Source: Deltaproteobacteria bacterium
GTDB taxonomy: Bacteria > Desulfobacterota > Binatia > UBA1149 > JAJCZL01
Direction of reading: 5' to 3'
DNA length: 64,000 nt
NCBI GenBank assembly: GCA_029262415.1
Contig: JAJCZL010000012.1
Location: 17,358 to 81,357, forward strand
Below are positions 1 through 64,000 of the stretch, piece by piece. The position numbers and the translations under genes are program-made. A model generated the notes under the pieces. It had not been told where the DNA came from and did not search any database. It worked only from the letters and a program-made list of their open reading frames with translations. Each line of letters begins with the position of its first letter. The stretch's first letter is position 1.

Positions 1-665
1 CCGCGCGGCACCATGATTTCTTCGACCGTGCGCGTGTCGAACTCGAATAGGTTCTGTAACATGTTGGCTTTGTCCGTGTCCATCGACCCGTGCTCTTCGC
101 TGGTGACAATCAAACCGCGAATCTCGTCGTCGGAAAGAATCTCGAAATGCGACGCCTCTTCGACGCCGAACATACGCAAGAGTGCGGCGGTTGCGGCGTT
201 GAGCAGCCAGTTGAGCGGATAAGCCGTCAAGTAGAAAGCGTGAAGAGGATAGGCGATCCACAAGGAGACTGCTTCGGGTTTGCGGATCGCGAAAGTTTTT
301 GGCACCTGCTCGCCGACGACGATATGCAGAGCCGAAAAGATGATGAAACCGGTGATGAACGCCACGGTGTGCAACGTCTGCGGTGAGAGGCTGAATCGGT
401 GTAACAGCGGCGTCAGCACCGCGGCGACCGCCGGTTCTCCGACCCAACCGAGGCCGAGCGAAGCCATGGTGACGCCCAGCTGGCAAGCGGCGAGGTAGCG
501 CTCGAGGTCGCGCTGGATGCGCTGGGTCAACCGCGCGGCGCGGCTGGCCTCGTCGGCCATCGCATCGATGCGGAAAGTCCTTGCTTTTACCAGCGCAAAC
601 TCAGCTGCAACGAAGAATGCGTTCGCGGCGAGCAGCAGAACTATGATGACCATGTTCGAGATCAT
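1..665 (-). CDS. CNNM/HlyC-CorC-type transporter (DUF21 + CBS), C-terminus cut by window edge
   Basis: Reverse-strand reading from ATG at 665: MISNMVIIVLLLAANAFFVAAEFALVKAR...LGVTMASLGLGWVGEPAV...SEEHGSMDTDKANMLQNLFEFDTRTVEEIMVPR; typical DUF21 then CBS linker. Confidence 0.85.
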   Translation of the reverse strand, partial: MISNMVIIVLLLAANAFFVAAEFALVKARTFRIDAMADEASRAARLTQRIQRDLERYLAACQLGVTMASLGLGWVGEPAVAAVLTPLLHRFSLSPQTLHTVAFITGFIIFSALHIVVGEQVPKTFAIRKPEAVSLWIAYPLHAFYLTAYPLNWLLNAATAALLRMFGVEEASHFEILSDDEIRGLIVTSEEHGSMDTDKANMLQNLFEFDTRTVEEIMVPR

Positions 666-999
666 CGTATGGTGCCTATGGTTGGGAGTGTCATCCGTCG
701 GTGGCGTGCGCCCGGCTCACCGGGGTGGCTGCACTGTCGCAGTCCATCATCGCTCAATAGACGACGGAGGTCTCTAAAGCTATCGCGGGTCGGGTCGGGC
801 GCCGGAGCTAGTGGACTTCGAGCACCTCGATTGCGTTGAGCAGCGGTTTTCGCGTATGCGCCTGGCCATCGATAATGGTGGTAGGCCGATCTGTGAAGAA
901 CAGAGAGGCGCAACTTTCACCAGCGCAAGTGTTGCGGCCGGCCGAATGGTGGGGAAAACTGTTCGATTCAGCAACCGCTACCGCAGCAGCAGTGACGAC

Positions 1000-2244
1000 A
1001 TGACGCGCATCGGCAGATACGACAACCCTTACACATCCTTCGAGTTCCGAGACCCGCTGCCGGCGGGGACAGCCTCGATGGTCGAAGGGCTGGAGACCGA
1101 AGACGGCGCCGCTTGTCACGCGGTTTTGTGGCTTCCGCCCGGCGCGACGCCCAAGACCGTTGTCTGCCTGATGCACCCGCGCGCCGACTTTACGCGCCAC
1201 TACGCAGTACCGGGTTTGCTCGCCGCGGGCTACGCGGTGTGGACGCAGAACAGCCGCTGGGTAGGTAATGATTCGATGCTTATCCATGAGCGCGTGCTTT
1301 TGGATGTTGCTGCGGGGCTTCGGTGTCTACGCGAGGCCGGCTTCGAGCGTGTGGTTGCGATCGGAAACAGTGGAGGCGGTTCGTTGTTCTCTTACTATAT
1401 AGCGCAAGCGTCACGAGACGCTGACCGCTCAACCGACACGCCCGGCGGCGATCCAATGGACTTGAACCACTTCGATATGCCGATGTTCGACGGCATCGTC
1501 TATCTCGCGGCGCATCCCGGCGAAGGCTTGTTTTTGCTCGACGTGATCGACCCCTCGGTTACCGACGAATCCGATCCGGTGTCGTGCGATTGGAAATTCG
1601 ACATGTACGATCCCGCAAACGGCTTCGCGCCGCCGCCGCAACCCAGCGCTTACAGTGATGAATTCCTGGCCGGCTATCGTTGCGCCCAGCGCGCACGCGT
1701 CGAGCGTATCGATGCGCTGTGCAAGCAGCTTATTGCAGAGCGCCAAGCAGCCCGCGCAGCGGCAAAGGAATCGCCGTCGGATGTTGCCTCGGTGCGGCGG
1801 GCGACAGCGACCAAGTTCATCAGCGTCTACCGGACTGAGGCCGATCCCCGTTATTGCGATCTCAGTCTTGACGCTTCATCGCGTGACTACGGTTCACTGT
1901 TCGGCTACCGGCCCGACATCATTAACTACGGCCCGTTCGGCTTCGCGCGCATGGTAACGCCGGAGGCGTGGCTCTCGACTTGGTCGGGTCTCTCCTCGCG
2001 CGCGTCGATCCCTGCCAACGGGCCTGCGCTGACTTTGCCGGTGCTCGTCATCGACTACAGTGCCGACAACGCGGTGTTCCCGGGTGACACACAGATGATC
2101 TTTGATTCATTGGCGTCGGCCGACAAACAACGAGCCGAGGTCGCCGGCGACCACTATGGGCACGCTGCGCCCGGAGGCGGCGAGCCGGGCCGCATCGGAG
2201 CCATACGCGAGATCGTGCGCTGGCTTTCCGATCGCGGTTGGTAG
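1000..2244 (+). CDS. alpha/beta hydrolase family protein
   Basis: ORF 811-2244; likely start ATG 1000 (MTRIGRYDNPYTSFEF); GNSGGG nucleophile elbow. Confidence 0.7.
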   Translation: MTRIGRYDNPYTSFEFRDPLPAGTASMVEGLETEDGAACHAVLWLPPGATPKTVVCLMHPRADFTRHYAVPGLLAAGYAVWTQNSRWVGNDSMLIHERVLLDVAAGLRCLREAGFERVVAIGNSGGGSLFSYYIAQASRDADRSTDTPGGDPMDLNHFDMPMFDGIVYLAAHPGEGLFLLDVIDPSVTDESDPVSCDWKFDMYDPANGFAPPPQPSAYSDEFLAGYRCAQRARVERIDALCKQLIAERQAARAAAKESPSDVASVRRATATKFISVYRTEADPRYCDLSLDASSRDYGSLFGYRPDIINYGPFGFARMVTPEAWLSTWSGLSSRASIPANGPALTLPVLVIDYSADNAVFPGDTQMIFDSLASADKQRAEVAGDHYGHAAPGGGEPGRIGAIREIVRWLSDRGW

Positions 2245-2267
2245 CCGCGCGTCGCTCGTCCGGCAGC

Positions 2268-2858
2268 TCAGCGGGCGGGGTCGGCGATTCTAATTTTCTT
2301 TGCGACCTCGCGGTTCACGTGAACCACCGTCGTCGTGTCTTTACGCGATTTCTCGCCGAACCCTGACGGTTCCTGCAAGAGTAGTTCGAGTGCATCCTCT
2401 GCGGTTTGCCCGAAGGCCGCTGTGTCGGTGGTTGTCGTGAACTCGACCATGATGCCGTTCGGATCGATCATGTAGATCGATTGGCACCAGCCGTGGTCGG
2501 TCTCCATGAAGATCTCGACGCCGGCGTTCTCGATCTCCGCTTTCTTTGCCGCGAGCGCGTCGATGTCGGGTAGGTTGAAAGCGACATGGTTCACCCACAC
2601 CGGCATCCCCGCGCCGGTAGAGATGTCGGTGCGGTACGCCTGTTTCTCTCCAACGTTCTCAAATGCAAAGAACGCCAGGCACGCGCCGTTGCCCATGTCG
2701 AAAAAGAAGTGTTGGAACCAGCCGTCGCCGGTCAAGTGGTTCTCTGTATGAACGAGCGGCATCCCGAGCCGGTTTGCGTAAAATTCGTAGGTCGCTTTCT
2801 TGTCGCGCGTCGCGAACGCGACGTGGTGCAGCCCCTGGGGGAGTTGTTTGCGGGTCAT
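2268..2858 (-). CDS. VOC/glyoxalase family dioxygenase-like protein
   Basis: LHHVAFATRDKKATYEFYANRLGMPLVHTE...VNHVAFNLPDID...YMIDPNGIMVEF. Confidence 0.85.
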   Translation of the reverse strand: MTRKQLPQGLHHVAFATRDKKATYEFYANRLGMPLVHTENHLTGDGWFQHFFFDMGNGACLAFFAFENVGEKQAYRTDISTGAGMPVWVNHVAFNLPDIDALAAKKAEIENAGVEIFMETDHGWCQSIYMIDPNGIMVEFTTTTDTAAFGQTAEDALELLLQEPSGFGEKSRKDTTTVVHVNREVAKKIRIADPAR

Positions 2859-2897
2859 GGTTGGTTTTCCTCACCGGCGTAGGTAGCGTCGAGGCTC

Positions 2898-3164
2898 GTG
2901 AACGCAGCGCGTGCAATCAGAATCGCTGGGGTCGCGGTTCTTGTTTTGGGTATCGAATGGCGGCTTGCCGATCCTGCCGCAATCGCGTCTGACCCGGAGC
3001 GCTTTTCGGTCCCGTGGGCAATGTTGGCGGTTATGTTTCCGATCGCGATCGGGCTTTGGGCTTTCGAGGCGAACAACGTCGGCGGCCGCGATTTCCGCCT
3101 CGATACGCTATGGGGGGTCTTTGTCGGCACTATCGTCTACTCCGCGCTGGCAATTCTCGGCTGA
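2898..3164 (+). CDS. small membrane protein, unknown function
   Basis: 88 aa ORF with hydrophobic segments, fits between flanking genes. Confidence 0.45.
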   Translation: MNAARAIRIAGVAVLVLGIEWRLADPAAIASDPERFSVPWAMLAVMFPIAIGLWAFEANNVGGRDFRLDTLWGVFVGTIVYSALAILG

Positions 3165-3176
3165 ACGCCGCGGCGC

Positions 3177-4064
3177 TTACACGCCGAGTTCGTCCACCTT
3201 CATCTGCAAACGTCTTGCGACCATCGCGCGGTAACGTCGACGCAGTTCTCGCGTTATCTCACCCGGCTTGCCGTCGGCGATGCGGCGGTTGTCGACTCGT
3301 ACCGCCGGTACGATTTCAATCGTCGATGAGGTAGTAAAGACCTCGTCGGCTGCGATGATATCGGCGACGCGGATCGGTCGCTCGACGATGTCAACGAGCT
3401 TGGCCGCGATCTTAATGACCAGCGAACGGGTTACCCCCGGAAGAATACCGGTCGCGACCGGTGTGGTGATCAAGCGGCCTTTGCTGACGATGAAGTAGTT
3501 GCTTGTTGTGCCTTCAAGGACGGTGTCATCGGCCAGGCGGTACAACGACTCAAAGGCGCCGTGGCGCTTCGCCTCAACCTTGCCGCGCACAGCAGGGAGG
3601 TAGTTGAGGGTCTTTAGGTTGCGGAACGAGGGGTCGACGCCGACCCCGAAGTCCATCAAATGAAGCGTGACGCCCTTGTCGCGGGCCTCGACCAGGCCGG
3701 GCTCGAGCGGGCGAAACAACATCAGGCGCGTCGGTTTGGTCAGGCGAGGCGGTACCAGCGATACCTCTCCGCAGCCACGCGTGATGGTGAAACGAACCGC
3801 GCCGCCGCCGCTGATTTTGTTCTTCTTCGCCAGGATTTCTGTGCGTCCCGACCAGTCCTCGCCGGCTTCGAAGGGGATCCCTACCGAGCGTGCAGACTTC
3901 GCCATGCGTGCAAGATGCTCGCGAACCGCGAATGGTTTTCCCTGGTAGGTCTTCCAGGTCTCGAACAAGCCCTCGCCGAAGAGAAACCCACGGTCGGTAG
4001 CCGGAATCGTCGCTTGCGCGACCGGGATGTAGCGCCCGTTGAGATAGCAAATAGGCGCGCTCAT
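3177..4064 (-). CDS. pabC: aminodeoxychorismate lyase / branched-chain aminotransferase-like PLP enzyme
   Basis: MSAPICYLNGRYIPVAQATIPATDRGFLFGEGLFETWKTY...; fold-type IV motifs; overlaps pabB by 4 nt. Confidence 0.8.
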   Translation of the reverse strand: MSAPICYLNGRYIPVAQATIPATDRGFLFGEGLFETWKTYQGKPFAVREHLARMAKSARSVGIPFEAGEDWSGRTEILAKKNKISGGGAVRFTITRGCGEVSLVPPRLTKPTRLMLFRPLEPGLVEARDKGVTLHLMDFGVGVDPSFRNLKTLNYLPAVRGKVEAKRHGAFESLYRLADDTVLEGTTSNYFIVSKGRLITTPVATGILPGVTRSLVIKIAAKLVDIVERPIRVADIIAADEVFTTSSTIEIVPAVRVDNRRIADGKPGEITRELRRRYRAMVARRLQMKVDELGV

Positions 4065-5431
4065 GAGACGCCCCCGCCGGTGTCTTGGAGTGCGCGTCGA
4101 AACACATCGGACTTCGCAACGGTTTCGGCGTACTCCGCTTCGAGTGTGGAGTCGGCGACGATGCCGCCACCGGTGTTGTAGTGTAAAGCTCCGTTCATCG
4201 CCACCGCCGTCCGGATCGCGACGCTCAGGTCGACGTCGCGCTCCCCATTGAAGCAGCCCACGCACCCTGTGTACACGCCGCGGGCGTCGGCCTCCACCGT
4301 GGCAATGATCTCCATCGACTTGATTTTAGGCGCTCCGGTGATCGAGCCCCCGGGGAACGTAGCCCGCAGAACGTCGGCGAGGCCGGCGCCGGGACGCAGT
4401 CGCCCGCGCACTTCGGAGACCATGTGGTGAATGGTTTGAAAGCTGTGTACTTCGGCGAAGACGGGAACCTCAACGCTGCCGGTTACACAAACACGACCGA
4501 GGTCGTTGCGTTCGAGGTCAACGATCATGACGTGTTCTGCGTTCTCTTTGGGGTCGCCGACGAGTTCGCGGGCGAGTCGGGCGTCGGTGCTCGGATCTGC
4601 GCCGCGCGGGCGCGTACCCTTGATGGGGAAGGTATGGATGGTGTCACCTTTGATATCGAGGAAGGTCTCGGGCGAATTCGAAAGAATCTGAAATTCACCG
4701 GCGTCGAAAAACGTGCCGTGCGGAACAGGCTGCGCGTCACGCATGCGCGCATAGACCGCTTCGGACGGCTCGGTTTGTTCGATGGAGATGCGCCGTGAGA
4801 GATTGACCTGATAAACATCGCCCGCGGCGATGGCTTCCTTAATTCGTACGAATCCTTTGTGGTAGTGGACAGTCGCTTCGGCGGCGTTGGTGCCACCTGG
4901 GTTCGCATCGGGATGGGTGTCCGTGTAGCCACGCGCGTCGATATGTCCGAGCGCGTCCGAGTTCTCGTCTGCGGGCACGAAGTCGAAGCGCACCGGGGTA
5001 TTCGTGCCCGCCGCCAATCCGTAAACGTGGTCGTAGGTGCATAGCAGCGCAATCGGCAACCCAAGAGTGTCGCGCGTCGGCACGGGGACGCGTTCGATCC
5101 ATCTGCCGAGCTCGTAACCGAGAAAACCTACGGTACGTGGGAGCGTGCATGCGCCGAACCGGTCGGGGGGCGGCTCGAGCGGGATGGCTGCGCTTTTACG
5201 CACGAAGCGCGCGATCGCTTCAACCGGTTTCTCCTCGAGCGCACGCCAGCGGCCGCCGCGGTGTTCCCTGACACGTCCGAGCGCGTCGATGGCCAGCGCA
5301 GCCGACGGCCTCGAGCCCGCGAATGAGGCGGTACGTCCGTCGCTGCGATCCAGGAAGAAGGCGAACGGCATTCCGCTGTGCGGGGCGAACAGCCGCCAGG
5401 AGAACTCGTTTTGCCGCGAAATATGTAGCAT
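4061..5431 (-). CDS. pabB: aminodeoxychorismate synthase component I
   Basis: GDVYQVNLSRRI...SPETFLDIKGDTIHTFPIKGTRPRG...HVMIVDLERNDLGRVC...FPGGSITGAPK. Confidence 0.9.
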   Translation of the reverse strand: MLHISRQNEFSWRLFAPHSGMPFAFFLDRSDGRTASFAGSRPSAALAIDALGRVREHRGGRWRALEEKPVEAIARFVRKSAAIPLEPPPDRFGACTLPRTVGFLGYELGRWIERVPVPTRDTLGLPIALLCTYDHVYGLAAGTNTPVRFDFVPADENSDALGHIDARGYTDTHPDANPGGTNAAEATVHYHKGFVRIKEAIAAGDVYQVNLSRRISIEQTEPSEAVYARMRDAQPVPHGTFFDAGEFQILSNSPETFLDIKGDTIHTFPIKGTRPRGADPSTDARLARELVGDPKENAEHVMIVDLERNDLGRVCVTGSVEVPVFAEVHSFQTIHHMVSEVRGRLRPGAGLADVLRATFPGGSITGAPKIKSMEIIATVEADARGVYTGCVGCFNGERDVDLSVAIRTAVAMNGALHYNTGGGIVADSTLEAEYAETVAKSDVFRRALQDTGGGVS

Positions 5432-5517
5432 CGGTTGACGCCGCGGGGTGGTACAACCCTGCCGCGCCGGGGCGGACAGGGTTGCTCACGCCAGCGTGCA
5501 TCACTACCTTAAACGCT

Positions 5518-6423
5518 GTGGACGGACACCTTGAGCTTCTTCACGGTATTGCATCGAAAACACTTTCGATCAGTGCAGAGATCCGTCCCGATCACCCATC
5601 GGTTCCGGTGCTCGGCACTGATCGCCAGGGCTCGGGGGTTGTGGTTGGCGCCGGCGGTTTGGTGCTGACTGTCAACTATGTCGTGACGGGGGCCGAGAAG
5701 GTGAACGCAACCGACACCGACGGCAACACTTTTTCGGGTGGTGTCGTTGCCCAAGACTTTGCCAGCGGTCTTGCTGTGATCGCGTTCGACGATCCGGTCG
5801 GACTGGCCGAACCGGCCCGGCGCGGCACCAGTAAACGGCTGTCTTTGGGGGTTGATGTCATAGCGCTGGCGGCGCTGGGCGACAGCGAAAGGCGGGTCGC
5901 TTGGGGGGTTGTGAGTTCGCTCGAGCCTTTGGACGCGTATTGGGAGTACCGCCTCGACCGGGCGATCTCGGTCACCTGTGTAAATCCGGGACTCGGCGGT
6001 GGACCGCTGGTGACGCCGGATGGGAGGCTGGTCGGCCTGTGCTCGCTCAACCTCGGCGTGCTCGGTCGTGCGACGATGGCGATACCCGTCGAGAATTACT
6101 TCGACTACGAAGACGAACTTCTCGAGCACGGCCGGCGAATCTCACGTGAAAAGCGCGCATGGGTCGGAATGTTCTGTCACTCGTTCCCCGACGGCACTGT
6201 CGTAGCCGGACTGATACCGGGAGGTCCCGGTGAAACACACGGCCTGCACGTAGGCGATGTGCTCGTCGATATCGATGGAGAGCCCGTCGTCAGCCGCTCA
6301 CAACTCTATCAAGAGTTGTGGTCGCGAAAGCCCGGCGACGACGTTAAGCTCTCGGTTTCGCGAGACGGGGCGCTGGAGACTGTCACCGTCGTTGGCGGCG
6401 ACGTCGAAGACTTTTTCGGCTGA
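5518..6423 (+). CDS. S1C (HtrA/DegP-like) fold protein with PDZ domain, catalytic triad substituted
   Basis: Probable GTG start 5518; GSGVVVGAGGLVLTVNYVV...DFASGLAVIAF...VNPGLGGGPLV... then PDZ (AGLIPGGPGETHGLHVGDVLVDIDGEPV). Confidence 0.75.
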   Translation: MDGHLELLHGIASKTLSISAEIRPDHPSVPVLGTDRQGSGVVVGAGGLVLTVNYVVTGAEKVNATDTDGNTFSGGVVAQDFASGLAVIAFDDPVGLAEPARRGTSKRLSLGVDVIALAALGDSERRVAWGVVSSLEPLDAYWEYRLDRAISVTCVNPGLGGGPLVTPDGRLVGLCSLNLGVLGRATMAIPVENYFDYEDELLEHGRRISREKRAWVGMFCHSFPDGTVVAGLIPGGPGETHGLHVGDVLVDIDGEPVVSRSQLYQELWSRKPGDDVKLSVSRDGALETVTVVGGDVEDFFG

Positions 6424-6427
6424 ACCC

Positions 6428-7657
6428 CTAAATCGGTAGCTTCGGCCAGCCGGTCGGTATGTCGGCGACCGGCTCGGTCTCACCAGCTTCGCGGCGTTTC
6501 ATCGCCGCGGCGGGTTCGGTGGCATAGGCCACGAACACCGCGAACCCTACCAGAGTTATTGCTAGTGCGACGAGGAACATCGCGCGAAACCCATAGTGCT
6601 CGGCAATCGAGCCGAAAAAGAACGAGCAAGTCGCGATTCCGAGGCTGTAGGACCCGCTGAAAAGCGATTGCGAGCGTCCGATGTTGGCCGGGTGGCTCAA
6701 ATCGGCGACGAACGCGTTCATAGTCGGATAAAGCAGCCCCTGGGCGATCCCGAAGACTACGCCCGCGACCGCGACTCCGGCTTGTGATCGCACAAAGGCG
6801 AGCAGCGCGACCGCAAGACTCATAGTCAGCATCGCCGGGATGATTACCGCGCGGCGGCCGTACCGGTCCGAGGCGCTACCGAAGATGACGCGCATAGCGA
6901 CCGCCGCGACACTCCAAGCCGCGAAGAACACCCCCACACGCCCGAGATCGAAACGTTCCATCATCACCGGTACGAACGTCGAGGTTGCGCCGAACCCGAA
7001 CCCGTAGAGCAACATCGCGATGGTTGCGGCGGCGAGGGCGCGGCGCGCAAAGGCCGGATCGGAGTCGGCGCGGTCGGCCGGAACAAATAGCTCAGGCGGC
7101 CGCGGCAACGTGCACGCCAGCAAGAATCCAATCGTGCCGACCACGGCTCCGGCGACGAAGACACCGTCAAACCCGAATCTCAGTATGATTTCCTCCCCGA
7201 TCATCGGCGAGATCGCGTGGGTGAGGATCGTCGAGATGCCGAACCAGCCGATTGCCTCGGCGCGGCGGACGAAGGGGGCAAAAAGAACAGCCAGGGTCTG
7301 ACCACCTGTGAACGCGGCGGTAAAAGCGACGCCTTGCAGAGCCTTGGCGATGTAGAGTTCGGGGCCGATGCCGTCGATGAACAAGAACCACACCGAACAC
7401 AGTGCGGCGCCGAACATGCCGCAGATCATGAAGACCCTGCCGCCCACGCGATCGATCAGTGTCCCGATCACCGGCAGCGCGATTAATCCCGAGAAACCAG
7501 AGATTCCCACCACGCGCCCGGCGGTCTCCTCGCCGCCGCCGTGTTCGAGGACCCACAGGGGCAGGAGCAGAAAGAAGGCGAAGTTCAGGAAGAAAAGGAA
7601 ATTCGCCGTTGCGACGATGAAGAACGTCCCCGGGATGGGCGTCTTAGCAGCAGGCAC
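6428..7657 (-). CDS. MFS transporter
   Basis: 12-TM-like ORF; likely GTG start about 7657; LIDRVGGRVFMICG, SDRYGRRAVIIPAM motifs. Confidence 0.85.
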   Translation of the reverse strand: MPAAKTPIPGTFFIVATANFLFFLNFAFFLLLPLWVLEHGGGEETAGRVVGISGFSGLIALPVIGTLIDRVGGRVFMICGMFGAALCSVWFLFIDGIGPELYIAKALQGVAFTAAFTGGQTLAVLFAPFVRRAEAIGWFGISTILTHAISPMIGEEIILRFGFDGVFVAGAVVGTIGFLLACTLPRPPELFVPADRADSDPAFARRALAAATIAMLLYGFGFGATSTFVPVMMERFDLGRVGVFFAAWSVAAVAMRVIFGSASDRYGRRAVIIPAMLTMSLAVALLAFVRSQAGVAVAGVVFGIAQGLLYPTMNAFVADLSHPANIGRSQSLFSGSYSLGIATCSFFFGSIAEHYGFRAMFLVALAITLVGFAVFVAYATEPAAAMKRREAGETEPVADIPTGWPKLPI

Positions 7658-7750
7658 CCCGGTTACGTATCTCCGGCCTCCAATACAGGCAATATTCCTC
7701 TGGCCGTGCTTGAATAAGCACCCCCCCTTGGGGATGATGAGCACCAGCCA

Positions 7751-9625
7751 ATGTACGAGCGCTTCTTTGGCTTTCGTGAGCTGCCATTCCGGCTCACACC
7801 GGACCCGAACTACCTCTTTCTGAGCCGAAAGCATGGGGAGGCTTTCGCTCATCTTCTTTACGCCGTTCGCGAGGGCAGCGGGTTCGTCGCAGTCACCGGC
7901 GAAATCGGCGCCGGCAAGACGACACTCGTTCGCACACTCCTCAAAGAGCTCCGCGACACTAAAGAAAACGTTGCAGCCGCCTACATCTTCAATCCAGTCT
8001 ATTCGCCGGTCGAGTTGCTGCAGAGCATCAACGCTGAGCTGGGTCTGCCCTCACGTAGCGGTAGCAAGAAGGAGCTGACCGAGAACCTCAACGCGTTTCT
8101 GCTCGCGCAGAAGGCCGACGGGGGGCGTACGGTGGTGATAGTCGATGAGGCCCAGAACCTCGACCCGATGATCCTCGAAGAATTGCGCCTGCTCTCCAAC
8201 CTCGAAACGGAAACCGAAAAGCTCCTGCATATCGTGCTGATCGGCCAACCCGAGTTGCGTGATCTGCTCGAACGTCCCGAGCTTCTTCAACTCGCGCAGC
8301 GCATAACGGTACGCTGGCACCTGAGTTCGCTCGACCGCGTGGAGACCGCCGAGTATGTGCGCCACCGGTTGCGGGTTGCCGGCGGACCCAACGTGGCAGG
8401 GATCTTCGATCAGCGTGCGTTGAACCTTCTTTACGAACACTCGGGGGGCGTACCGCGCCTGATTAACATCCTCGCGCACCGCGCGCTGCTGGTTGCCTAC
8501 ACCAAAGGCCTCCACGATGCCGGGGCCTCCGAGGTCGCGGTAGCCGCCGCAGAACTGGAAGAGGGGCGTTACCCGATTGCGAGCGTTGGGCGCAATTGGG
8601 CCTATCGCGTCGCAGCCGGTATCGCCGTGGCGTTGTCGGCAGCGGCGGTTGCGCTGCTTTTGCTGGCACCGCTGGGCGGAGGCGGTGAGGAGCCCCCCGA
8701 AGATTCCGCCTCTCGCCGGACCACTGGGGCGGCCGTCGGCGGTCGTGTCGAAGAGGCACCGCCCCCGGCCGCCGAACCACGCGCCGCCGCGCCGCGCGCC
8801 GCCGATACCGCCGCAAACACACCGACCGTGGTCCAATCTGCGGCGAACACCCCGCCCGCCGGCAAGCCCGCGGTGCGTCCCGCGCCACCGCATGGTTCGA
8901 AAGCCGACACCGGCCAGGATCGTAAGGCGCAACGGGCGGATGCCAAGCGCGGCAAGGCGGTCGAGCGCTTGAGCCGCAAGCTCGAAAAGTCCGACGTGTT
9001 CCAAGGCGCCACCGATGCAGTGACGCGGTTGTTCGAGCTGTGGGGTCGCGATCCGCTTTCTGCGACTGAGGCCGCGTCGGGCTCTTTAGACCTCGAAGCG
9101 ATAGCTAAATTACGTGGCCTTAACTACCTGGCCGGTGAGATGTCGTCTGAGTTGATCGCGGCAATCGACCTACCGGCTGTATTGGAGGTCGTTTTACCTG
9201 GTGAGGAGACGCCGCGCTACGTTTTGCTGACAAGCCTCGGCGCCGATGCCGCTACCGTCCAACTTGACGAAGCCGTCGAAGTCCCTCGCGAAGTCCTTGA
9301 AAACATCTGGAACCGACGCGCCCACATCCTTTGGAAGGACCACGAGCGTTTCCGCCGCAGTATGGGACCCGGCAGCGGCGGACCAGCGGTGCTGCGGCTG
9401 CAGGCGCTCTTGCGTGAGGCCGGTGTCTACGAAGGCATTGTGAACGGTATATATGGCGACGACTCCGAGCAAGCTGTGAGAAACTTTCAGGAGCGCAACA
9501 GCCTCCTCGCCGACGGTATCGCCGGGCCGATTACGCAGATCATGCTTTATAACGGATTTGAACGGTTCAATCGGCCGGTACTCATCGGTAAAGCGGGGAA
9601 GAGCGCCGCTGGTAAAGCCTCGTGA
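7751..9625 (+). CDS. gspA: GspA/ExeA-like AAA ATPase with C-terminal peptidoglycan-binding domain
   Basis: MYERFFGFRELPFRLTPDPNYLFLS; Walker A GEIGAGKTT; VIVDEAQNL; C-term LQALLREAGVYEGIVNGIYGDDSEQAVRNFQ. Confidence 0.85.
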   Translation: MYERFFGFRELPFRLTPDPNYLFLSRKHGEAFAHLLYAVREGSGFVAVTGEIGAGKTTLVRTLLKELRDTKENVAAAYIFNPVYSPVELLQSINAELGLPSRSGSKKELTENLNAFLLAQKADGGRTVVIVDEAQNLDPMILEELRLLSNLETETEKLLHIVLIGQPELRDLLERPELLQLAQRITVRWHLSSLDRVETAEYVRHRLRVAGGPNVAGIFDQRALNLLYEHSGGVPRLINILAHRALLVAYTKGLHDAGASEVAVAAAELEEGRYPIASVGRNWAYRVAAGIAVALSAAAVALLLLAPLGGGGEEPPEDSASRRTTGAAVGGRVEEAPPPAAEPRAAAPRAADTAANTPTVVQSAANTPPAGKPAVRPAPPHGSKADTGQDRKAQRADAKRGKAVERLSRKLEKSDVFQGATDAVTRLFELWGRDPLSATEAASGSLDLEAIAKLRGLNYLAGEMSSELIAAIDLPAVLEVVLPGEETPRYVLLTSLGADAATVQLDEAVEVPREVLENIWNRRAHILWKDHERFRRSMGPGSGGPAVLRLQALLREAGVYEGIVNGIYGDDSEQAVRNFQERNSLLADGIAGPITQIMLYNGFERFNRPVLIGKAGKSAAGKAS

Positions 9626-11259
9626 GTACGATCCTAGAAGCCTTACGCAAGCTGCAACAAGACGGCGAGCGTGCACACAAAAACAAGACTTATGAATCCC
9701 GATCGCCTGACTCATCGCAGCCTGCGCCCCATTCTGCGGGAGCGTCGGGCCAGGGCGATGAGCCTCCGGCTGACCACGGCGAGGAACCTGCCGACGCTGG
9801 GAGTTTGCCGGATGACGGGTCGCGCGGCGGCGCAGATCTCCCCGAGCTGATCGACAAGATCGAGCGGATGCTCGGCAAGAACCGGGAGCGACCGCAGGTA
9901 CCCGGCAGCGCTGCGGATATCAGCGCAAAGGTCACACCTCCCAACGAGGTGGTTGCCCCGCCCGAGGTGACGGAGCCGGTTGCGCAAGCCCAGCAACGAG
10001 CTACGGCAACGCCCGCGTCAACCGAGCCGGAGAGTGAAGAGGATCTACAACGTTCGGATTCGCGGGCGCGCGGTTTGCGTCAAGATTGGCTGGGTCTGCT
10101 CGATCGCGAGCCTGACCCGGCGATCTCCGAGCCGACCAGCGAGAGCGATGAAGCCGAGGCGCAGTTCACGCCGATTGAAGATCCCGAGACGCTCGAGGCG
10201 TTTATGAAACTGCCGGCTGCGGACGTCACCGCAGCGTCGCCCGACACCTCTTTGCGTCCCACCCAAGCGGCGCCGGCGATGGGCGGCAATTGGCGCGATC
10301 ATCAAGCCGAGCCTTTCAGCGGAGCCGCCGCCCCGTATCCGTCGGACGCTCCAAGCACGGCCGGCGGCCATACGTTGGGAACCACTGAGGCGCGACTGCT
10401 TGAGAGCTTCGAGGGGGCTTCCGGAGCGAGCGAAGACGAGGAGCCGAGCATCTATATTGATGCCGGCGACGCAGGCGTGGTGTTGCCCAGCCGACTGCGC
10501 ACCATCGCAACCGCGACGGCCGCACTTGCAGTCGGTCTGTTCGCGGGGTTCCTTGTGGTCAAAGCCATGATCGGAGGTTCCGACGGCGCCGATGATCAAA
10601 TCGCAACGCTGCCTTCCCTCGAACAGCGCGCAGCGGTCCGCGCGGCGGCGGAAGTCAAGAGTGCAGCGACGACCATGGACGCTGACGCGGGAGCGGGTTC
10701 CGGTGGCGCAAAGGGTGTCGCGCGTGCAAAGGAAAAAAAGAAACAGGGCAAGGGAAAAAAGGCGCAGGTAAAACCGCTTGCTAAGAAGGCTAAAGCGCGG
10801 CCCGTCGTAAAAGCCGCCGACAGCGTTGCCCCGCTGCGCGCAGCCGCTGCGCCGACCGATCAAGGGCCGACGCCGGCGAGCAGACCGGCAACCGCGAAAC
10901 CGGCACCGCCGGCTAAACCCGGTGTCGCGGTTGCTTCGGCAACACCTGTTGCGGTCGCTAGCGCCAAGCCGATACCCCCGCCGGTGCCCGGTCCCGCGCT
11001 GCTGCCCGACCCCGAGCCGCAAGTCTCACTGACGATACCGCCGGGTGCACCGCACGTTGATCTGGTTTTCGTCCAGTGGGCACGACAATCTACCAAGCGA
11101 CTCGTGTCGCTGCGCAACTTGAAAGGAACCCTGCTGGTGCTGCGCGAGGGGGACTATGCCGATGCCGCACAAGGCATGAAAGTTTCCAGCATCGGGCGCG
11201 AATGGGTCGATTTCGAGTGGCAGTCGAATCGCTTCCGTATCTTGATGAACGATTTCTAG
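9622..11259 (+). CDS. gspB: GspB-like general secretion pathway protein
   Basis: MSTILEALRKLQQDGERAHKN start motif, single TM, Ala/Pro/Lys linker, C-terminal REGDYADAAQGMKVSSIGREWVDFEWQSNRFRI; 4-nt overlap with gspA. Confidence 0.75.
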   Translation: MSTILEALRKLQQDGERAHKNKTYESRSPDSSQPAPHSAGASGQGDEPPADHGEEPADAGSLPDDGSRGGADLPELIDKIERMLGKNRERPQVPGSAADISAKVTPPNEVVAPPEVTEPVAQAQQRATATPASTEPESEEDLQRSDSRARGLRQDWLGLLDREPDPAISEPTSESDEAEAQFTPIEDPETLEAFMKLPAADVTAASPDTSLRPTQAAPAMGGNWRDHQAEPFSGAAAPYPSDAPSTAGGHTLGTTEARLLESFEGASGASEDEEPSIYIDAGDAGVVLPSRLRTIATATAALAVGLFAGFLVVKAMIGGSDGADDQIATLPSLEQRAAVRAAAEVKSAATTMDADAGAGSGGAKGVARAKEKKKQGKGKKAQVKPLAKKAKARPVVKAADSVAPLRAAAAPTDQGPTPASRPATAKPAPPAKPGVAVASATPVAVASAKPIPPPVPGPALLPDPEPQVSLTIPPGAPHVDLVFVQWARQSTKRLVSLRNLKGTLLVLREGDYADAAQGMKVSSIGREWVDFEWQSNRFRILMNDF

Positions 11260-11286
11260 GCCGTCGATGGCGACGGCGGAACCCCT

Positions 11287-12966
11287 TCAGTTCAGATAGC
11301 CGAGCGCTTCGAGCCGTTTCTGAGTCTTCTGGTCGATGGTCTTCGCCAGCGGCGTGGGAACGTGACGCAGCCGCACCATCTCCTTTTCCCAGGTCGTGAG
11401 CCGTCGGCGCAGCTGGGCGAAGGCTTGCGCTGATTGTGCACCGCCGGAGTTCGTGTCGACCAGTAGGTTGTGTTCTTCGCGTGGGTCGGCGGCGAGGTCG
11501 TAGCCTTCCCATATCGGCCCGTCCGGATGCGGGATCTTGATCAATTTTCGCGTGCGAGTGCGCGCCATAGTCCAGCGTCCGTGTAGTCCGTCGATAAAGA
11601 TCCTCGGGTTCGCCGAGTAGCGGCGACGCGCGGGGGCCGCGGCCGCGAATATCGTACGCTCAGTGCTGCCCTTCGAGACAAATCTTGGTAACGCTCTTCC
11701 GTCAAATTCTTCGCGGCAATTGAGGCGTTGCCACGCGCACAACGTAGGCGCGATGTCCATCGGCGTGACCTCGGTGGCGATGCGCGCGGGTTCGATATCC
11801 GGGTGACGCACCATGAGGGGGACACGAACGAGTTCGTCGTAAAGCGTGAAGTCGTGCGCGAAGTAAAGACCGTGATCTCCGAGCGCTTCGCCGTGGTCGG
11901 AGACAACGATCACCGTTGTCTTGTCTTCGAGACCGCGCTCGCGAAGTCCGTTCAGCAAGCGTCCGATCTCGGTGTCGACCTTGCGGATCTCGCCGTCGTA
12001 CAGCGCGCGCGTAGCTTCGACCGCCTCGTGGTCGTGGTCTTGCGCGAAGAAGATCACCTGTGGCGATACTCGGCCCTTGCGGAAGGTCTCGACGATTGAA
12101 CTCTTGCCGGTCGGGTTTCCGAACAACGCGGAGAGCTCTTTCGGCGGCTGGTACGGCATATGTGCGTCGATGTAGTGGACCCACAGAAACGACGGCCCGT
12201 CCTTGAAGGTATCCATTCGCTCTAGCGCGCGGGTTGTTACCGTGTTTGCGTTCAGTTTGGCACGCTTGGGCTTCCCCTCGTTGGAGCGTGTTATGTACTC
12301 GTCGAAACCGCGGTTAAAGCGCATCGCTGTGGCAGCAAGCCATGCGTTAGAGACCACCGCCGAGGTCGAGTAGCCGTTTGTCTTGAAGCGCTCCGCGAGC
12401 GTGGGCACCGGGCAGTCCAAAATGAACTCGCGTTCATGGTTTACGACGCCGGTCTTGTCAGGGTAGCGTCCGGTCAACATCGCGGCCATTGCGGGCATCG
12501 TGAACGGTGCAGGCGAGACTGCCTGTTCGAAGACAAGCGACTGCTCCGCAAAAGCGTCCAAGACCGGGCTCGTCGGTTTGCCGTAACCGTAGGTGCCGAG
12601 CCGGTCGGCCCTGAGCGTGTCCACGACGATGAGCAGCACGTGGTCGGTGGGGTCGGGCGGCGGCGGTGCGCCGGAGCAGCCGCCCGAACATGCGACCGCA
12701 GCCCAGAAGGCCCAGCCAGCGGCAAGGCCGATCGCAACAAGCCGCGGACTGTGAACTACGGAGTGGGCAGCCTTGGATAGGCACTCCCGCGTCAGTTGCC
12801 GACCCGGCCTTGGGGGACCCCCCGAGCGTCGGACCCGGTTCGCACATCTCCAACCTCGAATCAAGCCTCTTTCTCGACTCTCTTGCACTCGCTTATGACT
12901 AGGTAAGTAGATAATCTTAATAGTGTTTCGTGCCCCGTGCCGAGGCTGGGCCGTAATTTTCACCAT
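11287..12966 (-). CDS. sulfatase-superfamily (alkaline-phosphatase fold) secreted/lipid-anchored enzyme
   Basis: HVLLIVVDTLRADRLGTYGYGKPTSPVLD...LTGRYPDKTG...VIVVSDHGEALGDHGLYFAHD; true start probably downstream of 12966. Confidence 0.85.
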   Translation of the reverse strand: MVKITAQPRHGARNTIKIIYLPSHKRVQESRERGLIRGWRCANRVRRSGGPPRPGRQLTRECLSKAAHSVVHSPRLVAIGLAAGWAFWAAVACSGGCSGAPPPPDPTDHVLLIVVDTLRADRLGTYGYGKPTSPVLDAFAEQSLVFEQAVSPAPFTMPAMAAMLTGRYPDKTGVVNHEREFILDCPVPTLAERFKTNGYSTSAVVSNAWLAATAMRFNRGFDEYITRSNEGKPKRAKLNANTVTTRALERMDTFKDGPSFLWVHYIDAHMPYQPPKELSALFGNPTGKSSIVETFRKGRVSPQVIFFAQDHDHEAVEATRALYDGEIRKVDTEIGRLLNGLRERGLEDKTTVIVVSDHGEALGDHGLYFAHDFTLYDELVRVPLMVRHPDIEPARIATEVTPMDIAPTLCAWQRLNCREEFDGRALPRFVSKGSTERTIFAAAAPARRRYSANPRIFIDGLHGRWTMARTRTRKLIKIPHPDGPIWEGYDLAADPREEHNLLVDTNSGGAQSAQAFAQLRRRLTTWEKEMVRLRHVPTPLAKTIDQKTQKRLEALGYLN

Positions 12967-13177
12967 TTACAGTTTCTTGACTAGTATTTCGGGGCTACGT
13001 AGCGTGACTGGACAATCTCTTACCCTGGGCAGGCCGACAGGTGCGCGTCAAGTGACCGATTTTCAAGGCCAATTTGACGCTCTAGAGCTAGCCCGAGTGC
13101 TGCGGTGTGGCAAGTGGGTGGGGTCTTAAGAGAAAGCTTACGGTTGGCGATATGCGAGCCGGAGCGAAGGTAAACCA

Positions 13178-15109
13178 ATGCGGAAGCAATCGAGCGGCGA
13201 AAAGAAAATCAGCGCGAGTGTCGCTCAGTTGATCGAGATTGGAAAGGAGCGCGGCTTCGTTACCTACGAAGACGTTAACAAGGTCTTTCCTCAAGACGAC
13301 GTCGGTCCCGACGATCTGAAGGCCGCATTCAATATTCTGACCGAGAATGACATCGACGTTGTCGAGGGCTTTGCTGCCGCTGATGCGGAAACCGCGGGCC
13401 CATTATCGACGGACGATGACGACAAAACCGCCGACGTCGATTCCGAAGCGCTGTTTTCCGATGACGACGATGACGACTGGAACCTCGGCGATGAGGAAGA
13501 AGAGGCCGACACTCCGGTGCGCCGCAAGCCGTCGGCAACTGCCGGTCCTTCGGCCGCGTTGTCGCCGGCTGTAGCCAAGCCTGCCGCCAACGAGCGGGAT
13601 TACAACACCGACAGCACAGATCCCGTCCGCATGTACCTGCAGGAGATGGGCAGCGTACCGCTGTTGTCGCGCGAACAGGAAGTCACGATCGCGAAAGAGA
13701 TCGAGAGCGGCATCCATGAGGTTCGCGACTGTGTTTACGGACTACCTCTGACGCCCCGTTATGTTATCGGTCTGGCCGATCGCCTGCGTACCGGTGAGAT
13801 CGAGCCGCGCGAGTTGTTCGGCGAGGACAGCGAAGAAGAAAAATCCTCACCCGAGCGGGACGAGAAACGGATCAAGGCATTTCTTAAGGAGGTGGGCGTG
13901 CTCAGGCGCGTCGTGCGCGCCTACGAAGCGAGTATCCCGACACGTTTCGCGCCGCTTCCGGAGAAGAAGGCGCAGCGCAAGCCTACCGCGCGCGAGACCA
14001 GGTTCATCGCGGCCCGTGAGAAAGTTTGTCAGCAGTTGATCGCGATGAATCTCGGCGAAAAGCATGTCGCCGCTATTGTCTCTAAGCTGAAAGAGGGGCA
14101 AGCGCTCGCCAAGAGGCACGAACGCGTCATCAAGCGTGCCGAACGCCGCACGCGGCGCGACTCGAAGCAGATTCTCGAGCTCGCTCGACAGATCTCCACA
14201 GGCACCCCCAACGCCAAGCGCAAAGCGGCCGGCAACCTCCGTATGAGCGCCGAGGCGGCCGGCCGTCTTGCAGCCAACATTCGTGAGGCTCGACGGTCCC
14301 TCAAGGAGATTGAGAACGAGGTCGGTCTTAGCGCCGGTGATCTGGATTGGGGGATCAAGACGATCCGCAGCGGCGAAGACCGCGCGATGCGCGGCAAGAA
14401 GGCGCTCATCGAAGCCAATCTGCGTTTGGTCGTCTCGATTGCCAAGCGTTACACGAACCGCGGGCTCGGGTTCTTGGATTTGATCCAGGAAGGCAACATT
14501 GGGTTGATGCGGGCTGTAGACAAGTTCGAGTACCAGCGCGGCTACAAGTTCTCGACTTATGCGACTTGGTGGATCAGACAGTCCGTGAGCCGCGCGATCG
14601 CCGACCAGGCGCGAACGATCCGAATCCCGGTGCACATGATCGAAACGATCAACAAGGTGTTGCGGACCTCGCGGTACCTCGTGCAACAGCTGGGTCGCGA
14701 ACCTTCTCCCGAAGAAATTTCCGAGCAGATGGAGATGCCGACCGACAAGATTCGCAAGGTTCTCAAGATCGTCAAGGAACCGGTTTCACTGGAAACACCG
14801 ATTGGCGACGACGAGGAGAGCTCGCTTGGCGATTTTGTCGAAGATCGGCAGTCTGTCTCGCCATCCGAGGCGGCGGTCGCGCTCAGTCTCGAAGAGCAAA
14901 CCCGCAAAGTGCTTGCAACACTTACGCCGCGCGAAGAGCAAATTCTACGTATGCGATTCGGCATTGGAGAGCGCACCGATTACACGCTTGAAGAGGTTGG
15001 GCAAAAGTTCTCGGTGACACGCGAACGCATTCGGCAGATTGAGGCCAAAGCCCTTCGCAAGTTGCGCAACCCGCAGCGCGCCCGCACGCTCGAAACCTTC
15101 GGCGGTTGA
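13178..15109 (+). CDS. rpoD: RNA polymerase primary sigma factor
   Basis: [55 protein letters not shown]...[26 protein letters not shown]. Confidence 0.97.
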
Positions 15110-16209
15110 GTTCCGGGGTGCCCGGGGTTACTGCGCCGCACGCTGCGCCGCCTGCGACCGCATCGGGTTCGAAGTTCGCGTCTCGTATGCGCCGTGGCGC
15201 GCTAGCTGGGGGCGGACTGTTGGTCGCCGTGTACGCGGTGATGATGATGCTTGCCGGCGGCGGCAACCTCGCAGCGCAGTTCGCTAATCTCAACCCGCGT
15301 TTCCTGTTTGTCCCTCTCCTGTTTACGTTGTTCAGCTACATTACGATGTCGCTTTCCTACGAGGGAATCGCGCGGGCGGCGGGAAGTCCAGTGCGGTTCC
15401 GCGATATGCTGCGCATAACATTGGTGGCGAATACCGCGAACTACGTGTTGCCCACAGGTGGTCTCTCCGGATTCGCACTGCGTCTGCTGATGTTTACCAA
15501 AAAGGGGATTGGGACCGGTCGGGCGGTGCTGATCTCGTTTACGCAAACGCTGCTGACCAACGTGACTTTGATGATTTTCATAGTCTACGGCTTCGTGCAT
15601 TTGATGCTCACCCAGGCAATGACGACGGGGAGCCTGATCGCCGCGGGTTCTGTTATCGTTGCGCTGAGTGTGTTTCTCGGCGCGGCGTTTTCCATGGTGT
15701 ACGCCCGCGATCGGCGCGTGAAGGTCCTCGCGATGGGGCGTCGGTTCGGCAAGTGGGTGTTGCGCAGGACCGGCCATCACGAGCGACAAGCCGAGCGCAT
15801 GCAGCGCTTTTTCGGTCACATTGACGAAGGTATGGAATTTTTCGCGTCGCAACCTCGCGCGATGATCGCGCCGTTTTTGTGGATTCTGCTCGATTGGGTT
15901 TTGACTGTCGGTGTACTCTATGCGGCGTTCTACAGCGTGGGGCGCGCGGTCGAGTACAATCAGGTAGCCGTCGCCTTTTCGGTCGGCATCGTCCTGACCA
16001 TTATCTCGTTTGTGCCTGCCGGCGCCGGCGTTCTCGAGGGGTCGATGGCGACAACCTTTATGACCATGGGGATTCCCTTTGCGGAATCGGTGCTGCCGAT
16101 CTTCATTTTCCGCGTGTGCTTCTACGTTGTCCCCGCAGTGCTGTCGTTGTTTTTCGCCCGTTCGGCGTTCGCCGAGGCCGCTCCGGCCGACGCCCGAGAA
16201 CTGATCTAG
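15106..16209 (+). CDS. lysylphosphatidylglycerol synthase TM-region/flippase-like protein (UPF0104)
   Basis: Multiple [17 protein letters not shown]..., [13 protein letters not shown]. Confidence 0.75.
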
Positions 16210-16225
16210 GAAGGCTGGGATTGTT

Positions 16226-17248
16226 TTGAGCGGCACGCGCGAGACTTCTGAATCGAAAAGTAACAGGGCTGTCGGCTTCGACATCGGTGGACAGTCGGTC
16301 AAGGCGGTACTCGTAGACCGGTCTGGCCGGGTGCTCGCCGAGACTTCGCGTCCGACCGGAGTATCGAGCACCGTCGAGTCGCTGATCGCATCACTCGTCA
16401 GTGCTCGTGATGAGCTTTGCGCGGGTGAGCAAGCGGATGCCGTCGTCTGCGGTGTTGGTGTTGCCGGGGTGATGGGCGCCGGCGGCGTCTTGCACGGCAG
16501 CCCGAATCTGCCCGAAATCCAGGACATCGAGATTGGTCGGCTTTGCCAGGGGGCGCTAAGCGCCTTTGGTGTGGGCGTGCCGGTCGACAACGACGCCAAC
16601 TGCGCCGCGCTCGGCGAAGGCTGGAACGGCGCGGCTGCGGGCGAAACCGACTTTCTGATGCTCACGCTCGGCACCGGACTGGGATCGGGGTTGGTCCTGG
16701 GCGGCGGCGTCTACCACGGGGCCACCGGGCATGGCTGCGAGTTCGGTCACGCGGTCGTCATGCACGGCGGCCGAACCTGCGGTTGCGGGAACCGTGGCTG
16801 CCTGGAGGCATACGTCTCGGAAGTCGCTGCGCGCCGGGTGACGGCCGATGCGAGCGAGCCTCTGCGCGATGCGGTTGCGCGACGAAGACGCGCGGGCGAT
16901 GGTGCCGCACAGGCGTTGTTTGCGGTTGCGGAGGGTTGCGACCCCGAAGCCGGCGCCCGCGAAGCCGATGCGCTGGTAACGGAGATGATTTGGGCGCTCG
17001 GAGCCGGCATCGCCTCGGCGGTCAATATCTTCGATGTTGAGGTGATTGTGCTCGGCGGCGGAATTGCCGGCAACATACTTAAGCGCCGCAGCGAACTCGA
17101 AGCCGCGGTCGCAGCATCTTTGTTCGCGCGATCGATCGGGGCGCTACGAATCCGAGCCGCCGAGCACGGCCCGCTCGCCGGAGCGATCGGGGCGGCGCGT
17201 CTGGCGATGCTCAGTGAGACAGCCACCGGTAGCAAGTCAGTGACGTAG
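16226..17248 (+). CDS. ROK family sugar kinase
   Basis: AVGFDIGGQSVKAVLVD; DNDANCAALGEGW; ROK zinc motif HGGRTCGCGNRGCLEAY. Confidence 0.9.
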   Translation: MSGTRETSESKSNRAVGFDIGGQSVKAVLVDRSGRVLAETSRPTGVSSTVESLIASLVSARDELCAGEQADAVVCGVGVAGVMGAGGVLHGSPNLPEIQDIEIGRLCQGALSAFGVGVPVDNDANCAALGEGWNGAAAGETDFLMLTLGTGLGSGLVLGGGVYHGATGHGCEFGHAVVMHGGRTCGCGNRGCLEAYVSEVAARRVTADASEPLRDAVARRRRAGDGAAQALFAVAEGCDPEAGAREADALVTEMIWALGAGIASAVNIFDVEVIVLGGGIAGNILKRRSELEAAVAASLFARSIGALRIRAAEHGPLAGAIGAARLAMLSETATGSKSVT

Positions 17249-17342
17249 GCGCCGGGTTCCGCGTCTCGTTGACTCCCTCGACCCGCCTCAGTACGTTCGC
17301 AACAGAACCGGACTCTTAAAGTTCCGATTCGAGGGCGACGCT

Positions 17343-19070
17343 GTGCGGACTACCAAACTTCTCCTTCCTACCCTTAAAGAAGACCCGGCCGATGCCGATG
17401 TCGTCAGTCACAAGCTCTTGCTACGCGCGGGCATGCTCCGCCAGGTAGCGCGTGGGATCTATGACTTTCTTCCTCTCGGCTTGCGCGCCGTTCACAAGGT
17501 TGCACGCATCGTTCGTGAAGAGCTGGACCTGGCCGGCTGCCAGGAAGTACTGCTGCCGTTGGTCTCTCCCGCCGAGCTTTGGCAGGAGAGCGAACGCTGG
17601 GACAAGTACGGTAAAGAGCTGCTGCGTATCAAAGATCGGCACGACCGCGAGTTTTGCCTCGGACCCACCCACGAAGAGGTGATGACCGACTTGGTCCGTC
17701 GCGATGTCCGTTCGTATCGCGATCTGCCGCTCAACCTATACCAGATCGCGACCAAGTTCCGCGATGAGATCCGCCCACGTTTCGGGCTGATGCGCGGGCG
17801 CGAGTTCATCATGAAGGATGGCTACTCCTTTCATGTCGACTACGAAGATTGCCGACGCGAGTACGAAAACATGCGCGCGGTTTATACACGCATCTTTCGA
17901 CGCTGCGGTCTGACCTTCCGCGTGGTTGAAGCCGATACCGGCGCGATCGGTGGATCGATGTCGCACGAGTTTCAAGTACTGGCCGAGTCCGGCGAAGACC
18001 TGATCCTCTCATGCAGCAAATGTGAGTACGCGGCGAATGTTGAGAAAGCGCTCGGCAAAAGCACCGGTGCCGAGCCGCGCTACGGGCACAGCACACTCGA
18101 GAAGGTCGAGACGCCCGATTTAAGGACGATCGACGAAGTTTCCGCGTTTATGTCGGAGCCGCCCGAGCGTTTCGTCAAGACGCTCATCTATTTCGCCGAC
18201 GGAAAGGCGCTGGCGGTCTTATGCCGCGGCGATGACCAGATTAGCGAGATCAAGCTGCGCGCGTTGATTAAGTGTAGCGAGCTGCGCTTGGCTGATGGCG
18301 AAGAAATAGAGCAACTCACCGGCGCGCCTCAGGGCTTCGCCGGCCCTGTCGCTATCGAACTGCGTCTGGTTGCCGACCAAACTCTACGCGGCTGCGAGGG
18401 CATGGTCAGCGGCGCAAATAAAAAGGACGCCCACTACCGTGGTGTTGACCATGAGGCGCATTTCCCCGACGCACAGTTCGGCGACGTTCGTGTCGCGAAA
18501 GCGGGAGACGCGTGTTTGCGCTGCTCACCGAACGCAGCTGAACCCGGACTGCTCGAGGCTCATCGTGGGATTGAAGTCGGCCAGGTTTTCTACCTCGGGC
18601 AAAAATACAGTCAGCCGCTCGGCGCGACGTTTCTCGATGCGGACGGCAACGAGCGTATCATGGAGATGGGCACATACGGGATCGGCATCACCCGCACGGT
18701 CGCCGCCGCAATCGAGCAGAACCACGACGAGCGCGGCATCGTGTGGCCGGTGGCGATCGCGCCCTACGAAGTCGTCATCGTCGCGACCAAGTGGGACGAC
18801 GATGCCGTCCGTGAAGCTTCAGAGGCAATCTACGAAGAGCTGAGAGCGGCCGGTATCGACTGCGTGCTCGACGACCGTGACGAGCGCGCCGGCGTAAAGT
18901 TCAACGATGCCGACCTGGTCGGCTATCCGTTCAGAATTACCGTCGGCCCGCGTGGCTTGAAAGACGGCAAGGTCGAATGCAAGGCGCGCACCGCGACCGA
19001 TGCTGATGAGATCGCGATCGCCGAGGCTGCCGGTCACGTCGCGTCGTTGGTTCGCCAAGCACGCGGGTGA
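17343..19070 (+). CDS. proS: prolyl-tRNA synthetase
   Basis: MRTTKLLLPTLKEDPADADVVSHKLLLRAGMLRQVARGIYDFLPLG; class II motifs. Confidence 0.96.
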   Translation: MRTTKLLLPTLKEDPADADVVSHKLLLRAGMLRQVARGIYDFLPLGLRAVHKVARIVREELDLAGCQEVLLPLVSPAELWQESERWDKYGKELLRIKDRHDREFCLGPTHEEVMTDLVRRDVRSYRDLPLNLYQIATKFRDEIRPRFGLMRGREFIMKDGYSFHVDYEDCRREYENMRAVYTRIFRRCGLTFRVVEADTGAIGGSMSHEFQVLAESGEDLILSCSKCEYAANVEKALGKSTGAEPRYGHSTLEKVETPDLRTIDEVSAFMSEPPERFVKTLIYFADGKALAVLCRGDDQISEIKLRALIKCSELRLADGEEIEQLTGAPQGFAGPVAIELRLVADQTLRGCEGMVSGANKKDAHYRGVDHEAHFPDAQFGDVRVAKAGDACLRCSPNAAEPGLLEAHRGIEVGQVFYLGQKYSQPLGATFLDADGNERIMEMGTYGIGITRTVAAAIEQNHDERGIVWPVAIAPYEVVIVATKWDDDAVREASEAIYEELRAAGIDCVLDDRDERAGVKFNDADLVGYPFRITVGPRGLKDGKVECKARTATDADEIAIAEAAGHVASLVRQARG

Positions 19071-19128
19071 AAGTAGTGGGGCTGAGGTGCGATCGCGAGG
19101 GAGAGTCGGTGAGCACGGGGGTCTACCG

Positions 19129-19908
19129 GTGAACACGCGTGCCACGCTCGAAGAACGCGCGCGCGCGCGGTTGATCTTTGCTCTCGACGTCAGTACCGCC
19201 GCCGACGCTCTGGCGCTGGTAAGCGAACTCGAAGACTCGGTCGGTATGTTCAAGGTCGGCAAGCAGCTCTTCATGCGTACGGGACCCAGCATCATCGAGA
19301 GCATCCGCGAGCGCGGCGGCGAAGTTTTTCTCGATCTTAAGTTCCACGACATCCCACGCACCGTTGCGCGCGCGTCGATGGAAGCCACCAGGCTCGGCGT
19401 CGCGATGTTCAATGTTCATGCGTCGGGCAGCGCCGAGATGATGCGGCAGGCGGTGCGCGACGTACGCCGGGTGTGCCGGACCGAACGTTTGCGTCGGCCC
19501 AAGCTGCTTGCCGTGACTGTACTTACCAGTCTGGAAGCCCCGCAACTGAAAGAGATCGGCGTGAAAGGCAAGGTGGCCGATCAAGTCGTGCGTTTGGCGA
19601 GGCTCGCCGAAGAGGCGGGCATGGACGGTGTTGTCGCATCGCCGCAAGAAATAACAGCGATTCGCTCTGCGTGTGGACCGCGCTTTACGATCGTAACACC
19701 GGGCATTCGTGCGGCTGAGCACGCGCTCGGCGACCAGCGCCGTGTCTCATCTGCGGGTGAGGCGATTGCAGCCGGTGCCGACTACGTAGTCGTGGGACGA
19801 CCTATTCGCGATTCAATCGACCCGCCCGCGCAGGCCGACGCTATCGTCGCCGACATCGCCGATGCCATCCGCCGCGGCCGACGCAGCCGCGATGCGATTT
19901 CCGGCTGA
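19129..19908 (+). CDS. pyrF: orotidine 5'-phosphate decarboxylase
   Basis: LIFALDVSTAADAL...VFLDLKFHDIPRTV; GTG start about 19129. Confidence 0.93.
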   Translation: MNTRATLEERARARLIFALDVSTAADALALVSELEDSVGMFKVGKQLFMRTGPSIIESIRERGGEVFLDLKFHDIPRTVARASMEATRLGVAMFNVHASGSAEMMRQAVRDVRRVCRTERLRRPKLLAVTVLTSLEAPQLKEIGVKGKVADQVVRLARLAEEAGMDGVVASPQEITAIRSACGPRFTIVTPGIRAAEHALGDQRRVSSAGEAIAAGADYVVVGRPIRDSIDPPAQADAIVADIADAIRRGRRSRDAISG

Positions 19909-19956
19909 CCAACCGAGCGACAGTGCGGTGAATTGAGAGCGGCCGCGGCCGGCGGT

Positions 19957-21582
19957 TTAACGTCGGCTGCGAGTCGCGGAGCGGAAAAGCGCGACCAATG
20001 AAGCGCGAGAGGCTGCTGACGGGCCGACGGGTGCAGCGCCACTCTCGCCGGCTCCGATGAGCAAGACCCATCCGTCGTCCATCGCCGCGGATTCAACGAT
20101 AGTATTTGCGCCGAGCGTTTCGCGGGCCGCCATTTCCAACCGCGCGGCCTCGGCGTCGTCGCCGGCTCGCAGCAGCGCGAACTCGGCCTCGCCGCGCGCT
20201 AGGGTCGCGACGGCATCTTCGCGGCCCACACCTAGGTTGGCGATCCTTGCGAGCGGGTTGTGCGACCCCAGAGTTTCTTCCATCGCAGCAGTGATCGCAC
20301 ACGCCGGGCCGGCTGCGACAAGCGATGCGTAGGTTTCCGCGAGCGGCCGGAGCAGCTCGATATCGACACTCGAACCAGACTCGATGCCTTCGCAGTTGCG
20401 GCCAATGCGCAAGAAGCCATCGGCGGCTGCAACCGATCCGATTGAGCCCGCACCGCGCGGCAGCGGGGTGGCGACGGCCCGGTCGCCGTCCCAACGAATC
20501 ATCACGCGCAGAAACTCCTCCACCCCGAGCCGCGACGGTATCTTGCGTCGTACCTGGGCCGATAAGTGTTCGGGTGTCTGAGCCGCGGTGCCGAGCATGT
20601 GCGCGACCAGCGGCGCGAGGATCTCGCGGTAGACAACGTAGGCGGATACCGGGTAGCCGGGGATCGCGAGCACCGGTGTTGCATCGATCAGCGCTACGGC
20701 GACCGGACGACCCGGCATGATGTCTACGCCGTGCACGATGAGACGGCCGCACTCCTCGAGCACCTCAATCGTAAAGTCTTTGCTGCCCGCCGAGCTCCCG
20801 GCGATCACGCAAACTATATCGCTGTCGACTGCGGCCTGGCGGATAGACGCCGTCAGTGCTGCGCGGTCGTCTCCGGTGCGGCCGGAGTACGAACACAACG
20901 CGCCCCAGCTCTTGGCCATGCCGGCGAGTACGCGTGCGTTGAACTCGATGACACGTCCGGGTTGCGCTTTCGGCCCCGGTTCGACGATTTCGCCGCCGGT
21001 TGCGATGGTAGTCACACGCGGCCGTCGCACCACCGGGATCTCGACGGTTCCGGTGGCGAGCAAAGCGCCGATGTCTTGCGGGCGCAGCCGCGCGCCGCGC
21101 GCGATGATCCGCGCCGCGGCCTCGATGTCCTCGCCGGTTCTGCGGATGTCTTTGCCGGGGGCCACCGGTTCAGTAACGGCAACCGCGCTGCAGGCGCCGT
21201 CGCTGCTCGCGACCGCTTTGGTGTTTTCGATGCGCACGACGGCGTCGGCCCAATCAGGGATCGGGTCGCCGGTGTCCACCGGCAGACAGGATCCCGGAAC
21301 CGCCGGCCCTACATCGGTTCCGGGCCGTGCGGGTTTGTCGAGTACGCTGAGCAGTACGTGGCCGTCGTTGGCCGCGAATGTTTCTCGGGCGCGGACGGCG
21401 AAACCGTCCATCGCTGAGGCGCGGTAATGCGGCGATGGGTGGGTTGCGAACAAAGGCTCGGCGCATACCCTGTCGAGCGCATCTTCGCTCTTGATGGTTT
21501 CGGCGTTCAGGCGATCGACCGACGCGCTGAGCGTCTCCACGGCCCCAGCGAGCGGCATGCGTTCGAGGAATCGCTTCGTCAA
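19957..21582 (-). CDS. moeA: MoeA-like molybdopterin molybdenumtransferase with C-terminal PBP-like extension
   Basis: SPHYRASAMDGFAVRA...GCSAVAVTEPVAPGKDIRRTGEDI...GGEIVEPG...SAGSKDF...AIPGYPVSAY; extra C-term about 130 aa. Confidence 0.85.
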   Translation of the reverse strand: MTKRFLERMPLAGAVETLSASVDRLNAETIKSEDALDRVCAEPLFATHPSPHYRASAMDGFAVRARETFAANDGHVLLSVLDKPARPGTDVGPAVPGSCLPVDTGDPIPDWADAVVRIENTKAVASSDGACSAVAVTEPVAPGKDIRRTGEDIEAAARIIARGARLRPQDIGALLATGTVEIPVVRRPRVTTIATGGEIVEPGPKAQPGRVIEFNARVLAGMAKSWGALCSYSGRTGDDRAALTASIRQAAVDSDIVCVIAGSSAGSKDFTIEVLEECGRLIVHGVDIMPGRPVAVALIDATPVLAIPGYPVSAYVVYREILAPLVAHMLGTAAQTPEHLSAQVRRKIPSRLGVEEFLRVMIRWDGDRAVATPLPRGAGSIGSVAAADGFLRIGRNCEGIESGSSVDIELLRPLAETYASLVAAGPACAITAAMEETLGSHNPLARIANLGVGREDAVATLARGEAEFALLRAGDDAEAARLEMAARETLGANTIVESAAMDDGWVLLIGAGESGAAPVGPSAASRASLVALFRSATRSRR

Positions 21583-22841
21583 AGGAGCATCACCTCCAAC
21601 ACCGTTCCCGCTTGTGCGCCCTCGCTGGATTGGGGCACGCGCAAGAGCCCGTCGGCGCGCGCCATGGTTGTGATCGCTGCAGATTTCCCGCGCAGTGGAA
21701 AAGCCACCGGCAGTCCATCCACGGCCGCATCGATACGCACGCGAATGTAGTCCTCACGGCCCTGTGTTGAACGAATGTCCTCGCCGACCACGACGCGCGC
21801 GAGCGCGCGGGTCGCGAGGATCTTGTCCAGGTGTTCGCCGCCGAGGACACGCAGCAGCGTTGCGCCGAACAGGGCAAATACGATCGCGGCGGCGGCCGGG
21901 TTGCCGGGCAGCCCCATGACAGCGCACTTGCCGGCGCGCGCGAGGATCGTCGGTTTTCCAGGCGCGATGGCAACGCCATGAAAAACGATCTCACCACCGG
22001 GGAGGGCGGCGATTGAAGAAAGGCTGAAGTCTTTGCGGCCTTTAGAGCTTCCGCCCGATAGAAAAATCGCGTCGCATTCCGGGGTGGCGCGCGCCAGGGC
22101 CGCGGCGAACTGCCGTGGGTCGTCTCCGATCACGCCGTAGTCGTGCACCTCGGCACCGGCGCCGGCCGCAGAGGCGCACAGTACGTACTGGTTTACATTG
22201 CGCACCTCGCCGGGCTGCAGCTCGCGTCCAGGGTCGACGATCTCGTCGCCGGTAACGATGATCCCGGCGCGCGGACGTCGGTGTGCCGCAACCGTGTCGG
22301 CACCCGCGACCGTCAGGGCGCCGAGGTCGGCGGCTTTGATACGCCGGCCGGCGCGGATGACGGTTTCGCCTGCCTGAAGCTCCTCGCCGATCTTGATGGT
22401 ATTTTGTCCGGGCACCGCGCCGGTGCGCAGGAGCACGCCGCCGGCGCCGTCTTCTTCGGTATTTTCTACAATCACTACGGCGTCGGCCCCAGGGGGCATC
22501 ATCGCGCCGGTCGAAACCCGGACCAGACAGCCCTTTTCAACCTTGACTGCGGCCTCGCTTCCCATCGCCACTTCGCCGCTTAGGCGCAGCCGCAATGGCG
22601 AAGCATCTGTTGCCCCGAAGGTGTCCTCGGCGCGTACCGCATAGCCGTCCATGTTGGAGCGCACGAAGTGGGGAACGTCGTTGGCGGCGACCACGTCGGC
22701 CGCAAGCACGCGGCCGAGCGATTCACGCCAACCGACGGCCTCGGTGCCCAGCGGTGCGAAGCCCCCGATGTGTTGGTAGGCCTGATCCGAGCTGATCAGC
22801 GAAAAGAAGTTGCCGGCGCGCCTGCCCGTAGCATTTTTCAC
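21579..22841 (-). CDS. moeA: MoeA-like molybdopterin molybdenumtransferase (second copy)
   Basis: VPHFVRSNMDGYAVRAEDTFGA...GDEIVDPGRELQPGEVRNVN...SGGSSKGRKDF...VMGLPGNPAA; 4-nt overlap with the next moeA. Confidence 0.88.
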   Translation of the reverse strand: MKNATGRRAGNFFSLISSDQAYQHIGGFAPLGTEAVGWRESLGRVLAADVVAANDVPHFVRSNMDGYAVRAEDTFGATDASPLRLRLSGEVAMGSEAAVKVEKGCLVRVSTGAMMPPGADAVVIVENTEEDGAGGVLLRTGAVPGQNTIKIGEELQAGETVIRAGRRIKAADLGALTVAGADTVAAHRRPRAGIIVTGDEIVDPGRELQPGEVRNVNQYVLCASAAGAGAEVHDYGVIGDDPRQFAAALARATPECDAIFLSGGSSKGRKDFSLSSIAALPGGEIVFHGVAIAPGKPTILARAGKCAVMGLPGNPAAAAIVFALFGATLLRVLGGEHLDKILATRALARVVVGEDIRSTQGREDYIRVRIDAAVDGLPVAFPLRGKSAAITTMARADGLLRVPQSSEGAQAGTVLEVMLL

Positions 22842-22857
22842 AAGCTGTTCCTGGTGT

Positions 22858-23673
22858 TCATACGCCGAGTCTCCGGTGGCGCAGACACGGCAGTTCTTTG
22901 CGCACCTTGGCGAGCAGCCCGCCATCGAGCCGGGCCGTGACCACAGCGGAACCTTCGCCTCCGGTGTGCGCCAGAATCTTTCCCCACGGATCGATGATCA
23001 TAGAATGGCCGTGGTCGGCGAAGCCGTAGTCGGTCGGCCCGACCTGATTGGCAGCGACGATGAAGCACTGGTTTTCAATCGCACGGGCGCACAGCAGCGG
23101 CTCCCAGTGCGCCTGCCCGGTTGCGGCGGTGAACGCGCTCGGGACGACGATCACCTCCGCTCCGGCGTCGATCAGCGCCCGGAAGAGTTCGGGAAAGCGC
23201 AGGTCGTAACAAATCGTCATGCCGATCGCGGCCAGTCCGGTAGAGATACTTACCGACTCGCCGCCGGGTGCGCGTGTTGCTGATTCGGAGATCGAGACTT
23301 TGCCGGGCAGGTCGACGTCGAACAGGTGAATCTTACGGTAACGGCCGATCAGTCCTCCTGCGGGGTCGGCGAGCAGTGCGGTGTTAAAGCACTTGGCGGA
23401 TCCGGGGGCCCTTTCGAGCATTGAGCCCGCCAGCAGATGGATCCGGTGTTGACGGGCCTGGGCCTGGGCCCAGCGGCTGATCGGTCCGGGGATTTCCTCG
23501 GCTGCCTCGGTTTCGGCGGCCTGGGGTCCCCGCCAGGCGAACATTTCCGGCAAGACCACCAGGCCGGCGCCTTCAGACACCGCTTGGCAAACCAAAAGCG
23601 CCGCTGCGGCCAGATTTTCAGCCTTGTCAGGCCCGGCTTTGAGTTGGACGGCGCTGGCGTGGAAGGTTTGCAC
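22858..23673 (-). CDS. carbon-nitrogen hydrolase (nitrilase/omega-amidase-like)
   Basis: VVLPEMFAW; YRKIHLFDVDLPGK; GMTICYDLRFPELFRAL (E-K-C triad). Confidence 0.92.
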   Translation of the reverse strand: MQTFHASAVQLKAGPDKAENLAAAALLVCQAVSEGAGLVVLPEMFAWRGPQAAETEAAEEIPGPISRWAQAQARQHRIHLLAGSMLERAPGSAKCFNTALLADPAGGLIGRYRKIHLFDVDLPGKVSISESATRAPGGESVSISTGLAAIGMTICYDLRFPELFRALIDAGAEVIVVPSAFTAATGQAHWEPLLCARAIENQCFIVAANQVGPTDYGFADHGHSMIIDPWGKILAHTGGEGSAVVTARLDGGLLAKVRKELPCLRHRRLGV

Positions 23674-23829
23674 TAGGGTGGCCGGACGCTAGCGAGCGGT
23701 TGGTTTTTCGTCAAGTTAGACCTATGACACACCGCACTACAGTTGCTCATACAGGACGGTTTTGGCACGCTGAAGTCCCCGGCGGTGCAAGGCTCGGCCC
23801 TGGGGGTAGCTCTACGAGCAGAGGTTACA

Positions 23830-24525
23830 ATGAAATCCGAAAGACTCATCAAGCGCTACACCAACCGCAAACTCTACGACACGCTCGAATCGCGCTACGT
23901 CACCCTCGAGGAGATTGCGCGGCTGGTACGTGAAGGCGAAGAGGTTACGGTCGTAGACAACGAAACGAGCGAGGATCTGACTGCTGTAACATTTGCGCAG
24001 ATCATCCTTGAAGAGGAGCGCCGCAAGACGAACCTCATCTCGGTTCCGTTTCTCAGAAAGTTGATCCGCTCGGGCGAGGCCCGGGTGCAGGATCTCTCGG
24101 ATCGAGCCAGCCGCAGTATCGGCGCGATCGGCGACATCGCCGAAAAAGCCGGTCAACGTCTGCGTGGTGTTGTCGGCGATGGCAGCAAAGCGATCGAGGA
24201 GGGGCGTCACTTCGTTGACGAGATTCTCAGCATCCCGCAAAAGCGTTTCAAGGAACTCGGCGAACTCGCACTGAAGTCGGTTGAGTCGGTGCGTTCAAAC
24301 CCGACGATCCAGCGTGAGCTGGAGCGCGTGGCCGGCAGTCTGCACTCGTTAGAAGAAGCAATCGAGCGTTTGCGCGAGGCCGGCGATGACGAGGCGCGCG
24401 AAGCCGAGGCCGCGGGCGATGCGCCGCGTTACACGAACGGTTCGGCTTCCCATGAGAGCCAGGACGGTACGCCGCAGGGCAACAACGAACGCGGTGGCCC
24501 CGGCGCAACCAAAGCCGGAATCTAA
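23830..24525 (+). CDS. phaR: polyhydroxyalkanoate synthesis repressor PhaR-like
   Basis: IKRYTNRKLYDTLESRYVTLEEIARLVREGEEVTVVDNETSEDLTAVTFAQIILEEERR. Confidence 0.9.
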   Translation: MKSERLIKRYTNRKLYDTLESRYVTLEEIARLVREGEEVTVVDNETSEDLTAVTFAQIILEEERRKTNLISVPFLRKLIRSGEARVQDLSDRASRSIGAIGDIAEKAGQRLRGVVGDGSKAIEEGRHFVDEILSIPQKRFKELGELALKSVESVRSNPTIQRELERVAGSLHSLEEAIERLREAGDDEAREAEAAGDAPRYTNGSASHESQDGTPQGNNERGGPGATKAGI

Positions 24526-24539
24526 GCGGGCGGCACGAC

Positions 24540-24932
24540 ATGGCTAAGCGCCGCGGCGCCCGCGCCAAACCCAATAAGAAGACCGTGCAGCAGATCGAAC
24601 TGCTCGGGCGCCTCAAGGACGTTGCAGCAGCGGCCGGACTCGAGGTGCGTGAGGAAAGGCTCGAGCGCGGCAGCGGTTACTCGGTACGTAGCGGCGTCTG
24701 CGTGTTGCAGGGGCGTGAGGTCCTCATGCTCGACCGTAACGTCGAACCAGGTGATCGCCTCGACGTCCTGACTAACGAGCTCGCCAGGCGCGATCTCGAT
24801 GCCATCTATATCGAACCCGCGATGCGCGAATACATCGGTGGTGGTCCGCTGCCACCGCTCGGGGATGAGGCCAAGGCCGCATCGGAGACAGCCAAGCCTG
24901 TAGAAGCGGCGGACTCCGCGGGGGATGGCTGA
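24540..24932 (+). CDS. conserved hypothetical protein
   Basis: 130 aa ORF, tight spacing with phaR and fur-like gene. Confidence 0.6.
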   Translation: MAKRRGARAKPNKKTVQQIELLGRLKDVAAAAGLEVREERLERGSGYSVRSGVCVLQGREVLMLDRNVEPGDRLDVLTNELARRDLDAIYIEPAMREYIGGGPLPPLGDEAKAASETAKPVEAADSAGDG

Positions 24933-25417
24933 TGCCGATTGCCGAGAGCATTCGCTTCGGCGGAAGCGAAGGACAAAAGCTCGACGCCTTCCGTGAGTTC
25001 ATCAAAGAGCGGGGCCTGAAGAGCACCCGCCAGCGCGATGAAATTGCCCAGTGGTTCTTTCGGCTGCGCGGACACCTCAACGCCGACGAGATCTACAGAG
25101 AGATCAAAGAGATCAGCCCGGGCATCGGTTTCTCCACCGTCTACAGGACGATGAAGCTTCTGTGCGATTCCGGTTTGGTTCAAGAACGGCACTTCGGCGA
25201 CGGCGAAGCGTTGTATGAGAACGTCTCAGCGCATCACGACCACTGCATCTGCACGCTCTGCGGCAAGATAGTCGAGTTCGAGAACGACCGTATCGAAGCG
25301 CTCCAGGAATCGGTTGCCCAGGAATATGGGTTTCGATTGACAAGCCACAAGATGGAGCTGTATGGGTTGTGTCCAGAGTGCGCTAAGCGTGCTGACCAAG
25401 GCTTGACGGAATCCTGA
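24932..25417 (+). CDS. fur: Fur family transcriptional regulator
   Basis: GLKSTRQRDEIAQWFFR...ISPGIGFSTVYRTMKLL...HHDHCICTLCGKIVEFE...CPEC. Confidence 0.92.
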   Translation: MPIAESIRFGGSEGQKLDAFREFIKERGLKSTRQRDEIAQWFFRLRGHLNADEIYREIKEISPGIGFSTVYRTMKLLCDSGLVQERHFGDGEALYENVSAHHDHCICTLCGKIVEFENDRIEALQESVAQEYGFRLTSHKMELYGLCPECAKRADQGLTES

Positions 25418-25442
25418 GCGCAGTTCCGATGAGTCCCGGGTT

Positions 25443-26234
25443 CTACTCAGGAAAAAAAACCACGCGTGTATTCGCTGACGTCGATTTGCTGACGACGTCG
25501 AGATCGACGCCGTGCAAGCCGGCGAGAACCTCAGCCACGCGCACCACGTAGGCCGGTTCGTTGCGCTTGCCTCTGTAGGGATCGGGGGCAAGGAGCGGCG
25601 AGTCGGTTTCAACCAACAAGCGGTCGAGCGGGAGCTTCTTGGCGACATCGCGTAGATCTTTCGAATTTTTGAACGTCAGTATTCCGCTAAACGAGATCAT
25701 CAGTCCACGATCCAGCGCGCGGCGGGCGTCCTGGTAGCCGCCGGTATAGCAGTGCATTACGCCGGGGTGACCGTCTGGGAACTCGCTGTCGAACACTTCA
25801 AAAAAGTCTGTTTCGGCCTCGCGGCAATGAATCACCACCGGCTTGTCAAAGCTGTGCGCGAGCGCAAGGTGCCGTGCCAACGCTTGGCGCTGGAGTTCAC
25901 GCGGTGAGTTGTCGTAGTAGTAGTCGAGCCCGGTCTCGCCGACGGCGGTGACTTCGGGGCGCGCAAGCAGGACTTTAATACGGGCTTCGATCGCGTCGTC
26001 GTAGTCTTTGGCGTCGTGGGGATGGATGCCCGCGGTTGCACGAATCGTCTCGTTGCCTCTTGCGAGATCGGCCGAGGCTTCGCTGTCCTCGATCGGACCG
26101 CCGCCGCCGACCGCGACGATGTGCGAGACGCCGGCCTCGTGCGCGCGGGCAATGACGGCGCCGCGGTCGCTGCTGAACTTCTTGTCGGAAAGATGGCAAT
26201 GAGAGTCGATCAAGCCCGGCCGCATGGTCGGCAT
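25443..26234 (-). CDS. tatD: TatD family DNase
   Basis: LIDSHCHLSDKKF...TAGIHPHDAKDY...AVGETGLDYYYDNS...PVVIHCREA...LLVETDSPLLAPDPYRGKRNEPAYV. Confidence 0.95.
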   Translation of the reverse strand: MPTMRPGLIDSHCHLSDKKFSSDRGAVIARAHEAGVSHIVAVGGGGPIEDSEASADLARGNETIRATAGIHPHDAKDYDDAIEARIKVLLARPEVTAVGETGLDYYYDNSPRELQRQALARHLALAHSFDKPVVIHCREAETDFFEVFDSEFPDGHPGVMHCYTGGYQDARRALDRGLMISFSGILTFKNSKDLRDVAKKLPLDRLLVETDSPLLAPDPYRGKRNEPAYVVRVAEVLAGLHGVDLDVVSKSTSANTRVVFFPE

Positions 26235-26321
26235 GATTGCCTGAATCGCCGTCGATTCCGAGTTGTCGCCGGCGCGGGTTCGCTTCTTTCAATCTCGGGC
26301 TGCGGTTCTTATGCTGAGGGC

Positions 26322-26846
26322 GTGGGCGTACCCGTTGTCATTACTTCTCTGGCGCTGTCCACCGCCTTGCTCGGTTGCAGTCTGTCGGGCCCCCAGCCCC
26401 CACCTGCCGGTGCGCATACACAAGCAGCTGTCGGCCCGGGTTACGTCGAGTTCTACACCGATCATTCCCGGAGCGATGACAGCACCGCGATTCACGTCTA
26501 TCGAGTGGTCGAAGGAGAGCGCGAGGCCCACCTTGGGCGCGTCGTGCGGGGAATCTATCGCGGCCAGGGCGTGAGCGAGGTTCCCGCCGGCGAGCAGCTG
26601 TTCGTTCTACGCTCCGGCCCGGCGATGCGTCTGATCAGGGCCCGGGTCGAGCCGGGTATGCTCACCCCGGTCGAGGTCATCATTGACGAACGCGACCTCG
26701 GCTCGGGATTTGAGATCACCACCACCTATTTCGAGTTAGCCGCCGTCCCCGAGCCGCCCGTGCCGCTGCCGAGCGGGGAAGACAAACTGCCGGGCAGCGG
26801 GTGCGTCGGTATCCGCAGGGCGCTCGCCGCTTGCAGCATGCGTTGA
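26322..26846 (+). CDS. putative lipoprotein
   Basis: GTG start, hydrophobic signal with lipobox-like LSTALLGC. Confidence 0.55.
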   Translation: MGVPVVITSLALSTALLGCSLSGPQPPPAGAHTQAAVGPGYVEFYTDHSRSDDSTAIHVYRVVEGEREAHLGRVVRGIYRGQGVSEVPAGEQLFVLRSGPAMRLIRARVEPGMLTPVEVIIDERDLGSGFEITTTYFELAAVPEPPVPLPSGEDKLPGSGCVGIRRALAACSMR

Positions 26847-27004
26847 TCGTAGGAGGCGAGCACCGGCGCTTGGCTGTTGGCCCTCAGGAACTCGATTGAT
26901 GCGAGATGCAGCGCATCCAATGTTCGAAGCGGAGAAGAAAGCGGCGAGAGTGCTCGTTCGAGAACACGCGGTGAGAGTTCAAGCAGTGCAAGTTTGCTGA
27001 GCAC
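26726..27004 (-). pseudogene. N-terminally truncated PIN-domain (VapC-like) toxin remnant
   Basis: Retains PIN C-terminal block RTLDALHLASIEFLRANSQAPVLASYDQRMLQAASALRIP; lacks the N-terminal acidic D-motif block. Confidence 0.65.
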
Positions 27005-27302
27005 GCTTGGGGCGGCCGCCGCGATCTTCGTCGAGCCAGGAGAGGATGTCTTCGAGGTCTGCGCTTGGCTCGCCCATGGTCGGCGGCCCCGATCCCGGCT
27101 TAGCCGCGGGAGTCAGCCAACCTTGATTCACCATATCGGCGACCGCCGCACCGGAAACCCAAGGGCCTCGGCCCTCCCGCGGTGGACACAGCTCGGCGAC
27201 AACCCGGTCGCGGTCGGTTACTAACACGGTTTCGCCCGATGCTGCTAAGCGTACGTACTCACTGAGCTTGTTCTTAAGGACTTTGATGCCTACCGCGCGC
27301 AT
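26979..27302 (-). CDS. VapB/Phd-type antitoxin
   Basis: MRAVGIKVLKNKLSEYVRLAASGETVLVTDRDRVVAELCPP...DLEDILSWLDEDRGG. Confidence 0.75.
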   Translation of the reverse strand: MRAVGIKVLKNKLSEYVRLAASGETVLVTDRDRVVAELCPPREGRGPWVSGAAVADMVNQGWLTPAAKPGSGPPTMGEPSADLEDILSWLDEDRGGRPKRAQQTCTA

Positions 27303-27310
27303 TGAGCAGT

Positions 27311-27330
27311 TGTAGCTACTAGTAGCTACA
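27311..27330. promoter_or_regulatory. 20-bp perfect palindrome, candidate antitoxin autoregulatory operator
   Basis: TGTAGCTACTAGTAGCTACA, 8 nt upstream of the antitoxin ATG (27302, minus). Confidence 0.6.
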
Positions 27331-27480
27331 CAACCAACCCAATTCGGATTGCGCTTCGTCATACCACTGAGACTCTACAGTCGGCCGACCGCGATCAATC
27401 CCACACCTGTCATGTCCAACGGGTGGCCGCCGGGCTCAGTTCCGACGGCGGGGAGGCCCGGGCGGCGTCATAATGGGCGT

Positions 27481-28146
27481 ATGGACAGCGGTTGCGATTC
27501 GACGTTTGTCATCGAGTCTGAGGTGACGCGTGAACTCCTCGATCAGACGATCGAGGATCTGACTGTCGCAGGTATATCCCAGAACCGTAACTTCTCAGAC
27601 GCAATGGATCCCTTCGGGGTCTGGCGCGTACCGGGACGCCGCGAGCGACTCGATCGATTCGCTACCGTGCTTGGAATGACCGGGTTTACACTCAGCTTGG
27701 TGCTGGCGGTAGTGCTGACATTGGCCTGCCGGTCGCCGTTGATGGGATTCGCGTTTGCCGCCGCTTTCATCGCCGTCACCTCGGGGATCCGTGGGATGGC
27801 GAAGTGGCGAATCAAGATCATGGCTTGGACCGACAAACGCATCGCCGCAAAGATGCAGCAGTCGCTCAAGTGGCTCACCGACACCGCGCCTCTCGGCGTG
27901 CGCTATAGCGTCGCGCCGGATTCAACATGCAGTACCGAGTGGGTCAAGGACGGCGCGATCGTGCGCAGTTGGCAGCGCGTACTGAAAGAGCTGCCGGTCT
28001 GCTATGCCGGCCGCACGGCGCTGTTCATGTACGCGACCGGGCGAGCGCAAAAGTGCCAAGCGGTTTTACTCGCCGTAAGCAAGAAAGACCGCGAACGGAT
28101 TCTCTCGGCGTTGGGAATCACGGCCTGCTCGGTCGAGCCCGCCTAG
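27481..28146 (+). CDS. membrane protein of unknown function
   Basis: MDSGCDSTFVIESEV... two hydrophobic segments. Confidence 0.55.
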   Translation: MDSGCDSTFVIESEVTRELLDQTIEDLTVAGISQNRNFSDAMDPFGVWRVPGRRERLDRFATVLGMTGFTLSLVLAVVLTLACRSPLMGFAFAAAFIAVTSGIRGMAKWRIKIMAWTDKRIAAKMQQSLKWLTDTAPLGVRYSVAPDSTCSTEWVKDGAIVRSWQRVLKELPVCYAGRTALFMYATGRAQKCQAVLLAVSKKDRERILSALGITACSVEPA

Positions 28147-28201
28147 CCGACTGACCCAAGACTGCTCAAAGTTTCAGAGGCGCTGATGTAGACCCGTCGG
28201 C

Positions 28202-28351
28202 ATGAGCGAGGCGGAGCGGTTCAAGCGGTACGATCAGGCTCAAGTTCAGCTATTCCCTGCGCATCTGAGCGAGGGGCTCGACGCGGGCGATCCGGTCTTC
28301 TTCCTTGACGACGTGGTCGAGGATCTCGAGCCGGCGGCGTTCGCAAGATGC
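28202..28351 (+). pseudogene. IS1182-like transposase N-terminal remnant
   Basis: RFKRYDQAQVQLFPAHLSEGLDAGDPVFFLDDVVEDLEPAAFARC resembles the start of IS1182-group transposases; no downstream catalytic part. Confidence 0.6.
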
Positions 28352-28380
28352 GAGACACCGTCAATGACAGGCCCGGCTGC

Positions 28381-28398
28381 ACATTCCGCGCGGAATGT
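28381..28398. repeat. 18-bp perfect palindrome, copy 1 of 2
   Basis: ACATTCCGCGCGGAATGT; second copy at 63738-63755; identity extends to TGCACATTCCGCGCGGAATGT. Confidence 0.9.
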
Positions 28399-28550
28399 GG
28401 AACCTCCAAGACCCGCCGCGCAGCCTTGCTCGACGGTCTCGCGCTCGATTTCGCCACATCACTGACCAACTGGCCCGGGCGGGTGAGTCTTGAGTCGGTC
28501 TAGCCAGCGGTGCGTGACGCTCCGGCCCCGTTAGCGATCCTTTGAGACAC

Positions 28551-28580
28551 AAAAACGGCCGGGCAGAGATGCCCGGCCAT
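28551..28580 (-). terminator. Rho-independent terminator for the minus-strand gene 28657-29205
   Basis: Minus strand: GGCCGGGCA-TCTC-TGCCCGGCC followed by GTTTTTGT. Confidence 0.8.
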
Positions 28581-28656
28581 TTTCCGGCAAGTGGACTTTC
28601 CGTTAACTTCGCCGCACCGCGCTTCTTATGTCGGGTCGCCGCGACTTCGGCTTAGC

Positions 28657-29205
28657 TTACTTCTTCTTCAGCATCTCGACCGACAACGTAGCGCTGGTCG
28701 GGATGCCCGCGATAAACGGGTTGGTACTCGGGCCTGCCGATAGCGTCACCACCAGCGGTGCTTTGACGAACAGGCCGGGGTTGGCGGCTTCGGCGGCGTC
28801 GATGTCGATCAGCCAGGTGCCCGACACGGTACAGCCTTCCGCGATACTGCCAAATGGGCCGCTGAACAAGTCGCTGCCGCAGTCCTGGACGGCGCCGAAA
28901 GGCGGGGTGCCGGTCGTCGGATCGGCGGCGATGCCGTTGACGTCGATGAACGCGTTGAGGGTCCATGGAGCGAACGGCGCGAACAGTTCGCTGGTGACCA
29001 TGACGTTGATCTCGAGAACGTTCTTCTTCTTGCCCTTGGCGATGGTGCCGACGAGAACCGCGGCCCCGGGGGTGGCGGGCAGCGGAATCGCCGTTGCCGT
29101 GTGGAACGACGTCTTCTTTCCGTCGAAAGCGACCTGGGCATCGGCGGGTACGGACCAGGCCGCGATCAGGGCCGCGGCGGTCGCTACGAGAGCTAGCTTC
29201 TTCAT
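28657..29205 (-). CDS. secreted protein of unknown function
   Basis: MKKLALVATAAALIAAWSVPADAQ signal peptide; AGGAGG-type RBS just upstream; terminator downstream. Confidence 0.75.
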   Translation of the reverse strand: MKKLALVATAAALIAAWSVPADAQVAFDGKKTSFHTATAIPLPATPGAAVLVGTIAKGKKKNVLEINVMVTSELFAPFAPWTLNAFIDVNGIAADPTTGTPPFGAVQDCGSDLFSGPFGSIAEGCTVSGTWLIDIDAAEAANPGLFVKAPLVVTLSAGPSTNPFIAGIPTSATLSVEMLKKK

Positions 29206-29544
29206 ACTGGTACCTCCTTACTCCGAGCCGCGCTCCCGTTGCCCCACGAGTATTTGCCCCTCCCCATCGATGTCCGTTGATTTAGTGCCGGACTTGGCCC
29301 GAGCAAGGGCCCTCGCGGCGGGCGGGTTTTTCAGCGAACTCAGCTCGTCCTGAGCGGCTAATGAGCCCTTGGGTTCGCTTTGTCAACAGCAAGTAGCGAA
29401 CCGGGCACGACAAGGCTGATATGTCCGAAACCGGGACGAAGTGGGAGACCAAAACCCATCTATATGGGGTGCAGCGGGCCGCCAGTGGCGCCGTCGGCGG
29501 GTCAATCCGCTGCGCGCTTCCGGCAGCGCCATAACCACCGAATC

Positions 29545-31101
29545 CTAGGTGGTCTCTAGGCGTGGGAACAGCGGCTCAGGTTTGCCGACGGTGTGGCCCG
29601 GCGGATAGAACTCGCCCCATTTCGGCGCCGCATCGGCCAGCGACAGCGCCGCGTCCCAAGCCGTATCGCCGCCGGCGGGGCGGCCGAGCATTGCGGCGAT
29701 TCGCTCGGATGTCTCAGGCATGAACGGGGCGATCATGCGTGCGGCGTCGCGCAACGCGTCGCAAAGTGTTGCGAGGATCGCGCCCACGCGCGGGTGTGCC
29801 GACTCGTCTTTCCATTTTTTGAACGGCGCTTCTTCTACGATGTACTTGTCGCAGGCGTTGAACGCTTTCCAGATTTCTTCGAGCGCCAAGTGGAAGGCGA
29901 GTCCTTCCATCTGGCTCTTCATCGCCGACTCGGCTTGGGTAAAGGCAGCGGCGAGTGCGCGGTCTTGCGGTGCGCCGTCGGCCGCTTGCACGACGCCGTC
30001 GAAGTATTTGTCCTGCATCGAGAGTACCCGGCTGGTCAGGTTGCCGAGGCCGTTTGAGAGATCTGCGTTAAAACGCGTGATGAAAGCGTCTTCGGTAAAA
30101 CTCGCGTCCGAGCCGAACGCCATTTCGCGCAGCAGGAAGTATCGGAAGCTGTCCAGGCCGAAACGTTCTTTCATCTCGAGCGGCCGGATGACGTTGCCGA
30201 GCGACTTAGACATCTTCGACTCGCCCATGTTCCAGTAGCCGTGGACGTTGAGGCGTTGGTAGACCGGGAAGCCGGCGGCCATCAGCATCGTCGGCCAAAA
30301 AACCGCGTGCGGTTTGAGGATATCCTTTGCTATGAAGTGTTGCGCGTGCGCCCAGCGCTGGTCTGCGCGCGCGGCATCAACGTGGCGGATGCCGCTCAGG
30401 TAGTTGAGCAGGGCATCGAACCATACGTAGGTGACGTAGTTAGGATCGAAGGGCATTTCGATGCCCCAAGTCAGGCGGCTCTTCGGTCGCGAGATGCACA
30501 GGTCTTCGAGCGGCTCGCGTAGCAGGCCGAGCACCTCGTTGCGGTAGCCGGCCGGGTGGATGAGGTCGGGGTGCTTCTCTAGGTGATCGCGCAGCCGGTC
30601 TTGGTATTTGCCCATGCGGAAGAAGTAATTCTCTTCCTTGATCCAAACCGGTTCGGTCTCGTGGTCGGGGCATTTACCGTCGATGAGTTCACGGTCGGCG
30701 TAGAACCGTTCGCACCCTGTGCAGTAGTTGCCTCCGTAATCGCCGAAGTAGATGTCACCGGCGTCGTAGACCCGCTGCAACACCTCGCGCACGAAAGCGA
30801 CGTGGTAGTCATCGGTCGTGCGGATGAAATGGTCGTAGGTGATGCCGCAGGTATCCCACGTTGAGCGGAAGATCGCGCTGATGCGATCGGCATACTCGTG
30901 TGGGCTCGCATGGTTCTTTTCGGCGGCCGCGGCGATCTTGTCGCCGTGCTCGTCGGTGCCGGTCAGAAAGAATACGTCGCGTCCCATCGCGCGCTGGTAG
31001 CGCGCGAGCGTGTCCACGACCACGGTGGTGTAGGTATGGCCGAGATGAGGCTCGGCGTTCACGTAGTAGAGCGGGGTGGTCAGGTAAACTGTATCGGGCA
31101 T
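29545..31101 (-). CDS. metG: methionyl-tRNA synthetase
   Basis: YLTTPLYYVNAEPHLGHTYTTVVVD; ESKMSKSLGNVI (KMSKS). Confidence 0.96.
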   Translation of the reverse strand: MPDTVYLTTPLYYVNAEPHLGHTYTTVVVDTLARYQRAMGRDVFFLTGTDEHGDKIAAAAEKNHASPHEYADRISAIFRSTWDTCGITYDHFIRTTDDYHVAFVREVLQRVYDAGDIYFGDYGGNYCTGCERFYADRELIDGKCPDHETEPVWIKEENYFFRMGKYQDRLRDHLEKHPDLIHPAGYRNEVLGLLREPLEDLCISRPKSRLTWGIEMPFDPNYVTYVWFDALLNYLSGIRHVDAARADQRWAHAQHFIAKDILKPHAVFWPTMLMAAGFPVYQRLNVHGYWNMGESKMSKSLGNVIRPLEMKERFGLDSFRYFLLREMAFGSDASFTEDAFITRFNADLSNGLGNLTSRVLSMQDKYFDGVVQAADGAPQDRALAAAFTQAESAMKSQMEGLAFHLALEEIWKAFNACDKYIVEEAPFKKWKDESAHPRVGAILATLCDALRDAARMIAPFMPETSERIAAMLGRPAGGDTAWDAALSLADAAPKWGEFYPPGHTVGKPEPLFPRLETT

Positions 31102-32082
31102 CTAACCTCGGACATCGAGCAGCATATCGCGGATGGCGACCTTGGCGTTGACGCCGGCAGCGAGCATACGGATAGTCGCGCTGGTGCGCTCGGCTTGTGC
31201 CACCAGTGTAGCGGTTTCCGGGGCGTTGGCGCGAGCGGCGCTGCGCGCCTTTTGCATTTGCCAATAGAACAGCACGAGCAAGTTCTCGTCGCGGTTGCCG
31301 CTTTTCTCTGCGAGTTGCCGGGTCAGCTCTTCGAGGTCGGCGAACGGGTCCTTGCGCAGCGCTTCGAAAGCCTCGATCAACTCTTCTCGCGCGGCCAAGG
31401 CTTCTTCGTCGAGCGCCAAGGCACGCGCGGCGCTACCCTCGCATGCGGCGACCCGCGCCTTATGCTCGGCCGGCGGTACGCCCGCTGCCTCGAGAATCGA
31501 CAGTAGCGGGGCTTCGCTGAGCGCGTCGAAGCGCAACACCTGGCAGCGCGAACGCACCGTTGCGAGCAGGCCTCCGACTGCAGGCGTTATCAGTACGATG
31601 ACGGCATGCCCCGGCGGCTCTTCGAGTAACTTGAGCATCGCGTTCTGTGCTTCAAAGCTGAGCAGGTGGGCGCCGCGAATGACGCTGAAGCGCGGCCCGG
31701 AGTGCTGCGCGCGCAGCGACATCTTACGGATCAATTCACGAACCGGATCGATGCCGATCTTCTTGCCCTGCCCTTCGGACTCGAGGACGACGACGTCCGG
31801 ATGGGATCCGGCCATTATTTGTCTGCACGAGGGGCATTCGCCGCAGCCACCGTGGCGCTCGCATTTGAGTTCTTGCGCCCACCACATCGCCATCGTGTGT
31901 TTGCCGATCCCGTCGGGACCCGCGAACACGTAGGCGTGGTGAAGTGCGACGGGCGTGCCGGTGCGGACTGCCATCGCCAGCTTGGTGAGCCGCTCACGTA
32001 CGACGTCGTGGCCGCAGGGGGCCAGACCGCGCGGTACGTAGCGCGCTTTCTGCAGCTCTTTCGCTTTCTTCTTGCTTGCCAA
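31102..32082 (-). CDS. holB: DNA polymerase III delta' subunit
   Basis: HHAYVFAGPDGIGKHTMA; CGECPSCRQI zinc motif; RGAHLLSFEAQNAMLKLLEEPP. Confidence 0.9.
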   Translation of the reverse strand: MASKKKAKELQKARYVPRGLAPCGHDVVRERLTKLAMAVRTGTPVALHHAYVFAGPDGIGKHTMAMWWAQELKCERHGGCGECPSCRQIMAGSHPDVVVLESEGQGKKIGIDPVRELIRKMSLRAQHSGPRFSVIRGAHLLSFEAQNAMLKLLEEPPGHAVIVLITPAVGGLLATVRSRCQVLRFDALSEAPLLSILEAAGVPPAEHKARVAACEGSAARALALDEEALAAREELIEAFEALRKDPFADLEELTRQLAEKSGNRDENLLVLFYWQMQKARSAARANAPETATLVAQAERTSATIRMLAAGVNAKVAIRDMLLDVRG

Positions 32083-32094
32083 CTCTTTGTCTCG

Positions 32095-32727
32095 TCAAGC
32101 GAGTCGCGCGAGTACGGTCTTTGCGATATCCGCAGCGATCTCTTCTATAGCGCGGTTCGCGTCGATGCGGACGAATCTTTCCTTGTTGCGTGCGGCCAGC
32201 CGGGCGAACCCGTCATGGATGCGCCGGTGAAATGCGAGCGGCTCGGCTTCGAAGCGGTCGCCGGGACCACCGCTGAGCTTTTGCGCGCGCGACAGACCGG
32301 CCTCCATGTCGACATCGAGCCACAAGGTCAGATCGGGAGCCAACTCGCGCGAAGCCCAAGCGTTCCAGGTCTCGAGCATCTCAAGGTCATGGCCGCGGCC
32401 GTAGCCCTGGTAGGCCAGCGTTGAGTCGCTGTAGCGGTCGCAGACGACGACGGCGCCGCTCGCGAGCGCCGGTTTGATGACAGTGGCCACGTGCTGTGCG
32501 CGGTCGGCGAGAAACAGCAACAGCTCGGCGCGCGGGTCGAGCTTGGACTCGGGGTCGGCGAGTAAACGGCGGATTTCAACCGTAAGCGGTGTGCCGCCGG
32601 GCTCACGGGTGGCCACGACCTGATGTCCGGCCTCGCGAAGCCTCTTTGCCAAAAGCTTGCTCTGTGTGGTTTTTCCACACCCCTCGGTCCCCTCCAGTGT
32701 CACAAAAAGCCGCACGACGCGGAGCAT
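32095..32727 (-). CDS. tmk: thymidylate kinase
   Basis: LFVTLEGTEGCGKTTQSKLLAKRL; VVATREPGGTP; VCDRYSDSTLAYQGYGRG. Confidence 0.96.
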   Translation of the reverse strand: MLRVVRLFVTLEGTEGCGKTTQSKLLAKRLREAGHQVVATREPGGTPLTVEIRRLLADPESKLDPRAELLLFLADRAQHVATVIKPALASGAVVVCDRYSDSTLAYQGYGRGHDLEMLETWNAWASRELAPDLTLWLDVDMEAGLSRAQKLSGGPGDRFEAEPLAFHRRIHDGFARLAARNKERFVRIDANRAIEEIAADIAKTVLARLA

Positions 32728-32756
32728 TAGCCGCCGGGGGTGAAATCGCAAGCCCG

Positions 32757-33125
32757 TTACGCAAACGGAACCGTCGGAGTGCACCAGCCCTCAGCCGCTA
32801 CCGGTCGGTAGGCGCGGGCGGCGGCGCCTCGGCACTCGGCCGCGGCGACCAGTCGGCATCGTTGGTCGGCGGGCAAAGCGACGACGCCGTGCACGCGGTC
32901 GCGACCCAGTGTAAGCGAGAACGTTTGCGTGCCGCCGCGCGCCGGTGCGCCGGGTTGTGCGAGTTCAAGCATCGAGAGTGCTGCGTAGTGGGCGCACAAA
33001 GAGGCATGGCGGACGGCGTGGGCGCGAGCGGCGTTGTGTGCGATCGATGTGAGCGTCAACGAGGCAGCGCCGAGTGCGCCTCCTATCACTGCAGTGATGA
33101 GCAGCGTCGATCCGCGTTCGCTCAT
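32757..33125 (-). CDS. PilX-like/minor pseudopilin assembly protein
   Basis: MSERGSTLLITAVIGGALGAASLTL N-terminal hydrophobic helix; in pseudopilin cluster. Confidence 0.5.
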   Translation of the reverse strand: MSERGSTLLITAVIGGALGAASLTLTSIAHNAARAHAVRHASLCAHYAALSMLELAQPGAPARGGTQTFSLTLGRDRVHGVVALPADQRCRLVAAAECRGAAARAYRPVAAEGWCTPTVPFA

Positions 33126-33640
33126 GGGAGCGGGCGCGGGAGCGCGAACCAAGCGTGCGTGTTGGCGCCGGCGTTGTTGCCCCAGGCGAGTGCCAGCAGC
33201 GAGGCACGCGCCGGGTCACGCGTCGGAGCTCCCGATCGGTCGTATGCAGTAAGCGAGAACGCGCCGTCGGATCCTTCGGCCAACGCCATCGGCTGGCGCC
33301 CTATCTTGTGGATAAGCCGTGTGCTGTTTCTGCCTCGATTCAGATACAAGCCGATCGATTCACTGCTGCGGGTGTCGATGCGGCCGTTACCGTCAAGGTC
33401 GGCGTGAAAGGTGAGACCTTCTTGGCTGATGGCGAAGACCGGCGCGACGATGTCAGCACTTGCAGAGGCGGCATTGCGCGCGATGTCCACGAGTCGTTCG
33501 ACGTGAGCTGCGCTCTGGCGACTCGATGCGGCACGTTCGGCTTGATGGGCAACGATTGCGATTACCGCGATCTGTTGAACGAGCGCGGCCGACAGCAGAG
33601 CCTGAACTGCGATGGCGAAGGCTGCCTCGATGAGTTGCAC
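33122..33640 (-). CDS. PilW-like minor pseudopilin (putative)
   Basis: N-terminal hydrophobic helix, DLDGNGRIDTRSSESIGLYLN; 4-nt overlap with downstream gene. Confidence 0.5.
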   Translation of the reverse strand: MQLIEAAFAIAVQALLSAALVQQIAVIAIVAHQAERAASSRQSAAHVERLVDIARNAASASADIVAPVFAISQEGLTFHADLDGNGRIDTRSSESIGLYLNRGRNSTRLIHKIGRQPMALAEGSDGAFSLTAYDRSGAPTRDPARASLLALAWGNNAGANTHAWFALPRPLP

Positions 33641-33652
33641 AGCCGTTATACC

Positions 33653-34006
33653 TCAGAGGCAGCCTGCCGGCGGTGAGGTGATGGTAGTGAGCACTACGGT
33701 GTCACGGTCGTCGCTACCTCGGCCGGCTTGGCTGCTAACCTCCGCGCGCAGCTCGACGGAGCTGCCGGCGGCGAGTTCTCGCAGCGAACAGCGCAGGCCT
33801 GGTGGGCAAGTGGAGGGAGGCGCACACGGCGCACCGCGTGCAGCCTCCAGCAGGTTACGGGCAGCCGCGAGCATGTCCTCGCGCCGTTCAACCGTAGCGA
33901 GCGTCCGCGTTACCTGCAGCGCAGCCTGCGCCGAGCCGTAAACGAGCAAGCCTGCGATACCAAGAGCGGCGCTGGTCTCCAGCAGAGAAGAGCCGCGCTC
34001 ACTCAT
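33653..34006 (-). CDS. type IV prepilin-like minor pseudopilin
   Basis: MSERG|SSLLETSAALGIAGLLVYG (G^xxxxE cleavage context). Confidence 0.65.
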   Translation of the reverse strand: MSERGSSLLETSAALGIAGLLVYGSAQAALQVTRTLATVERREDMLAAARNLLEAARGAPCAPPSTCPPGLRCSLRELAAGSSVELRAEVSSQAGRGSDDRDTVVLTTITSPPAGCL

Positions 34007-34416
34007 CGGATCATCCCTCTTTGATTGACGACCACGCTTGCCTCGCCGGCGCTACCGGATGCGGCGACTACCACGGTGGCATTGTCGGCGAGCCCGGTCG
34101 CAAAAAAGCGTACCCGGCCGCGCGCAGGTGCGCGCGCTACGTAGGTGCCCGCCGGCAAGCGCACCTCAGCACTGAGAACTGCCCCGCCGCCGGCGCGCGC
34201 GGGCCCTAGCGACCGGCTTCCGATTGCGAGTTCGACCGTCTCGGCGCGTGATGCCGCCTGCAGCCGGGCGTCGATCAACGCTTGTACCACCGTGCTCCGC
34301 GCAGCGTTGAGGTGCGAATTGGCGGCGAGCGAGTTCAGTCCGCTTAACGCAGCGGCGGCGACCATGGCCGAGATCGCCAGCGCTGCGAGTGTTTCCAGCA
34401 GGCTGAAGCCGCCCAT
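34003..34416 (-). CDS. GspH/FimT-like pseudopilin
   Basis: MGG|FSLLETLAALAISAMVAAAAL prepilin motif. Confidence 0.75.
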   Translation of the reverse strand: MGGFSLLETLAALAISAMVAAAALSGLNSLAANSHLNAARSTVVQALIDARLQAASRAETVELAIGSRSLGPARAGGGAVLSAEVRLPAGTYVARAPARGRVRFFATGLADNATVVVAASGSAGEASVVVNQRGMIR

Positions 34417-34573
34417 CCGAAACTCGTCGCTTGAAGCCGGGCTGCGGTTCACGTGCTTGGTTTGGCATGTGGTGGACGGCCCGGTCAATGACAACTGAAT
34501 CATAGCGTCGAGTGCCCTTCCTGCGAGGACGCGGCAGATTGAACCATCTGTGGCGGGGCCATAGAACACCCGG

Positions 34574-35761
34574 ATGGACCTCAGTTTCGGCCCCGAATAC
34601 GAAAAGTTCCGCGCGCAGGTGCGAGAGTTTCTTGCTGCCCGCAAAGGCCAAGCACCGAGCAGCTCGATGAGCGCCACCGGATCGGGCGACGACATGCGGC
34701 GGATCCTTGATTGGCAAAAGACCCTGGTCGAGGGCGGCTACGTCGGCCGTACGATTCCGCGAGAGTACGGCGGGGCGGGCGCCAAGCCCGATCTGCTCGA
34801 GAGCATCATCATCGACGAAGAGTTTCACGCCGCACGTGTACACCGCGGCCTTGCCAATCAGGGTATCTCGATGTTCGTACCGACGCTGCTGCAGTACGGT
34901 AGCGAGCAACAGAAGCAGGCTTATGTGCGACCGACGATTCTCGGTGAGATGGTCTGGTGCCAGGGCTACAGCGAGCCCGAGGCGGGCAGCGACCTCGCGA
35001 GCCTCAAGACTACGGCGCGGCTCGACGGCGACGATTACGTTATTAACGGCCAGAAGATCTGGACATCGACGGCCGCCGAAGCCGACATGATGTTTGCCCT
35101 GGTACGCACCGATCCCGATGCGGCCAAACATCAAGGCATCAGTTACATCACACTGAGCATGGACACGCCGGGGCTCGAGGTGCGGCCGCTCAAGACCATG
35201 ATCGGATCGTCTTCGTTCAATGAGGTGTTTTTCGACGACGTACGTGTGCCGCGCAACAACCTCATCGGCGAGCCCGGGCAGGGTTGGGAGGTCGGCCGCG
35301 CAACGTTGATGCACGAGCGCAACATGCTCGGCAACACTACGCAGACCGAAACCATGCTGCAAAACTGTACCGATGTGCTCGCAGAAGCCGGCGTGCTCGG
35401 CGATCCGACCTATCGCGACCGCCTCATGAAACTGGATGCGCGCGTGAAAGCCATGAAGTACCACTCGCTGCGACTGCTGACCGACACCCTCAAGGGTCGT
35501 CACCCCGGCGCTGCCGTGATGATCACCAAGCTTAACGGATGTCAGCTCAACCACGACATCTCTGCGCTGGCTATCGACGCGATGGGTGAGCGGGGGTTGT
35601 TGACGCGTGGCTCCGAATTGGTGCGCGACCAGGGCGCGTGGCAGGCGCAGTATATGTTTACGCTCGGTTTGATTATCGGTGGCGGCACCGCGCAGATTCA
35701 AAAGAACATCATCAGCGAACGTGGGCTCGGGATGCCGCGTGAACCAAAGCCGGCGGCCTGA
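34574..35761 (+). CDS. acyl-CoA dehydrogenase
   Basis: WCQGYSEPEAGSDLASLKTTA; INGQKIWTSTA. Confidence 0.95.
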   Translation: MDLSFGPEYEKFRAQVREFLAARKGQAPSSSMSATGSGDDMRRILDWQKTLVEGGYVGRTIPREYGGAGAKPDLLESIIIDEEFHAARVHRGLANQGISMFVPTLLQYGSEQQKQAYVRPTILGEMVWCQGYSEPEAGSDLASLKTTARLDGDDYVINGQKIWTSTAAEADMMFALVRTDPDAAKHQGISYITLSMDTPGLEVRPLKTMIGSSSFNEVFFDDVRVPRNNLIGEPGQGWEVGRATLMHERNMLGNTTQTETMLQNCTDVLAEAGVLGDPTYRDRLMKLDARVKAMKYHSLRLLTDTLKGRHPGAAVMITKLNGCQLNHDISALAIDAMGERGLLTRGSELVRDQGAWQAQYMFTLGLIIGGGTAQIQKNIISERGLGMPREPKPAA

Positions 35762-35771
35762 GGATTAGGCG

Positions 35772-36872
35772 ATGGATTTCGGCCTCTCTGAAGAACAGGA
35801 TCTCTTGCAGCAATCGCTGCGCGGCTATCTCGGCGAACGCGTCGGTCTGGCGGCTGTGCGCGCGGTGGTGGAAGGCGAGTCGGGACACAGCCGCGAGTTG
35901 ATCGCCGGGTTGGCCGAGCAAGGCGTGACCGGAGTGATGGTCGCGCCGGAGTACGGGGGCTCGGGGCTTGGGTTGCTCGACGCCGCGGTCGTCGCCGAGG
36001 AACTCGGGCGCGCCGCAGCGCCGATTTCTTTTCACAGCGGCGCGGTGATGGCGCCGCTTGCGATCGCCGCGCTCGGAGGCGACGCGCAGAAATCGCGGTG
36101 GCTTGCAGCGGTCGCCGCGGGCAGCAGCGTTGTCTCCGTCGCTTTCGCTCCTGGCTTTTCTGCCGGTGGTGTGTGGGACGATAGTGTTGCCTATGTGCCC
36201 GACGCAACGTCGGCCGATGCATTCGTGCTGTTCGTGGGCACAGGCGCCGGGGCGGCGGCTTACCTGATCCCCGCCGACGAACCCGGGGTATCGGCGGCGC
36301 AGCTCCAAGCGGTTGACCTCACACGCCGCCTCGGCGTGCTGAGGTTTTCATCTTTCGAAGCCGAAGCAGCAATGCGGCTGGCGGGCGGCGACGCCGCACA
36401 AACCGCGTCGCGGGTGTTGCAGGCCGGCCGCGTCGCGCTGGCTGCAGACGCTCTCGGTGCGGCCGAACGCGGCTTGGAGGCTGCAGTCGAGTACGCGAAA
36501 ACGCGTAAGCAGTTCGGGCGCGTGATCGCTTCGTTCCAAGCGGTCAAACATATGTGTGCCGAAACCTTCGCGGAGGTCGAGCCGCTGCGTGCGCTGCTCT
36601 GGTATGCGGCCTTCGCTTGGGACGAGCGGTACGAAGATGCGCACGCAACCGCGATGCTGCTCAAGGCCTATGCGGGCGAGGCGGCTACGCAAGCGACGAC
36701 CACCTGCACGCAGGTATTCGGCGGCATGGGATTTACTTGGGAGTGCGACATGCACTTGTGGTTCAAGCGCGCCGGCTACGACCGCCAAGTGCTCGGTGGG
36801 CCGACGGCGTTGCGCGCGGAGGCTGCGGCTATACGACTTGTCGCCGCGCCGCACGCAACTCAGCGGCGGTAG
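35772..36872 (+). CDS. acyl-CoA dehydrogenase
   Basis: VAPEYGGSGLGLLDAAVVAEELG; YAKTRKQFGRVIASFQAVKH; QVFGGMGFTWECDMHLWFKRA. Confidence 0.95.
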   Translation: MDFGLSEEQDLLQQSLRGYLGERVGLAAVRAVVEGESGHSRELIAGLAEQGVTGVMVAPEYGGSGLGLLDAAVVAEELGRAAAPISFHSGAVMAPLAIAALGGDAQKSRWLAAVAAGSSVVSVAFAPGFSAGGVWDDSVAYVPDATSADAFVLFVGTGAGAAAYLIPADEPGVSAAQLQAVDLTRRLGVLRFSSFEAEAAMRLAGGDAAQTASRVLQAGRVALAADALGAAERGLEAAVEYAKTRKQFGRVIASFQAVKHMCAETFAEVEPLRALLWYAAFAWDERYEDAHATAMLLKAYAGEAATQATTTCTQVFGGMGFTWECDMHLWFKRAGYDRQVLGGPTALRAEAAAIRLVAAPHATQRR

Positions 36873-37651
36873 CGGTCGACCACCGACGCAGCCATGCGCA
36901 CATCGTCGCTCATGATGCCGTCGACTCCCATTTCGATAAGAGTCTCGATCTCACCCGGAACGTTGATCGTCCACACGTGAACCTCGATGCCGAGACGGTG
37001 GGCGTGATCTACGGTTTCCGGCGTTACGACTTTCACGCCCATGTACTCAGGCGGTACCTGCAGCGCGAAGCCCGGCGGCGTGTAGCCGTCGAAGTCAGCG
37101 CCCGAGCAGCGCATCACGAACTCCGCGGCTTCGCCGCCGGCAAATCCGGTTATGACGTTTGCGCTGACCTTGGCACGGATGCGTTGCATGAGTGAGTCCT
37201 CGGCCGCGGCAAGCAGTGTGTGGTCGAGCGCGCCGTAGTGTTCGAGAATGCGCATCACTTCATCTTCAATCCCCGGGCTGCTTTGCTTGATCTCTATGTT
37301 GAGTGGTACGCCCGGTAGCTGTTCGAGCAGATCTACGAGCTTCGGAATGCGGATACCGTTGCCGCGGTGCGGTGACCCGTCGCTGTCGTGAAAGTGGTAG
37401 CCCGCGTCAAGTTGCTCGAGTTCGGCCATGGTGTGGTTTCTGATCAGTCCGCTCCCGTCGGTGGTTCGCTCGAGCGTTGCGTCGTGAAAGACCACGATCC
37501 CGCCGTCGCTGGAGGCGTGGACGTCGAGTTCGAGGCGGTCGGCACCGGCGTCGATCCCGGCTCTGAAAGCTTCCAGGGTATTTTCCGGGAAATCGGCTGA
37601 ACAGCCCCGGTGGGCGAACAGGCGTGGGCGTGGTCCGTCGCTATATTGCAT
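36860..37651 (-). CDS. glycerophosphodiester phosphodiesterase
   Basis: LFAHRGCSADFPENTLEAFRAGIDAGADRLELDVHASSDGGIVVFHDATLERTT. Confidence 0.93.
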   Translation of the reverse strand: MQYSDGPRPRLFAHRGCSADFPENTLEAFRAGIDAGADRLELDVHASSDGGIVVFHDATLERTTDGSGLIRNHTMAELEQLDAGYHFHDSDGSPHRGNGIRIPKLVDLLEQLPGVPLNIEIKQSSPGIEDEVMRILEHYGALDHTLLAAAEDSLMQRIRAKVSANVITGFAGGEAAEFVMRCSGADFDGYTPPGFALQVPPEYMGVKVVTPETVDHAHRLGIEVHVWTINVPGEIETLIEMGVDGIMSDDVRMAASVVDRYRR

Positions 37652-37713
37652 TCCGCATAGTCCCTTGGGGCGCGAGTGGACCGCAGCCCCCGGGCTCGGC
37701 ATAATCCCGGTTA

Positions 37714-37848
37714 ATGAGCGAAGCAACTCCGAAATGCCCGCGCTGCAAATGGCACATCGCCACCAAGCGCACCTATGCGCACGTCGATGCCGTTGATTAC
37801 ATCTGTAACCGTTGCGTGTACGTGTGGCGAGACCCTAAGAAAAAGTAG
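37714..37848 (+). CDS. 44-aa zinc-ribbon-like microprotein (absent from supplied ORF track)
   Basis: MSEATPKCPRCKWHIATKRTYAHVDAVDYICNRCVYVWRDPKKK; CPRC...CNRC; stop 3 nt before next gene start. Confidence 0.6.
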   Translation: MSEATPKCPRCKWHIATKRTYAHVDAVDYICNRCVYVWRDPKKK

Positions 37849-37850
37849 CC

Positions 37851-38495
37851 GTGGCGTTCACTGAAATCCGCACCGGCGAGTGGATCGCGCGCGCGGTCAA
37901 CATTTATAAAGACAATTTTATTCTACTCGTCGCGACGCACTTCGTTGCGGTGATGCTCAGCGTGGTCACGCTCGGGATACTGGCCGGGCCGATGATGGCC
38001 GGGCTCTTCTTGATCACGATTGCGCTGGTTGACGGCGACGAGCCGGTACCCCAGGTGGGCGATCTCTTTCACGGGTTCTCCTACATCGTGCAGCCCTTCT
38101 TGTTCGTCGTCGTGTGGTGGGGGCTTGTACTCGGCATCACCAGCGGTGTTATCGGTACGCTGCTCCAGCACTCTCCGTTCATTCAGTTCATCGCGAACTT
38201 CGTAGTGCTCGGGGCGCTGCAAACCTTGGGGTTCTTCGGTATACCGCTGATCGTGGGCGGTGGAATGGATGCGCTGTCTGCGCTTGGGCAGAGCGTGAAC
38301 ACCACCCGTCAACAGTTCGGTCAGTTCTTTCTACTCGCCATGGCCGCGAGTATTGTTTCGAGCCTCGGTGGAGTGTTCTTCATTCTCGGGGTGTTTTTGA
38401 CGTTGCCGATCCACACCTGTGTGGTGTGCATCGCTTACCGGGAAGTCTTCGCAGACCTGAAGGCCACGGCTACCCTAAATACCACCAGAAGCTGA
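37851..38495 (+). CDS. integral membrane protein (DUF4013/GDPD-membrane-domain-like)
   Basis: 214 aa multi-TM ORF, GTG start. Confidence 0.65.
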   Translation: MAFTEIRTGEWIARAVNIYKDNFILLVATHFVAVMLSVVTLGILAGPMMAGLFLITIALVDGDEPVPQVGDLFHGFSYIVQPFLFVVVWWGLVLGITSGVIGTLLQHSPFIQFIANFVVLGALQTLGFFGIPLIVGGGMDALSALGQSVNTTRQQFGQFFLLAMAASIVSSLGGVFFILGVFLTLPIHTCVVCIAYREVFADLKATATLNTTRS

Positions 38496-38540
38496 GGATC
38501 GCGGCGGCTCCACGGCCGGGCACGCGCGGCGTGCGTCGGT

Positions 38541-39611
38541 TCAAGCGCCGCCAGGCGTTCGCTCGGCCGCACGCTCGAGCGCTGTGCGCATCAGCCGCAC
38601 ACTGGTGCGTCCGGCCTCGATCGCCTCGGCGCCGCGGTCGTAATCGAGCAAGCGGATGTCGCCGACCCGCGGCATGAGCACGACATCGGGGGGATCGCCG
38701 GCCATGCGGCTGCGGGTGATGCGGTCTTGCATGATGTGCACGGATGCCGCGAGCACGTCGATGAAAGACGGAGAGTCGTCTTTGCGGCGACGGCTTTTCG
38801 AGATATCCGAGAAGCGCGCGACCAGTGCGTCCCACAGCTCACTCATTCTACGATCGTCGCGTGCGTTGTCCCCGTTGCCCCCGCCGCCGCCGTTGCTAAG
38901 GTTGCCGCTGTTGTCCGCGTCGCGCTCGGAGCGCTCGCCGGTGTCCCGCGCGCTGCTTACTTCGGCCTCGGCCGCTTCTGACGCGTCCGCGCTGCGCCGG
39001 CCTGAAGCGGCCGGGGCGCTTGCAGCCGCTCGCCTGCGTGGAGCCGCACGCCCGATTAGATCGGCGTTAAGGTTGACGGCGATCACGACTTCGGCGCCGA
39101 GAGCCCGGCACACCGATGCAGGAACCGGATTGACCAAGCCGCCGTCAACGAGCCTGCGGCCGTCGCCGGTTTCAAACGGCGTGAACAAGCCGGGGAACGA
39201 GATCGACGCGCGCACTGCTTCGGATAGAGATCCTTTTTGTAGCCAGACCTCGCGGCCGGTATCGAGTTCGGTCGCTACGGCTGCGAACGGCTTGCTCAGC
39301 GATTCGATCGCCACGTCGTCGATGTTGGCGTGAACCATCTCGACCAGACGGTCGCCGTTGAGGAAGCCGCCGCGATCGAACGAAATATCGAGCAGCCGGA
39401 ACAGATCGCGCGCGCGTTGTCCGCGTACTTGTTCTTCCAGCGAGTCGAGGTTGCCGGTCAGATAGGAGGCGCCGACCAATGCTCCGACCGAGGAACCGCA
39501 GACGACGTCGGGGTGGATGCCGATAGCCTCCAACTCACGCAGGATTCCTATGTGCGACCAGCCGCGAGCCGATCCACTGCCGAGGGCGATACCAATGGTC
39601 GGTCGCGTCAT
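38541..39611 (-). CDS. patatin-like phospholipase
   Basis: GIALGSGSARGWSHIGILRELEAIGIHPDVVCGSSVGALVGASYL; DGGLVNPVP (Ser-Asp dyad). Confidence 0.92.
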   Translation of the reverse strand: MTRPTIGIALGSGSARGWSHIGILRELEAIGIHPDVVCGSSVGALVGASYLTGNLDSLEEQVRGQRARDLFRLLDISFDRGGFLNGDRLVEMVHANIDDVAIESLSKPFAAVATELDTGREVWLQKGSLSEAVRASISFPGLFTPFETGDGRRLVDGGLVNPVPASVCRALGAEVVIAVNLNADLIGRAAPRRRAAASAPAASGRRSADASEAAEAEVSSARDTGERSERDADNSGNLSNGGGGGNGDNARDDRRMSELWDALVARFSDISKSRRRKDDSPSFIDVLAASVHIMQDRITRSRMAGDPPDVVLMPRVGDIRLLDYDRGAEAIEAGRTSVRLMRTALERAAERTPGGA

Positions 39612-39769
39612 GATGCTCCTTGCTATCGCTACGTGGGGGCCGGTTCAAATTGGTGCAGCGGCGCGGGTCGCAGCCCTCTATACTGGGTGGCCGGAGCTCC
39701 GTTTCCGTGGATCACGCCGGCACCGCACTATCCTCACCGCGTTTCGTTCTCGGCCGGCCCGGCGGCCGT

Positions 39770-40816
39770 ATGCGCATTTTCGCCTACGAAAGCCTCGCGC
39801 TGGCACTGCCGGTGGCGCTCTTCGTCGCAAGCAAGTACGCAGCCGGCGCGGCGCTCGGTTGGGACTCCAGCCACTACGCGCAACTCGGCCTGGACGGTCT
39901 CAACCGCTTCGCCGTTAATTTCGCGCTGCTCTTCATCCTCGCGCAGATTCTGCGCAGGTTGGTTTACCTGCGCGACGGCGTAGCGGAGATGCCGCGAATC
40001 GGCCGTGAGATCTACGACGAATACCTTCGTCCGGATCGTGTTGCCGGCTTTCTGCTCGTCTACCTGCTGCTCCCGCATTTCATGGCGACCTTCAGCACCT
40101 TCAAGCAGGCAATACCGGAGTTCCAGCCCTTCGCATGGGACCGGGCGTTTTACGCTCTTGACCGGGTGCTGCACATGGGCGATGAGCCGTGGCACCGGCT
40201 GCAGCCCTTCCTAGGCAAACCGGCGATCACGCGGGCTTTTGATACCGCCTACGTGTGGTGGTTCCCGCTTCTGTTCGGCATGGCCATGTGGATGGCGTGG
40301 AGCGCAAACCGGCGGCTGCGTATGCAGTTCTTCCTGTCGTTCATGACGTTGTGGGTTTTTCTCGGGACGCTCTCGGCGGCGGTGTTCTCCTCGGCCGGGC
40401 CTTGTTACTACGCTCACGTCACTGGTGATCCGACGCCGTACGGCGCGCTCACGCAATACCTGCAAGACGTACACGGGCAGGGGCACGTGTGGTCGGTATT
40501 CTCTCAGCAAGGATTGTGGACGGCGCACCTCGATCATAGCCGTCCTCCACTCGGAGGCATCTCGGCGATGCCGAGTATGCATGTGGCTGCGGCAGTGCTG
40601 TTCGCGCTGACTGCCTACCGTGTAAGTGCATTGCTGGGATTCGTACTCTCCCAATACGCGATCGTGATCTTGTTCGGATCGGTGGTATTGGGTTGGCACT
40701 ATGCCGTCGACGGCTACGTGAGTATCGCGGCGACGCTGCTTGTTTGGTTTGCGGTGTGCCGTATGACCGAGCGCTGGAAGTGGCTCGACGAGCCCTCAGG
40801 CGCTGATCGTCTTTAG
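39770..40816 (+). CDS. PAP2-superfamily membrane phosphatase/phosphotransferase
   Basis: GGISAMPSMHVAAAVLFALTAYR...GSVVLGWHYAVDGYVS. Confidence 0.8.
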   Translation: MRIFAYESLALALPVALFVASKYAAGAALGWDSSHYAQLGLDGLNRFAVNFALLFILAQILRRLVYLRDGVAEMPRIGREIYDEYLRPDRVAGFLLVYLLLPHFMATFSTFKQAIPEFQPFAWDRAFYALDRVLHMGDEPWHRLQPFLGKPAITRAFDTAYVWWFPLLFGMAMWMAWSANRRLRMQFFLSFMTLWVFLGTLSAAVFSSAGPCYYAHVTGDPTPYGALTQYLQDVHGQGHVWSVFSQQGLWTAHLDHSRPPLGGISAMPSMHVAAAVLFALTAYRVSALLGFVLSQYAIVILFGSVVLGWHYAVDGYVSIAATLLVWFAVCRMTERWKWLDEPSGADRL

Positions 40817-41803
40817 CTGCTTGAAGCGTTCGAGAACCTCGAAGTCTTGTTCGAGGCCTGCTGGGTCTTCGCCGAGCTGTCGGATCGCGTTGCGTTCAAC
40901 GTTACCGAGAAATTCCGCAGCGTCGCTCAGATAGCCCATCTTCAACGGATCCAGTTTCATCAAACGCGCGCAGGTCGCGTCAACCGCAACGAAGTCGTCG
41001 CCGAATACCAAGACAGCCGAATTCTTGGCGGTTCCTTGGATCGGCCCGTTGCCTTCCATGCCGACGATGCCGTCGACGATGGCGAAGCGGGCTCCTGAAA
41101 TTGCACCGTTGATATCGACGATGCTTTGCTCCAGGCCCGCGTAGTGCAGCGGGTTCTTCGGCCAACCGTAAACCGAACCCGGCATGATGCCGAATAGGTT
41201 CTTCATCGAAAGCGTTGCGCCCGCCCAGTGATGGGTTTTCATCTTTGGCATCGATACCAACAAGTCGGCGTCGAGGATGGTCTCGGGCAGCTGCAGGGTG
41301 CCGAAATTAGTGAAATGCGTCGCCAGCTTCACCGCACGTGTGCGGTCGTGGTTGAGGTCGACGTAGGCAACATCGAAGTCGCGCAGGACGTTCCACAGGC
41401 CCGAAGCGGTAAGCATATACTCGTTGTCGCGGCGGTGACCGGGGCCCTCGGCTACGCTCACCGATGCGGCGCCGAGCGTGCGCATGGCTGAGACCGTTGC
41501 CGCAATCAGCAGCGGGTGTGTGTTGATTACCCCTTGCGGGTCGTACTCGACGAGGTTGGGTTTGAGGACGACGTTTTTGTCTTTGACCTCGAGCGCAAAC
41601 AGCGCGAGCCCTTCAAGCACCTTGGCTTCCAGGCGCTCTCCATAGCGGTCGGCGGAAAGCACTGCCACTCTTGATTGTTTGGGCTTGCGATAGGCTTCGC
41701 CGGTCCAGCGGATTTGACGCTGCTCGGTTGTCTTGCGCGAACAAGCAAGCGTCGGAAGCGCCGCTGTAGCGACCACGCTCTTGAGAAAGTCTCTGCGTTT
41801 CAT
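40796..41803 (-). CDS. DUF362 domain protein with Tat-type leader
   Basis: MKRRDFLKSVVATAALPTLAC; VVLKPNLVEYDPQGVINTHPLL; MPKMKTHHWAGATLSMKNLFG. Confidence 0.85.
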   Translation of the reverse strand: MKRRDFLKSVVATAALPTLACSRKTTEQRQIRWTGEAYRKPKQSRVAVLSADRYGERLEAKVLEGLALFALEVKDKNVVLKPNLVEYDPQGVINTHPLLIAATVSAMRTLGAASVSVAEGPGHRRDNEYMLTASGLWNVLRDFDVAYVDLNHDRTRAVKLATHFTNFGTLQLPETILDADLLVSMPKMKTHHWAGATLSMKNLFGIMPGSVYGWPKNPLHYAGLEQSIVDINGAISGARFAIVDGIVGMEGNGPIQGTAKNSAVLVFGDDFVAVDATCARLMKLDPLKMGYLSDAAEFLGNVERNAIRQLGEDPAGLEQDFEVLERFKQLKTISA

Positions 41804-42756
41804 CGCCGGTCCCTAGGTTTTGTCTCTACGACGGTCGTCCATCGTCGGTGATCACCGAGCGCGAGTAGCGCGAGACCGCGTACCTTGTTGTCGCCGATAA
41901 AACCGGTGTGCTCGAAGCTGCCTGTCAGATGGGTTCGCGCAGCGCTGTCGTCGCGGTTGTACAGCGAGTGGCAGATTATGGTTAACGCCGCGACCAGTCC
42001 GGAGGTATTGTCGTCGGACGCGGCTTTGAGCGCGTGTAAGCTTTGAACGTTCGCGGTACTCGCGCGGTGGTCTTGCAGGGCGATCAGCGTAAGCGCGGTG
42101 ATGTCGGGGTAAGGTGCCAGCTCTGCGCCCAACACTTTCTTGTTTCCAAAGTTCCAGCCGCCGCCGTAACACATGCGGTCGTAGAGCATGCGTTCGGCCT
42201 CTTCGAGGCGTGCGCCGACCGCGTCGGGAGCGTACCCGCCACGCTGCGCACGTTTGAGTGCGAGCACCGCGTACGCCGTCGGTTCGACCCAACTCCAGGT
42301 GCCCGCCACCCACGGCCATCCTTTGAGGTCGGGGTCGGCCTCGACGACGGAAAGTTCCGGGACCCACTTGTGTAAGAAGCGTTTGACCCACGGCGCGCCG
42401 TCGCCTTCTTGTGGTGTCAGCCATGCGGCTGCGCGCCTCAGCGAATCGTCGAGTGTCTGATCTGCGGTGCCGGCGAAGCCTGACAACGCGATGATCGCGA
42501 CCGCGGTAGCGGCCGGGCTTGCGGCTTGTCCCTCGATCAGCGGCCAAGAACCGTCTGCGCCTTGGAGCGCGAACAGCCGCTCACGTGCACTAGCGATCGC
42601 GGCCGGGCTCTGGTCGCTGCTTGCCTCCAGCCCCGCCGCCAAACCCATCAATGCGAACGCGGTGGCCTCGACGTTGGTCGGCCGGTCGGCGTAGGTGCCC
42701 CAGCCGCCGTCGGGGTTTCGGTCTTTAAGCAGACTGTCGGTTATGTCGCGGATCAT
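41800..42756 (-). CDS. prenyltransferase/squalene-cyclase repeat protein
   Basis: NPDGGWGTYADRPTNVEATAFALMGL; LQGADGSWP; WSWVEPTAYAVLAL; 4-nt overlap with DUF362 gene. Confidence 0.8.
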   Translation of the reverse strand: MIRDITDSLLKDRNPDGGWGTYADRPTNVEATAFALMGLAAGLEASSDQSPAAIASARERLFALQGADGSWPLIEGQAASPAATAVAIIALSGFAGTADQTLDDSLRRAAAWLTPQEGDGAPWVKRFLHKWVPELSVVEADPDLKGWPWVAGTWSWVEPTAYAVLALKRAQRGGYAPDAVGARLEEAERMLYDRMCYGGGWNFGNKKVLGAELAPYPDITALTLIALQDHRASTANVQSLHALKAASDDNTSGLVAALTIICHSLYNRDDSAARTHLTGSFEHTGFIGDNKVRGLALLALGDHRRWTTVVETKPRDRR

Positions 42757-42890
42757 GCAGCGCCGCTCTCGCCGACTCACGGCGAGGGTGCCCTACATTA
42801 TATAGAAGCTGGGAGGCTGCCGCCGTCGAATGGAAATATTTGTCGAGGGTCTGGCAATCGCTCCGACCTGCGAGCGAGCGTCAGCGCCGG

Positions 42891-44705
42891 CTACGGCCCC
42901 GTGGCTTTGAACTGCTTAGCGTCATTCTTGCTCGCTACCGCGAAAGGTACTTCCCAACAGGACACACTACCGTCGTCGACCACGAATTGCGCAGTTACGG
43001 TGGTCGTCAGCGGTAAACTAGGAGCACTGAAGTTTGCGCCGGTCGCCTTCACCTGAACACGGGTCCTACCCGCTGTACCGTCGCCCTTGAGCTTGACCTG
43101 CTGGATTCCATCGGGCGTCCCGCTGTTGTCCTTGAATCTGAAACCCGTGCTGCCAATCGCCTTCCAGCACGGCTTGCTTGCGCACGTTCCGCCCGGCAAC
43201 ACGGCAGCCTCGACCCGCGGCTGCGGGTTGGCCGAGTCGTCCCATATGCACAAGCGATAGTCGGCCGAACCGTTCACGGGATCGGAAAACTCTGTAATCT
43301 GAGTGGCATCGCCCCTCTTGTAGCTGAACTTGAGCCGACTCTTGCTTGGGTTGCTTGCCTTCAGCTTGATCTTCAGCTGCGACGCGCCGGCTGGGCTTCC
43401 CTTGCACCCAACAATTGGGACGTCGCCACAGAGACTAATCGGCAATGTCGTGGTTGTCGTGGTTGGCGGTATCGTCGTTGTCGTTGTTCCGGGAAGCGGC
43501 TCAGCCAAGCGCTGGTCTACCCAATCTACGATAGCCTGGTTGTAGTCGCCGCCGCCGTCGAGTTGATCCCCCGGCGGATCGGCCCGGGTGTAGGGGTACT
43601 TGGACGGCGAGTGAAGGTTGCAGGCCCCCGGGGTGGTGTTCCCCACATCGTTCACGCACACCTCCACACTGACCGAGCGCCCGGCACCACCCGGCGGGTC
43701 GGCCGCGATGGCATCCCGATAGGGGCCGTGCTCGTGCGCGCAGCCCGGCTCGGTGTAAGGATTGCCCAAATCGTCGGTGTAGTTCTGGACCGCCGAACCG
43801 CAACAAGCCGGATCTCCTGTATTCCACAGGTGGTAGATAGGAACGCTAATCAACCCGGTCGAGACGATATCTTCGGGATACAGTTCCGAGGATGCCAGGG
43901 GGCCGATCTTGGGCAGCAGAAGAGCCCTATCGTATGGAAAGGGCATGCAGAATAGATCGGCGTTATCGTTTATTCCACGCCCCATCACATGGGAATCCGA
44001 CACGATGCCCGACAGGAGCACGCCTTCGCGCTCGAAAGAGTACGCAACGCCAAAGCTGCCGATCGACCCGGCTGAGGTTCCGTGCAGAAAGACGTGGGAT
44101 GTAGCAACACGATTGTACGTGAAGGCAATGGCCGCCTTGGTGGCCAGCAGTCCATCGGCCGCACGGGTCTGGCCGTTCTCATCGGGGGAGTTGGGGTTGT
44201 TCAGATCCGGTATGCCCACACCGGAGTACACATCGTGATCGCAAAGCGAGGGCAGCAGGAAACGAAAACCGGCAGAATGGCCGAGCACCTTAGCCACCAA
44301 ACCACCCTCTCCCATTAGGTTGGTCAGCTTGGTGATGCTCTCCTGGTTGTTCGCGCCAAGGAATTCGATGGGTACGTACTCCCCCAGCTCGTTGAAGGCC
44401 CCCACTCCACCTCCGTGCATGCGCACCCACAAGGGCCTCTCGGTGGTCAGAGGTAGCCCGTCGGAGTATACGATGAGGAAGGTCTGGTAGCCGCTGCGGC
44501 CACAGGTGTAGGCGCGGTTCTCGTAGTACTCGCCGGTGTAGCCCTGATCGCTCACCGTACTCACCAGGACAATCTGACTGGTCGAGTAAGGATCGTCGAT
44601 GCTGTGCCCTCCCCATGGGTCCGGTACCGCCTCCGCGTCGCCGATGAGCACAAAAGTAGCGACACACATCGCCAGGAATAATCCAGACAAAACAGGAGTG
44701 CGCAT
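42891..44705 (-). CDS. secreted alpha/beta-hydrolase-like enzyme with Thr-rich linker and conserved-looking C-terminal module
   Basis: Signal peptide; VFLHGTSAGSIGSFGVAYSF (GxSxG); GTTTTTIPPTTTTTTLP linker; Cys-containing beta-rich tail. Confidence 0.7.
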   Translation of the reverse strand: MRTPVLSGLFLAMCVATFVLIGDAEAVPDPWGGHSIDDPYSTSQIVLVSTVSDQGYTGEYYENRAYTCGRSGYQTFLIVYSDGLPLTTERPLWVRMHGGGVGAFNELGEYVPIEFLGANNQESITKLTNLMGEGGLVAKVLGHSAGFRFLLPSLCDHDVYSGVGIPDLNNPNSPDENGQTRAADGLLATKAAIAFTYNRVATSHVFLHGTSAGSIGSFGVAYSFEREGVLLSGIVSDSHVMGRGINDNADLFCMPFPYDRALLLPKIGPLASSELYPEDIVSTGLISVPIYHLWNTGDPACCGSAVQNYTDDLGNPYTEPGCAHEHGPYRDAIAADPPGGAGRSVSVEVCVNDVGNTTPGACNLHSPSKYPYTRADPPGDQLDGGGDYNQAIVDWVDQRLAEPLPGTTTTTIPPTTTTTTLPISLCGDVPIVGCKGSPAGASQLKIKLKASNPSKSRLKFSYKRGDATQITEFSDPVNGSADYRLCIWDDSANPQPRVEAAVLPGGTCASKPCWKAIGSTGFRFKDNSGTPDGIQQVKLKGDGTAGRTRVQVKATGANFSAPSLPLTTTVTAQFVVDDGSVSCWEVPFAVASKNDAKQFKATGP

Positions 44706-44998
44706 TTTTCAACGGTAGCACACGGCCAGCGGATAGTAAGGATGCGCCATCGCGCATAGATTCACTGAGGATCTGTCCGGGCCATCCGCTGTGGGCCATC
44801 CCCCCGTCTGCGCCAAGTCTCGACGGCGTGATCGCTCCCGCCGTCTACTACAGCAGGCCGCGCACGGATGGTCTTGTCGGTGCCTCCCGCGCACGGGTTG
44901 GTGACAGTTAGGCGCGGTAGTCTCTCGACAGGGCCCACTTGCCTGTGCCCATAATTCAACTGCGCTGGTCGGCTATGCTGGGGCATCCAGGGGAACAC

Positions 44999-47710
44999 TT
45001 GAAGCTTTATCTTAAAACGCTTGTCGCTATCGGTCTGTCCGTATCCGCCCTGGCTTTGGCCCCAACTCTAGTCAAGGCCCAGGCGCTCAGCCGCGACCAG
45101 CAGCTTTGCACGAGGGCCTTTGACAAGGACTTCGCCAAGACCGTTGGTGCCCACGCCAAGGTCGTCTCCTCTTGTATGAAGAACTTCGCTAAGGGGCGGC
45201 TGGTTGGCAGTGCCCAGGCCTGCCTCGGTAGCGACAGCCGTGGCAAGTTTAGCGCGGCCAAGCACAAGGCGGCGCGCGACTACGCCCAGCTGTGTAGCGG
45301 CACGGGTTCTGATGGTGGTGCGCTGCTTGCGCCCTATGGCGTGGGATTGCCTGGCCGGGCGGCTCTGGCGGCGAGCACTCTAGGTGCTGAGCTTGCCGCG
45401 CGGATGTTCGGTGCGGATCTAGACCTGGCCTTGGTCACCGGGGCCGCCGACAAAGCTACTTCGCGTTGCCAGCAGAGCGTGGCCAAGGATGCCGGCAAGT
45501 GCCGTAAGGCCAAGCTCAAGGCCTACCACCGCTGCAAGGCCAAGGGCTTGAAGGGTGGCTCGATCACTGGCGCCTCGGGCCTAGAGGCGTGTATTGGAGA
45601 TGACGCCAAGGGCAAGGTCGCGCGGGCCTGCGGGGCAAACAGTCGCCTGGCCAAAGACGTTACCCAGAGATGCGCGGGCGTAAATCTCGTCCAGGCCTTT
45701 CCCGCCTGCACCACGCCCGACCTCTACACCTGCGTAGAACGCGAAGTCGAGTGCATGGCCTGCTTGGCCATTGATGAGGCCGACGACCTCAATCGCGATT
45801 GCGACCTGTTCGATGACGGACTCGCCAACGCCAGCTGCTCGCCGTTGGATCTTCCCGGCCGCGGCCCCTGGCCGATGACGCCGGTGAGCGTGTTCACGAT
45901 GTCGAGCGTCTATCCCCAACACGCAGCCGGTGCGACTTACTTCTCGGGTAAGAAGAATCAGAATTTTACTGCGGCGCAAGACGTCTGGTTCGGAGGGTTT
46001 TTTGTGCCGGCGGGGACCACCGTGAAGCTCAGTGAGTATTCAAATACCTGCGACACGCTGCCCTGTATCAGTCTCCAGCCGCTCGGCGACGAGCCGCTCG
46101 ATAGTGCCGATGCCGCGGCTTTTAACCAAGCGGTACTTGATAAGAGCGATGGTACCGTGAGCCGTCTGGATATCTCGCAGTACTTGGGCCAGCCGGGCGC
46201 CTCGACCAGGTGGGTGATGCGCTGGAGTGAGCTTTCCGACGAAGTACCGCCGGGCGCAGCCGAAGCGATTGCGTTGATGAGAGCGGCCAACTTGAAGCTG
46301 ATGCCGACGATTTCCGCCGATCGTGTCGATCTGCGCCATCCGGATTTTCCTCTCAGCGCCGGAGGGCCCTGTATTCTCTATGATTTTACCGACACCTTCG
46401 ATGAGCGCTTCGGTTACAGCAAGCTCTACTTCGACTGGGTTACCGGTTTGTTGAACCTTTATGGTGATGTGTTGGCGGTGCTCAACATAGAGAACGAAGT
46501 AGACCAAGACGGCAACACCTGGTGTGAACCGCTGGGCGTAAGAGACGGCTACGCCAAGATGGTGATAACCGCCAAGTATGCCGTGCGCCAGGCCGGCTCG
46601 TCGACGAGGATAACCGACAGCGGCATGATGGGTGTCAGCTGGGCGCGCATGGCCTTCGTCGACCTGATGGAGCAGCGCCAAGCCATCGTTCAAGCCGGCG
46701 GCACACCGCCGGCGGCTTTGGACGCTGAGATCCTCGAGCTCGGCTCGCAGTTCCAGACGACGATTCCGGTGACCGACACTGGCGATGTCGACTGGCCTGT
46801 CATCAATGCCGCGCTGACCGATATCGAGTCAATCTCCTATGTAACAAACGCTCGCGAAATAATTCGCCTGCTAAACTCCGAGGTCATTGATCCCGATCTA
46901 GGCGAGCCGGCGGTGGATGTATTCAACTTCCATCACCACAATGCCTCGGGGGCCGTGCCATCGATTGTCAACTATGTTCGCAAGGTCTTTGCCAAAGGCG
47001 GAGAGCCGTTGATCAACAACGAGATGGGGCTGGTCAGAAGAAGCGTCTTCCCCAAGACCCTGGCTGCCGGCAACACCGAGATTCTAAATAGAACCCAGTT
47101 CGTTCCGATAACGAGTCTGACTCTAAACGGCGAGGTAGAGCAGACCGGCGGCGTCACTGCCTTGGGTCGTTTCGGACCGATGACACGTCAGCGCGAGATC
47201 GCCACCGCGGAGTTGGCAAAGAAGCTCGTCATCCATTTCGGCAACGGAGTAAAGACGGCTACGTACTTCGGGTTCAACGGTGGATCCACCAACGACGCCT
47301 ACACCCAAACGGCAACAGCGGGGGTAGATGGTGCGACCCAGGATCAGTACTTCCGTCTGGGCGACATGAACTACTCTTCTGTGCTTTCTAACGACCACCT
47401 GCCCGTGGCTTCCAACTTCCGTGCCCTGCTCAACCTAAAAGACCTGTTCGACTCGCCAGTGCTGTCGAGCACCCACGCTGTAGCCGGCCTGTTGGAGAGC
47501 TATGAGCTGACTCTCGTCGACAAGAGAGTTGTCGCGGGATGGGTGCCTTCATACCAGGCCAACATCGGCCAGAGCGTGCAACTGAACGTTGCCGCTGAGA
47601 TCGCGGCTGGCTGCAGCTTCTACGATCTCGAGGGCTTCGACGTCGTCCCCGACGCTCAAAATGAGGTTACGATCGGCATGGCTCCGGCGTTCTACGTGTG
47701 CCCGCTTTAA
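44999..47710 (+). CDS. secreted protein: Cys-rich duplicated N-terminal module + glycoside hydrolase clan-A-like domain
   Basis: TTG start 44999 after AGGGG; signal peptide to VKAQA; CX..DFAK..C repeats; VLNIENEVD and LINNEMGL glutamate motifs. Confidence 0.6.
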   Translation: MKLYLKTLVAIGLSVSALALAPTLVKAQALSRDQQLCTRAFDKDFAKTVGAHAKVVSSCMKNFAKGRLVGSAQACLGSDSRGKFSAAKHKAARDYAQLCSGTGSDGGALLAPYGVGLPGRAALAASTLGAELAARMFGADLDLALVTGAADKATSRCQQSVAKDAGKCRKAKLKAYHRCKAKGLKGGSITGASGLEACIGDDAKGKVARACGANSRLAKDVTQRCAGVNLVQAFPACTTPDLYTCVEREVECMACLAIDEADDLNRDCDLFDDGLANASCSPLDLPGRGPWPMTPVSVFTMSSVYPQHAAGATYFSGKKNQNFTAAQDVWFGGFFVPAGTTVKLSEYSNTCDTLPCISLQPLGDEPLDSADAAAFNQAVLDKSDGTVSRLDISQYLGQPGASTRWVMRWSELSDEVPPGAAEAIALMRAANLKLMPTISADRVDLRHPDFPLSAGGPCILYDFTDTFDERFGYSKLYFDWVTGLLNLYGDVLAVLNIENEVDQDGNTWCEPLGVRDGYAKMVITAKYAVRQAGSSTRITDSGMMGVSWARMAFVDLMEQRQAIVQAGGTPPAALDAEILELGSQFQTTIPVTDTGDVDWPVINAALTDIESISYVTNAREIIRLLNSEVIDPDLGEPAVDVFNFHHHNASGAVPSIVNYVRKVFAKGGEPLINNEMGLVRRSVFPKTLAAGNTEILNRTQFVPITSLTLNGEVEQTGGVTALGRFGPMTRQREIATAELAKKLVIHFGNGVKTATYFGFNGGSTNDAYTQTATAGVDGATQDQYFRLGDMNYSSVLSNDHLPVASNFRALLNLKDLFDSPVLSSTHAVAGLLESYELTLVDKRVVAGWVPSYQANIGQSVQLNVAAEIAAGCSFYDLEGFDVVPDAQNEVTIGMAPAFYVCPL

Positions 47711-47729
47711 GCGGGGTTGTCGTTAGTAC

Positions 47730-47822
47730 ATGAATCGAGTCGCTCGGCGTCTCAATGAGCGGCCGCGAAAGACATTGGGTCTGAACACACCAGCCGATAC
47801 ACTGCGCGATACGTTGCGATGA
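47730..47822 (+). pseudogene. IS30-family transposase C-terminal remnant
   Basis: MNRVARRLNERPRKTLGLNTPADTLRDTLR* matches the IS30 C-terminal pattern LNxRPRKTLGxxTPAE. Confidence 0.75.
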
Positions 47823-47889
47823 CCGGTTTGACCTGCCCCCCACGCACACGCACCCGTTCCGGCCTATCGACCAAAGGATCGCGCGTCGC

Positions 47890-49599
47890 TCAGATCCACA
47901 AACCCCAGCTTCCGGTGCTGAGCACGTAGGCGGCCAGTAGTGCGTTGGTGGTGGCGTGCGCGAGCACAGCATCGCTGAGTTCGCCGCGTCTGCGGGCCGC
48001 AAGCCCGTAGACGATGCCGGCCAGCGTGCCGGCCAGGAGCCGCTGGTGCATTGCGCCGAACAGTAGCGAAGAAACCACAAGTCCGATCCATGTAATCCGG
48101 CGCAGTGGCAAGCTCTGAAAGTCGACGGAGCTGAGCCGACGGCTGAGGTAGCCGCGGAACGCGAGTTCTTCGGCCACCGGAACCGTGAGCGTCGTGCCCA
48201 GGACTCGGAAGGCCAGCCAGGCGAAGGCCAGGCCGGTGGGTAGCTCGCCGAGGGGCGCGGGCAGTGCCGTGGCTTGGGCCCCGACGGGTAACGGCTCGAG
48301 TGCCAGCCAGAGCGCGAACACCGCGACGCCGCCGGCGACGGCGTGCCAGGACCAAGTCCAACGGAGTTCGCGGTAGGCCCGACGAAACACCCATAGGCAG
48401 CCGACCACGGCGCAGAACCTGAGTGGATACAACAGATCGAAGTTGCTGGTCGATACGCTACCGGCAAGCAGTGCGGTGGCCATGATAGCGAGCAATGGAA
48501 GTAAGTAGGCTGCCGTGGGGTCGTCGCGCAGCGCGACGCGAACCTTGTGTTCGCGCGTCTCGACGCATGGCTCCTTCTTGTGGAAGAAGCTCGAACGATG
48601 GCAGGCCCACGCAAGCGAAAGCGCGATCGCCGAGAACAGCAGCGAGCCGACGTAAGAGTGAAAGCCGCCGCGCGCGATGGCGGGCGATAGCGAGCTTCCG
48701 ACCACCACCAGAGCGGTTATTCTCGCGATGTTGGCGAGCCATACCGCCGCCGTTGCTACTGGGATCAGAAGCAGAGCGTGCGGGAAGCGCAGAGTGTCGC
48801 GGAACGTCCACAGGAAGACGCCGAGAAACACCCAGATCATCCCGATCCCTTGGTATCCCGAGCATTCAGGTGCGATGGTCACCCAGAAGCGTTCCGTTCC
48901 GACGACAAACCCAGCCGGCTTTATCAGCGCGTCGGCGGCGATCATCGAGAGCAATGCGTTTACGCCCGTCAGGGTGGCATCGCGGAGCGGCTCCCAAAGC
49001 GCTGCGGTAAGGGTTCCCGCGCCCCAGGCTGCCGCGCCGACGACAGCCGCCAACAAGAGCAGCTGGCCCGTGGCGCGCAGCACGATGGGAGTGATTGAAG
49101 CGGGTAGCGCAGCGGCGGCCAGGAATGCGGGAACCGCAAGGCCGGTGAGCGCCCACGCTACCACCATCGCTGCCGAGGCGGAGGCCGATCCTTCGAAGAT
49201 CGCACGAGTGAGCAGTGCGAACGCGACGAGTGCGGCAAAGTTGCCCACCAGCAACGGCCAGGTAGATCGAAACTGATGGGGAGTGCCCGATGCCCTGCGC
49301 AACTCGGTAAGCAGGCGTTGCCCGCCGATCAGGGCGGCGGCCGTTGCCGTTGCGATGACCAGCTGCGGGACAACGCCGGCGTAGGCGAGCAGACCGTTCC
49401 ACCACGGCCCCCCGACTTGGCTGATTAGGGTGGCATCGAAACGGATGCCGAGAACGATCCCCTCGAGCACAAGCAGGGAGCCGAGTAGGCAACAGCGCAC
49501 CGTAGCGGATCTGCAGTGTGCTGTGCGTTGCAAGGGCCCGCCGGGCGGCACGCGTGATAAGGGGATAGATCGCCGATCAGCGAGCGCGGCGCCGATCAC
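47890..49599 (-). CDS. xrtE: exosortase E/CPBP protease fusion (VPEID-CTERM system)
   Basis: Exosortase Cys/Arg/His: APECSGYQGIGMIW, LANIARI, GGFHSYVG; CPBP motifs EELAFRGYLSRRL, FGAMHQRLLAG, LAHATTNALLA. Confidence 0.9.
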   Translation of the reverse strand: MIGAALADRRSIPLSRVPPGGPLQRTAHCRSATVRCCLLGSLLVLEGIVLGIRFDATLISQVGGPWWNGLLAYAGVVPQLVIATATAAALIGGQRLLTELRRASGTPHQFRSTWPLLVGNFAALVAFALLTRAIFEGSASASAAMVVAWALTGLAVPAFLAAAALPASITPIVLRATGQLLLLAAVVGAAAWGAGTLTAALWEPLRDATLTGVNALLSMIAADALIKPAGFVVGTERFWVTIAPECSGYQGIGMIWVFLGVFLWTFRDTLRFPHALLLIPVATAAVWLANIARITALVVVGSSLSPAIARGGFHSYVGSLLFSAIALSLAWACHRSSFFHKKEPCVETREHKVRVALRDDPTAAYLLPLLAIMATALLAGSVSTSNFDLLYPLRFCAVVGCLWVFRRAYRELRWTWSWHAVAGGVAVFALWLALEPLPVGAQATALPAPLGELPTGLAFAWLAFRVLGTTLTVPVAEELAFRGYLSRRLSSVDFQSLPLRRITWIGLVVSSLLFGAMHQRLLAGTLAGIVYGLAARRRGELSDAVLAHATTNALLAAYVLSTGSWGLWI

Positions 49600-49849
49600 G
49601 AAGGATGGTCAAGCCGCCGACAACCAACCCGATGGCGAGTACCGCCGTGCTCGGATCGATTTCGGGAACGCTGTTGCCGCCGTCGTTGTGGCTTGTGTCC
49701 TCGTAGCCGCGGCTGTTGCTATCGCACCAAAAGAAACACCACCAGTTATCCGCATCGGCTGCGGCGGTGCTCGGCGTTGCGGTTAGCAAGAGCAGGGCGG
49801 TCGCCAGCATGATCGGGAACTGTAGAAGGGGCCGTAGTCTTTTCTTCAT
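49577..49849 (-). CDS. VPEID-CTERM sorting-domain protein, predicted substrate of the adjacent exosortase
   Basis: Signal peptide + DADNWWCFFWCDSNSRGYEDTSHNDGGNS + VPEIDPSTAVLAIGLVVGGLTILRDRRRAR. Confidence 0.9.
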   Translation of the reverse strand: MKKRLRPLLQFPIMLATALLLLTATPSTAAADADNWWCFFWCDSNSRGYEDTSHNDGGNSVPEIDPSTAVLAIGLVVGGLTILRDRRRAR

Positions 49850-50347
49850 GTTAAATCTCTGTGCCTGGCGCTCGATAGCACCAAACCTAATCGGGTTTGG
49901 ATTCTACTCTCCACCGGTAGTGTGTGGCCGCATTGAGGGATCTGTCAACCACTCCGCCGGACCCGTGACTGTGTGGCGCAGTCCCGCAAAACCCTTAGTT
50001 TACCGGAACAGTCGGCTCGGTTCCCAAGACTGCGGAGGATCGCGGCGAGAGAAAATTTACCTGTCGCACATCCAATCGCAGAGCGTCTTCCGTGTAGTTG
50101 TTTATACGCCCGATCCGCGTGTCACGTCGCGTGGCCCACCGCGCTCACGGCGGCGGAAAGGTCGTGAGTATGTCACTGACCGGTTGGTTCACATCCGCAG
50201 CGACCGCAGCGGCGTTACCCAACACGGCACAGGCATTGCGAGATGGGAATGCCAAGCTTGCAGAAGCTCGCTGCATGACGATCCGAATCTCACAAGAACG
50301 TTTGCGCTGATTTCGATTCATGTACCAACACCCGCTGTTTCCAAGCA

Positions 50348-50986
50348 TCACTTCCGACAGAGCCCATCGATCACCAGATAGGTGTCCGCTTTAAGGTAAT
50401 GCGTTTCAGTAACGTGCAACTGTGGCGATTGCTCTATGTGTGACAAGGTGTCGCGGTCAAAACGTGCGCCGTAGACCATCTGCACAAACGGCGCGAAGAA
50501 TCGCTGTCGTCGTCGCAGTGCGGGATCCTTTGAATAGACCATTTCGAGAAGGCGAAATCGCCCACCCGGTTTCAGTACCCGTGCAAACTGCTCTATTGCC
50601 GCGGGCTGCAGATGATCCGGCATGACGCAGCACAGAAAGGTCGAGACCAACCAGTCGAAGTGACTCGTAGGAACAGATGCCATTACCGTAGCGTCTTCGT
50701 GAACGGGATGAAACGTGCAGACCGCCGATCTGCTCCGTCGCGTGGCTCTTTTCAGCATACCCTTGCTCAGGTCAATGCCGGTGACTTCTGCATCAGGATG
50801 GTAATGGGGGAGATTGCGTCCCGTGCCCACACCGACTTCGATTACCGCCCCTCTTACATCGCTCAGTAATCGCGGTCGCCACTCTCTGTATTGTCTCTCC
50901 CACGGATAGTCGAGAACGTCGTACAGTCTGGAAGTGATCCTGTATTTTGCCTCGAGGCTGCGGTTCTCCTCGTTAACTATCGACAT
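50348..50986 (-). CDS. class I SAM-dependent methyltransferase
   Basis: VIEVGVGTGRNLPHYHPDAEVTGIDLSKGML...RVLKPGGRFRLLEMV. Confidence 0.9.
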   Translation of the reverse strand: MSIVNEENRSLEAKYRITSRLYDVLDYPWERQYREWRPRLLSDVRGAVIEVGVGTGRNLPHYHPDAEVTGIDLSKGMLKRATRRSRSAVCTFHPVHEDATVMASVPTSHFDWLVSTFLCCVMPDHLQPAAIEQFARVLKPGGRFRLLEMVYSKDPALRRRQRFFAPFVQMVYGARFDRDTLSHIEQSPQLHVTETHYLKADTYLVIDGLCRK

Positions 50987-51003
50987 AGATCGTGACTCTT
51001 TTC

Positions 51004-51136
51004 CTACAAGGCGTCGATGGGGTTTTGCGCGCCACGACTGCCGCGCTTGAGCACGTGTGTGTAGACCATCGTTGTTTGTACATCCTTAGTGGCCGAGGAG
51101 TTCCTGAACCGTGCGGATATCGTATCCCGCCTCCTG
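51004..51136 (-). pseudogene. integron-integrase-like tyrosine recombinase C-terminal remnant with frameshift
   Basis: QEAGYDIRTVQELLGH + (1-nt insertion) + KDVQTTMVYTHVLKRGSRGAQNPIDAL*. Confidence 0.75.
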
Positions 51137-51203
51137 TCCTTCCTCAAAACCTCATCCACTGACAATTGAGCCGCGAGTCCGTCGTAGCGATGGTGCAGTA
51201 GGG

Positions 51204-51272
51204 CTTCGCCGATCGCTTCTCGAGTTGGTTGCTCTCGATCTCAAGGTTCCCGGCCACACGACGCTGTCTACA
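51204..51272 (+). pseudogene. IS5-group transposase internal remnant
   Basis: LRRSLLELVALDLKVPGHTTLST resembles IS5-type LxSLLxLxGLDLPVPDHTTLSRR. Confidence 0.6.
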
Positions 51273-51405
51273 TGGTGCGTCGCTCCGATTCGCTGCTACG
51301 TGAAGTTCAGCGGATAGCGTCGCTGGCGACGGGCTTTGTTTACCTGGCGCACTCGGCTAGGTTCGCCGCATCAAACACCGGACAACACGCACTGGGGAGG
51401 GTTTC

Positions 51406-52716
51406 ATGCGGAAATCCATCGCCGCCGCCTGCGCCGCGGCTCTGTTCATCACCGCTCATGCCGACGCCCACGATGACGTCACCCATCGCTTCGACTCCGT
51501 AGACCAGGGCACTGCCTACGTGACCAGGCTACGTAGTTCCGGCGCCAGTGCCGGTTCGCTGGAACTCGACGTCGAGATCTTCGGCCGCGGGATGCGCCTG
51601 CTTATCGAGCCGGTCAACGTATACGCCCCCGGTGCTCGCGTCGTGCGGGTCGGGGAGGATGGAGAGAGCGCCGACCCGGTTCGCGCCGCTACCTACCGTG
51701 GCAGCGTCGCGAATGAGACCGGATCGCTGGTCGCTGTAAGTTTCGACGGCACGCACTTGGAGGGCTTGGTGCTCAGCGGGAGCGATGTGTTCTTCTTGTC
51801 GCCGGTCGGCTCAGGAACTCATAGCGCATTGCGTGCCGATGCTGGCGCGCTCGGGTTCTCGTCGGCACCGAGGAGCGCTCGGGCGACGGGGCCGAGCCGT
51901 TTGCTTGAGGTAGCCGCCGTCGGTGACTTCGAGTTCTTCCAACTACACGGGGTCGGCTCGAACGCCGAGATCGCAACGGTAATGAATCAGGTTGATGCTG
52001 TCTACATTGATCAGTTAGACACGACGGTCAGCGTGATCGCGTCAATGGTCTTCGACACCGCCGCCGATCCGTTCTCAGTTTTCAACACAGGCAACCTCTT
52101 CAACGACTTTCGCAGTACGGCCACAGAATTCGGCGACTGGCGTGCCACGCAGGGCGGTGACATCGCAGGATCGGACATCGCCCACCTGTTCTCTGATAAG
52201 TTCGGCATCAATGCGGGGTTCGCGTTCATCAACACACTTTGCAGTACCTCGCGCGGCGTGGGCGTCTCGACCACCAACTTCCAAAGCCTGCACGCATTGA
52301 TAATCAATCACGAGATCGGCCACAACTTCGGTGCTCCACACGACGGCGAAGCGGGCACGTGTTCGGCGACGCCTCAAAACCAGTTCATCATGTCGCCGGC
52401 CGCCACCGGTCTGACGTTCTCACCGTGCAGTCTCGGCATCATGACCCCAGCCCGTGACCAGGCTCCGTGTATCGGTGCCTTCGTACCGACCACCACCACG
52501 ACGCTGCCGCCCCAGGTCTGCGGCGATGCCACCGGCGATGGGTCCCTCGCAGCAACAGACGCCCTGCTGACCCTACAAACCGGCGTCGGAGCCGGGAGCT
52601 GTGAGCTCTGTGTCTGCGACGTCAACCTCTCGGGTGGTGTCAACGCGACCGACGCGTTGCTCGTACTACAAGGTAGTGTGGGCCAGCAGGTGGGTTTGAT
52701 GTGCATCCAGTGCTGA
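51406..52716 (+). CDS. secreted M12 (reprolysin/adamalysin-like) zinc metallopeptidase with C-terminal dockerin-like repeats
   Basis: Signal peptide; HEIGHNFGAPHD zinc motif; FIMSP Met-turn; TTTTTLPP linker; two Ca-loop repeats (DATGDGSLAATDALLTLQ, CDVNLSGGVNATDALLVLQ). Confidence 0.85.
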   Translation: MRKSIAAACAAALFITAHADAHDDVTHRFDSVDQGTAYVTRLRSSGASAGSLELDVEIFGRGMRLLIEPVNVYAPGARVVRVGEDGESADPVRAATYRGSVANETGSLVAVSFDGTHLEGLVLSGSDVFFLSPVGSGTHSALRADAGALGFSSAPRSARATGPSRLLEVAAVGDFEFFQLHGVGSNAEIATVMNQVDAVYIDQLDTTVSVIASMVFDTAADPFSVFNTGNLFNDFRSTATEFGDWRATQGGDIAGSDIAHLFSDKFGINAGFAFINTLCSTSRGVGVSTTNFQSLHALIINHEIGHNFGAPHDGEAGTCSATPQNQFIMSPAATGLTFSPCSLGIMTPARDQAPCIGAFVPTTTTTLPPQVCGDATGDGSLAATDALLTLQTGVGAGSCELCVCDVNLSGGVNATDALLVLQGSVGQQVGLMCIQC

Positions 52717-53005
52717 CCCGTATCGGCGGCGCAAATACCACCGACACCGCGTCATCGGCGAGCAACTCTCATCCCGGGCGCGGCACGTCCGTAGCACCCC
52801 CAAAGCTCGTGCAACCTCCGTCAACTCGGGGCCGGTCGGAGTCGGCTTATTTGCAGGCACGACACAACATAACCCGATCCAGTTTCGAGGAGGCTGAACG
52901 GGCGCCGAGACTTTACTCAGTTCTGCGGTAGGTCAAGGGTTGAGCGGCGGACGAGGTGTTGACGAGGCACAGCGGTCGGTCTCAACCTATCAGTGAGGTC
53001 CGTTT

Positions 53006-53560
53006 ATGACACTGCGTCAGTCCCTTCAAAAAGCGATACGTCCGAGCACGACCCAGAGCACTGTTGCCCTGTGGGCGAAGTCACTGCTCAACGCAACGGT
53101 CTTTTTCACGATCTTCATGGTCGCGTTGCCTTGGCTTGCCGACCGGATCGCACCGGCGGCGATCCCCTTGCCGATGGTCGTGCGCACCTGGCTGGCCGGA
53201 GTGTTCGCGGTCGTCGGAGTGACCGTTTGGCTCGCGTGTCTTGACGTGTTCAGCCGCAAGGGCCGTGGCACCCCACTGCCGGCAGACGCTCCCAGGCTGC
53301 TGGTTACGAGCGGGCCGTTCGCGTTGATAAGAAACCCTATTATCGCCGCCGAAGTCTTGATCATCTGGGCGGTGGCGCTGTACACGGCTGGCCTAGGCAT
53401 TGTCGTGTACGCACTTTTGGTGACTGTGGCCGCCCATCTAGTCGTCGTGCACGTCGAAGAGCCCGAGTTGCGTCGACGTTTCGGCGCGAGCTACGAAGAG
53501 TATTGCCGGGCGGTGCCGAGGTGGCTGCCGAGGCTTGTCGGCAGGCGAACCGGTAGCTGA
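53006..53560 (+). CDS. isoprenylcysteine carboxyl methyltransferase/PEMT-family membrane methyltransferase
   Basis: LLVTSGPFALIRNPIIAAEVLIIWAVAL...HVEEPELRRRFGASYEEYCRAVPRWLP. Confidence 0.85.
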   Translation: MTLRQSLQKAIRPSTTQSTVALWAKSLLNATVFFTIFMVALPWLADRIAPAAIPLPMVVRTWLAGVFAVVGVTVWLACLDVFSRKGRGTPLPADAPRLLVTSGPFALIRNPIIAAEVLIIWAVALYTAGLGIVVYALLVTVAAHLVVVHVEEPELRRRFGASYEEYCRAVPRWLPRLVGRRTGS

Positions 53561-53614
53561 ACGGGCGGGCCGGCGCGCCGGGCCTTCTTTGGGGCCGGAG
53601 TTACGGGTTTTTTA

Positions 53615-54658
53615 ATGAAGTACACCGATGATTTGAACAGGTTCCTCGCGGAGTACGAGCGCTACAAAACAGACGCGCTTGAACCCACCCATGCCGACCT
53701 CAAGAAACTCTTGAGCGAATGGGAAACTGCGGGATTCTGGGCGAAGTACACAACCGGCAGCGGCGTAGCGACACCGTCGCCGGTTCGAATGATTCTGACT
53801 CGAATTAAGGCTCCTGAGAAAGTAGTCGACAAGATATTTCGCAAGCCTGATTTGTTCCCCGACGGCCTCTCGGCTCGAAGCCTTCAGCGCATGCACGATG
53901 CGATCGGGGTGAGGATTGTCGTCTACTTCACATCGCAACTGCCGCTCATAGACAGAGCGTTACGTGACTCGAGTTTTCTGCAAATTTCCGACGAGCGTAG
54001 GCCCGAAGCCTACTTGAGCACGGAAACGCTGGTGCGGGTCGGACTCGGGCACCTCGAACAGAAACACAAGGAAAGCGGCTACTCCTCCATTCACTATGCG
54101 TTGCGTCTCACGGAGCCCTCTGCCGACGGAGGCCGCGGAGTGCATTTCGAATTGCAGGTAAAAACCTCGGCGCAGGAACTTTGGAGCGAGCTGGAGCATG
54201 TCCTTTGCTACAAGCCGCAAACCCGAACAAGCTTCTCCGCGAAGCGCCGATTGCAAATTATGAGCAAGCAAGTCGGCGTCATCGACGAGCACTTCGACTT
54301 GCTGTACGAGGAGCTGATCCATAGTCAGGAAATCGCGACCTACCAGGACCTAGATACTCTGACTTTTGAAAACCTACCGAAGGTGATGATCGAGATAGGA
54401 ATCCAATGCGCGCTGACCGAACTCAACCCCATCCTGAGGATACTGTTCAGCAGAGGCGTAACGACGATAGGCGACTTGCTGAAGATCGCGACCCCGCAAC
54501 GACTGGCGACCATTCGCAATACCTATGTAGCTACGATCGGGCATGCTCCGGACAATCTGGAGCTTGTTGCCGCGCTCGCTATCCTCAAAGGGGCACAAAC
54601 GAAAGCTATCGAAATCGAGCGGATCAAAGCTCAAATCGACTATCGTCGCTCGCGCTGA
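53615..54658 (+). CDS. RelA/SpoT-domain alarmone synthetase-like protein
   Basis: TRIKAPEKVVDKIF...RMHDAIGVRIVVYF...KESGYSSIHYALRL...FELQVKTSAQELWSELEHVLCYK. Confidence 0.85.
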   Translation: MKYTDDLNRFLAEYERYKTDALEPTHADLKKLLSEWETAGFWAKYTTGSGVATPSPVRMILTRIKAPEKVVDKIFRKPDLFPDGLSARSLQRMHDAIGVRIVVYFTSQLPLIDRALRDSSFLQISDERRPEAYLSTETLVRVGLGHLEQKHKESGYSSIHYALRLTEPSADGGRGVHFELQVKTSAQELWSELEHVLCYKPQTRTSFSAKRRLQIMSKQVGVIDEHFDLLYEELIHSQEIATYQDLDTLTFENLPKVMIEIGIQCALTELNPILRILFSRGVTTIGDLLKIATPQRLATIRNTYVATIGHAPDNLELVAALAILKGAQTKAIEIERIKAQIDYRRSR

Positions 54659-54874
54659 CGGGAGACGGCGAGCGGGTGTCTCGTTCTATTCGTGAACCGT
54701 GGCCTGTACGCTGCCGGGCACGATGATCGATCCATACAGCAACGCCACCCAGACCCGCTGGGACCGCGGCGATTCCAAGGTGCAACTCAACGTCCCGGAC
54801 AACACTCGGCCGATGGGGTTTTGCGTGAGATCTGGACGCTCTACCCCGGAGCCTGAAAGCCCTCGGGCGCAGCC

Positions 54875-55972
54875 TCATGGCAGCGCCAGGCGTTCGTCGA
54901 ACCAAGCCAGAAGCGCGTCGTTCTCGTCGCGCGCGTAGGTATGCGAGAGGTCTTGGATCTCGCGATAGGTGATGTCGGCGCCGGCCTTTTGCAGCGCCTC
55001 GTGCGCCATGCGCGCGGTTTGTACCGGGAACATCCAGTCTTGTGCTCCGTGTACGAGATAGATGCGCTTCGCTTTGGCACGCTCGAGGTTGCCGTTGTCT
55101 GAGTTCGCGGGATGCATGACGCCTGAGAACGGCGCGATAGCGGCGTACGGCGCGCCTTCTTGCAGTCCGTGCATCAAAGCGTAGGTGGCACCGTCGGAGA
55201 GCCCGGTTAAGAGAATGGCTTTTTCATCGACCTGCCAATGCTCGCGAACGTATTCGAGTGCGGCATAGATCGCCGGGGTATCGACGTCGGGACCCATCAG
55301 CGCCCAGGTTGAATCGACAGAGGTCGGAGCGAGCAGCAAAAATTGCCTGCCGCGCGCCTCGCGAAGCCACTGCCAAATGTATTCACGGCCGTGCCCCATG
55401 CCGCCGTGCAAGGCGACGACCAGCGGCCGGGCTTCTTTACCGTCGTAGCTTTCGGGCACGTAGAGGCTGAAGCCACCGCGGGCACGCGGCTCGTCGTCGC
55501 TCGAGGTGTGGAACAGGCCGGTCTGAACTCCTTGGCTCGGCTCGGGGTCGAGTGCGGCTAAATCGTTTTCGAAGGCAGCCTCTACGAAGAAGCGGCTTAT
55601 CGGCGGCAACTGGTGAACGCTGTACAGAGTCTCGAGTGCATCGGCGGTGCGGCGAATGCTGCTGATCAGTTTTGCGATCGCCTGGTCGGGCGGCGAGGGT
55701 TCAACGAACTGAGACAGCGCCTTGGCGGCCAACTCAGCCGCTTGGCCGATACGCACATGCAGCGACTCAAGCTCGTCGGGTGGGATGACTTTGGAGAACG
55801 CCTCGCGTGCGGCGAGCAGCCGCTCGGCGACCGGTCGCACGGTATTTCTCAACTCTTCGATCGCAGGCGGATGCAGGCGCCGTTGCACCTGTTCCATTGC
55901 ACCGAGCCCGGTCAGCATCGCGCTGCCGATCTTGGAGAGGTGCTCAGAGTACTCGTCTACCTTGGGGTCCAC
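54875..55972 (-). CDS. alpha/beta hydrolase (esterase/phospholipase-like) with helical N-terminal region
   Basis: PLVVALHGGMGHGREYIW; LLTGLSDGATYALMHGL; LVHGAQDWMFPV. Confidence 0.8.
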   Translation of the reverse strand: MDPKVDEYSEHLSKIGSAMLTGLGAMEQVQRRLHPPAIEELRNTVRPVAERLLAAREAFSKVIPPDELESLHVRIGQAAELAAKALSQFVEPSPPDQAIAKLISSIRRTADALETLYSVHQLPPISRFFVEAAFENDLAALDPEPSQGVQTGLFHTSSDDEPRARGGFSLYVPESYDGKEARPLVVALHGGMGHGREYIWQWLREARGRQFLLLAPTSVDSTWALMGPDVDTPAIYAALEYVREHWQVDEKAILLTGLSDGATYALMHGLQEGAPYAAIAPFSGVMHPANSDNGNLERAKAKRIYLVHGAQDWMFPVQTARMAHEALQKAGADITYREIQDLSHTYARDENDALLAWFDERLALP

Positions 55973-56007
55973 TGCGTGGTTCCTTTCGCGCGCTCGCGCT
56001 CGTTTGT

Positions 56008-57363
56008 CTAGCGGCGTGACTGCGGTGACTTCGTCGGTGTCGTCCGCCGTTGCTGCGGCTGCACAAGTTGAATACCCGTCAGCGCCGTAAACCTCGCCCG
56101 CGCCGCTGCTCCTTCTAGGCTGTTGGCCGGTGCCGCCGCTTTGTAGTGAGCGGCGGCTGTCCGCCGGTCGCCGCCGGCCTCGGCAATCTGACCGAGCGCC
56201 AGATGAGCCGGTGCGGTTTCGAAGAGTTTTAAGCTCAGTTCCAAGTCGGGCTTGGCTGCTGCTGCATCGCCCATTTCCTTGCGCAGCAGTCCGCGAAAAA
56301 GTGGGTACTGATAGAACCGGTCGTTCAGCCTTACCGCCCGGTCGTAGTCGCGCATGGCGGCATCGCGCTGCCCCTTGAGCTCCTTGGCCTTGCCGCGCAG
56401 CGCGTAGAAGTCGGCTTCGCGCGACTCGATGCCGATCGCCTTATCCGCTGCGGCGATCGCGGCGTCATAGTCTTTTGCCCCCATCGCTTTTTCGCCTTCG
56501 GCGAGCGCGTCGTAGGCCGGCTTGGCTCGAAATATCGTCGCCAGTTTGCGCTTGTAAGTCTGCGGACGGATCGCACCACCTGCGGCAAATTGCAGGGCCG
56601 TGCGTCGGTTGGCCGCGACCCGTTGCTGCGAAGGAGGATGCGATGCGAACAACCCTTGCATCCAGTCGGTTTGCTTGCCTTTCTCTTTGCTCAGGCGAAC
56701 GAATGTCTCTTGCAAGCCGATGGCGGCGCGTGGGTCGTAGCCGGCCGCGGCCATGTACTTCATACCGTAGAAGTCCGATTCGCTTTCTGCGCTGCGGCTG
56801 TACCTCGCGGTTGCCAGCTGGGCCCCGAGCATCGCCGCTCCCACTGCTTGCGAGGCGTAATCCTTTCCGCTCGAGGCTACGCCGACCGCGACCACGCCCA
56901 CCTGTGTCAAGATGCCGCGTTCGTACTGCTGGGCACCGTGGCGTGCGGCTGCATGGACAATCTCGTGTCCGATCACCGCGGCCAGCTCGGCCTCGCTGTC
57001 GAGTTCGGTAAGCAGACCGCGGTTAACGGCGATCTTGCCGCCCGGCATCGCCCACGCATTGGGCACCGAGTTGTTGAGGACAACAAAATCGTAGGGCAGG
57101 TTGGGGCGATCGCTCTGCTTGGCCAGTCGCTCTCCAATTTCTTTGACGTAAGTGGTTACTCCGGGGTCGACAACGTAGGGCCCGTTCTGCGATTGCTGCG
57201 CCGGGGCGTAGCTGTTTGCCCCCAAGGCGATCTCCGAGCGCTCTGATACAAACTGCAGTTCACGTCGCCCGGTTACCGGGTTGACCGCGCAGCCCGTCGC
57301 GAACACGCTAAGGGCCGCGACGCCAACAATACGTTTTACCGTCTGCCGGCTAAGCAAATTCAT
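56008..57363 (-). CDS. M48 family metallopeptidase with TPR region, lipoprotein
   Basis: Lipobox VFATGCAVNP; VIGHEIVHAAARHGAQQ; DFYGMKYMAAAGYDP; tetratricopeptide tail. Confidence 0.92.
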   Translation of the reverse strand: MNLLSRQTVKRIVGVAALSVFATGCAVNPVTGRRELQFVSERSEIALGANSYAPAQQSQNGPYVVDPGVTTYVKEIGERLAKQSDRPNLPYDFVVLNNSVPNAWAMPGGKIAVNRGLLTELDSEAELAAVIGHEIVHAAARHGAQQYERGILTQVGVVAVGVASSGKDYASQAVGAAMLGAQLATARYSRSAESESDFYGMKYMAAAGYDPRAAIGLQETFVRLSKEKGKQTDWMQGLFASHPPSQQRVAANRRTALQFAAGGAIRPQTYKRKLATIFRAKPAYDALAEGEKAMGAKDYDAAIAAADKAIGIESREADFYALRGKAKELKGQRDAAMRDYDRAVRLNDRFYQYPLFRGLLRKEMGDAAAAKPDLELSLKLFETAPAHLALGQIAEAGGDRRTAAAHYKAAAPANSLEGAAARARFTALTGIQLVQPQQRRTTPTKSPQSRR

Positions 57364-57898
57364 GAGTGAAACTCGTAGCAGTGATGCCGTTTTGTTCTCT
57401 GGGATCCTGGCTGTCAGTGCTTCCATCTTCTCGTTCTTGATCTGGCTCATTTACTTTAAAGAATCATCGGCCGATGTCGTCGGCTCTTACCGGTCGCTGC
57501 CTGCGTTCAACGCGATGTTCAACGCGCTCAGCGGCGGGTGTCTAGTCGCGGGTTACCGCGCGATCCGCCGCGGTGACCGCAAGGTTCACAAGCGGTTCAT
57601 GCTCGCCGCGCTCACGTTCTCGCTGCTCTTCTTCGTTGGTTACGTCGTTTATCACAACGTCCACGGCGACACGAAGTTCACCGGGGCGGGCTTTATCCGC
57701 CCGGTTTACTTCACGATTCTGATATCTCACATCGTGCTGACGATGTTCTGCCTGCCGGCAATTTTGGCTACCGTCGCCTTCGCGGCAACCGCTCGTTTCG
57801 ACCGTCACAAGAAAATCGCCCGTTACACCTTGCCGATATGGTTGTACGTGTCGGTCTCGGGCGTCGCGATATTCTTGATGCTCAACTTTTTCGGCTGA
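57362..57898 (+). CDS. DUF420 membrane protein
   Basis: LPAFNAMFNALSGGCLVAGYRAIRRGDRKVHKRFMLAALTFSLLFFVGYVVYH. Confidence 0.88.
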   Translation: MSETRSSDAVLFSGILAVSASIFSFLIWLIYFKESSADVVGSYRSLPAFNAMFNALSGGCLVAGYRAIRRGDRKVHKRFMLAALTFSLLFFVGYVVYHNVHGDTKFTGAGFIRPVYFTILISHIVLTMFCLPAILATVAFAATARFDRHKKIARYTLPIWLYVSVSGVAIFLMLNFFG

Positions 57899-57968
57899 AA
57901 CCTCTTCTACGGCTGAAACCTCGCGACAATTTACCTAGCCTCCGCCGGGCACCGGATTCCGGCCGTGC

Positions 57969-58751
57969 TTAGCGGCCCTTCCAGTTCGGTTTGCGCTTCT
58001 CTGCGAAGGCACGCGGACCCTCGCGGAAGTCTTGCGAGCCGAAAAGCTCGCCGAGTTCCTTTACGTTCATGTTGAGCGACTGCTCGAGCGGGCGGCCGAG
58101 GCTGCCCATCGCGACGGTTTTGGTCGCGCGGATCGAGAGCGGTGCGCATTCACAGATCTCATCGGCCCAGGCATTGGCGCGCGCGAGCAGAGCGCCCGGG
58201 GCGGTTACCTCTTGCACGATCCCGAGCCGGTAAGCCTCGGCGGCGTCGATGTGCCGCGCGGTTAACATCATCGCCATCGCGTTCTTCAGGCCGATCTGGC
58301 TCGGCAGTCGTTGCATGCCGCCGAAGAGTGCGGCCATGCCGACTTTCGGTTCAGGCAGCGCGAAGCGCGCGGTGTCGCCGGCGATGATGATGTCGGTGGC
58401 GAGCGCGATCTCGAAGCCGCCGCCCATCGCCACGCCGTTGACTGCGGAAATGATCGGCTTACTGCAATCAAAGCGGCTGGTAAGTCCGGCAAAACCGCTC
58501 GGCGGTATCGTCATGTCGCCGCCGCCGGCGGTGTGCTTGAGGTCGTTTCCTGCACAAAACGCGCGTTCGCCCGCGCCGGTGACGATCCCGACCCAAAGTT
58601 CGGGGTCGTCGGCGAAACGGTCCCACGCATCGGCCATCTCCATGTGCGCGGGCGAATGTAGGGCGTTCATTCGCTCGGGACGATTCATCGTCATGGTGAA
58701 AACGTGGTCGCGGGTTTCAGTCTTGATGAATTCGTATGCGGGGTCGCTCAT
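57969..58751 (-). CDS. enoyl-CoA hydratase/isomerase family protein
   Basis: VFTMTMNRPERMNALHSPAHMEM; AFCAGNDLKHTA; NGVAMGGGFEIALATDIIIA. Confidence 0.93.
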   Translation of the reverse strand: MSDPAYEFIKTETRDHVFTMTMNRPERMNALHSPAHMEMADAWDRFADDPELWVGIVTGAGERAFCAGNDLKHTAGGGDMTIPPSGFAGLTSRFDCSKPIISAVNGVAMGGGFEIALATDIIIAGDTARFALPEPKVGMAALFGGMQRLPSQIGLKNAMAMMLTARHIDAAEAYRLGIVQEVTAPGALLARANAWADEICECAPLSIRATKTVAMGSLGRPLEQSLNMNVKELGELFGSQDFREGPRAFAEKRKPNWKGR

Positions 58752-58906
58752 GCGCGGGCTCCTTCGGCGAACTTTTCGGTGAGCTTGCGACTCTGCCGCA
58801 CAGCCGGTGCTCATGCCAGCAGTTGCTCATGCCGGCAGTTGCTAATGACGACAGTGTTGCGTGGCTGCGCGTCGACGCATACCCTGGCGCGAAGGAGAAT
58901 CACGCA

Positions 58907-59314
58907 ATGACTACACCTCTGTACGCTCTACTCGGGTTTGTCTTTTGGACGATTATTTTGTTGTTCGCGATTGCCGGAGCGCGCGTTGGTATGGTGATGC
59001 GCGGTGAGGTTAAACCGACCGGCTTTCCGGCCGGGGTCCCGCACGGCGGTGACGCCTACTGGCGCCTTAACCGCGCGCACCTCAATTGCGTTGAGAACCT
59101 ACCGATCTTTGCCGCGGTGGTGCTGACCGCGGTGGTCATCGGTTTGGATAGTTCAACCTTCGACAATTTTGCGCGGGTTTTCATCGGGGCGCGCATCGCG
59201 CAGTCGCTGACCCATATCTCATCGGGTTCAGCGACGGCGATTAACGTTCGCTTCGGTTTCTATCTAGTGCAGCTCGTCTGCGTGATTTGGATCGCGCTGA
59301 TGTGCGTATTCTGA
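58907..59314 (+). CDS. MAPEG family membrane protein
   Basis: RLNRAHLNCVENLPIFAAVVL; ARIAQSLTHI. Confidence 0.85.
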   Translation: MTTPLYALLGFVFWTIILLFAIAGARVGMVMRGEVKPTGFPAGVPHGGDAYWRLNRAHLNCVENLPIFAAVVLTAVVIGLDSSTFDNFARVFIGARIAQSLTHISSGSATAINVRFGFYLVQLVCVIWIALMCVF

Positions 59315-59340
59315 GCGCCGGCTGTCCGGCGCGGGCCGGC

Positions 59341-60111
59341 TCAGAGCGAGAACGGCGGCAGCTGCAAGTACAACGCGATCAGCGCGGGGCCGCCGAGCAT
59401 ATAGACGAAGGAGCCTAAGGCGAGAAACGGCCCGAAGGGGATTTCCATGCCGAAGCCCTGGCGCTTGGAGATGACCATCGCAAGGCCGATCACGCTGCCC
59501 GCCAGCGAGCCGATCATCAGTGTGAACAAGACTGCTTCCCAGCCCTGAAAACCGCCGATCATTGCCAGCAGCTTTACGTCGCCGAGCCCCATGCCTTCGT
59601 GGTGGCGCAGGGCTTGGTAGGCCCACGCGACGGCCCAGAGCAATCCGCCCCCTACGGCAATGCCGATCAGCGATTGCCATACGCTGATGTGCCCGACCAC
59701 GTAGGCCATCGCCGGCGCGATCAAGATGGAGGGCAGGGTGATCTTGTCGGGGATGATGTAGTAGTCGATGTCTATGAAAGTGACGACGATCAGGGCGGCG
59801 GCGAGCAGAAAATACAGCACGAGTTCGAGCGGCGGCAGACCCGTGCGCACCAGCAACAACGCCGCCAACGCGGTCAACGCCTCGACCAGCGGATAGCGCG
59901 CCGAAATCTCTTTTCGGCAGCTGCGGCAGCGGCCGCGCAACGCGATGTAGCTGAGCAGGGGGATGTTGTCGTACCAGCGTATTTCTGTATCGCAGGCCCT
60001 GCAGTGAGAGGACGGAAGAACGATGGATTCAGCGTGGGGGAGCCGAACGATGCAGACATTCAAGAAGCTGCCCACGCTGAGTCCGAAAAGGATTGCGAAG
60101 AAGTCGATCAT
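59341..60111 (-). CDS. pilD: type IV prepilin peptidase
   Basis: GLSVGSFLNVCIVRLP; CRACDTEIRWYDNIPLLSYIALRGRCRSC; EGMGLGDVKLLAMIGGFQGW. Confidence 0.95.
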   Translation of the reverse strand: MIDFFAILFGLSVGSFLNVCIVRLPHAESIVLPSSHCRACDTEIRWYDNIPLLSYIALRGRCRSCRKEISARYPLVEALTALAALLLVRTGLPPLELVLYFLLAAALIVVTFIDIDYYIIPDKITLPSILIAPAMAYVVGHISVWQSLIGIAVGGGLLWAVAWAYQALRHHEGMGLGDVKLLAMIGGFQGWEAVLFTLMIGSLAGSVIGLAMVISKRQGFGMEIPFGPFLALGSFVYMLGGPALIALYLQLPPFSL

Positions 60112-60224
60112 GGTGCGTGACTGATCCGTAGATTGTGCGTTTCATCGCACTTGACCGCAACTTTTGCCGGCGCGGTTGGGCGGGTGCCGATGATCTGCGC
60201 CGGGCGCCGCCGGGTTGCACGGCG

Positions 60225-60632
60225 CTAGCCCCCGGTCTCGGTCTTGGTCAGCGGCGGCCGCGCGGCGCTGTTCCAGGCAAAACGGTGGCGGCCGCCGGGA
60301 TGGCTGGCAGCCGCTGAGAAAGCTGCGAGATCGGCGCTTTGGATGCGGATATCGACGCCGTCGGAGCTGGTAAACCCGGTCAGCTCATCGATCTGTGCGG
60401 CGTAGTGCTCGTTTGCAACCCGGTAAAGCTCCTGGGCGGCCGCGAGGTTGCGTAGGTCTTGCTGGGAGCGCGAGTCGTAGGCCACCGCGCGGAAATCGGC
60501 GAATCGTGGGATCGCAACCGCCGCCATGATCGCGATGATGGTGATCGCCGCGAGTATCTCCATGAGGGTGAAGCCGCCCTCGGTGCTGCCGTGGCGCGCG
60601 CGCCCGTGTGTGTTTGTCCGCTGATTTTGCAT
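60225..60632 (-). CDS. type IV pilin/GspG-like pseudopilin
   Basis: EGG|FTLMEILAAITIIAIMAAVAIPRFADFR. Confidence 0.85.
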   Translation of the reverse strand: MQNQRTNTHGRARHGSTEGGFTLMEILAAITIIAIMAAVAIPRFADFRAVAYDSRSQQDLRNLAAAQELYRVANEHYAAQIDELTGFTSSDGVDIRIQSADLAAFSAAASHPGGRHRFAWNSAARPPLTKTETGG

Positions 60633-60638
60633 CGTCAG

Positions 60639-61712
60639 TTACCCCGCTGCGAGAATCGCCGATGAGCCGAGAATCGGTTGATAAAGGCCGAGTGCACCGA
60701 AACCGACGGCCACAGCCATGGCGATGACGGCGGCCGGTTCGGCGGCTTTGCTGAGCGCCGAGAGTGTTTCTTGGTATTCGCCTTGGGCGATCATCGACAT
60801 GCGCCGTAGCGTTTCCGCGTAACCGCCGCCGGCTTCGGCTGCGCGCAATAGCCCGGCGTCGATACCGGTTGGGTCGATAGCGGCGCTTGCCAGCGCAGCG
60901 GCGGGTCGCACTCCCTTGAGAACCCGCTCTTGTACACGCACGAAGCGTGCACGCAGCGCGCGGTTCTCGATCGTTGCTGCGACCAGACCCAACGCTTCGG
61001 CCATGTCGGTTCCCGCCTCCAAAACGGCAGCCAATACCCGATAGGCGCTTGAACGGGTGCCCGCACGAACCAGCCCGCCAAGGATCGGCACCGCCAGCAG
61101 CAAGGCGTCGGTGTGTTCGCGTGCTCTTGCGTTGCTGCGCCGTGCGGTCGCCGTTGCCGCCGCGGCGACGCACAGCAGTATCAACGCCGCAGGTCCGTAA
61201 GTGACGACTGTTCGTCCGAACGCGATCAAGCCGGTGGTCGTCAGTGGCAGCGCGGTGCCGCTGTTTTCATACATAGACGTCGTCGCGGGCAGCACAAAGA
61301 CCGAGATCACGCACAGCACGGCAAGCGCGGTGGTCATGAGGAAACAGGGATAAGCGAGCGCTGAGACCAGCCGTTTACGCTCACAGACGGATCGCTGCAT
61401 TTGCTCGTCGAGCACCTCGAGCGCCTTGGCCAGAGACCCGCAGCGCTCACCCGCACTGATGATTGCCAACTCATGGGCTGCCAATACCGGGCAACAGCGG
61501 CTAAGCGCGCGCTCGAGCGATAATCCGCGCCTTACGAGTTGGGACACCCGCGCGAGAACCCGCGCCGAGGGGCCCCCGCAGTCGGCGCCAATCTGTAGCG
61601 CTTCAGAGGTACTCAGGCCGGCGCGGCAGAGATATGCGAGGCGACCTATCGCCTCGCTCGCGCTGCGGCGGTCGCGCCTGGAGGGCCGTCTCATTCGCGA
61701 ACGCGCGCTCAT
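60639..61712 (-). CDS. gspF: GspF/PilC-family inner membrane protein
   Basis: LCRAGLSTSEALQIGAD; ISAGERCGSLAKALEVLDEQMQR; 4-nt overlap with gspE. Confidence 0.85.
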   Translation of the reverse strand: MSARSRMRRPSRRDRRSASEAIGRLAYLCRAGLSTSEALQIGADCGGPSARVLARVSQLVRRGLSLERALSRCCPVLAAHELAIISAGERCGSLAKALEVLDEQMQRSVCERKRLVSALAYPCFLMTTALAVLCVISVFVLPATTSMYENSGTALPLTTTGLIAFGRTVVTYGPAALILLCVAAAATATARRSNARAREHTDALLLAVPILGGLVRAGTRSSAYRVLAAVLEAGTDMAEALGLVAATIENRALRARFVRVQERVLKGVRPAAALASAAIDPTGIDAGLLRAAEAGGGYAETLRRMSMIAQGEYQETLSALSKAAEPAAVIAMAVAVGFGALGLYQPILGSSAILAAG

Positions 61713-62899
61713 GCCGAGCTCTCAGGAAGCGGACACACCGAGACGACATCGGCGATGTCGGCGTCCAAGCGTGCGGCTGCGGCCAGACCCGAGGCGATCA
61801 GAGTCGGCGAGGCGGCCGCGCTTGGCGTAGCTGGAGACCAAAGCTCAAACACCGCGAGCCGACCGGCCGAGCCACGTCCGCCGCAGGCACTACAGCCGCC
61901 CGAGCGCGCGAGGCGCTCGGGTGGGCGCAGACCGCAGGCTGTAAACAGTTTTCGTTCCGCGCCGCTCGGCTCACGTCGGCTCTTGCATTGCTCGCAAAGC
62001 CGACGCAGCAGCCGCTGCGCGATCACCAAAGAAACCGTTGCTGCGACTAGGTGTGAGGGCACACCCATGTCGATCAGCCGCGTCACTGCTTGGCGCGCAT
62101 CGGAGGTGTGTAGGGTACTCAAAACCAGGTGACCGGTTAGAGCCGCGCGGCACGCAATGCGCGCACTTTCGGTGTCGCGCATCTCGCCGACCAGTATTAC
62201 GTCGGGATCCTGGCGCAGCAGTGCGCGCAGTATCGTCGCGAAGTCGCGACCGACGTCGTCGTCTACAGATATGCGGGTTACGCCGGGTACGTCGGATTCG
62301 ACCGGATCCTCTACGGTGACGACCGAACGCTCAGGGCGAGTGAGGTGTGCGAGGGATGCAAACAGCGTGGTGCTCTTACCCGCACCGGTCGGGCCGGTCG
62401 CAAGCACCAGCCCGTTGGCAGCGCCGAGTGCAGCGCTGAGTACGCCAAGTTGCGGCGCGGACATGCCGAGCCGTTCGAGTGCGAGGGGGGCGTGGTCTTT
62501 TCGCAGTAGGCGCAGAACTATCTTCTCGCCGCCGACTGCGGGTAAAAACGATGCGCGGACCTCACAGGTGCGGCCACCGATGGTGGTCGCCGAGAACGCT
62601 CCGTCTTGCGGCAGGTGCTTGGCGGCCAGGTCTGCTCCGGCCATCAAGCGGATGCGTGTCAGCATCGGCGCCACCAGCGAGAGCGGAGGCGAGGGCAGCG
62701 CGTGCAGGTGTCCGTCGATGCGCACGCGAATCGATAGCCCGGCATTTGTCGACTCGAGGTGCAGGTCGGATGCGCCGGCTTCGAGCGCCTGGGCAAGTGT
62801 GCGTTCTACCATCCGTACCGCGGGCGCGGTTGCTTCGGCTGCCACGCCGAGCGCGGTTCTCGCAGAGTTCCGGCCGGCTGCGGGTGTTGCCGTAATCAC
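61709..62899 (-). CDS. gspE: GspE/PilB-family secretion ATPase (lacks N1 domain)
   Basis: ASDLHLESTNAGLSIRVRIDG; GPTGAGKSTTL; VEDPVESDVPGVTR; LVGEMRDTESARIA; CEQC...CSAC. Confidence 0.93.
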   Translation of the reverse strand: MITATPAAGRNSARTALGVAAEATAPAVRMVERTLAQALEAGASDLHLESTNAGLSIRVRIDGHLHALPSPPLSLVAPMLTRIRLMAGADLAAKHLPQDGAFSATTIGGRTCEVRASFLPAVGGEKIVLRLLRKDHAPLALERLGMSAPQLGVLSAALGAANGLVLATGPTGAGKSTTLFASLAHLTRPERSVVTVEDPVESDVPGVTRISVDDDVGRDFATILRALLRQDPDVILVGEMRDTESARIACRAALTGHLVLSTLHTSDARQAVTRLIDMGVPSHLVAATVSLVIAQRLLRRLCEQCKSRREPSGAERKLFTACGLRPPERLARSGGCSACGGRGSAGRLAVFELWSPATPSAAASPTLIASGLAAAARLDADIADVVSVCPLPESSA

Positions 62900-63131
62900 G
62901 GCTCGGAGGCTAAGGCCGCGTCGGCTGTTGCGTCAATGCCGGAGCTGTAATGAGTGCAGGAGATGCGCCTGGCTATGCGCCTTGCTGTGCGCCGGCGAGC
63001 CGGGCGCAACAATCGCGCTCGAACGTGAATCGCGGCCTAAACGCCGTCGAGTTTTTGACGTTTTCGCAGCGGCGACCGCGTATGCTCAATACGGGTATAA
63101 GCCCGCGTAATTGACGGGGAGACGGAGTTTC

Positions 63132-63668
63132 ATGAGGGAATTTATTAGACGGATTCTCGGATCCGAAAAGCTTGCAGTCAAGGTAGCGTGTTCGCAGCAA
63201 GAAGCGGTAAAGCGGCTGAAGGTTAACATCGAGACCAATATGCGGAAAGCGACAACCGGACGTCCTTCTTTCGGGCGCGTATCATCGGTGCGCGTTACAT
63301 TCGCGATGTACCGGCCGTCACTACCGAGCGCCTTCCGTTGGTATTTTGACGGGACGATCAAACCTGTGGAGGGTGTTTTACTCTTAGAGGGTGAGCTCGC
63401 GCTTTCGCGGTTCTCGAAATGGTTTTTCGGCGTTTGGCTCGTGTTTACGGTTCTGGTCGGGGCTCTCTCGGCAGCAGAGGCGCTCGCGGGCGGGTTCTCT
63501 AGTGCAAGTTTGGGGATGACCGGCACCGGCATCCACGCCCAAGCCTTCTTTGTGATGCTCGCGTTCGGCGGCGCCGCACTGATCGTTCCCGGCCTGCTCC
63601 GAGTTCCGAAGGACGTTGCCGAGATGCGTGCGGTGATCGAACGTAGCTTCAAGGGCGCGACCGCCTAG
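63132..63668 (+). CDS. membrane protein of unknown function
   Basis: MREFIRRILGSEKLAVKV... two hydrophobic segments. Confidence 0.6.
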   Translation: MREFIRRILGSEKLAVKVACSQQEAVKRLKVNIETNMRKATTGRPSFGRVSSVRVTFAMYRPSLPSAFRWYFDGTIKPVEGVLLLEGELALSRFSKWFFGVWLVFTVLVGALSAAEALAGGFSSASLGMTGTGIHAQAFFVMLAFGGAALIVPGLLRVPKDVAEMRAVIERSFKGATA

Positions 63669-63737
63669 GGAATCTTTGCACAAGTGACTGAGCGGACCGA
63701 TCATCGTTCCGCCGGTGTACTTTGCGCCGAGTTATGC

Positions 63738-63755
63738 ACATTCCGCGCGGAATGT
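63738..63755. repeat. 18-bp perfect palindrome, copy 2 of 2
   Basis: ACATTCCGCGCGGAATGT, identical to 28381-28398. Confidence 0.9.
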
Positions 63756-63847
63756 AGCGCGGTTTCAGCTCGCGGAAGGTAGCCGGCCGGCGCTACTCGG
63801 CCTTTGCAGTCCGTCCCCACGGGCAGCTTCATGTCCAGCAACGGCTT

Positions 63848-63949
63848 CTACGGTATCACCGCGTCCATCTCGGCGAGAAATCGCTCCCGGCGCGTTACCT
63901 TTCCTTTCTGACTCCACGCTACCGACGCGAACCTACGCTGCTCACCCAT
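63848..63949 (-). pseudogene. IS5-family transposase N-terminal remnant with premature stop
   Basis: MGEQRRFASVAWSQKGKVTRRERFLAEMDAVIP*KPLL resembles IS5-type ...KTRREVFLEEMDRVVPWxxL with W codon TGG>TAG. Confidence 0.75.
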
Positions 63950-64000
63950 CGCCCAACCTCCTCACGAGTCGCTCGACTTACGTACTTACTCTCATTTTGA

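Follow-up and report, generated by a model that had tools for sequence, protein, structure and literature searches.

An exosortase E/CPBP-protease fusion paired with a small VPEID-CTERM substrate in a deltaproteobacterial genome: a predicted one-enzyme, one-substrate sorting unit

What does an enzyme that joins an exosortase to a membrane protease do with a single substrate of 90 amino acids? The question is raised by two neighbouring genes in a 64,000-nucleotide stretch of contig JAJCZL010000012.1 from a Deltaproteobacteria bacterium (assembly GCA_029262415.1), hereafter called the window. A preliminary description made from the sequence had placed both open reading frames on the minus strand, with the 90-aa gene upstream of the fusion gene, and they were found at the coordinates it gave. 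The features are as follows.

49577..49849, minus strand: VPEID-CTERM substrate gene, 90 aa, comprising signal peptide, mature segment of 29-30 aa and VPEID tail
49757..49849, minus strand: predicted Sec signal peptide, MKKRLRPLLQFPIMLATALLLLTATPSTAAA, cut before DADNWW according to heuristic cleavage scoring
49667..49756, minus strand: mature segment, DADNWWCFFWCDSNSRGYEDTSHNDGGNSV, with the Cys pair C-FFW-C, starting at the heuristic cut site
49580..49666, minus strand: sorting tail, PEIDPSTAVLAIGLVVGGLTILRDRRRAR, composed of recognition motif, membrane helix and basic end, supported by the tail profile
47890..49599, minus strand: XrtE exosortase/CPBP-protease fusion, at most 569 aa, exact start uncertain, from family models, alignment and predicted structure
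48595..49536, minus strand: exosortase half, approximately residues 22-335, triad C246/R293/H314 (PF09721 at 56-332, TIGR04178 at 240-333)
47893..48519, minus strand: CPBP/Rce1-like half, approximately residues 361-569, with E477, E478, R482, H518, H548 and N552 (PF02517 at 461-554, TIGR03008 at 361-568)
49850..50347, minus strand: intergenic region upstream of the pair, in which no promoter or RNA element was recognised

In the window substrate the signal-peptide heuristic used an internal Met as start, with the cut site unchanged. An overlap between the substrate stop codon and the enzyme start had also been proposed, and judged from the sequence it is possible: the first enzyme GTG (49597-49599) would overlap the substrate gene by 23 nt. 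The choice of that codon is less secure, however, since further GTG and TTG codons lie downstream in frame, e.g. the GTG at 49549-49551, and inspection of the sequence revealed no clear Shine-Dalgarno sequence at the enzyme start. Residues 1-30 of the enzyme are of low confidence in the AlphaFold model. No RNA elements were found around the gene pair, and promoter scans upstream of it gave no sigma-70-like site and no sigma-54-like matches above chance level.

The fusion scores 231.1 bits against TIGR04162 (exosortase E/protease, VPEID-CTERM system; cut-off 150) over profile positions 54-515 of 516, which bears out the XrtE/VPEID kind to which it had been assigned. It also exceeds the cut-offs of the CPBP model TIGR03008 (158 bits, cut-off 81) and of TIGR04178 (53 bits, cut-off 23), and matches PF02517 (Rce1-like, 59.6 bits) and PF09721 (exosortase, 37.4 bits). 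The exosortase triad and CPBP motifs reported earlier as intact are present in every residue named and conserved over 57 relatives, in which C246, R293 and H314 and the CPBP residues E477, E478, R482, H518 and H548 are invariant and N552 occurs in at least 90%. The enzyme has the sequence features by which XrtE membership was judged: a score above the TIGR04162 cut-off, the Cys/Arg/His triad and the CPBP motifs EExxxR, H and HxxxN. Neither the AlphaFold model (at E <= 0.001) nor a sequence profile of the enzyme gave a match in the PDB.

Against TIGR04161 (VPEID-CTERM) the window tail reaches 25.0 and 27.7 bits, below the cut-off of 33, and it thus falls outside that model. A leave-one-out profile was built from 51 tails adjoining XrtE genes elsewhere, with the window's own excluded, and against this profile the tail scores 45.1 bits (E 4.6e-13 over the window's six frames), compared with 9.9 bits for the next real ORF and a maximum of 8.9 among 14,010 shuffled segments. 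By this score the tail is of the same kind as those of substrates beside XrtE genes; the substrate also has the N-terminal signal peptide (heuristic) and the co-location with XrtE expected of VPEID-CTERM proteins. Since family models, conserved catalytic residues and the leave-one-out tail score agree, the XrtE-substrate pair is real, and it belongs to a known family with NCBI names. With the exosortase E/VPEID-CTERM system (TIGR04162, TIGR04161) it shares the fusion architecture, the catalytic residues, the tail motif and the gene pair; it differs in its tail being under the TIGR04161 cut-off and in a mature segment that, among the genomes examined, occurs in the host only. The open literature searched mentions neither VPEID nor exosortase E and contains no biochemistry of the family.

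The preliminary description had further proposed that one enzyme serves one peptide, and had suggested a search for other VPEID tails, many of which would have spoken against it; this proved not to be so. A profile search of the host assembly (83 contigs, 97% complete) gave one clear VPEID tail, that of the window substrate, at 49.6 bits, a score somewhat inflated by the presence of the window's own tail in that profile; the next-best match is partial, at 17.7 bits. One exosortase was found, and one protein exceeds the TIGR04162 cut-off. With a single VPEID tail and a single exosortase found in this genome, 'one enzyme, one peptide' therefore stands, and the pair, with its catalytic residues and tail, is at the sequence level the sole such system found there.

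The arrangement of the active sites was predicted from the helices of the AlphaFold model (pLDDT 87, pTM 0.76) together with the positive-inside rule. C246 and H314 are modelled in outer-face loops, R293 near the outer end of its helix and the CPBP residues within the membrane, and the positive-inside loops would place C246 and H314 on the outer face shared with the substrate's VPEID. With VPEID outside, RRRAR inside and the active sites so placed, one enzyme could cut both at the outer end, by its exosortase half, and within the bilayer, by its CPBP half. The events that we infer, covering cleavage, cut order, transfer, acceptor, disulfide and with them the biological role, would run as follows. 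The 90-aa precursor would be exported by Sec, lose its signal peptide and remain tethered to the inner membrane through its C-terminal helix, with the N-terminus outside and RRRAR inside. The exosortase half (Cys246/Arg293/His314, on the periplasmic face) would cleave at or beside VPEID, and by analogy with characterised relatives the ~30-residue peptide would probably be transferred to an amine- or lipid-type acceptor and stay anchored outside. The CPBP glutamic protease half would cut the leftover membrane stub in the bilayer, or may trim the tail first, and a disulfide probably links the two Cys of C-FFW-C. We consider it probable that the pair is a two-gene XrtE/VPEID-CTERM-type unit for C-terminal sorting, one enzyme with one substrate, that works by these steps. 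Its product may be a modified surface peptide or a signal, as the preliminary description suggested. Cleavage with lipid attachment in the ArtA/PGF-CTERM system is one precedent. For the CPBP half an enzymatic precedent is myxosortase, a CPBP enzyme that cleaves MYXO-CTERM (PMC11980579), and for relatives it is either established or has been proposed that exosortases and CPBP enzymes each process such tails (PMC11980579, PMC1569441).

These relatives are nevertheless distinct from the window pair. The XrtA/PEP-CTERM exosortase (EpsH) has in common with it an exosortase half with the Cys/Arg/His triad and a three-part tail, whereas the window has PEID instead of PEP, one small substrate and no adjacent EPS locus; membership was rejected on this motif and on an XrtA model score of 17.2 bits against a cut-off of 208. 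Four EpsH-CAAX protease fusions were noted already in 2006 (PMC1569441). Myxosortase MrtX and MrtJ/JDVT-CTERM are alike in a CPBP half with EExxxR and HxxxN, and MrtJ likewise forms a two-gene enzyme/substrate unit (PMC11980579). The window tail, however, is devoid of their invariant Cys at the cleavage site, and the CPBP half in the window is fused to an exosortase; MYXO-CTERM/JDVT-CTERM membership was rejected since there is no tail Cys and the Mrt models give 34.2 of 100 and 29.4 of 75 bits. The archaeosortase ArtA, whose cleavage of PGF-CTERM with lipid attachment is a precedent (PMC7157517), has a catalytic core homologous to the exosortase half in the window but is archaeal, has no CPBP half and recognises a different motif.

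The acceptor could alternatively be a polysaccharide whose biosynthesis genes lie elsewhere in the genome, to which the peptide would be attached in the style of XrtA/PEP-CTERM; EPS genes are found in the vicinity of 90% of EpsH homologues (PMC1569441). Polysaccharide-export genes are indeed present near 7 clustered loci of relatives and at L064 and L089, flippase genes occur near some members, and on several Rhodobacterales plasmids xrtE lies among flippase, export and glycosyltransferase genes. We nevertheless regard exopolysaccharide-linked sorting as somewhat unlikely, since the window neighbourhood is free of such genes and the immediate neighbours vary between loci, the most frequent family being fatty acid hydroxylase and not EPS. 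The immediate neighbours in the window, a protein with a squalene-hopene-cyclase N-terminal match, a methyltransferase, a reprolysin and RelA/SpoT, point to no pathway, and no acceptor-making gene was found beside the pair in the window, which counts against the sorting model as well.

Across the loci no gene neighbourhood is conserved beyond the pair, except for the fatty acid hydroxylase, the only recurrent neighbour family (7/116 neighbours scanned, 8 loci), which lies directly downstream of XrtE in three gammaproteobacteria. Its positions are L022:11184-11972, L068:2993-3841 and L086:11687-12508, and it is also found near L038, L042, L050, L065 and L074. The best NCBIfam match is the ornithine-lipid hydroxylase OlsE at 78-89 bits, far below the cut-off of 475. 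The association is worth attention because an aminolipid could plausibly serve as the acceptor, and one may speculate that the hydroxylase is linked to a lipid acceptor.

Other genes of the window are recorded here as observations. A 923-aa predicted secreted protein at 44939-47710 (plus strand), convergent with the XrtE gene, has no Pfam or NCBIfam match. Two further predicted secreted proteins, at 42891-44705 (minus strand) and 51406-52716 (plus strand), have a common Thr-rich linker (TTTTTLP...CGD) preceding their C-terminal domains; one is unmatched in Pfam and the other is a reprolysin with a weak dockerin match. A short ORF at 51004-51165 (minus strand), with no Pfam match, by eye resembles the C-terminus of a tyrosine recombinase/integron integrase (TTMVYTHVLKRGSRG).

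The distribution of the system is patchy, with 2/13 genomes of the host's order and 3/395 genomes drawn from the phylum. One scan of bacterial genome contigs yielded 80 named relative loci, in Planctomycetota, Acidobacteriota, Pseudomonadota and 'Deltaproteobacteria'/Myxococcales; a plasmid search added mainly Rhodobacterales cases annotated xrtE, and 0/252 pattern matches in viral contigs encode a relative. Culturable relatives with the same pair include Methylobacter luteus (L028), Terracidiphilus gabretensis (L058), Silvibacterium bohemicum (L063) and Singulisphaera GP187 (L043). In a maximum-likelihood tree the window XrtE groups with L010, L064 and L089 (support 100/98), L010 being a MAG called Deltaproteobacteria DP_19 with an enzyme 52% identical to that of the window, and most other clades follow phyla. 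The L089 record (CAMBZJ010000026.1) is a MAG contig under the title Klebsiella pneumoniae; in view of its place beside the window and L064 it is probably mislabelled. OFTM64, from the host's order, has two XrtE paralogues (L045 and L050) on different contigs and two substrate-tail matches, both away from these paralogues.

The pairing of enzyme and substrate recurs among the relatives. At least one VPEID substrate is present at 66 relative loci, and 74/90 substrates are upstream of XrtE on the same strand, while 9/12 loci lacking an adjacent substrate have one elsewhere in the genome. Each of 35 further genomes has one substrate or more, which is partly so by construction because some of these loci went into the profile, and 22/35 have exactly one, a count to which this does not apply. 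In L064 and L089, near relatives with a conserved enzyme, no substrate was detectable in the genome, which counts against the sorting model. These two genomes would fit a reading in which other substrates of the XrtE half have gone unrecognised and the VPEID protein is in decay or acts purely as an export sensor, and so would the unconserved cargo, which can be unrelated between sister species: the Hydrogenophaga substrates L046 and L082 have 28/29 tail residues in common and unrelated 40-residue cargos. A leftover or decoy role for the small substrate is, however, very unlikely, given that strong purifying selection acts on the tail (Ka 0.02-0.11 vs Ks 0.19-0.50 across eight related substrate pairs), that at least one substrate was found in 44/47 of the relatives' genomes searched and that the host genome offers nothing closer to a second tail than the partial match mentioned above.

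The very small mature segment had been singled out as notable, and here the comparison with relatives led to a different view. Cargo was defined as the residues from the predicted signal-peptide cut to the PE motif, by a simple signal-peptidase heuristic, in 91 predicted substrates located next to relatives of the fusion. Its median size is 15 residues, with at most 10 in 41/91 and at most 5 in 29/91; a small mature segment is typical, and the 30 residues of the window substrate are ordinary in size, many relatives having next to none. The shortest substrates include those of L035, L051, L070 and L079. In the near cargo-less L035 only VIAA stands between MKLLGMALMFVAFASFANA and PEIDPGSAGSAVALLSGALLVIRSRRKK, and some whole substrate proteins are only ~50 aa. 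A bound that is independent of start-codon and cleavage guesses, from the preceding stop codon to PE with the signal peptide included, is at most 30 residues in 7/89 and at most 35 in 12/89. A minority of substrates have cargo of 150-300 aa (L039, L047 and L048), and the planctomycete genome of L049 (G410) contains ~25 VPEID-tail matches, many in larger proteins, versus the usual single small substrate. Near cargo-less substrates are not described in the open literature searched; NCBI family notes and subscription papers may record the small size.

So little cargo could signify that none is delivered, and that two cuts yield a short free peptide or a hydrophobic tail peptide that would be a signal or membrane-active, the CPBP half then being comparable to a protease of pheromones or bacteriocin leaders. 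The 29 substrates with at most five residues, the ~50-aa proteins, the seven within the hard bound and the tail being the conserved part are consistent with this. A recognition signal would predict tail conservation equally, however, the 150-300-aa cargos are as in ordinary sorting, the planctomycete carries its tails on many larger proteins and no receptor gene recurs beside the pair; we therefore find this reading unlikely. Tentatively, XrtE/VPEID as a whole might possibly be mainly a maker of micro-peptides, in which signal peptidase and XrtE would excise peptides of ~3-40 residues, lipid- or glycan-attached or released, that often carry one disulfide or aromatic cluster and change fast between sister species, the window peptide with C-FFW-C being a 30-residue example.

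The preliminary description had suggested testing WWCxxWC for conservation and had named an unconserved mature segment as grounds for refuting its proposal; conservation of neither is seen among the substrates compared. WWCFFWC was encountered in none of the other substrates examined, and the unlinked substrate of the nearest relative (L107, STMDDIARFFGFGSDSDGSS...; enzyme 52% identical) contains neither WWCFFWC nor any Cys, so WWCFFWC was rejected as a conserved motif. Of the two Cys in an aromatic cluster, what persists is a loose recurrence of paired Cys and of aromatics near the mature N-terminus. Among 94 short cargos, 78 have no Cys, 4 have one, 11 two and 1 three; the 11 with exactly two exceed the 4.1 of the null (P 0.0002), and when collapsed to one per lineage there are 7 cargos with two Cys and 3 with one (P 0.002 and 0.0003). 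The pairs include C-IALGT-C (L090), C-NPDSLSG-C (L130) and C-KD-C (L068) besides C-FFW-C in the window. Trp is ~2-fold more common in the first 12 cargo residues than later (5.2% vs 2.3%), and several myxococcal/deltaproteobacterial substrates start with D-x-(D)-x-W or have WW clusters (DASWGSWWTNWW, DSDSWS, DADNWWCFFWC), a pattern that is a lead from few sequences. As paired Cys and N-terminal aromatics recur loosely in unrelated substrates, these features may not be accidental.

The window pair lends itself to testing: it comprises one enzyme and one 90-aa substrate, no second exosortase was found in the genome, and each of the two catalytic sites can be inactivated on its own. Almost cargo-less, fast-changing substrates with paired cysteines may be a new, family-wide pattern. 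The most interesting lead comes from the substrates with next to no cargo, and they raise the question of the enzyme's real purpose. If true, several phyla would have retained a transpeptidase-type enzyme on account of just a few residues; nearly half of the examined substrates are almost empty, which, if real, bears on what exosortases attach, and to what.
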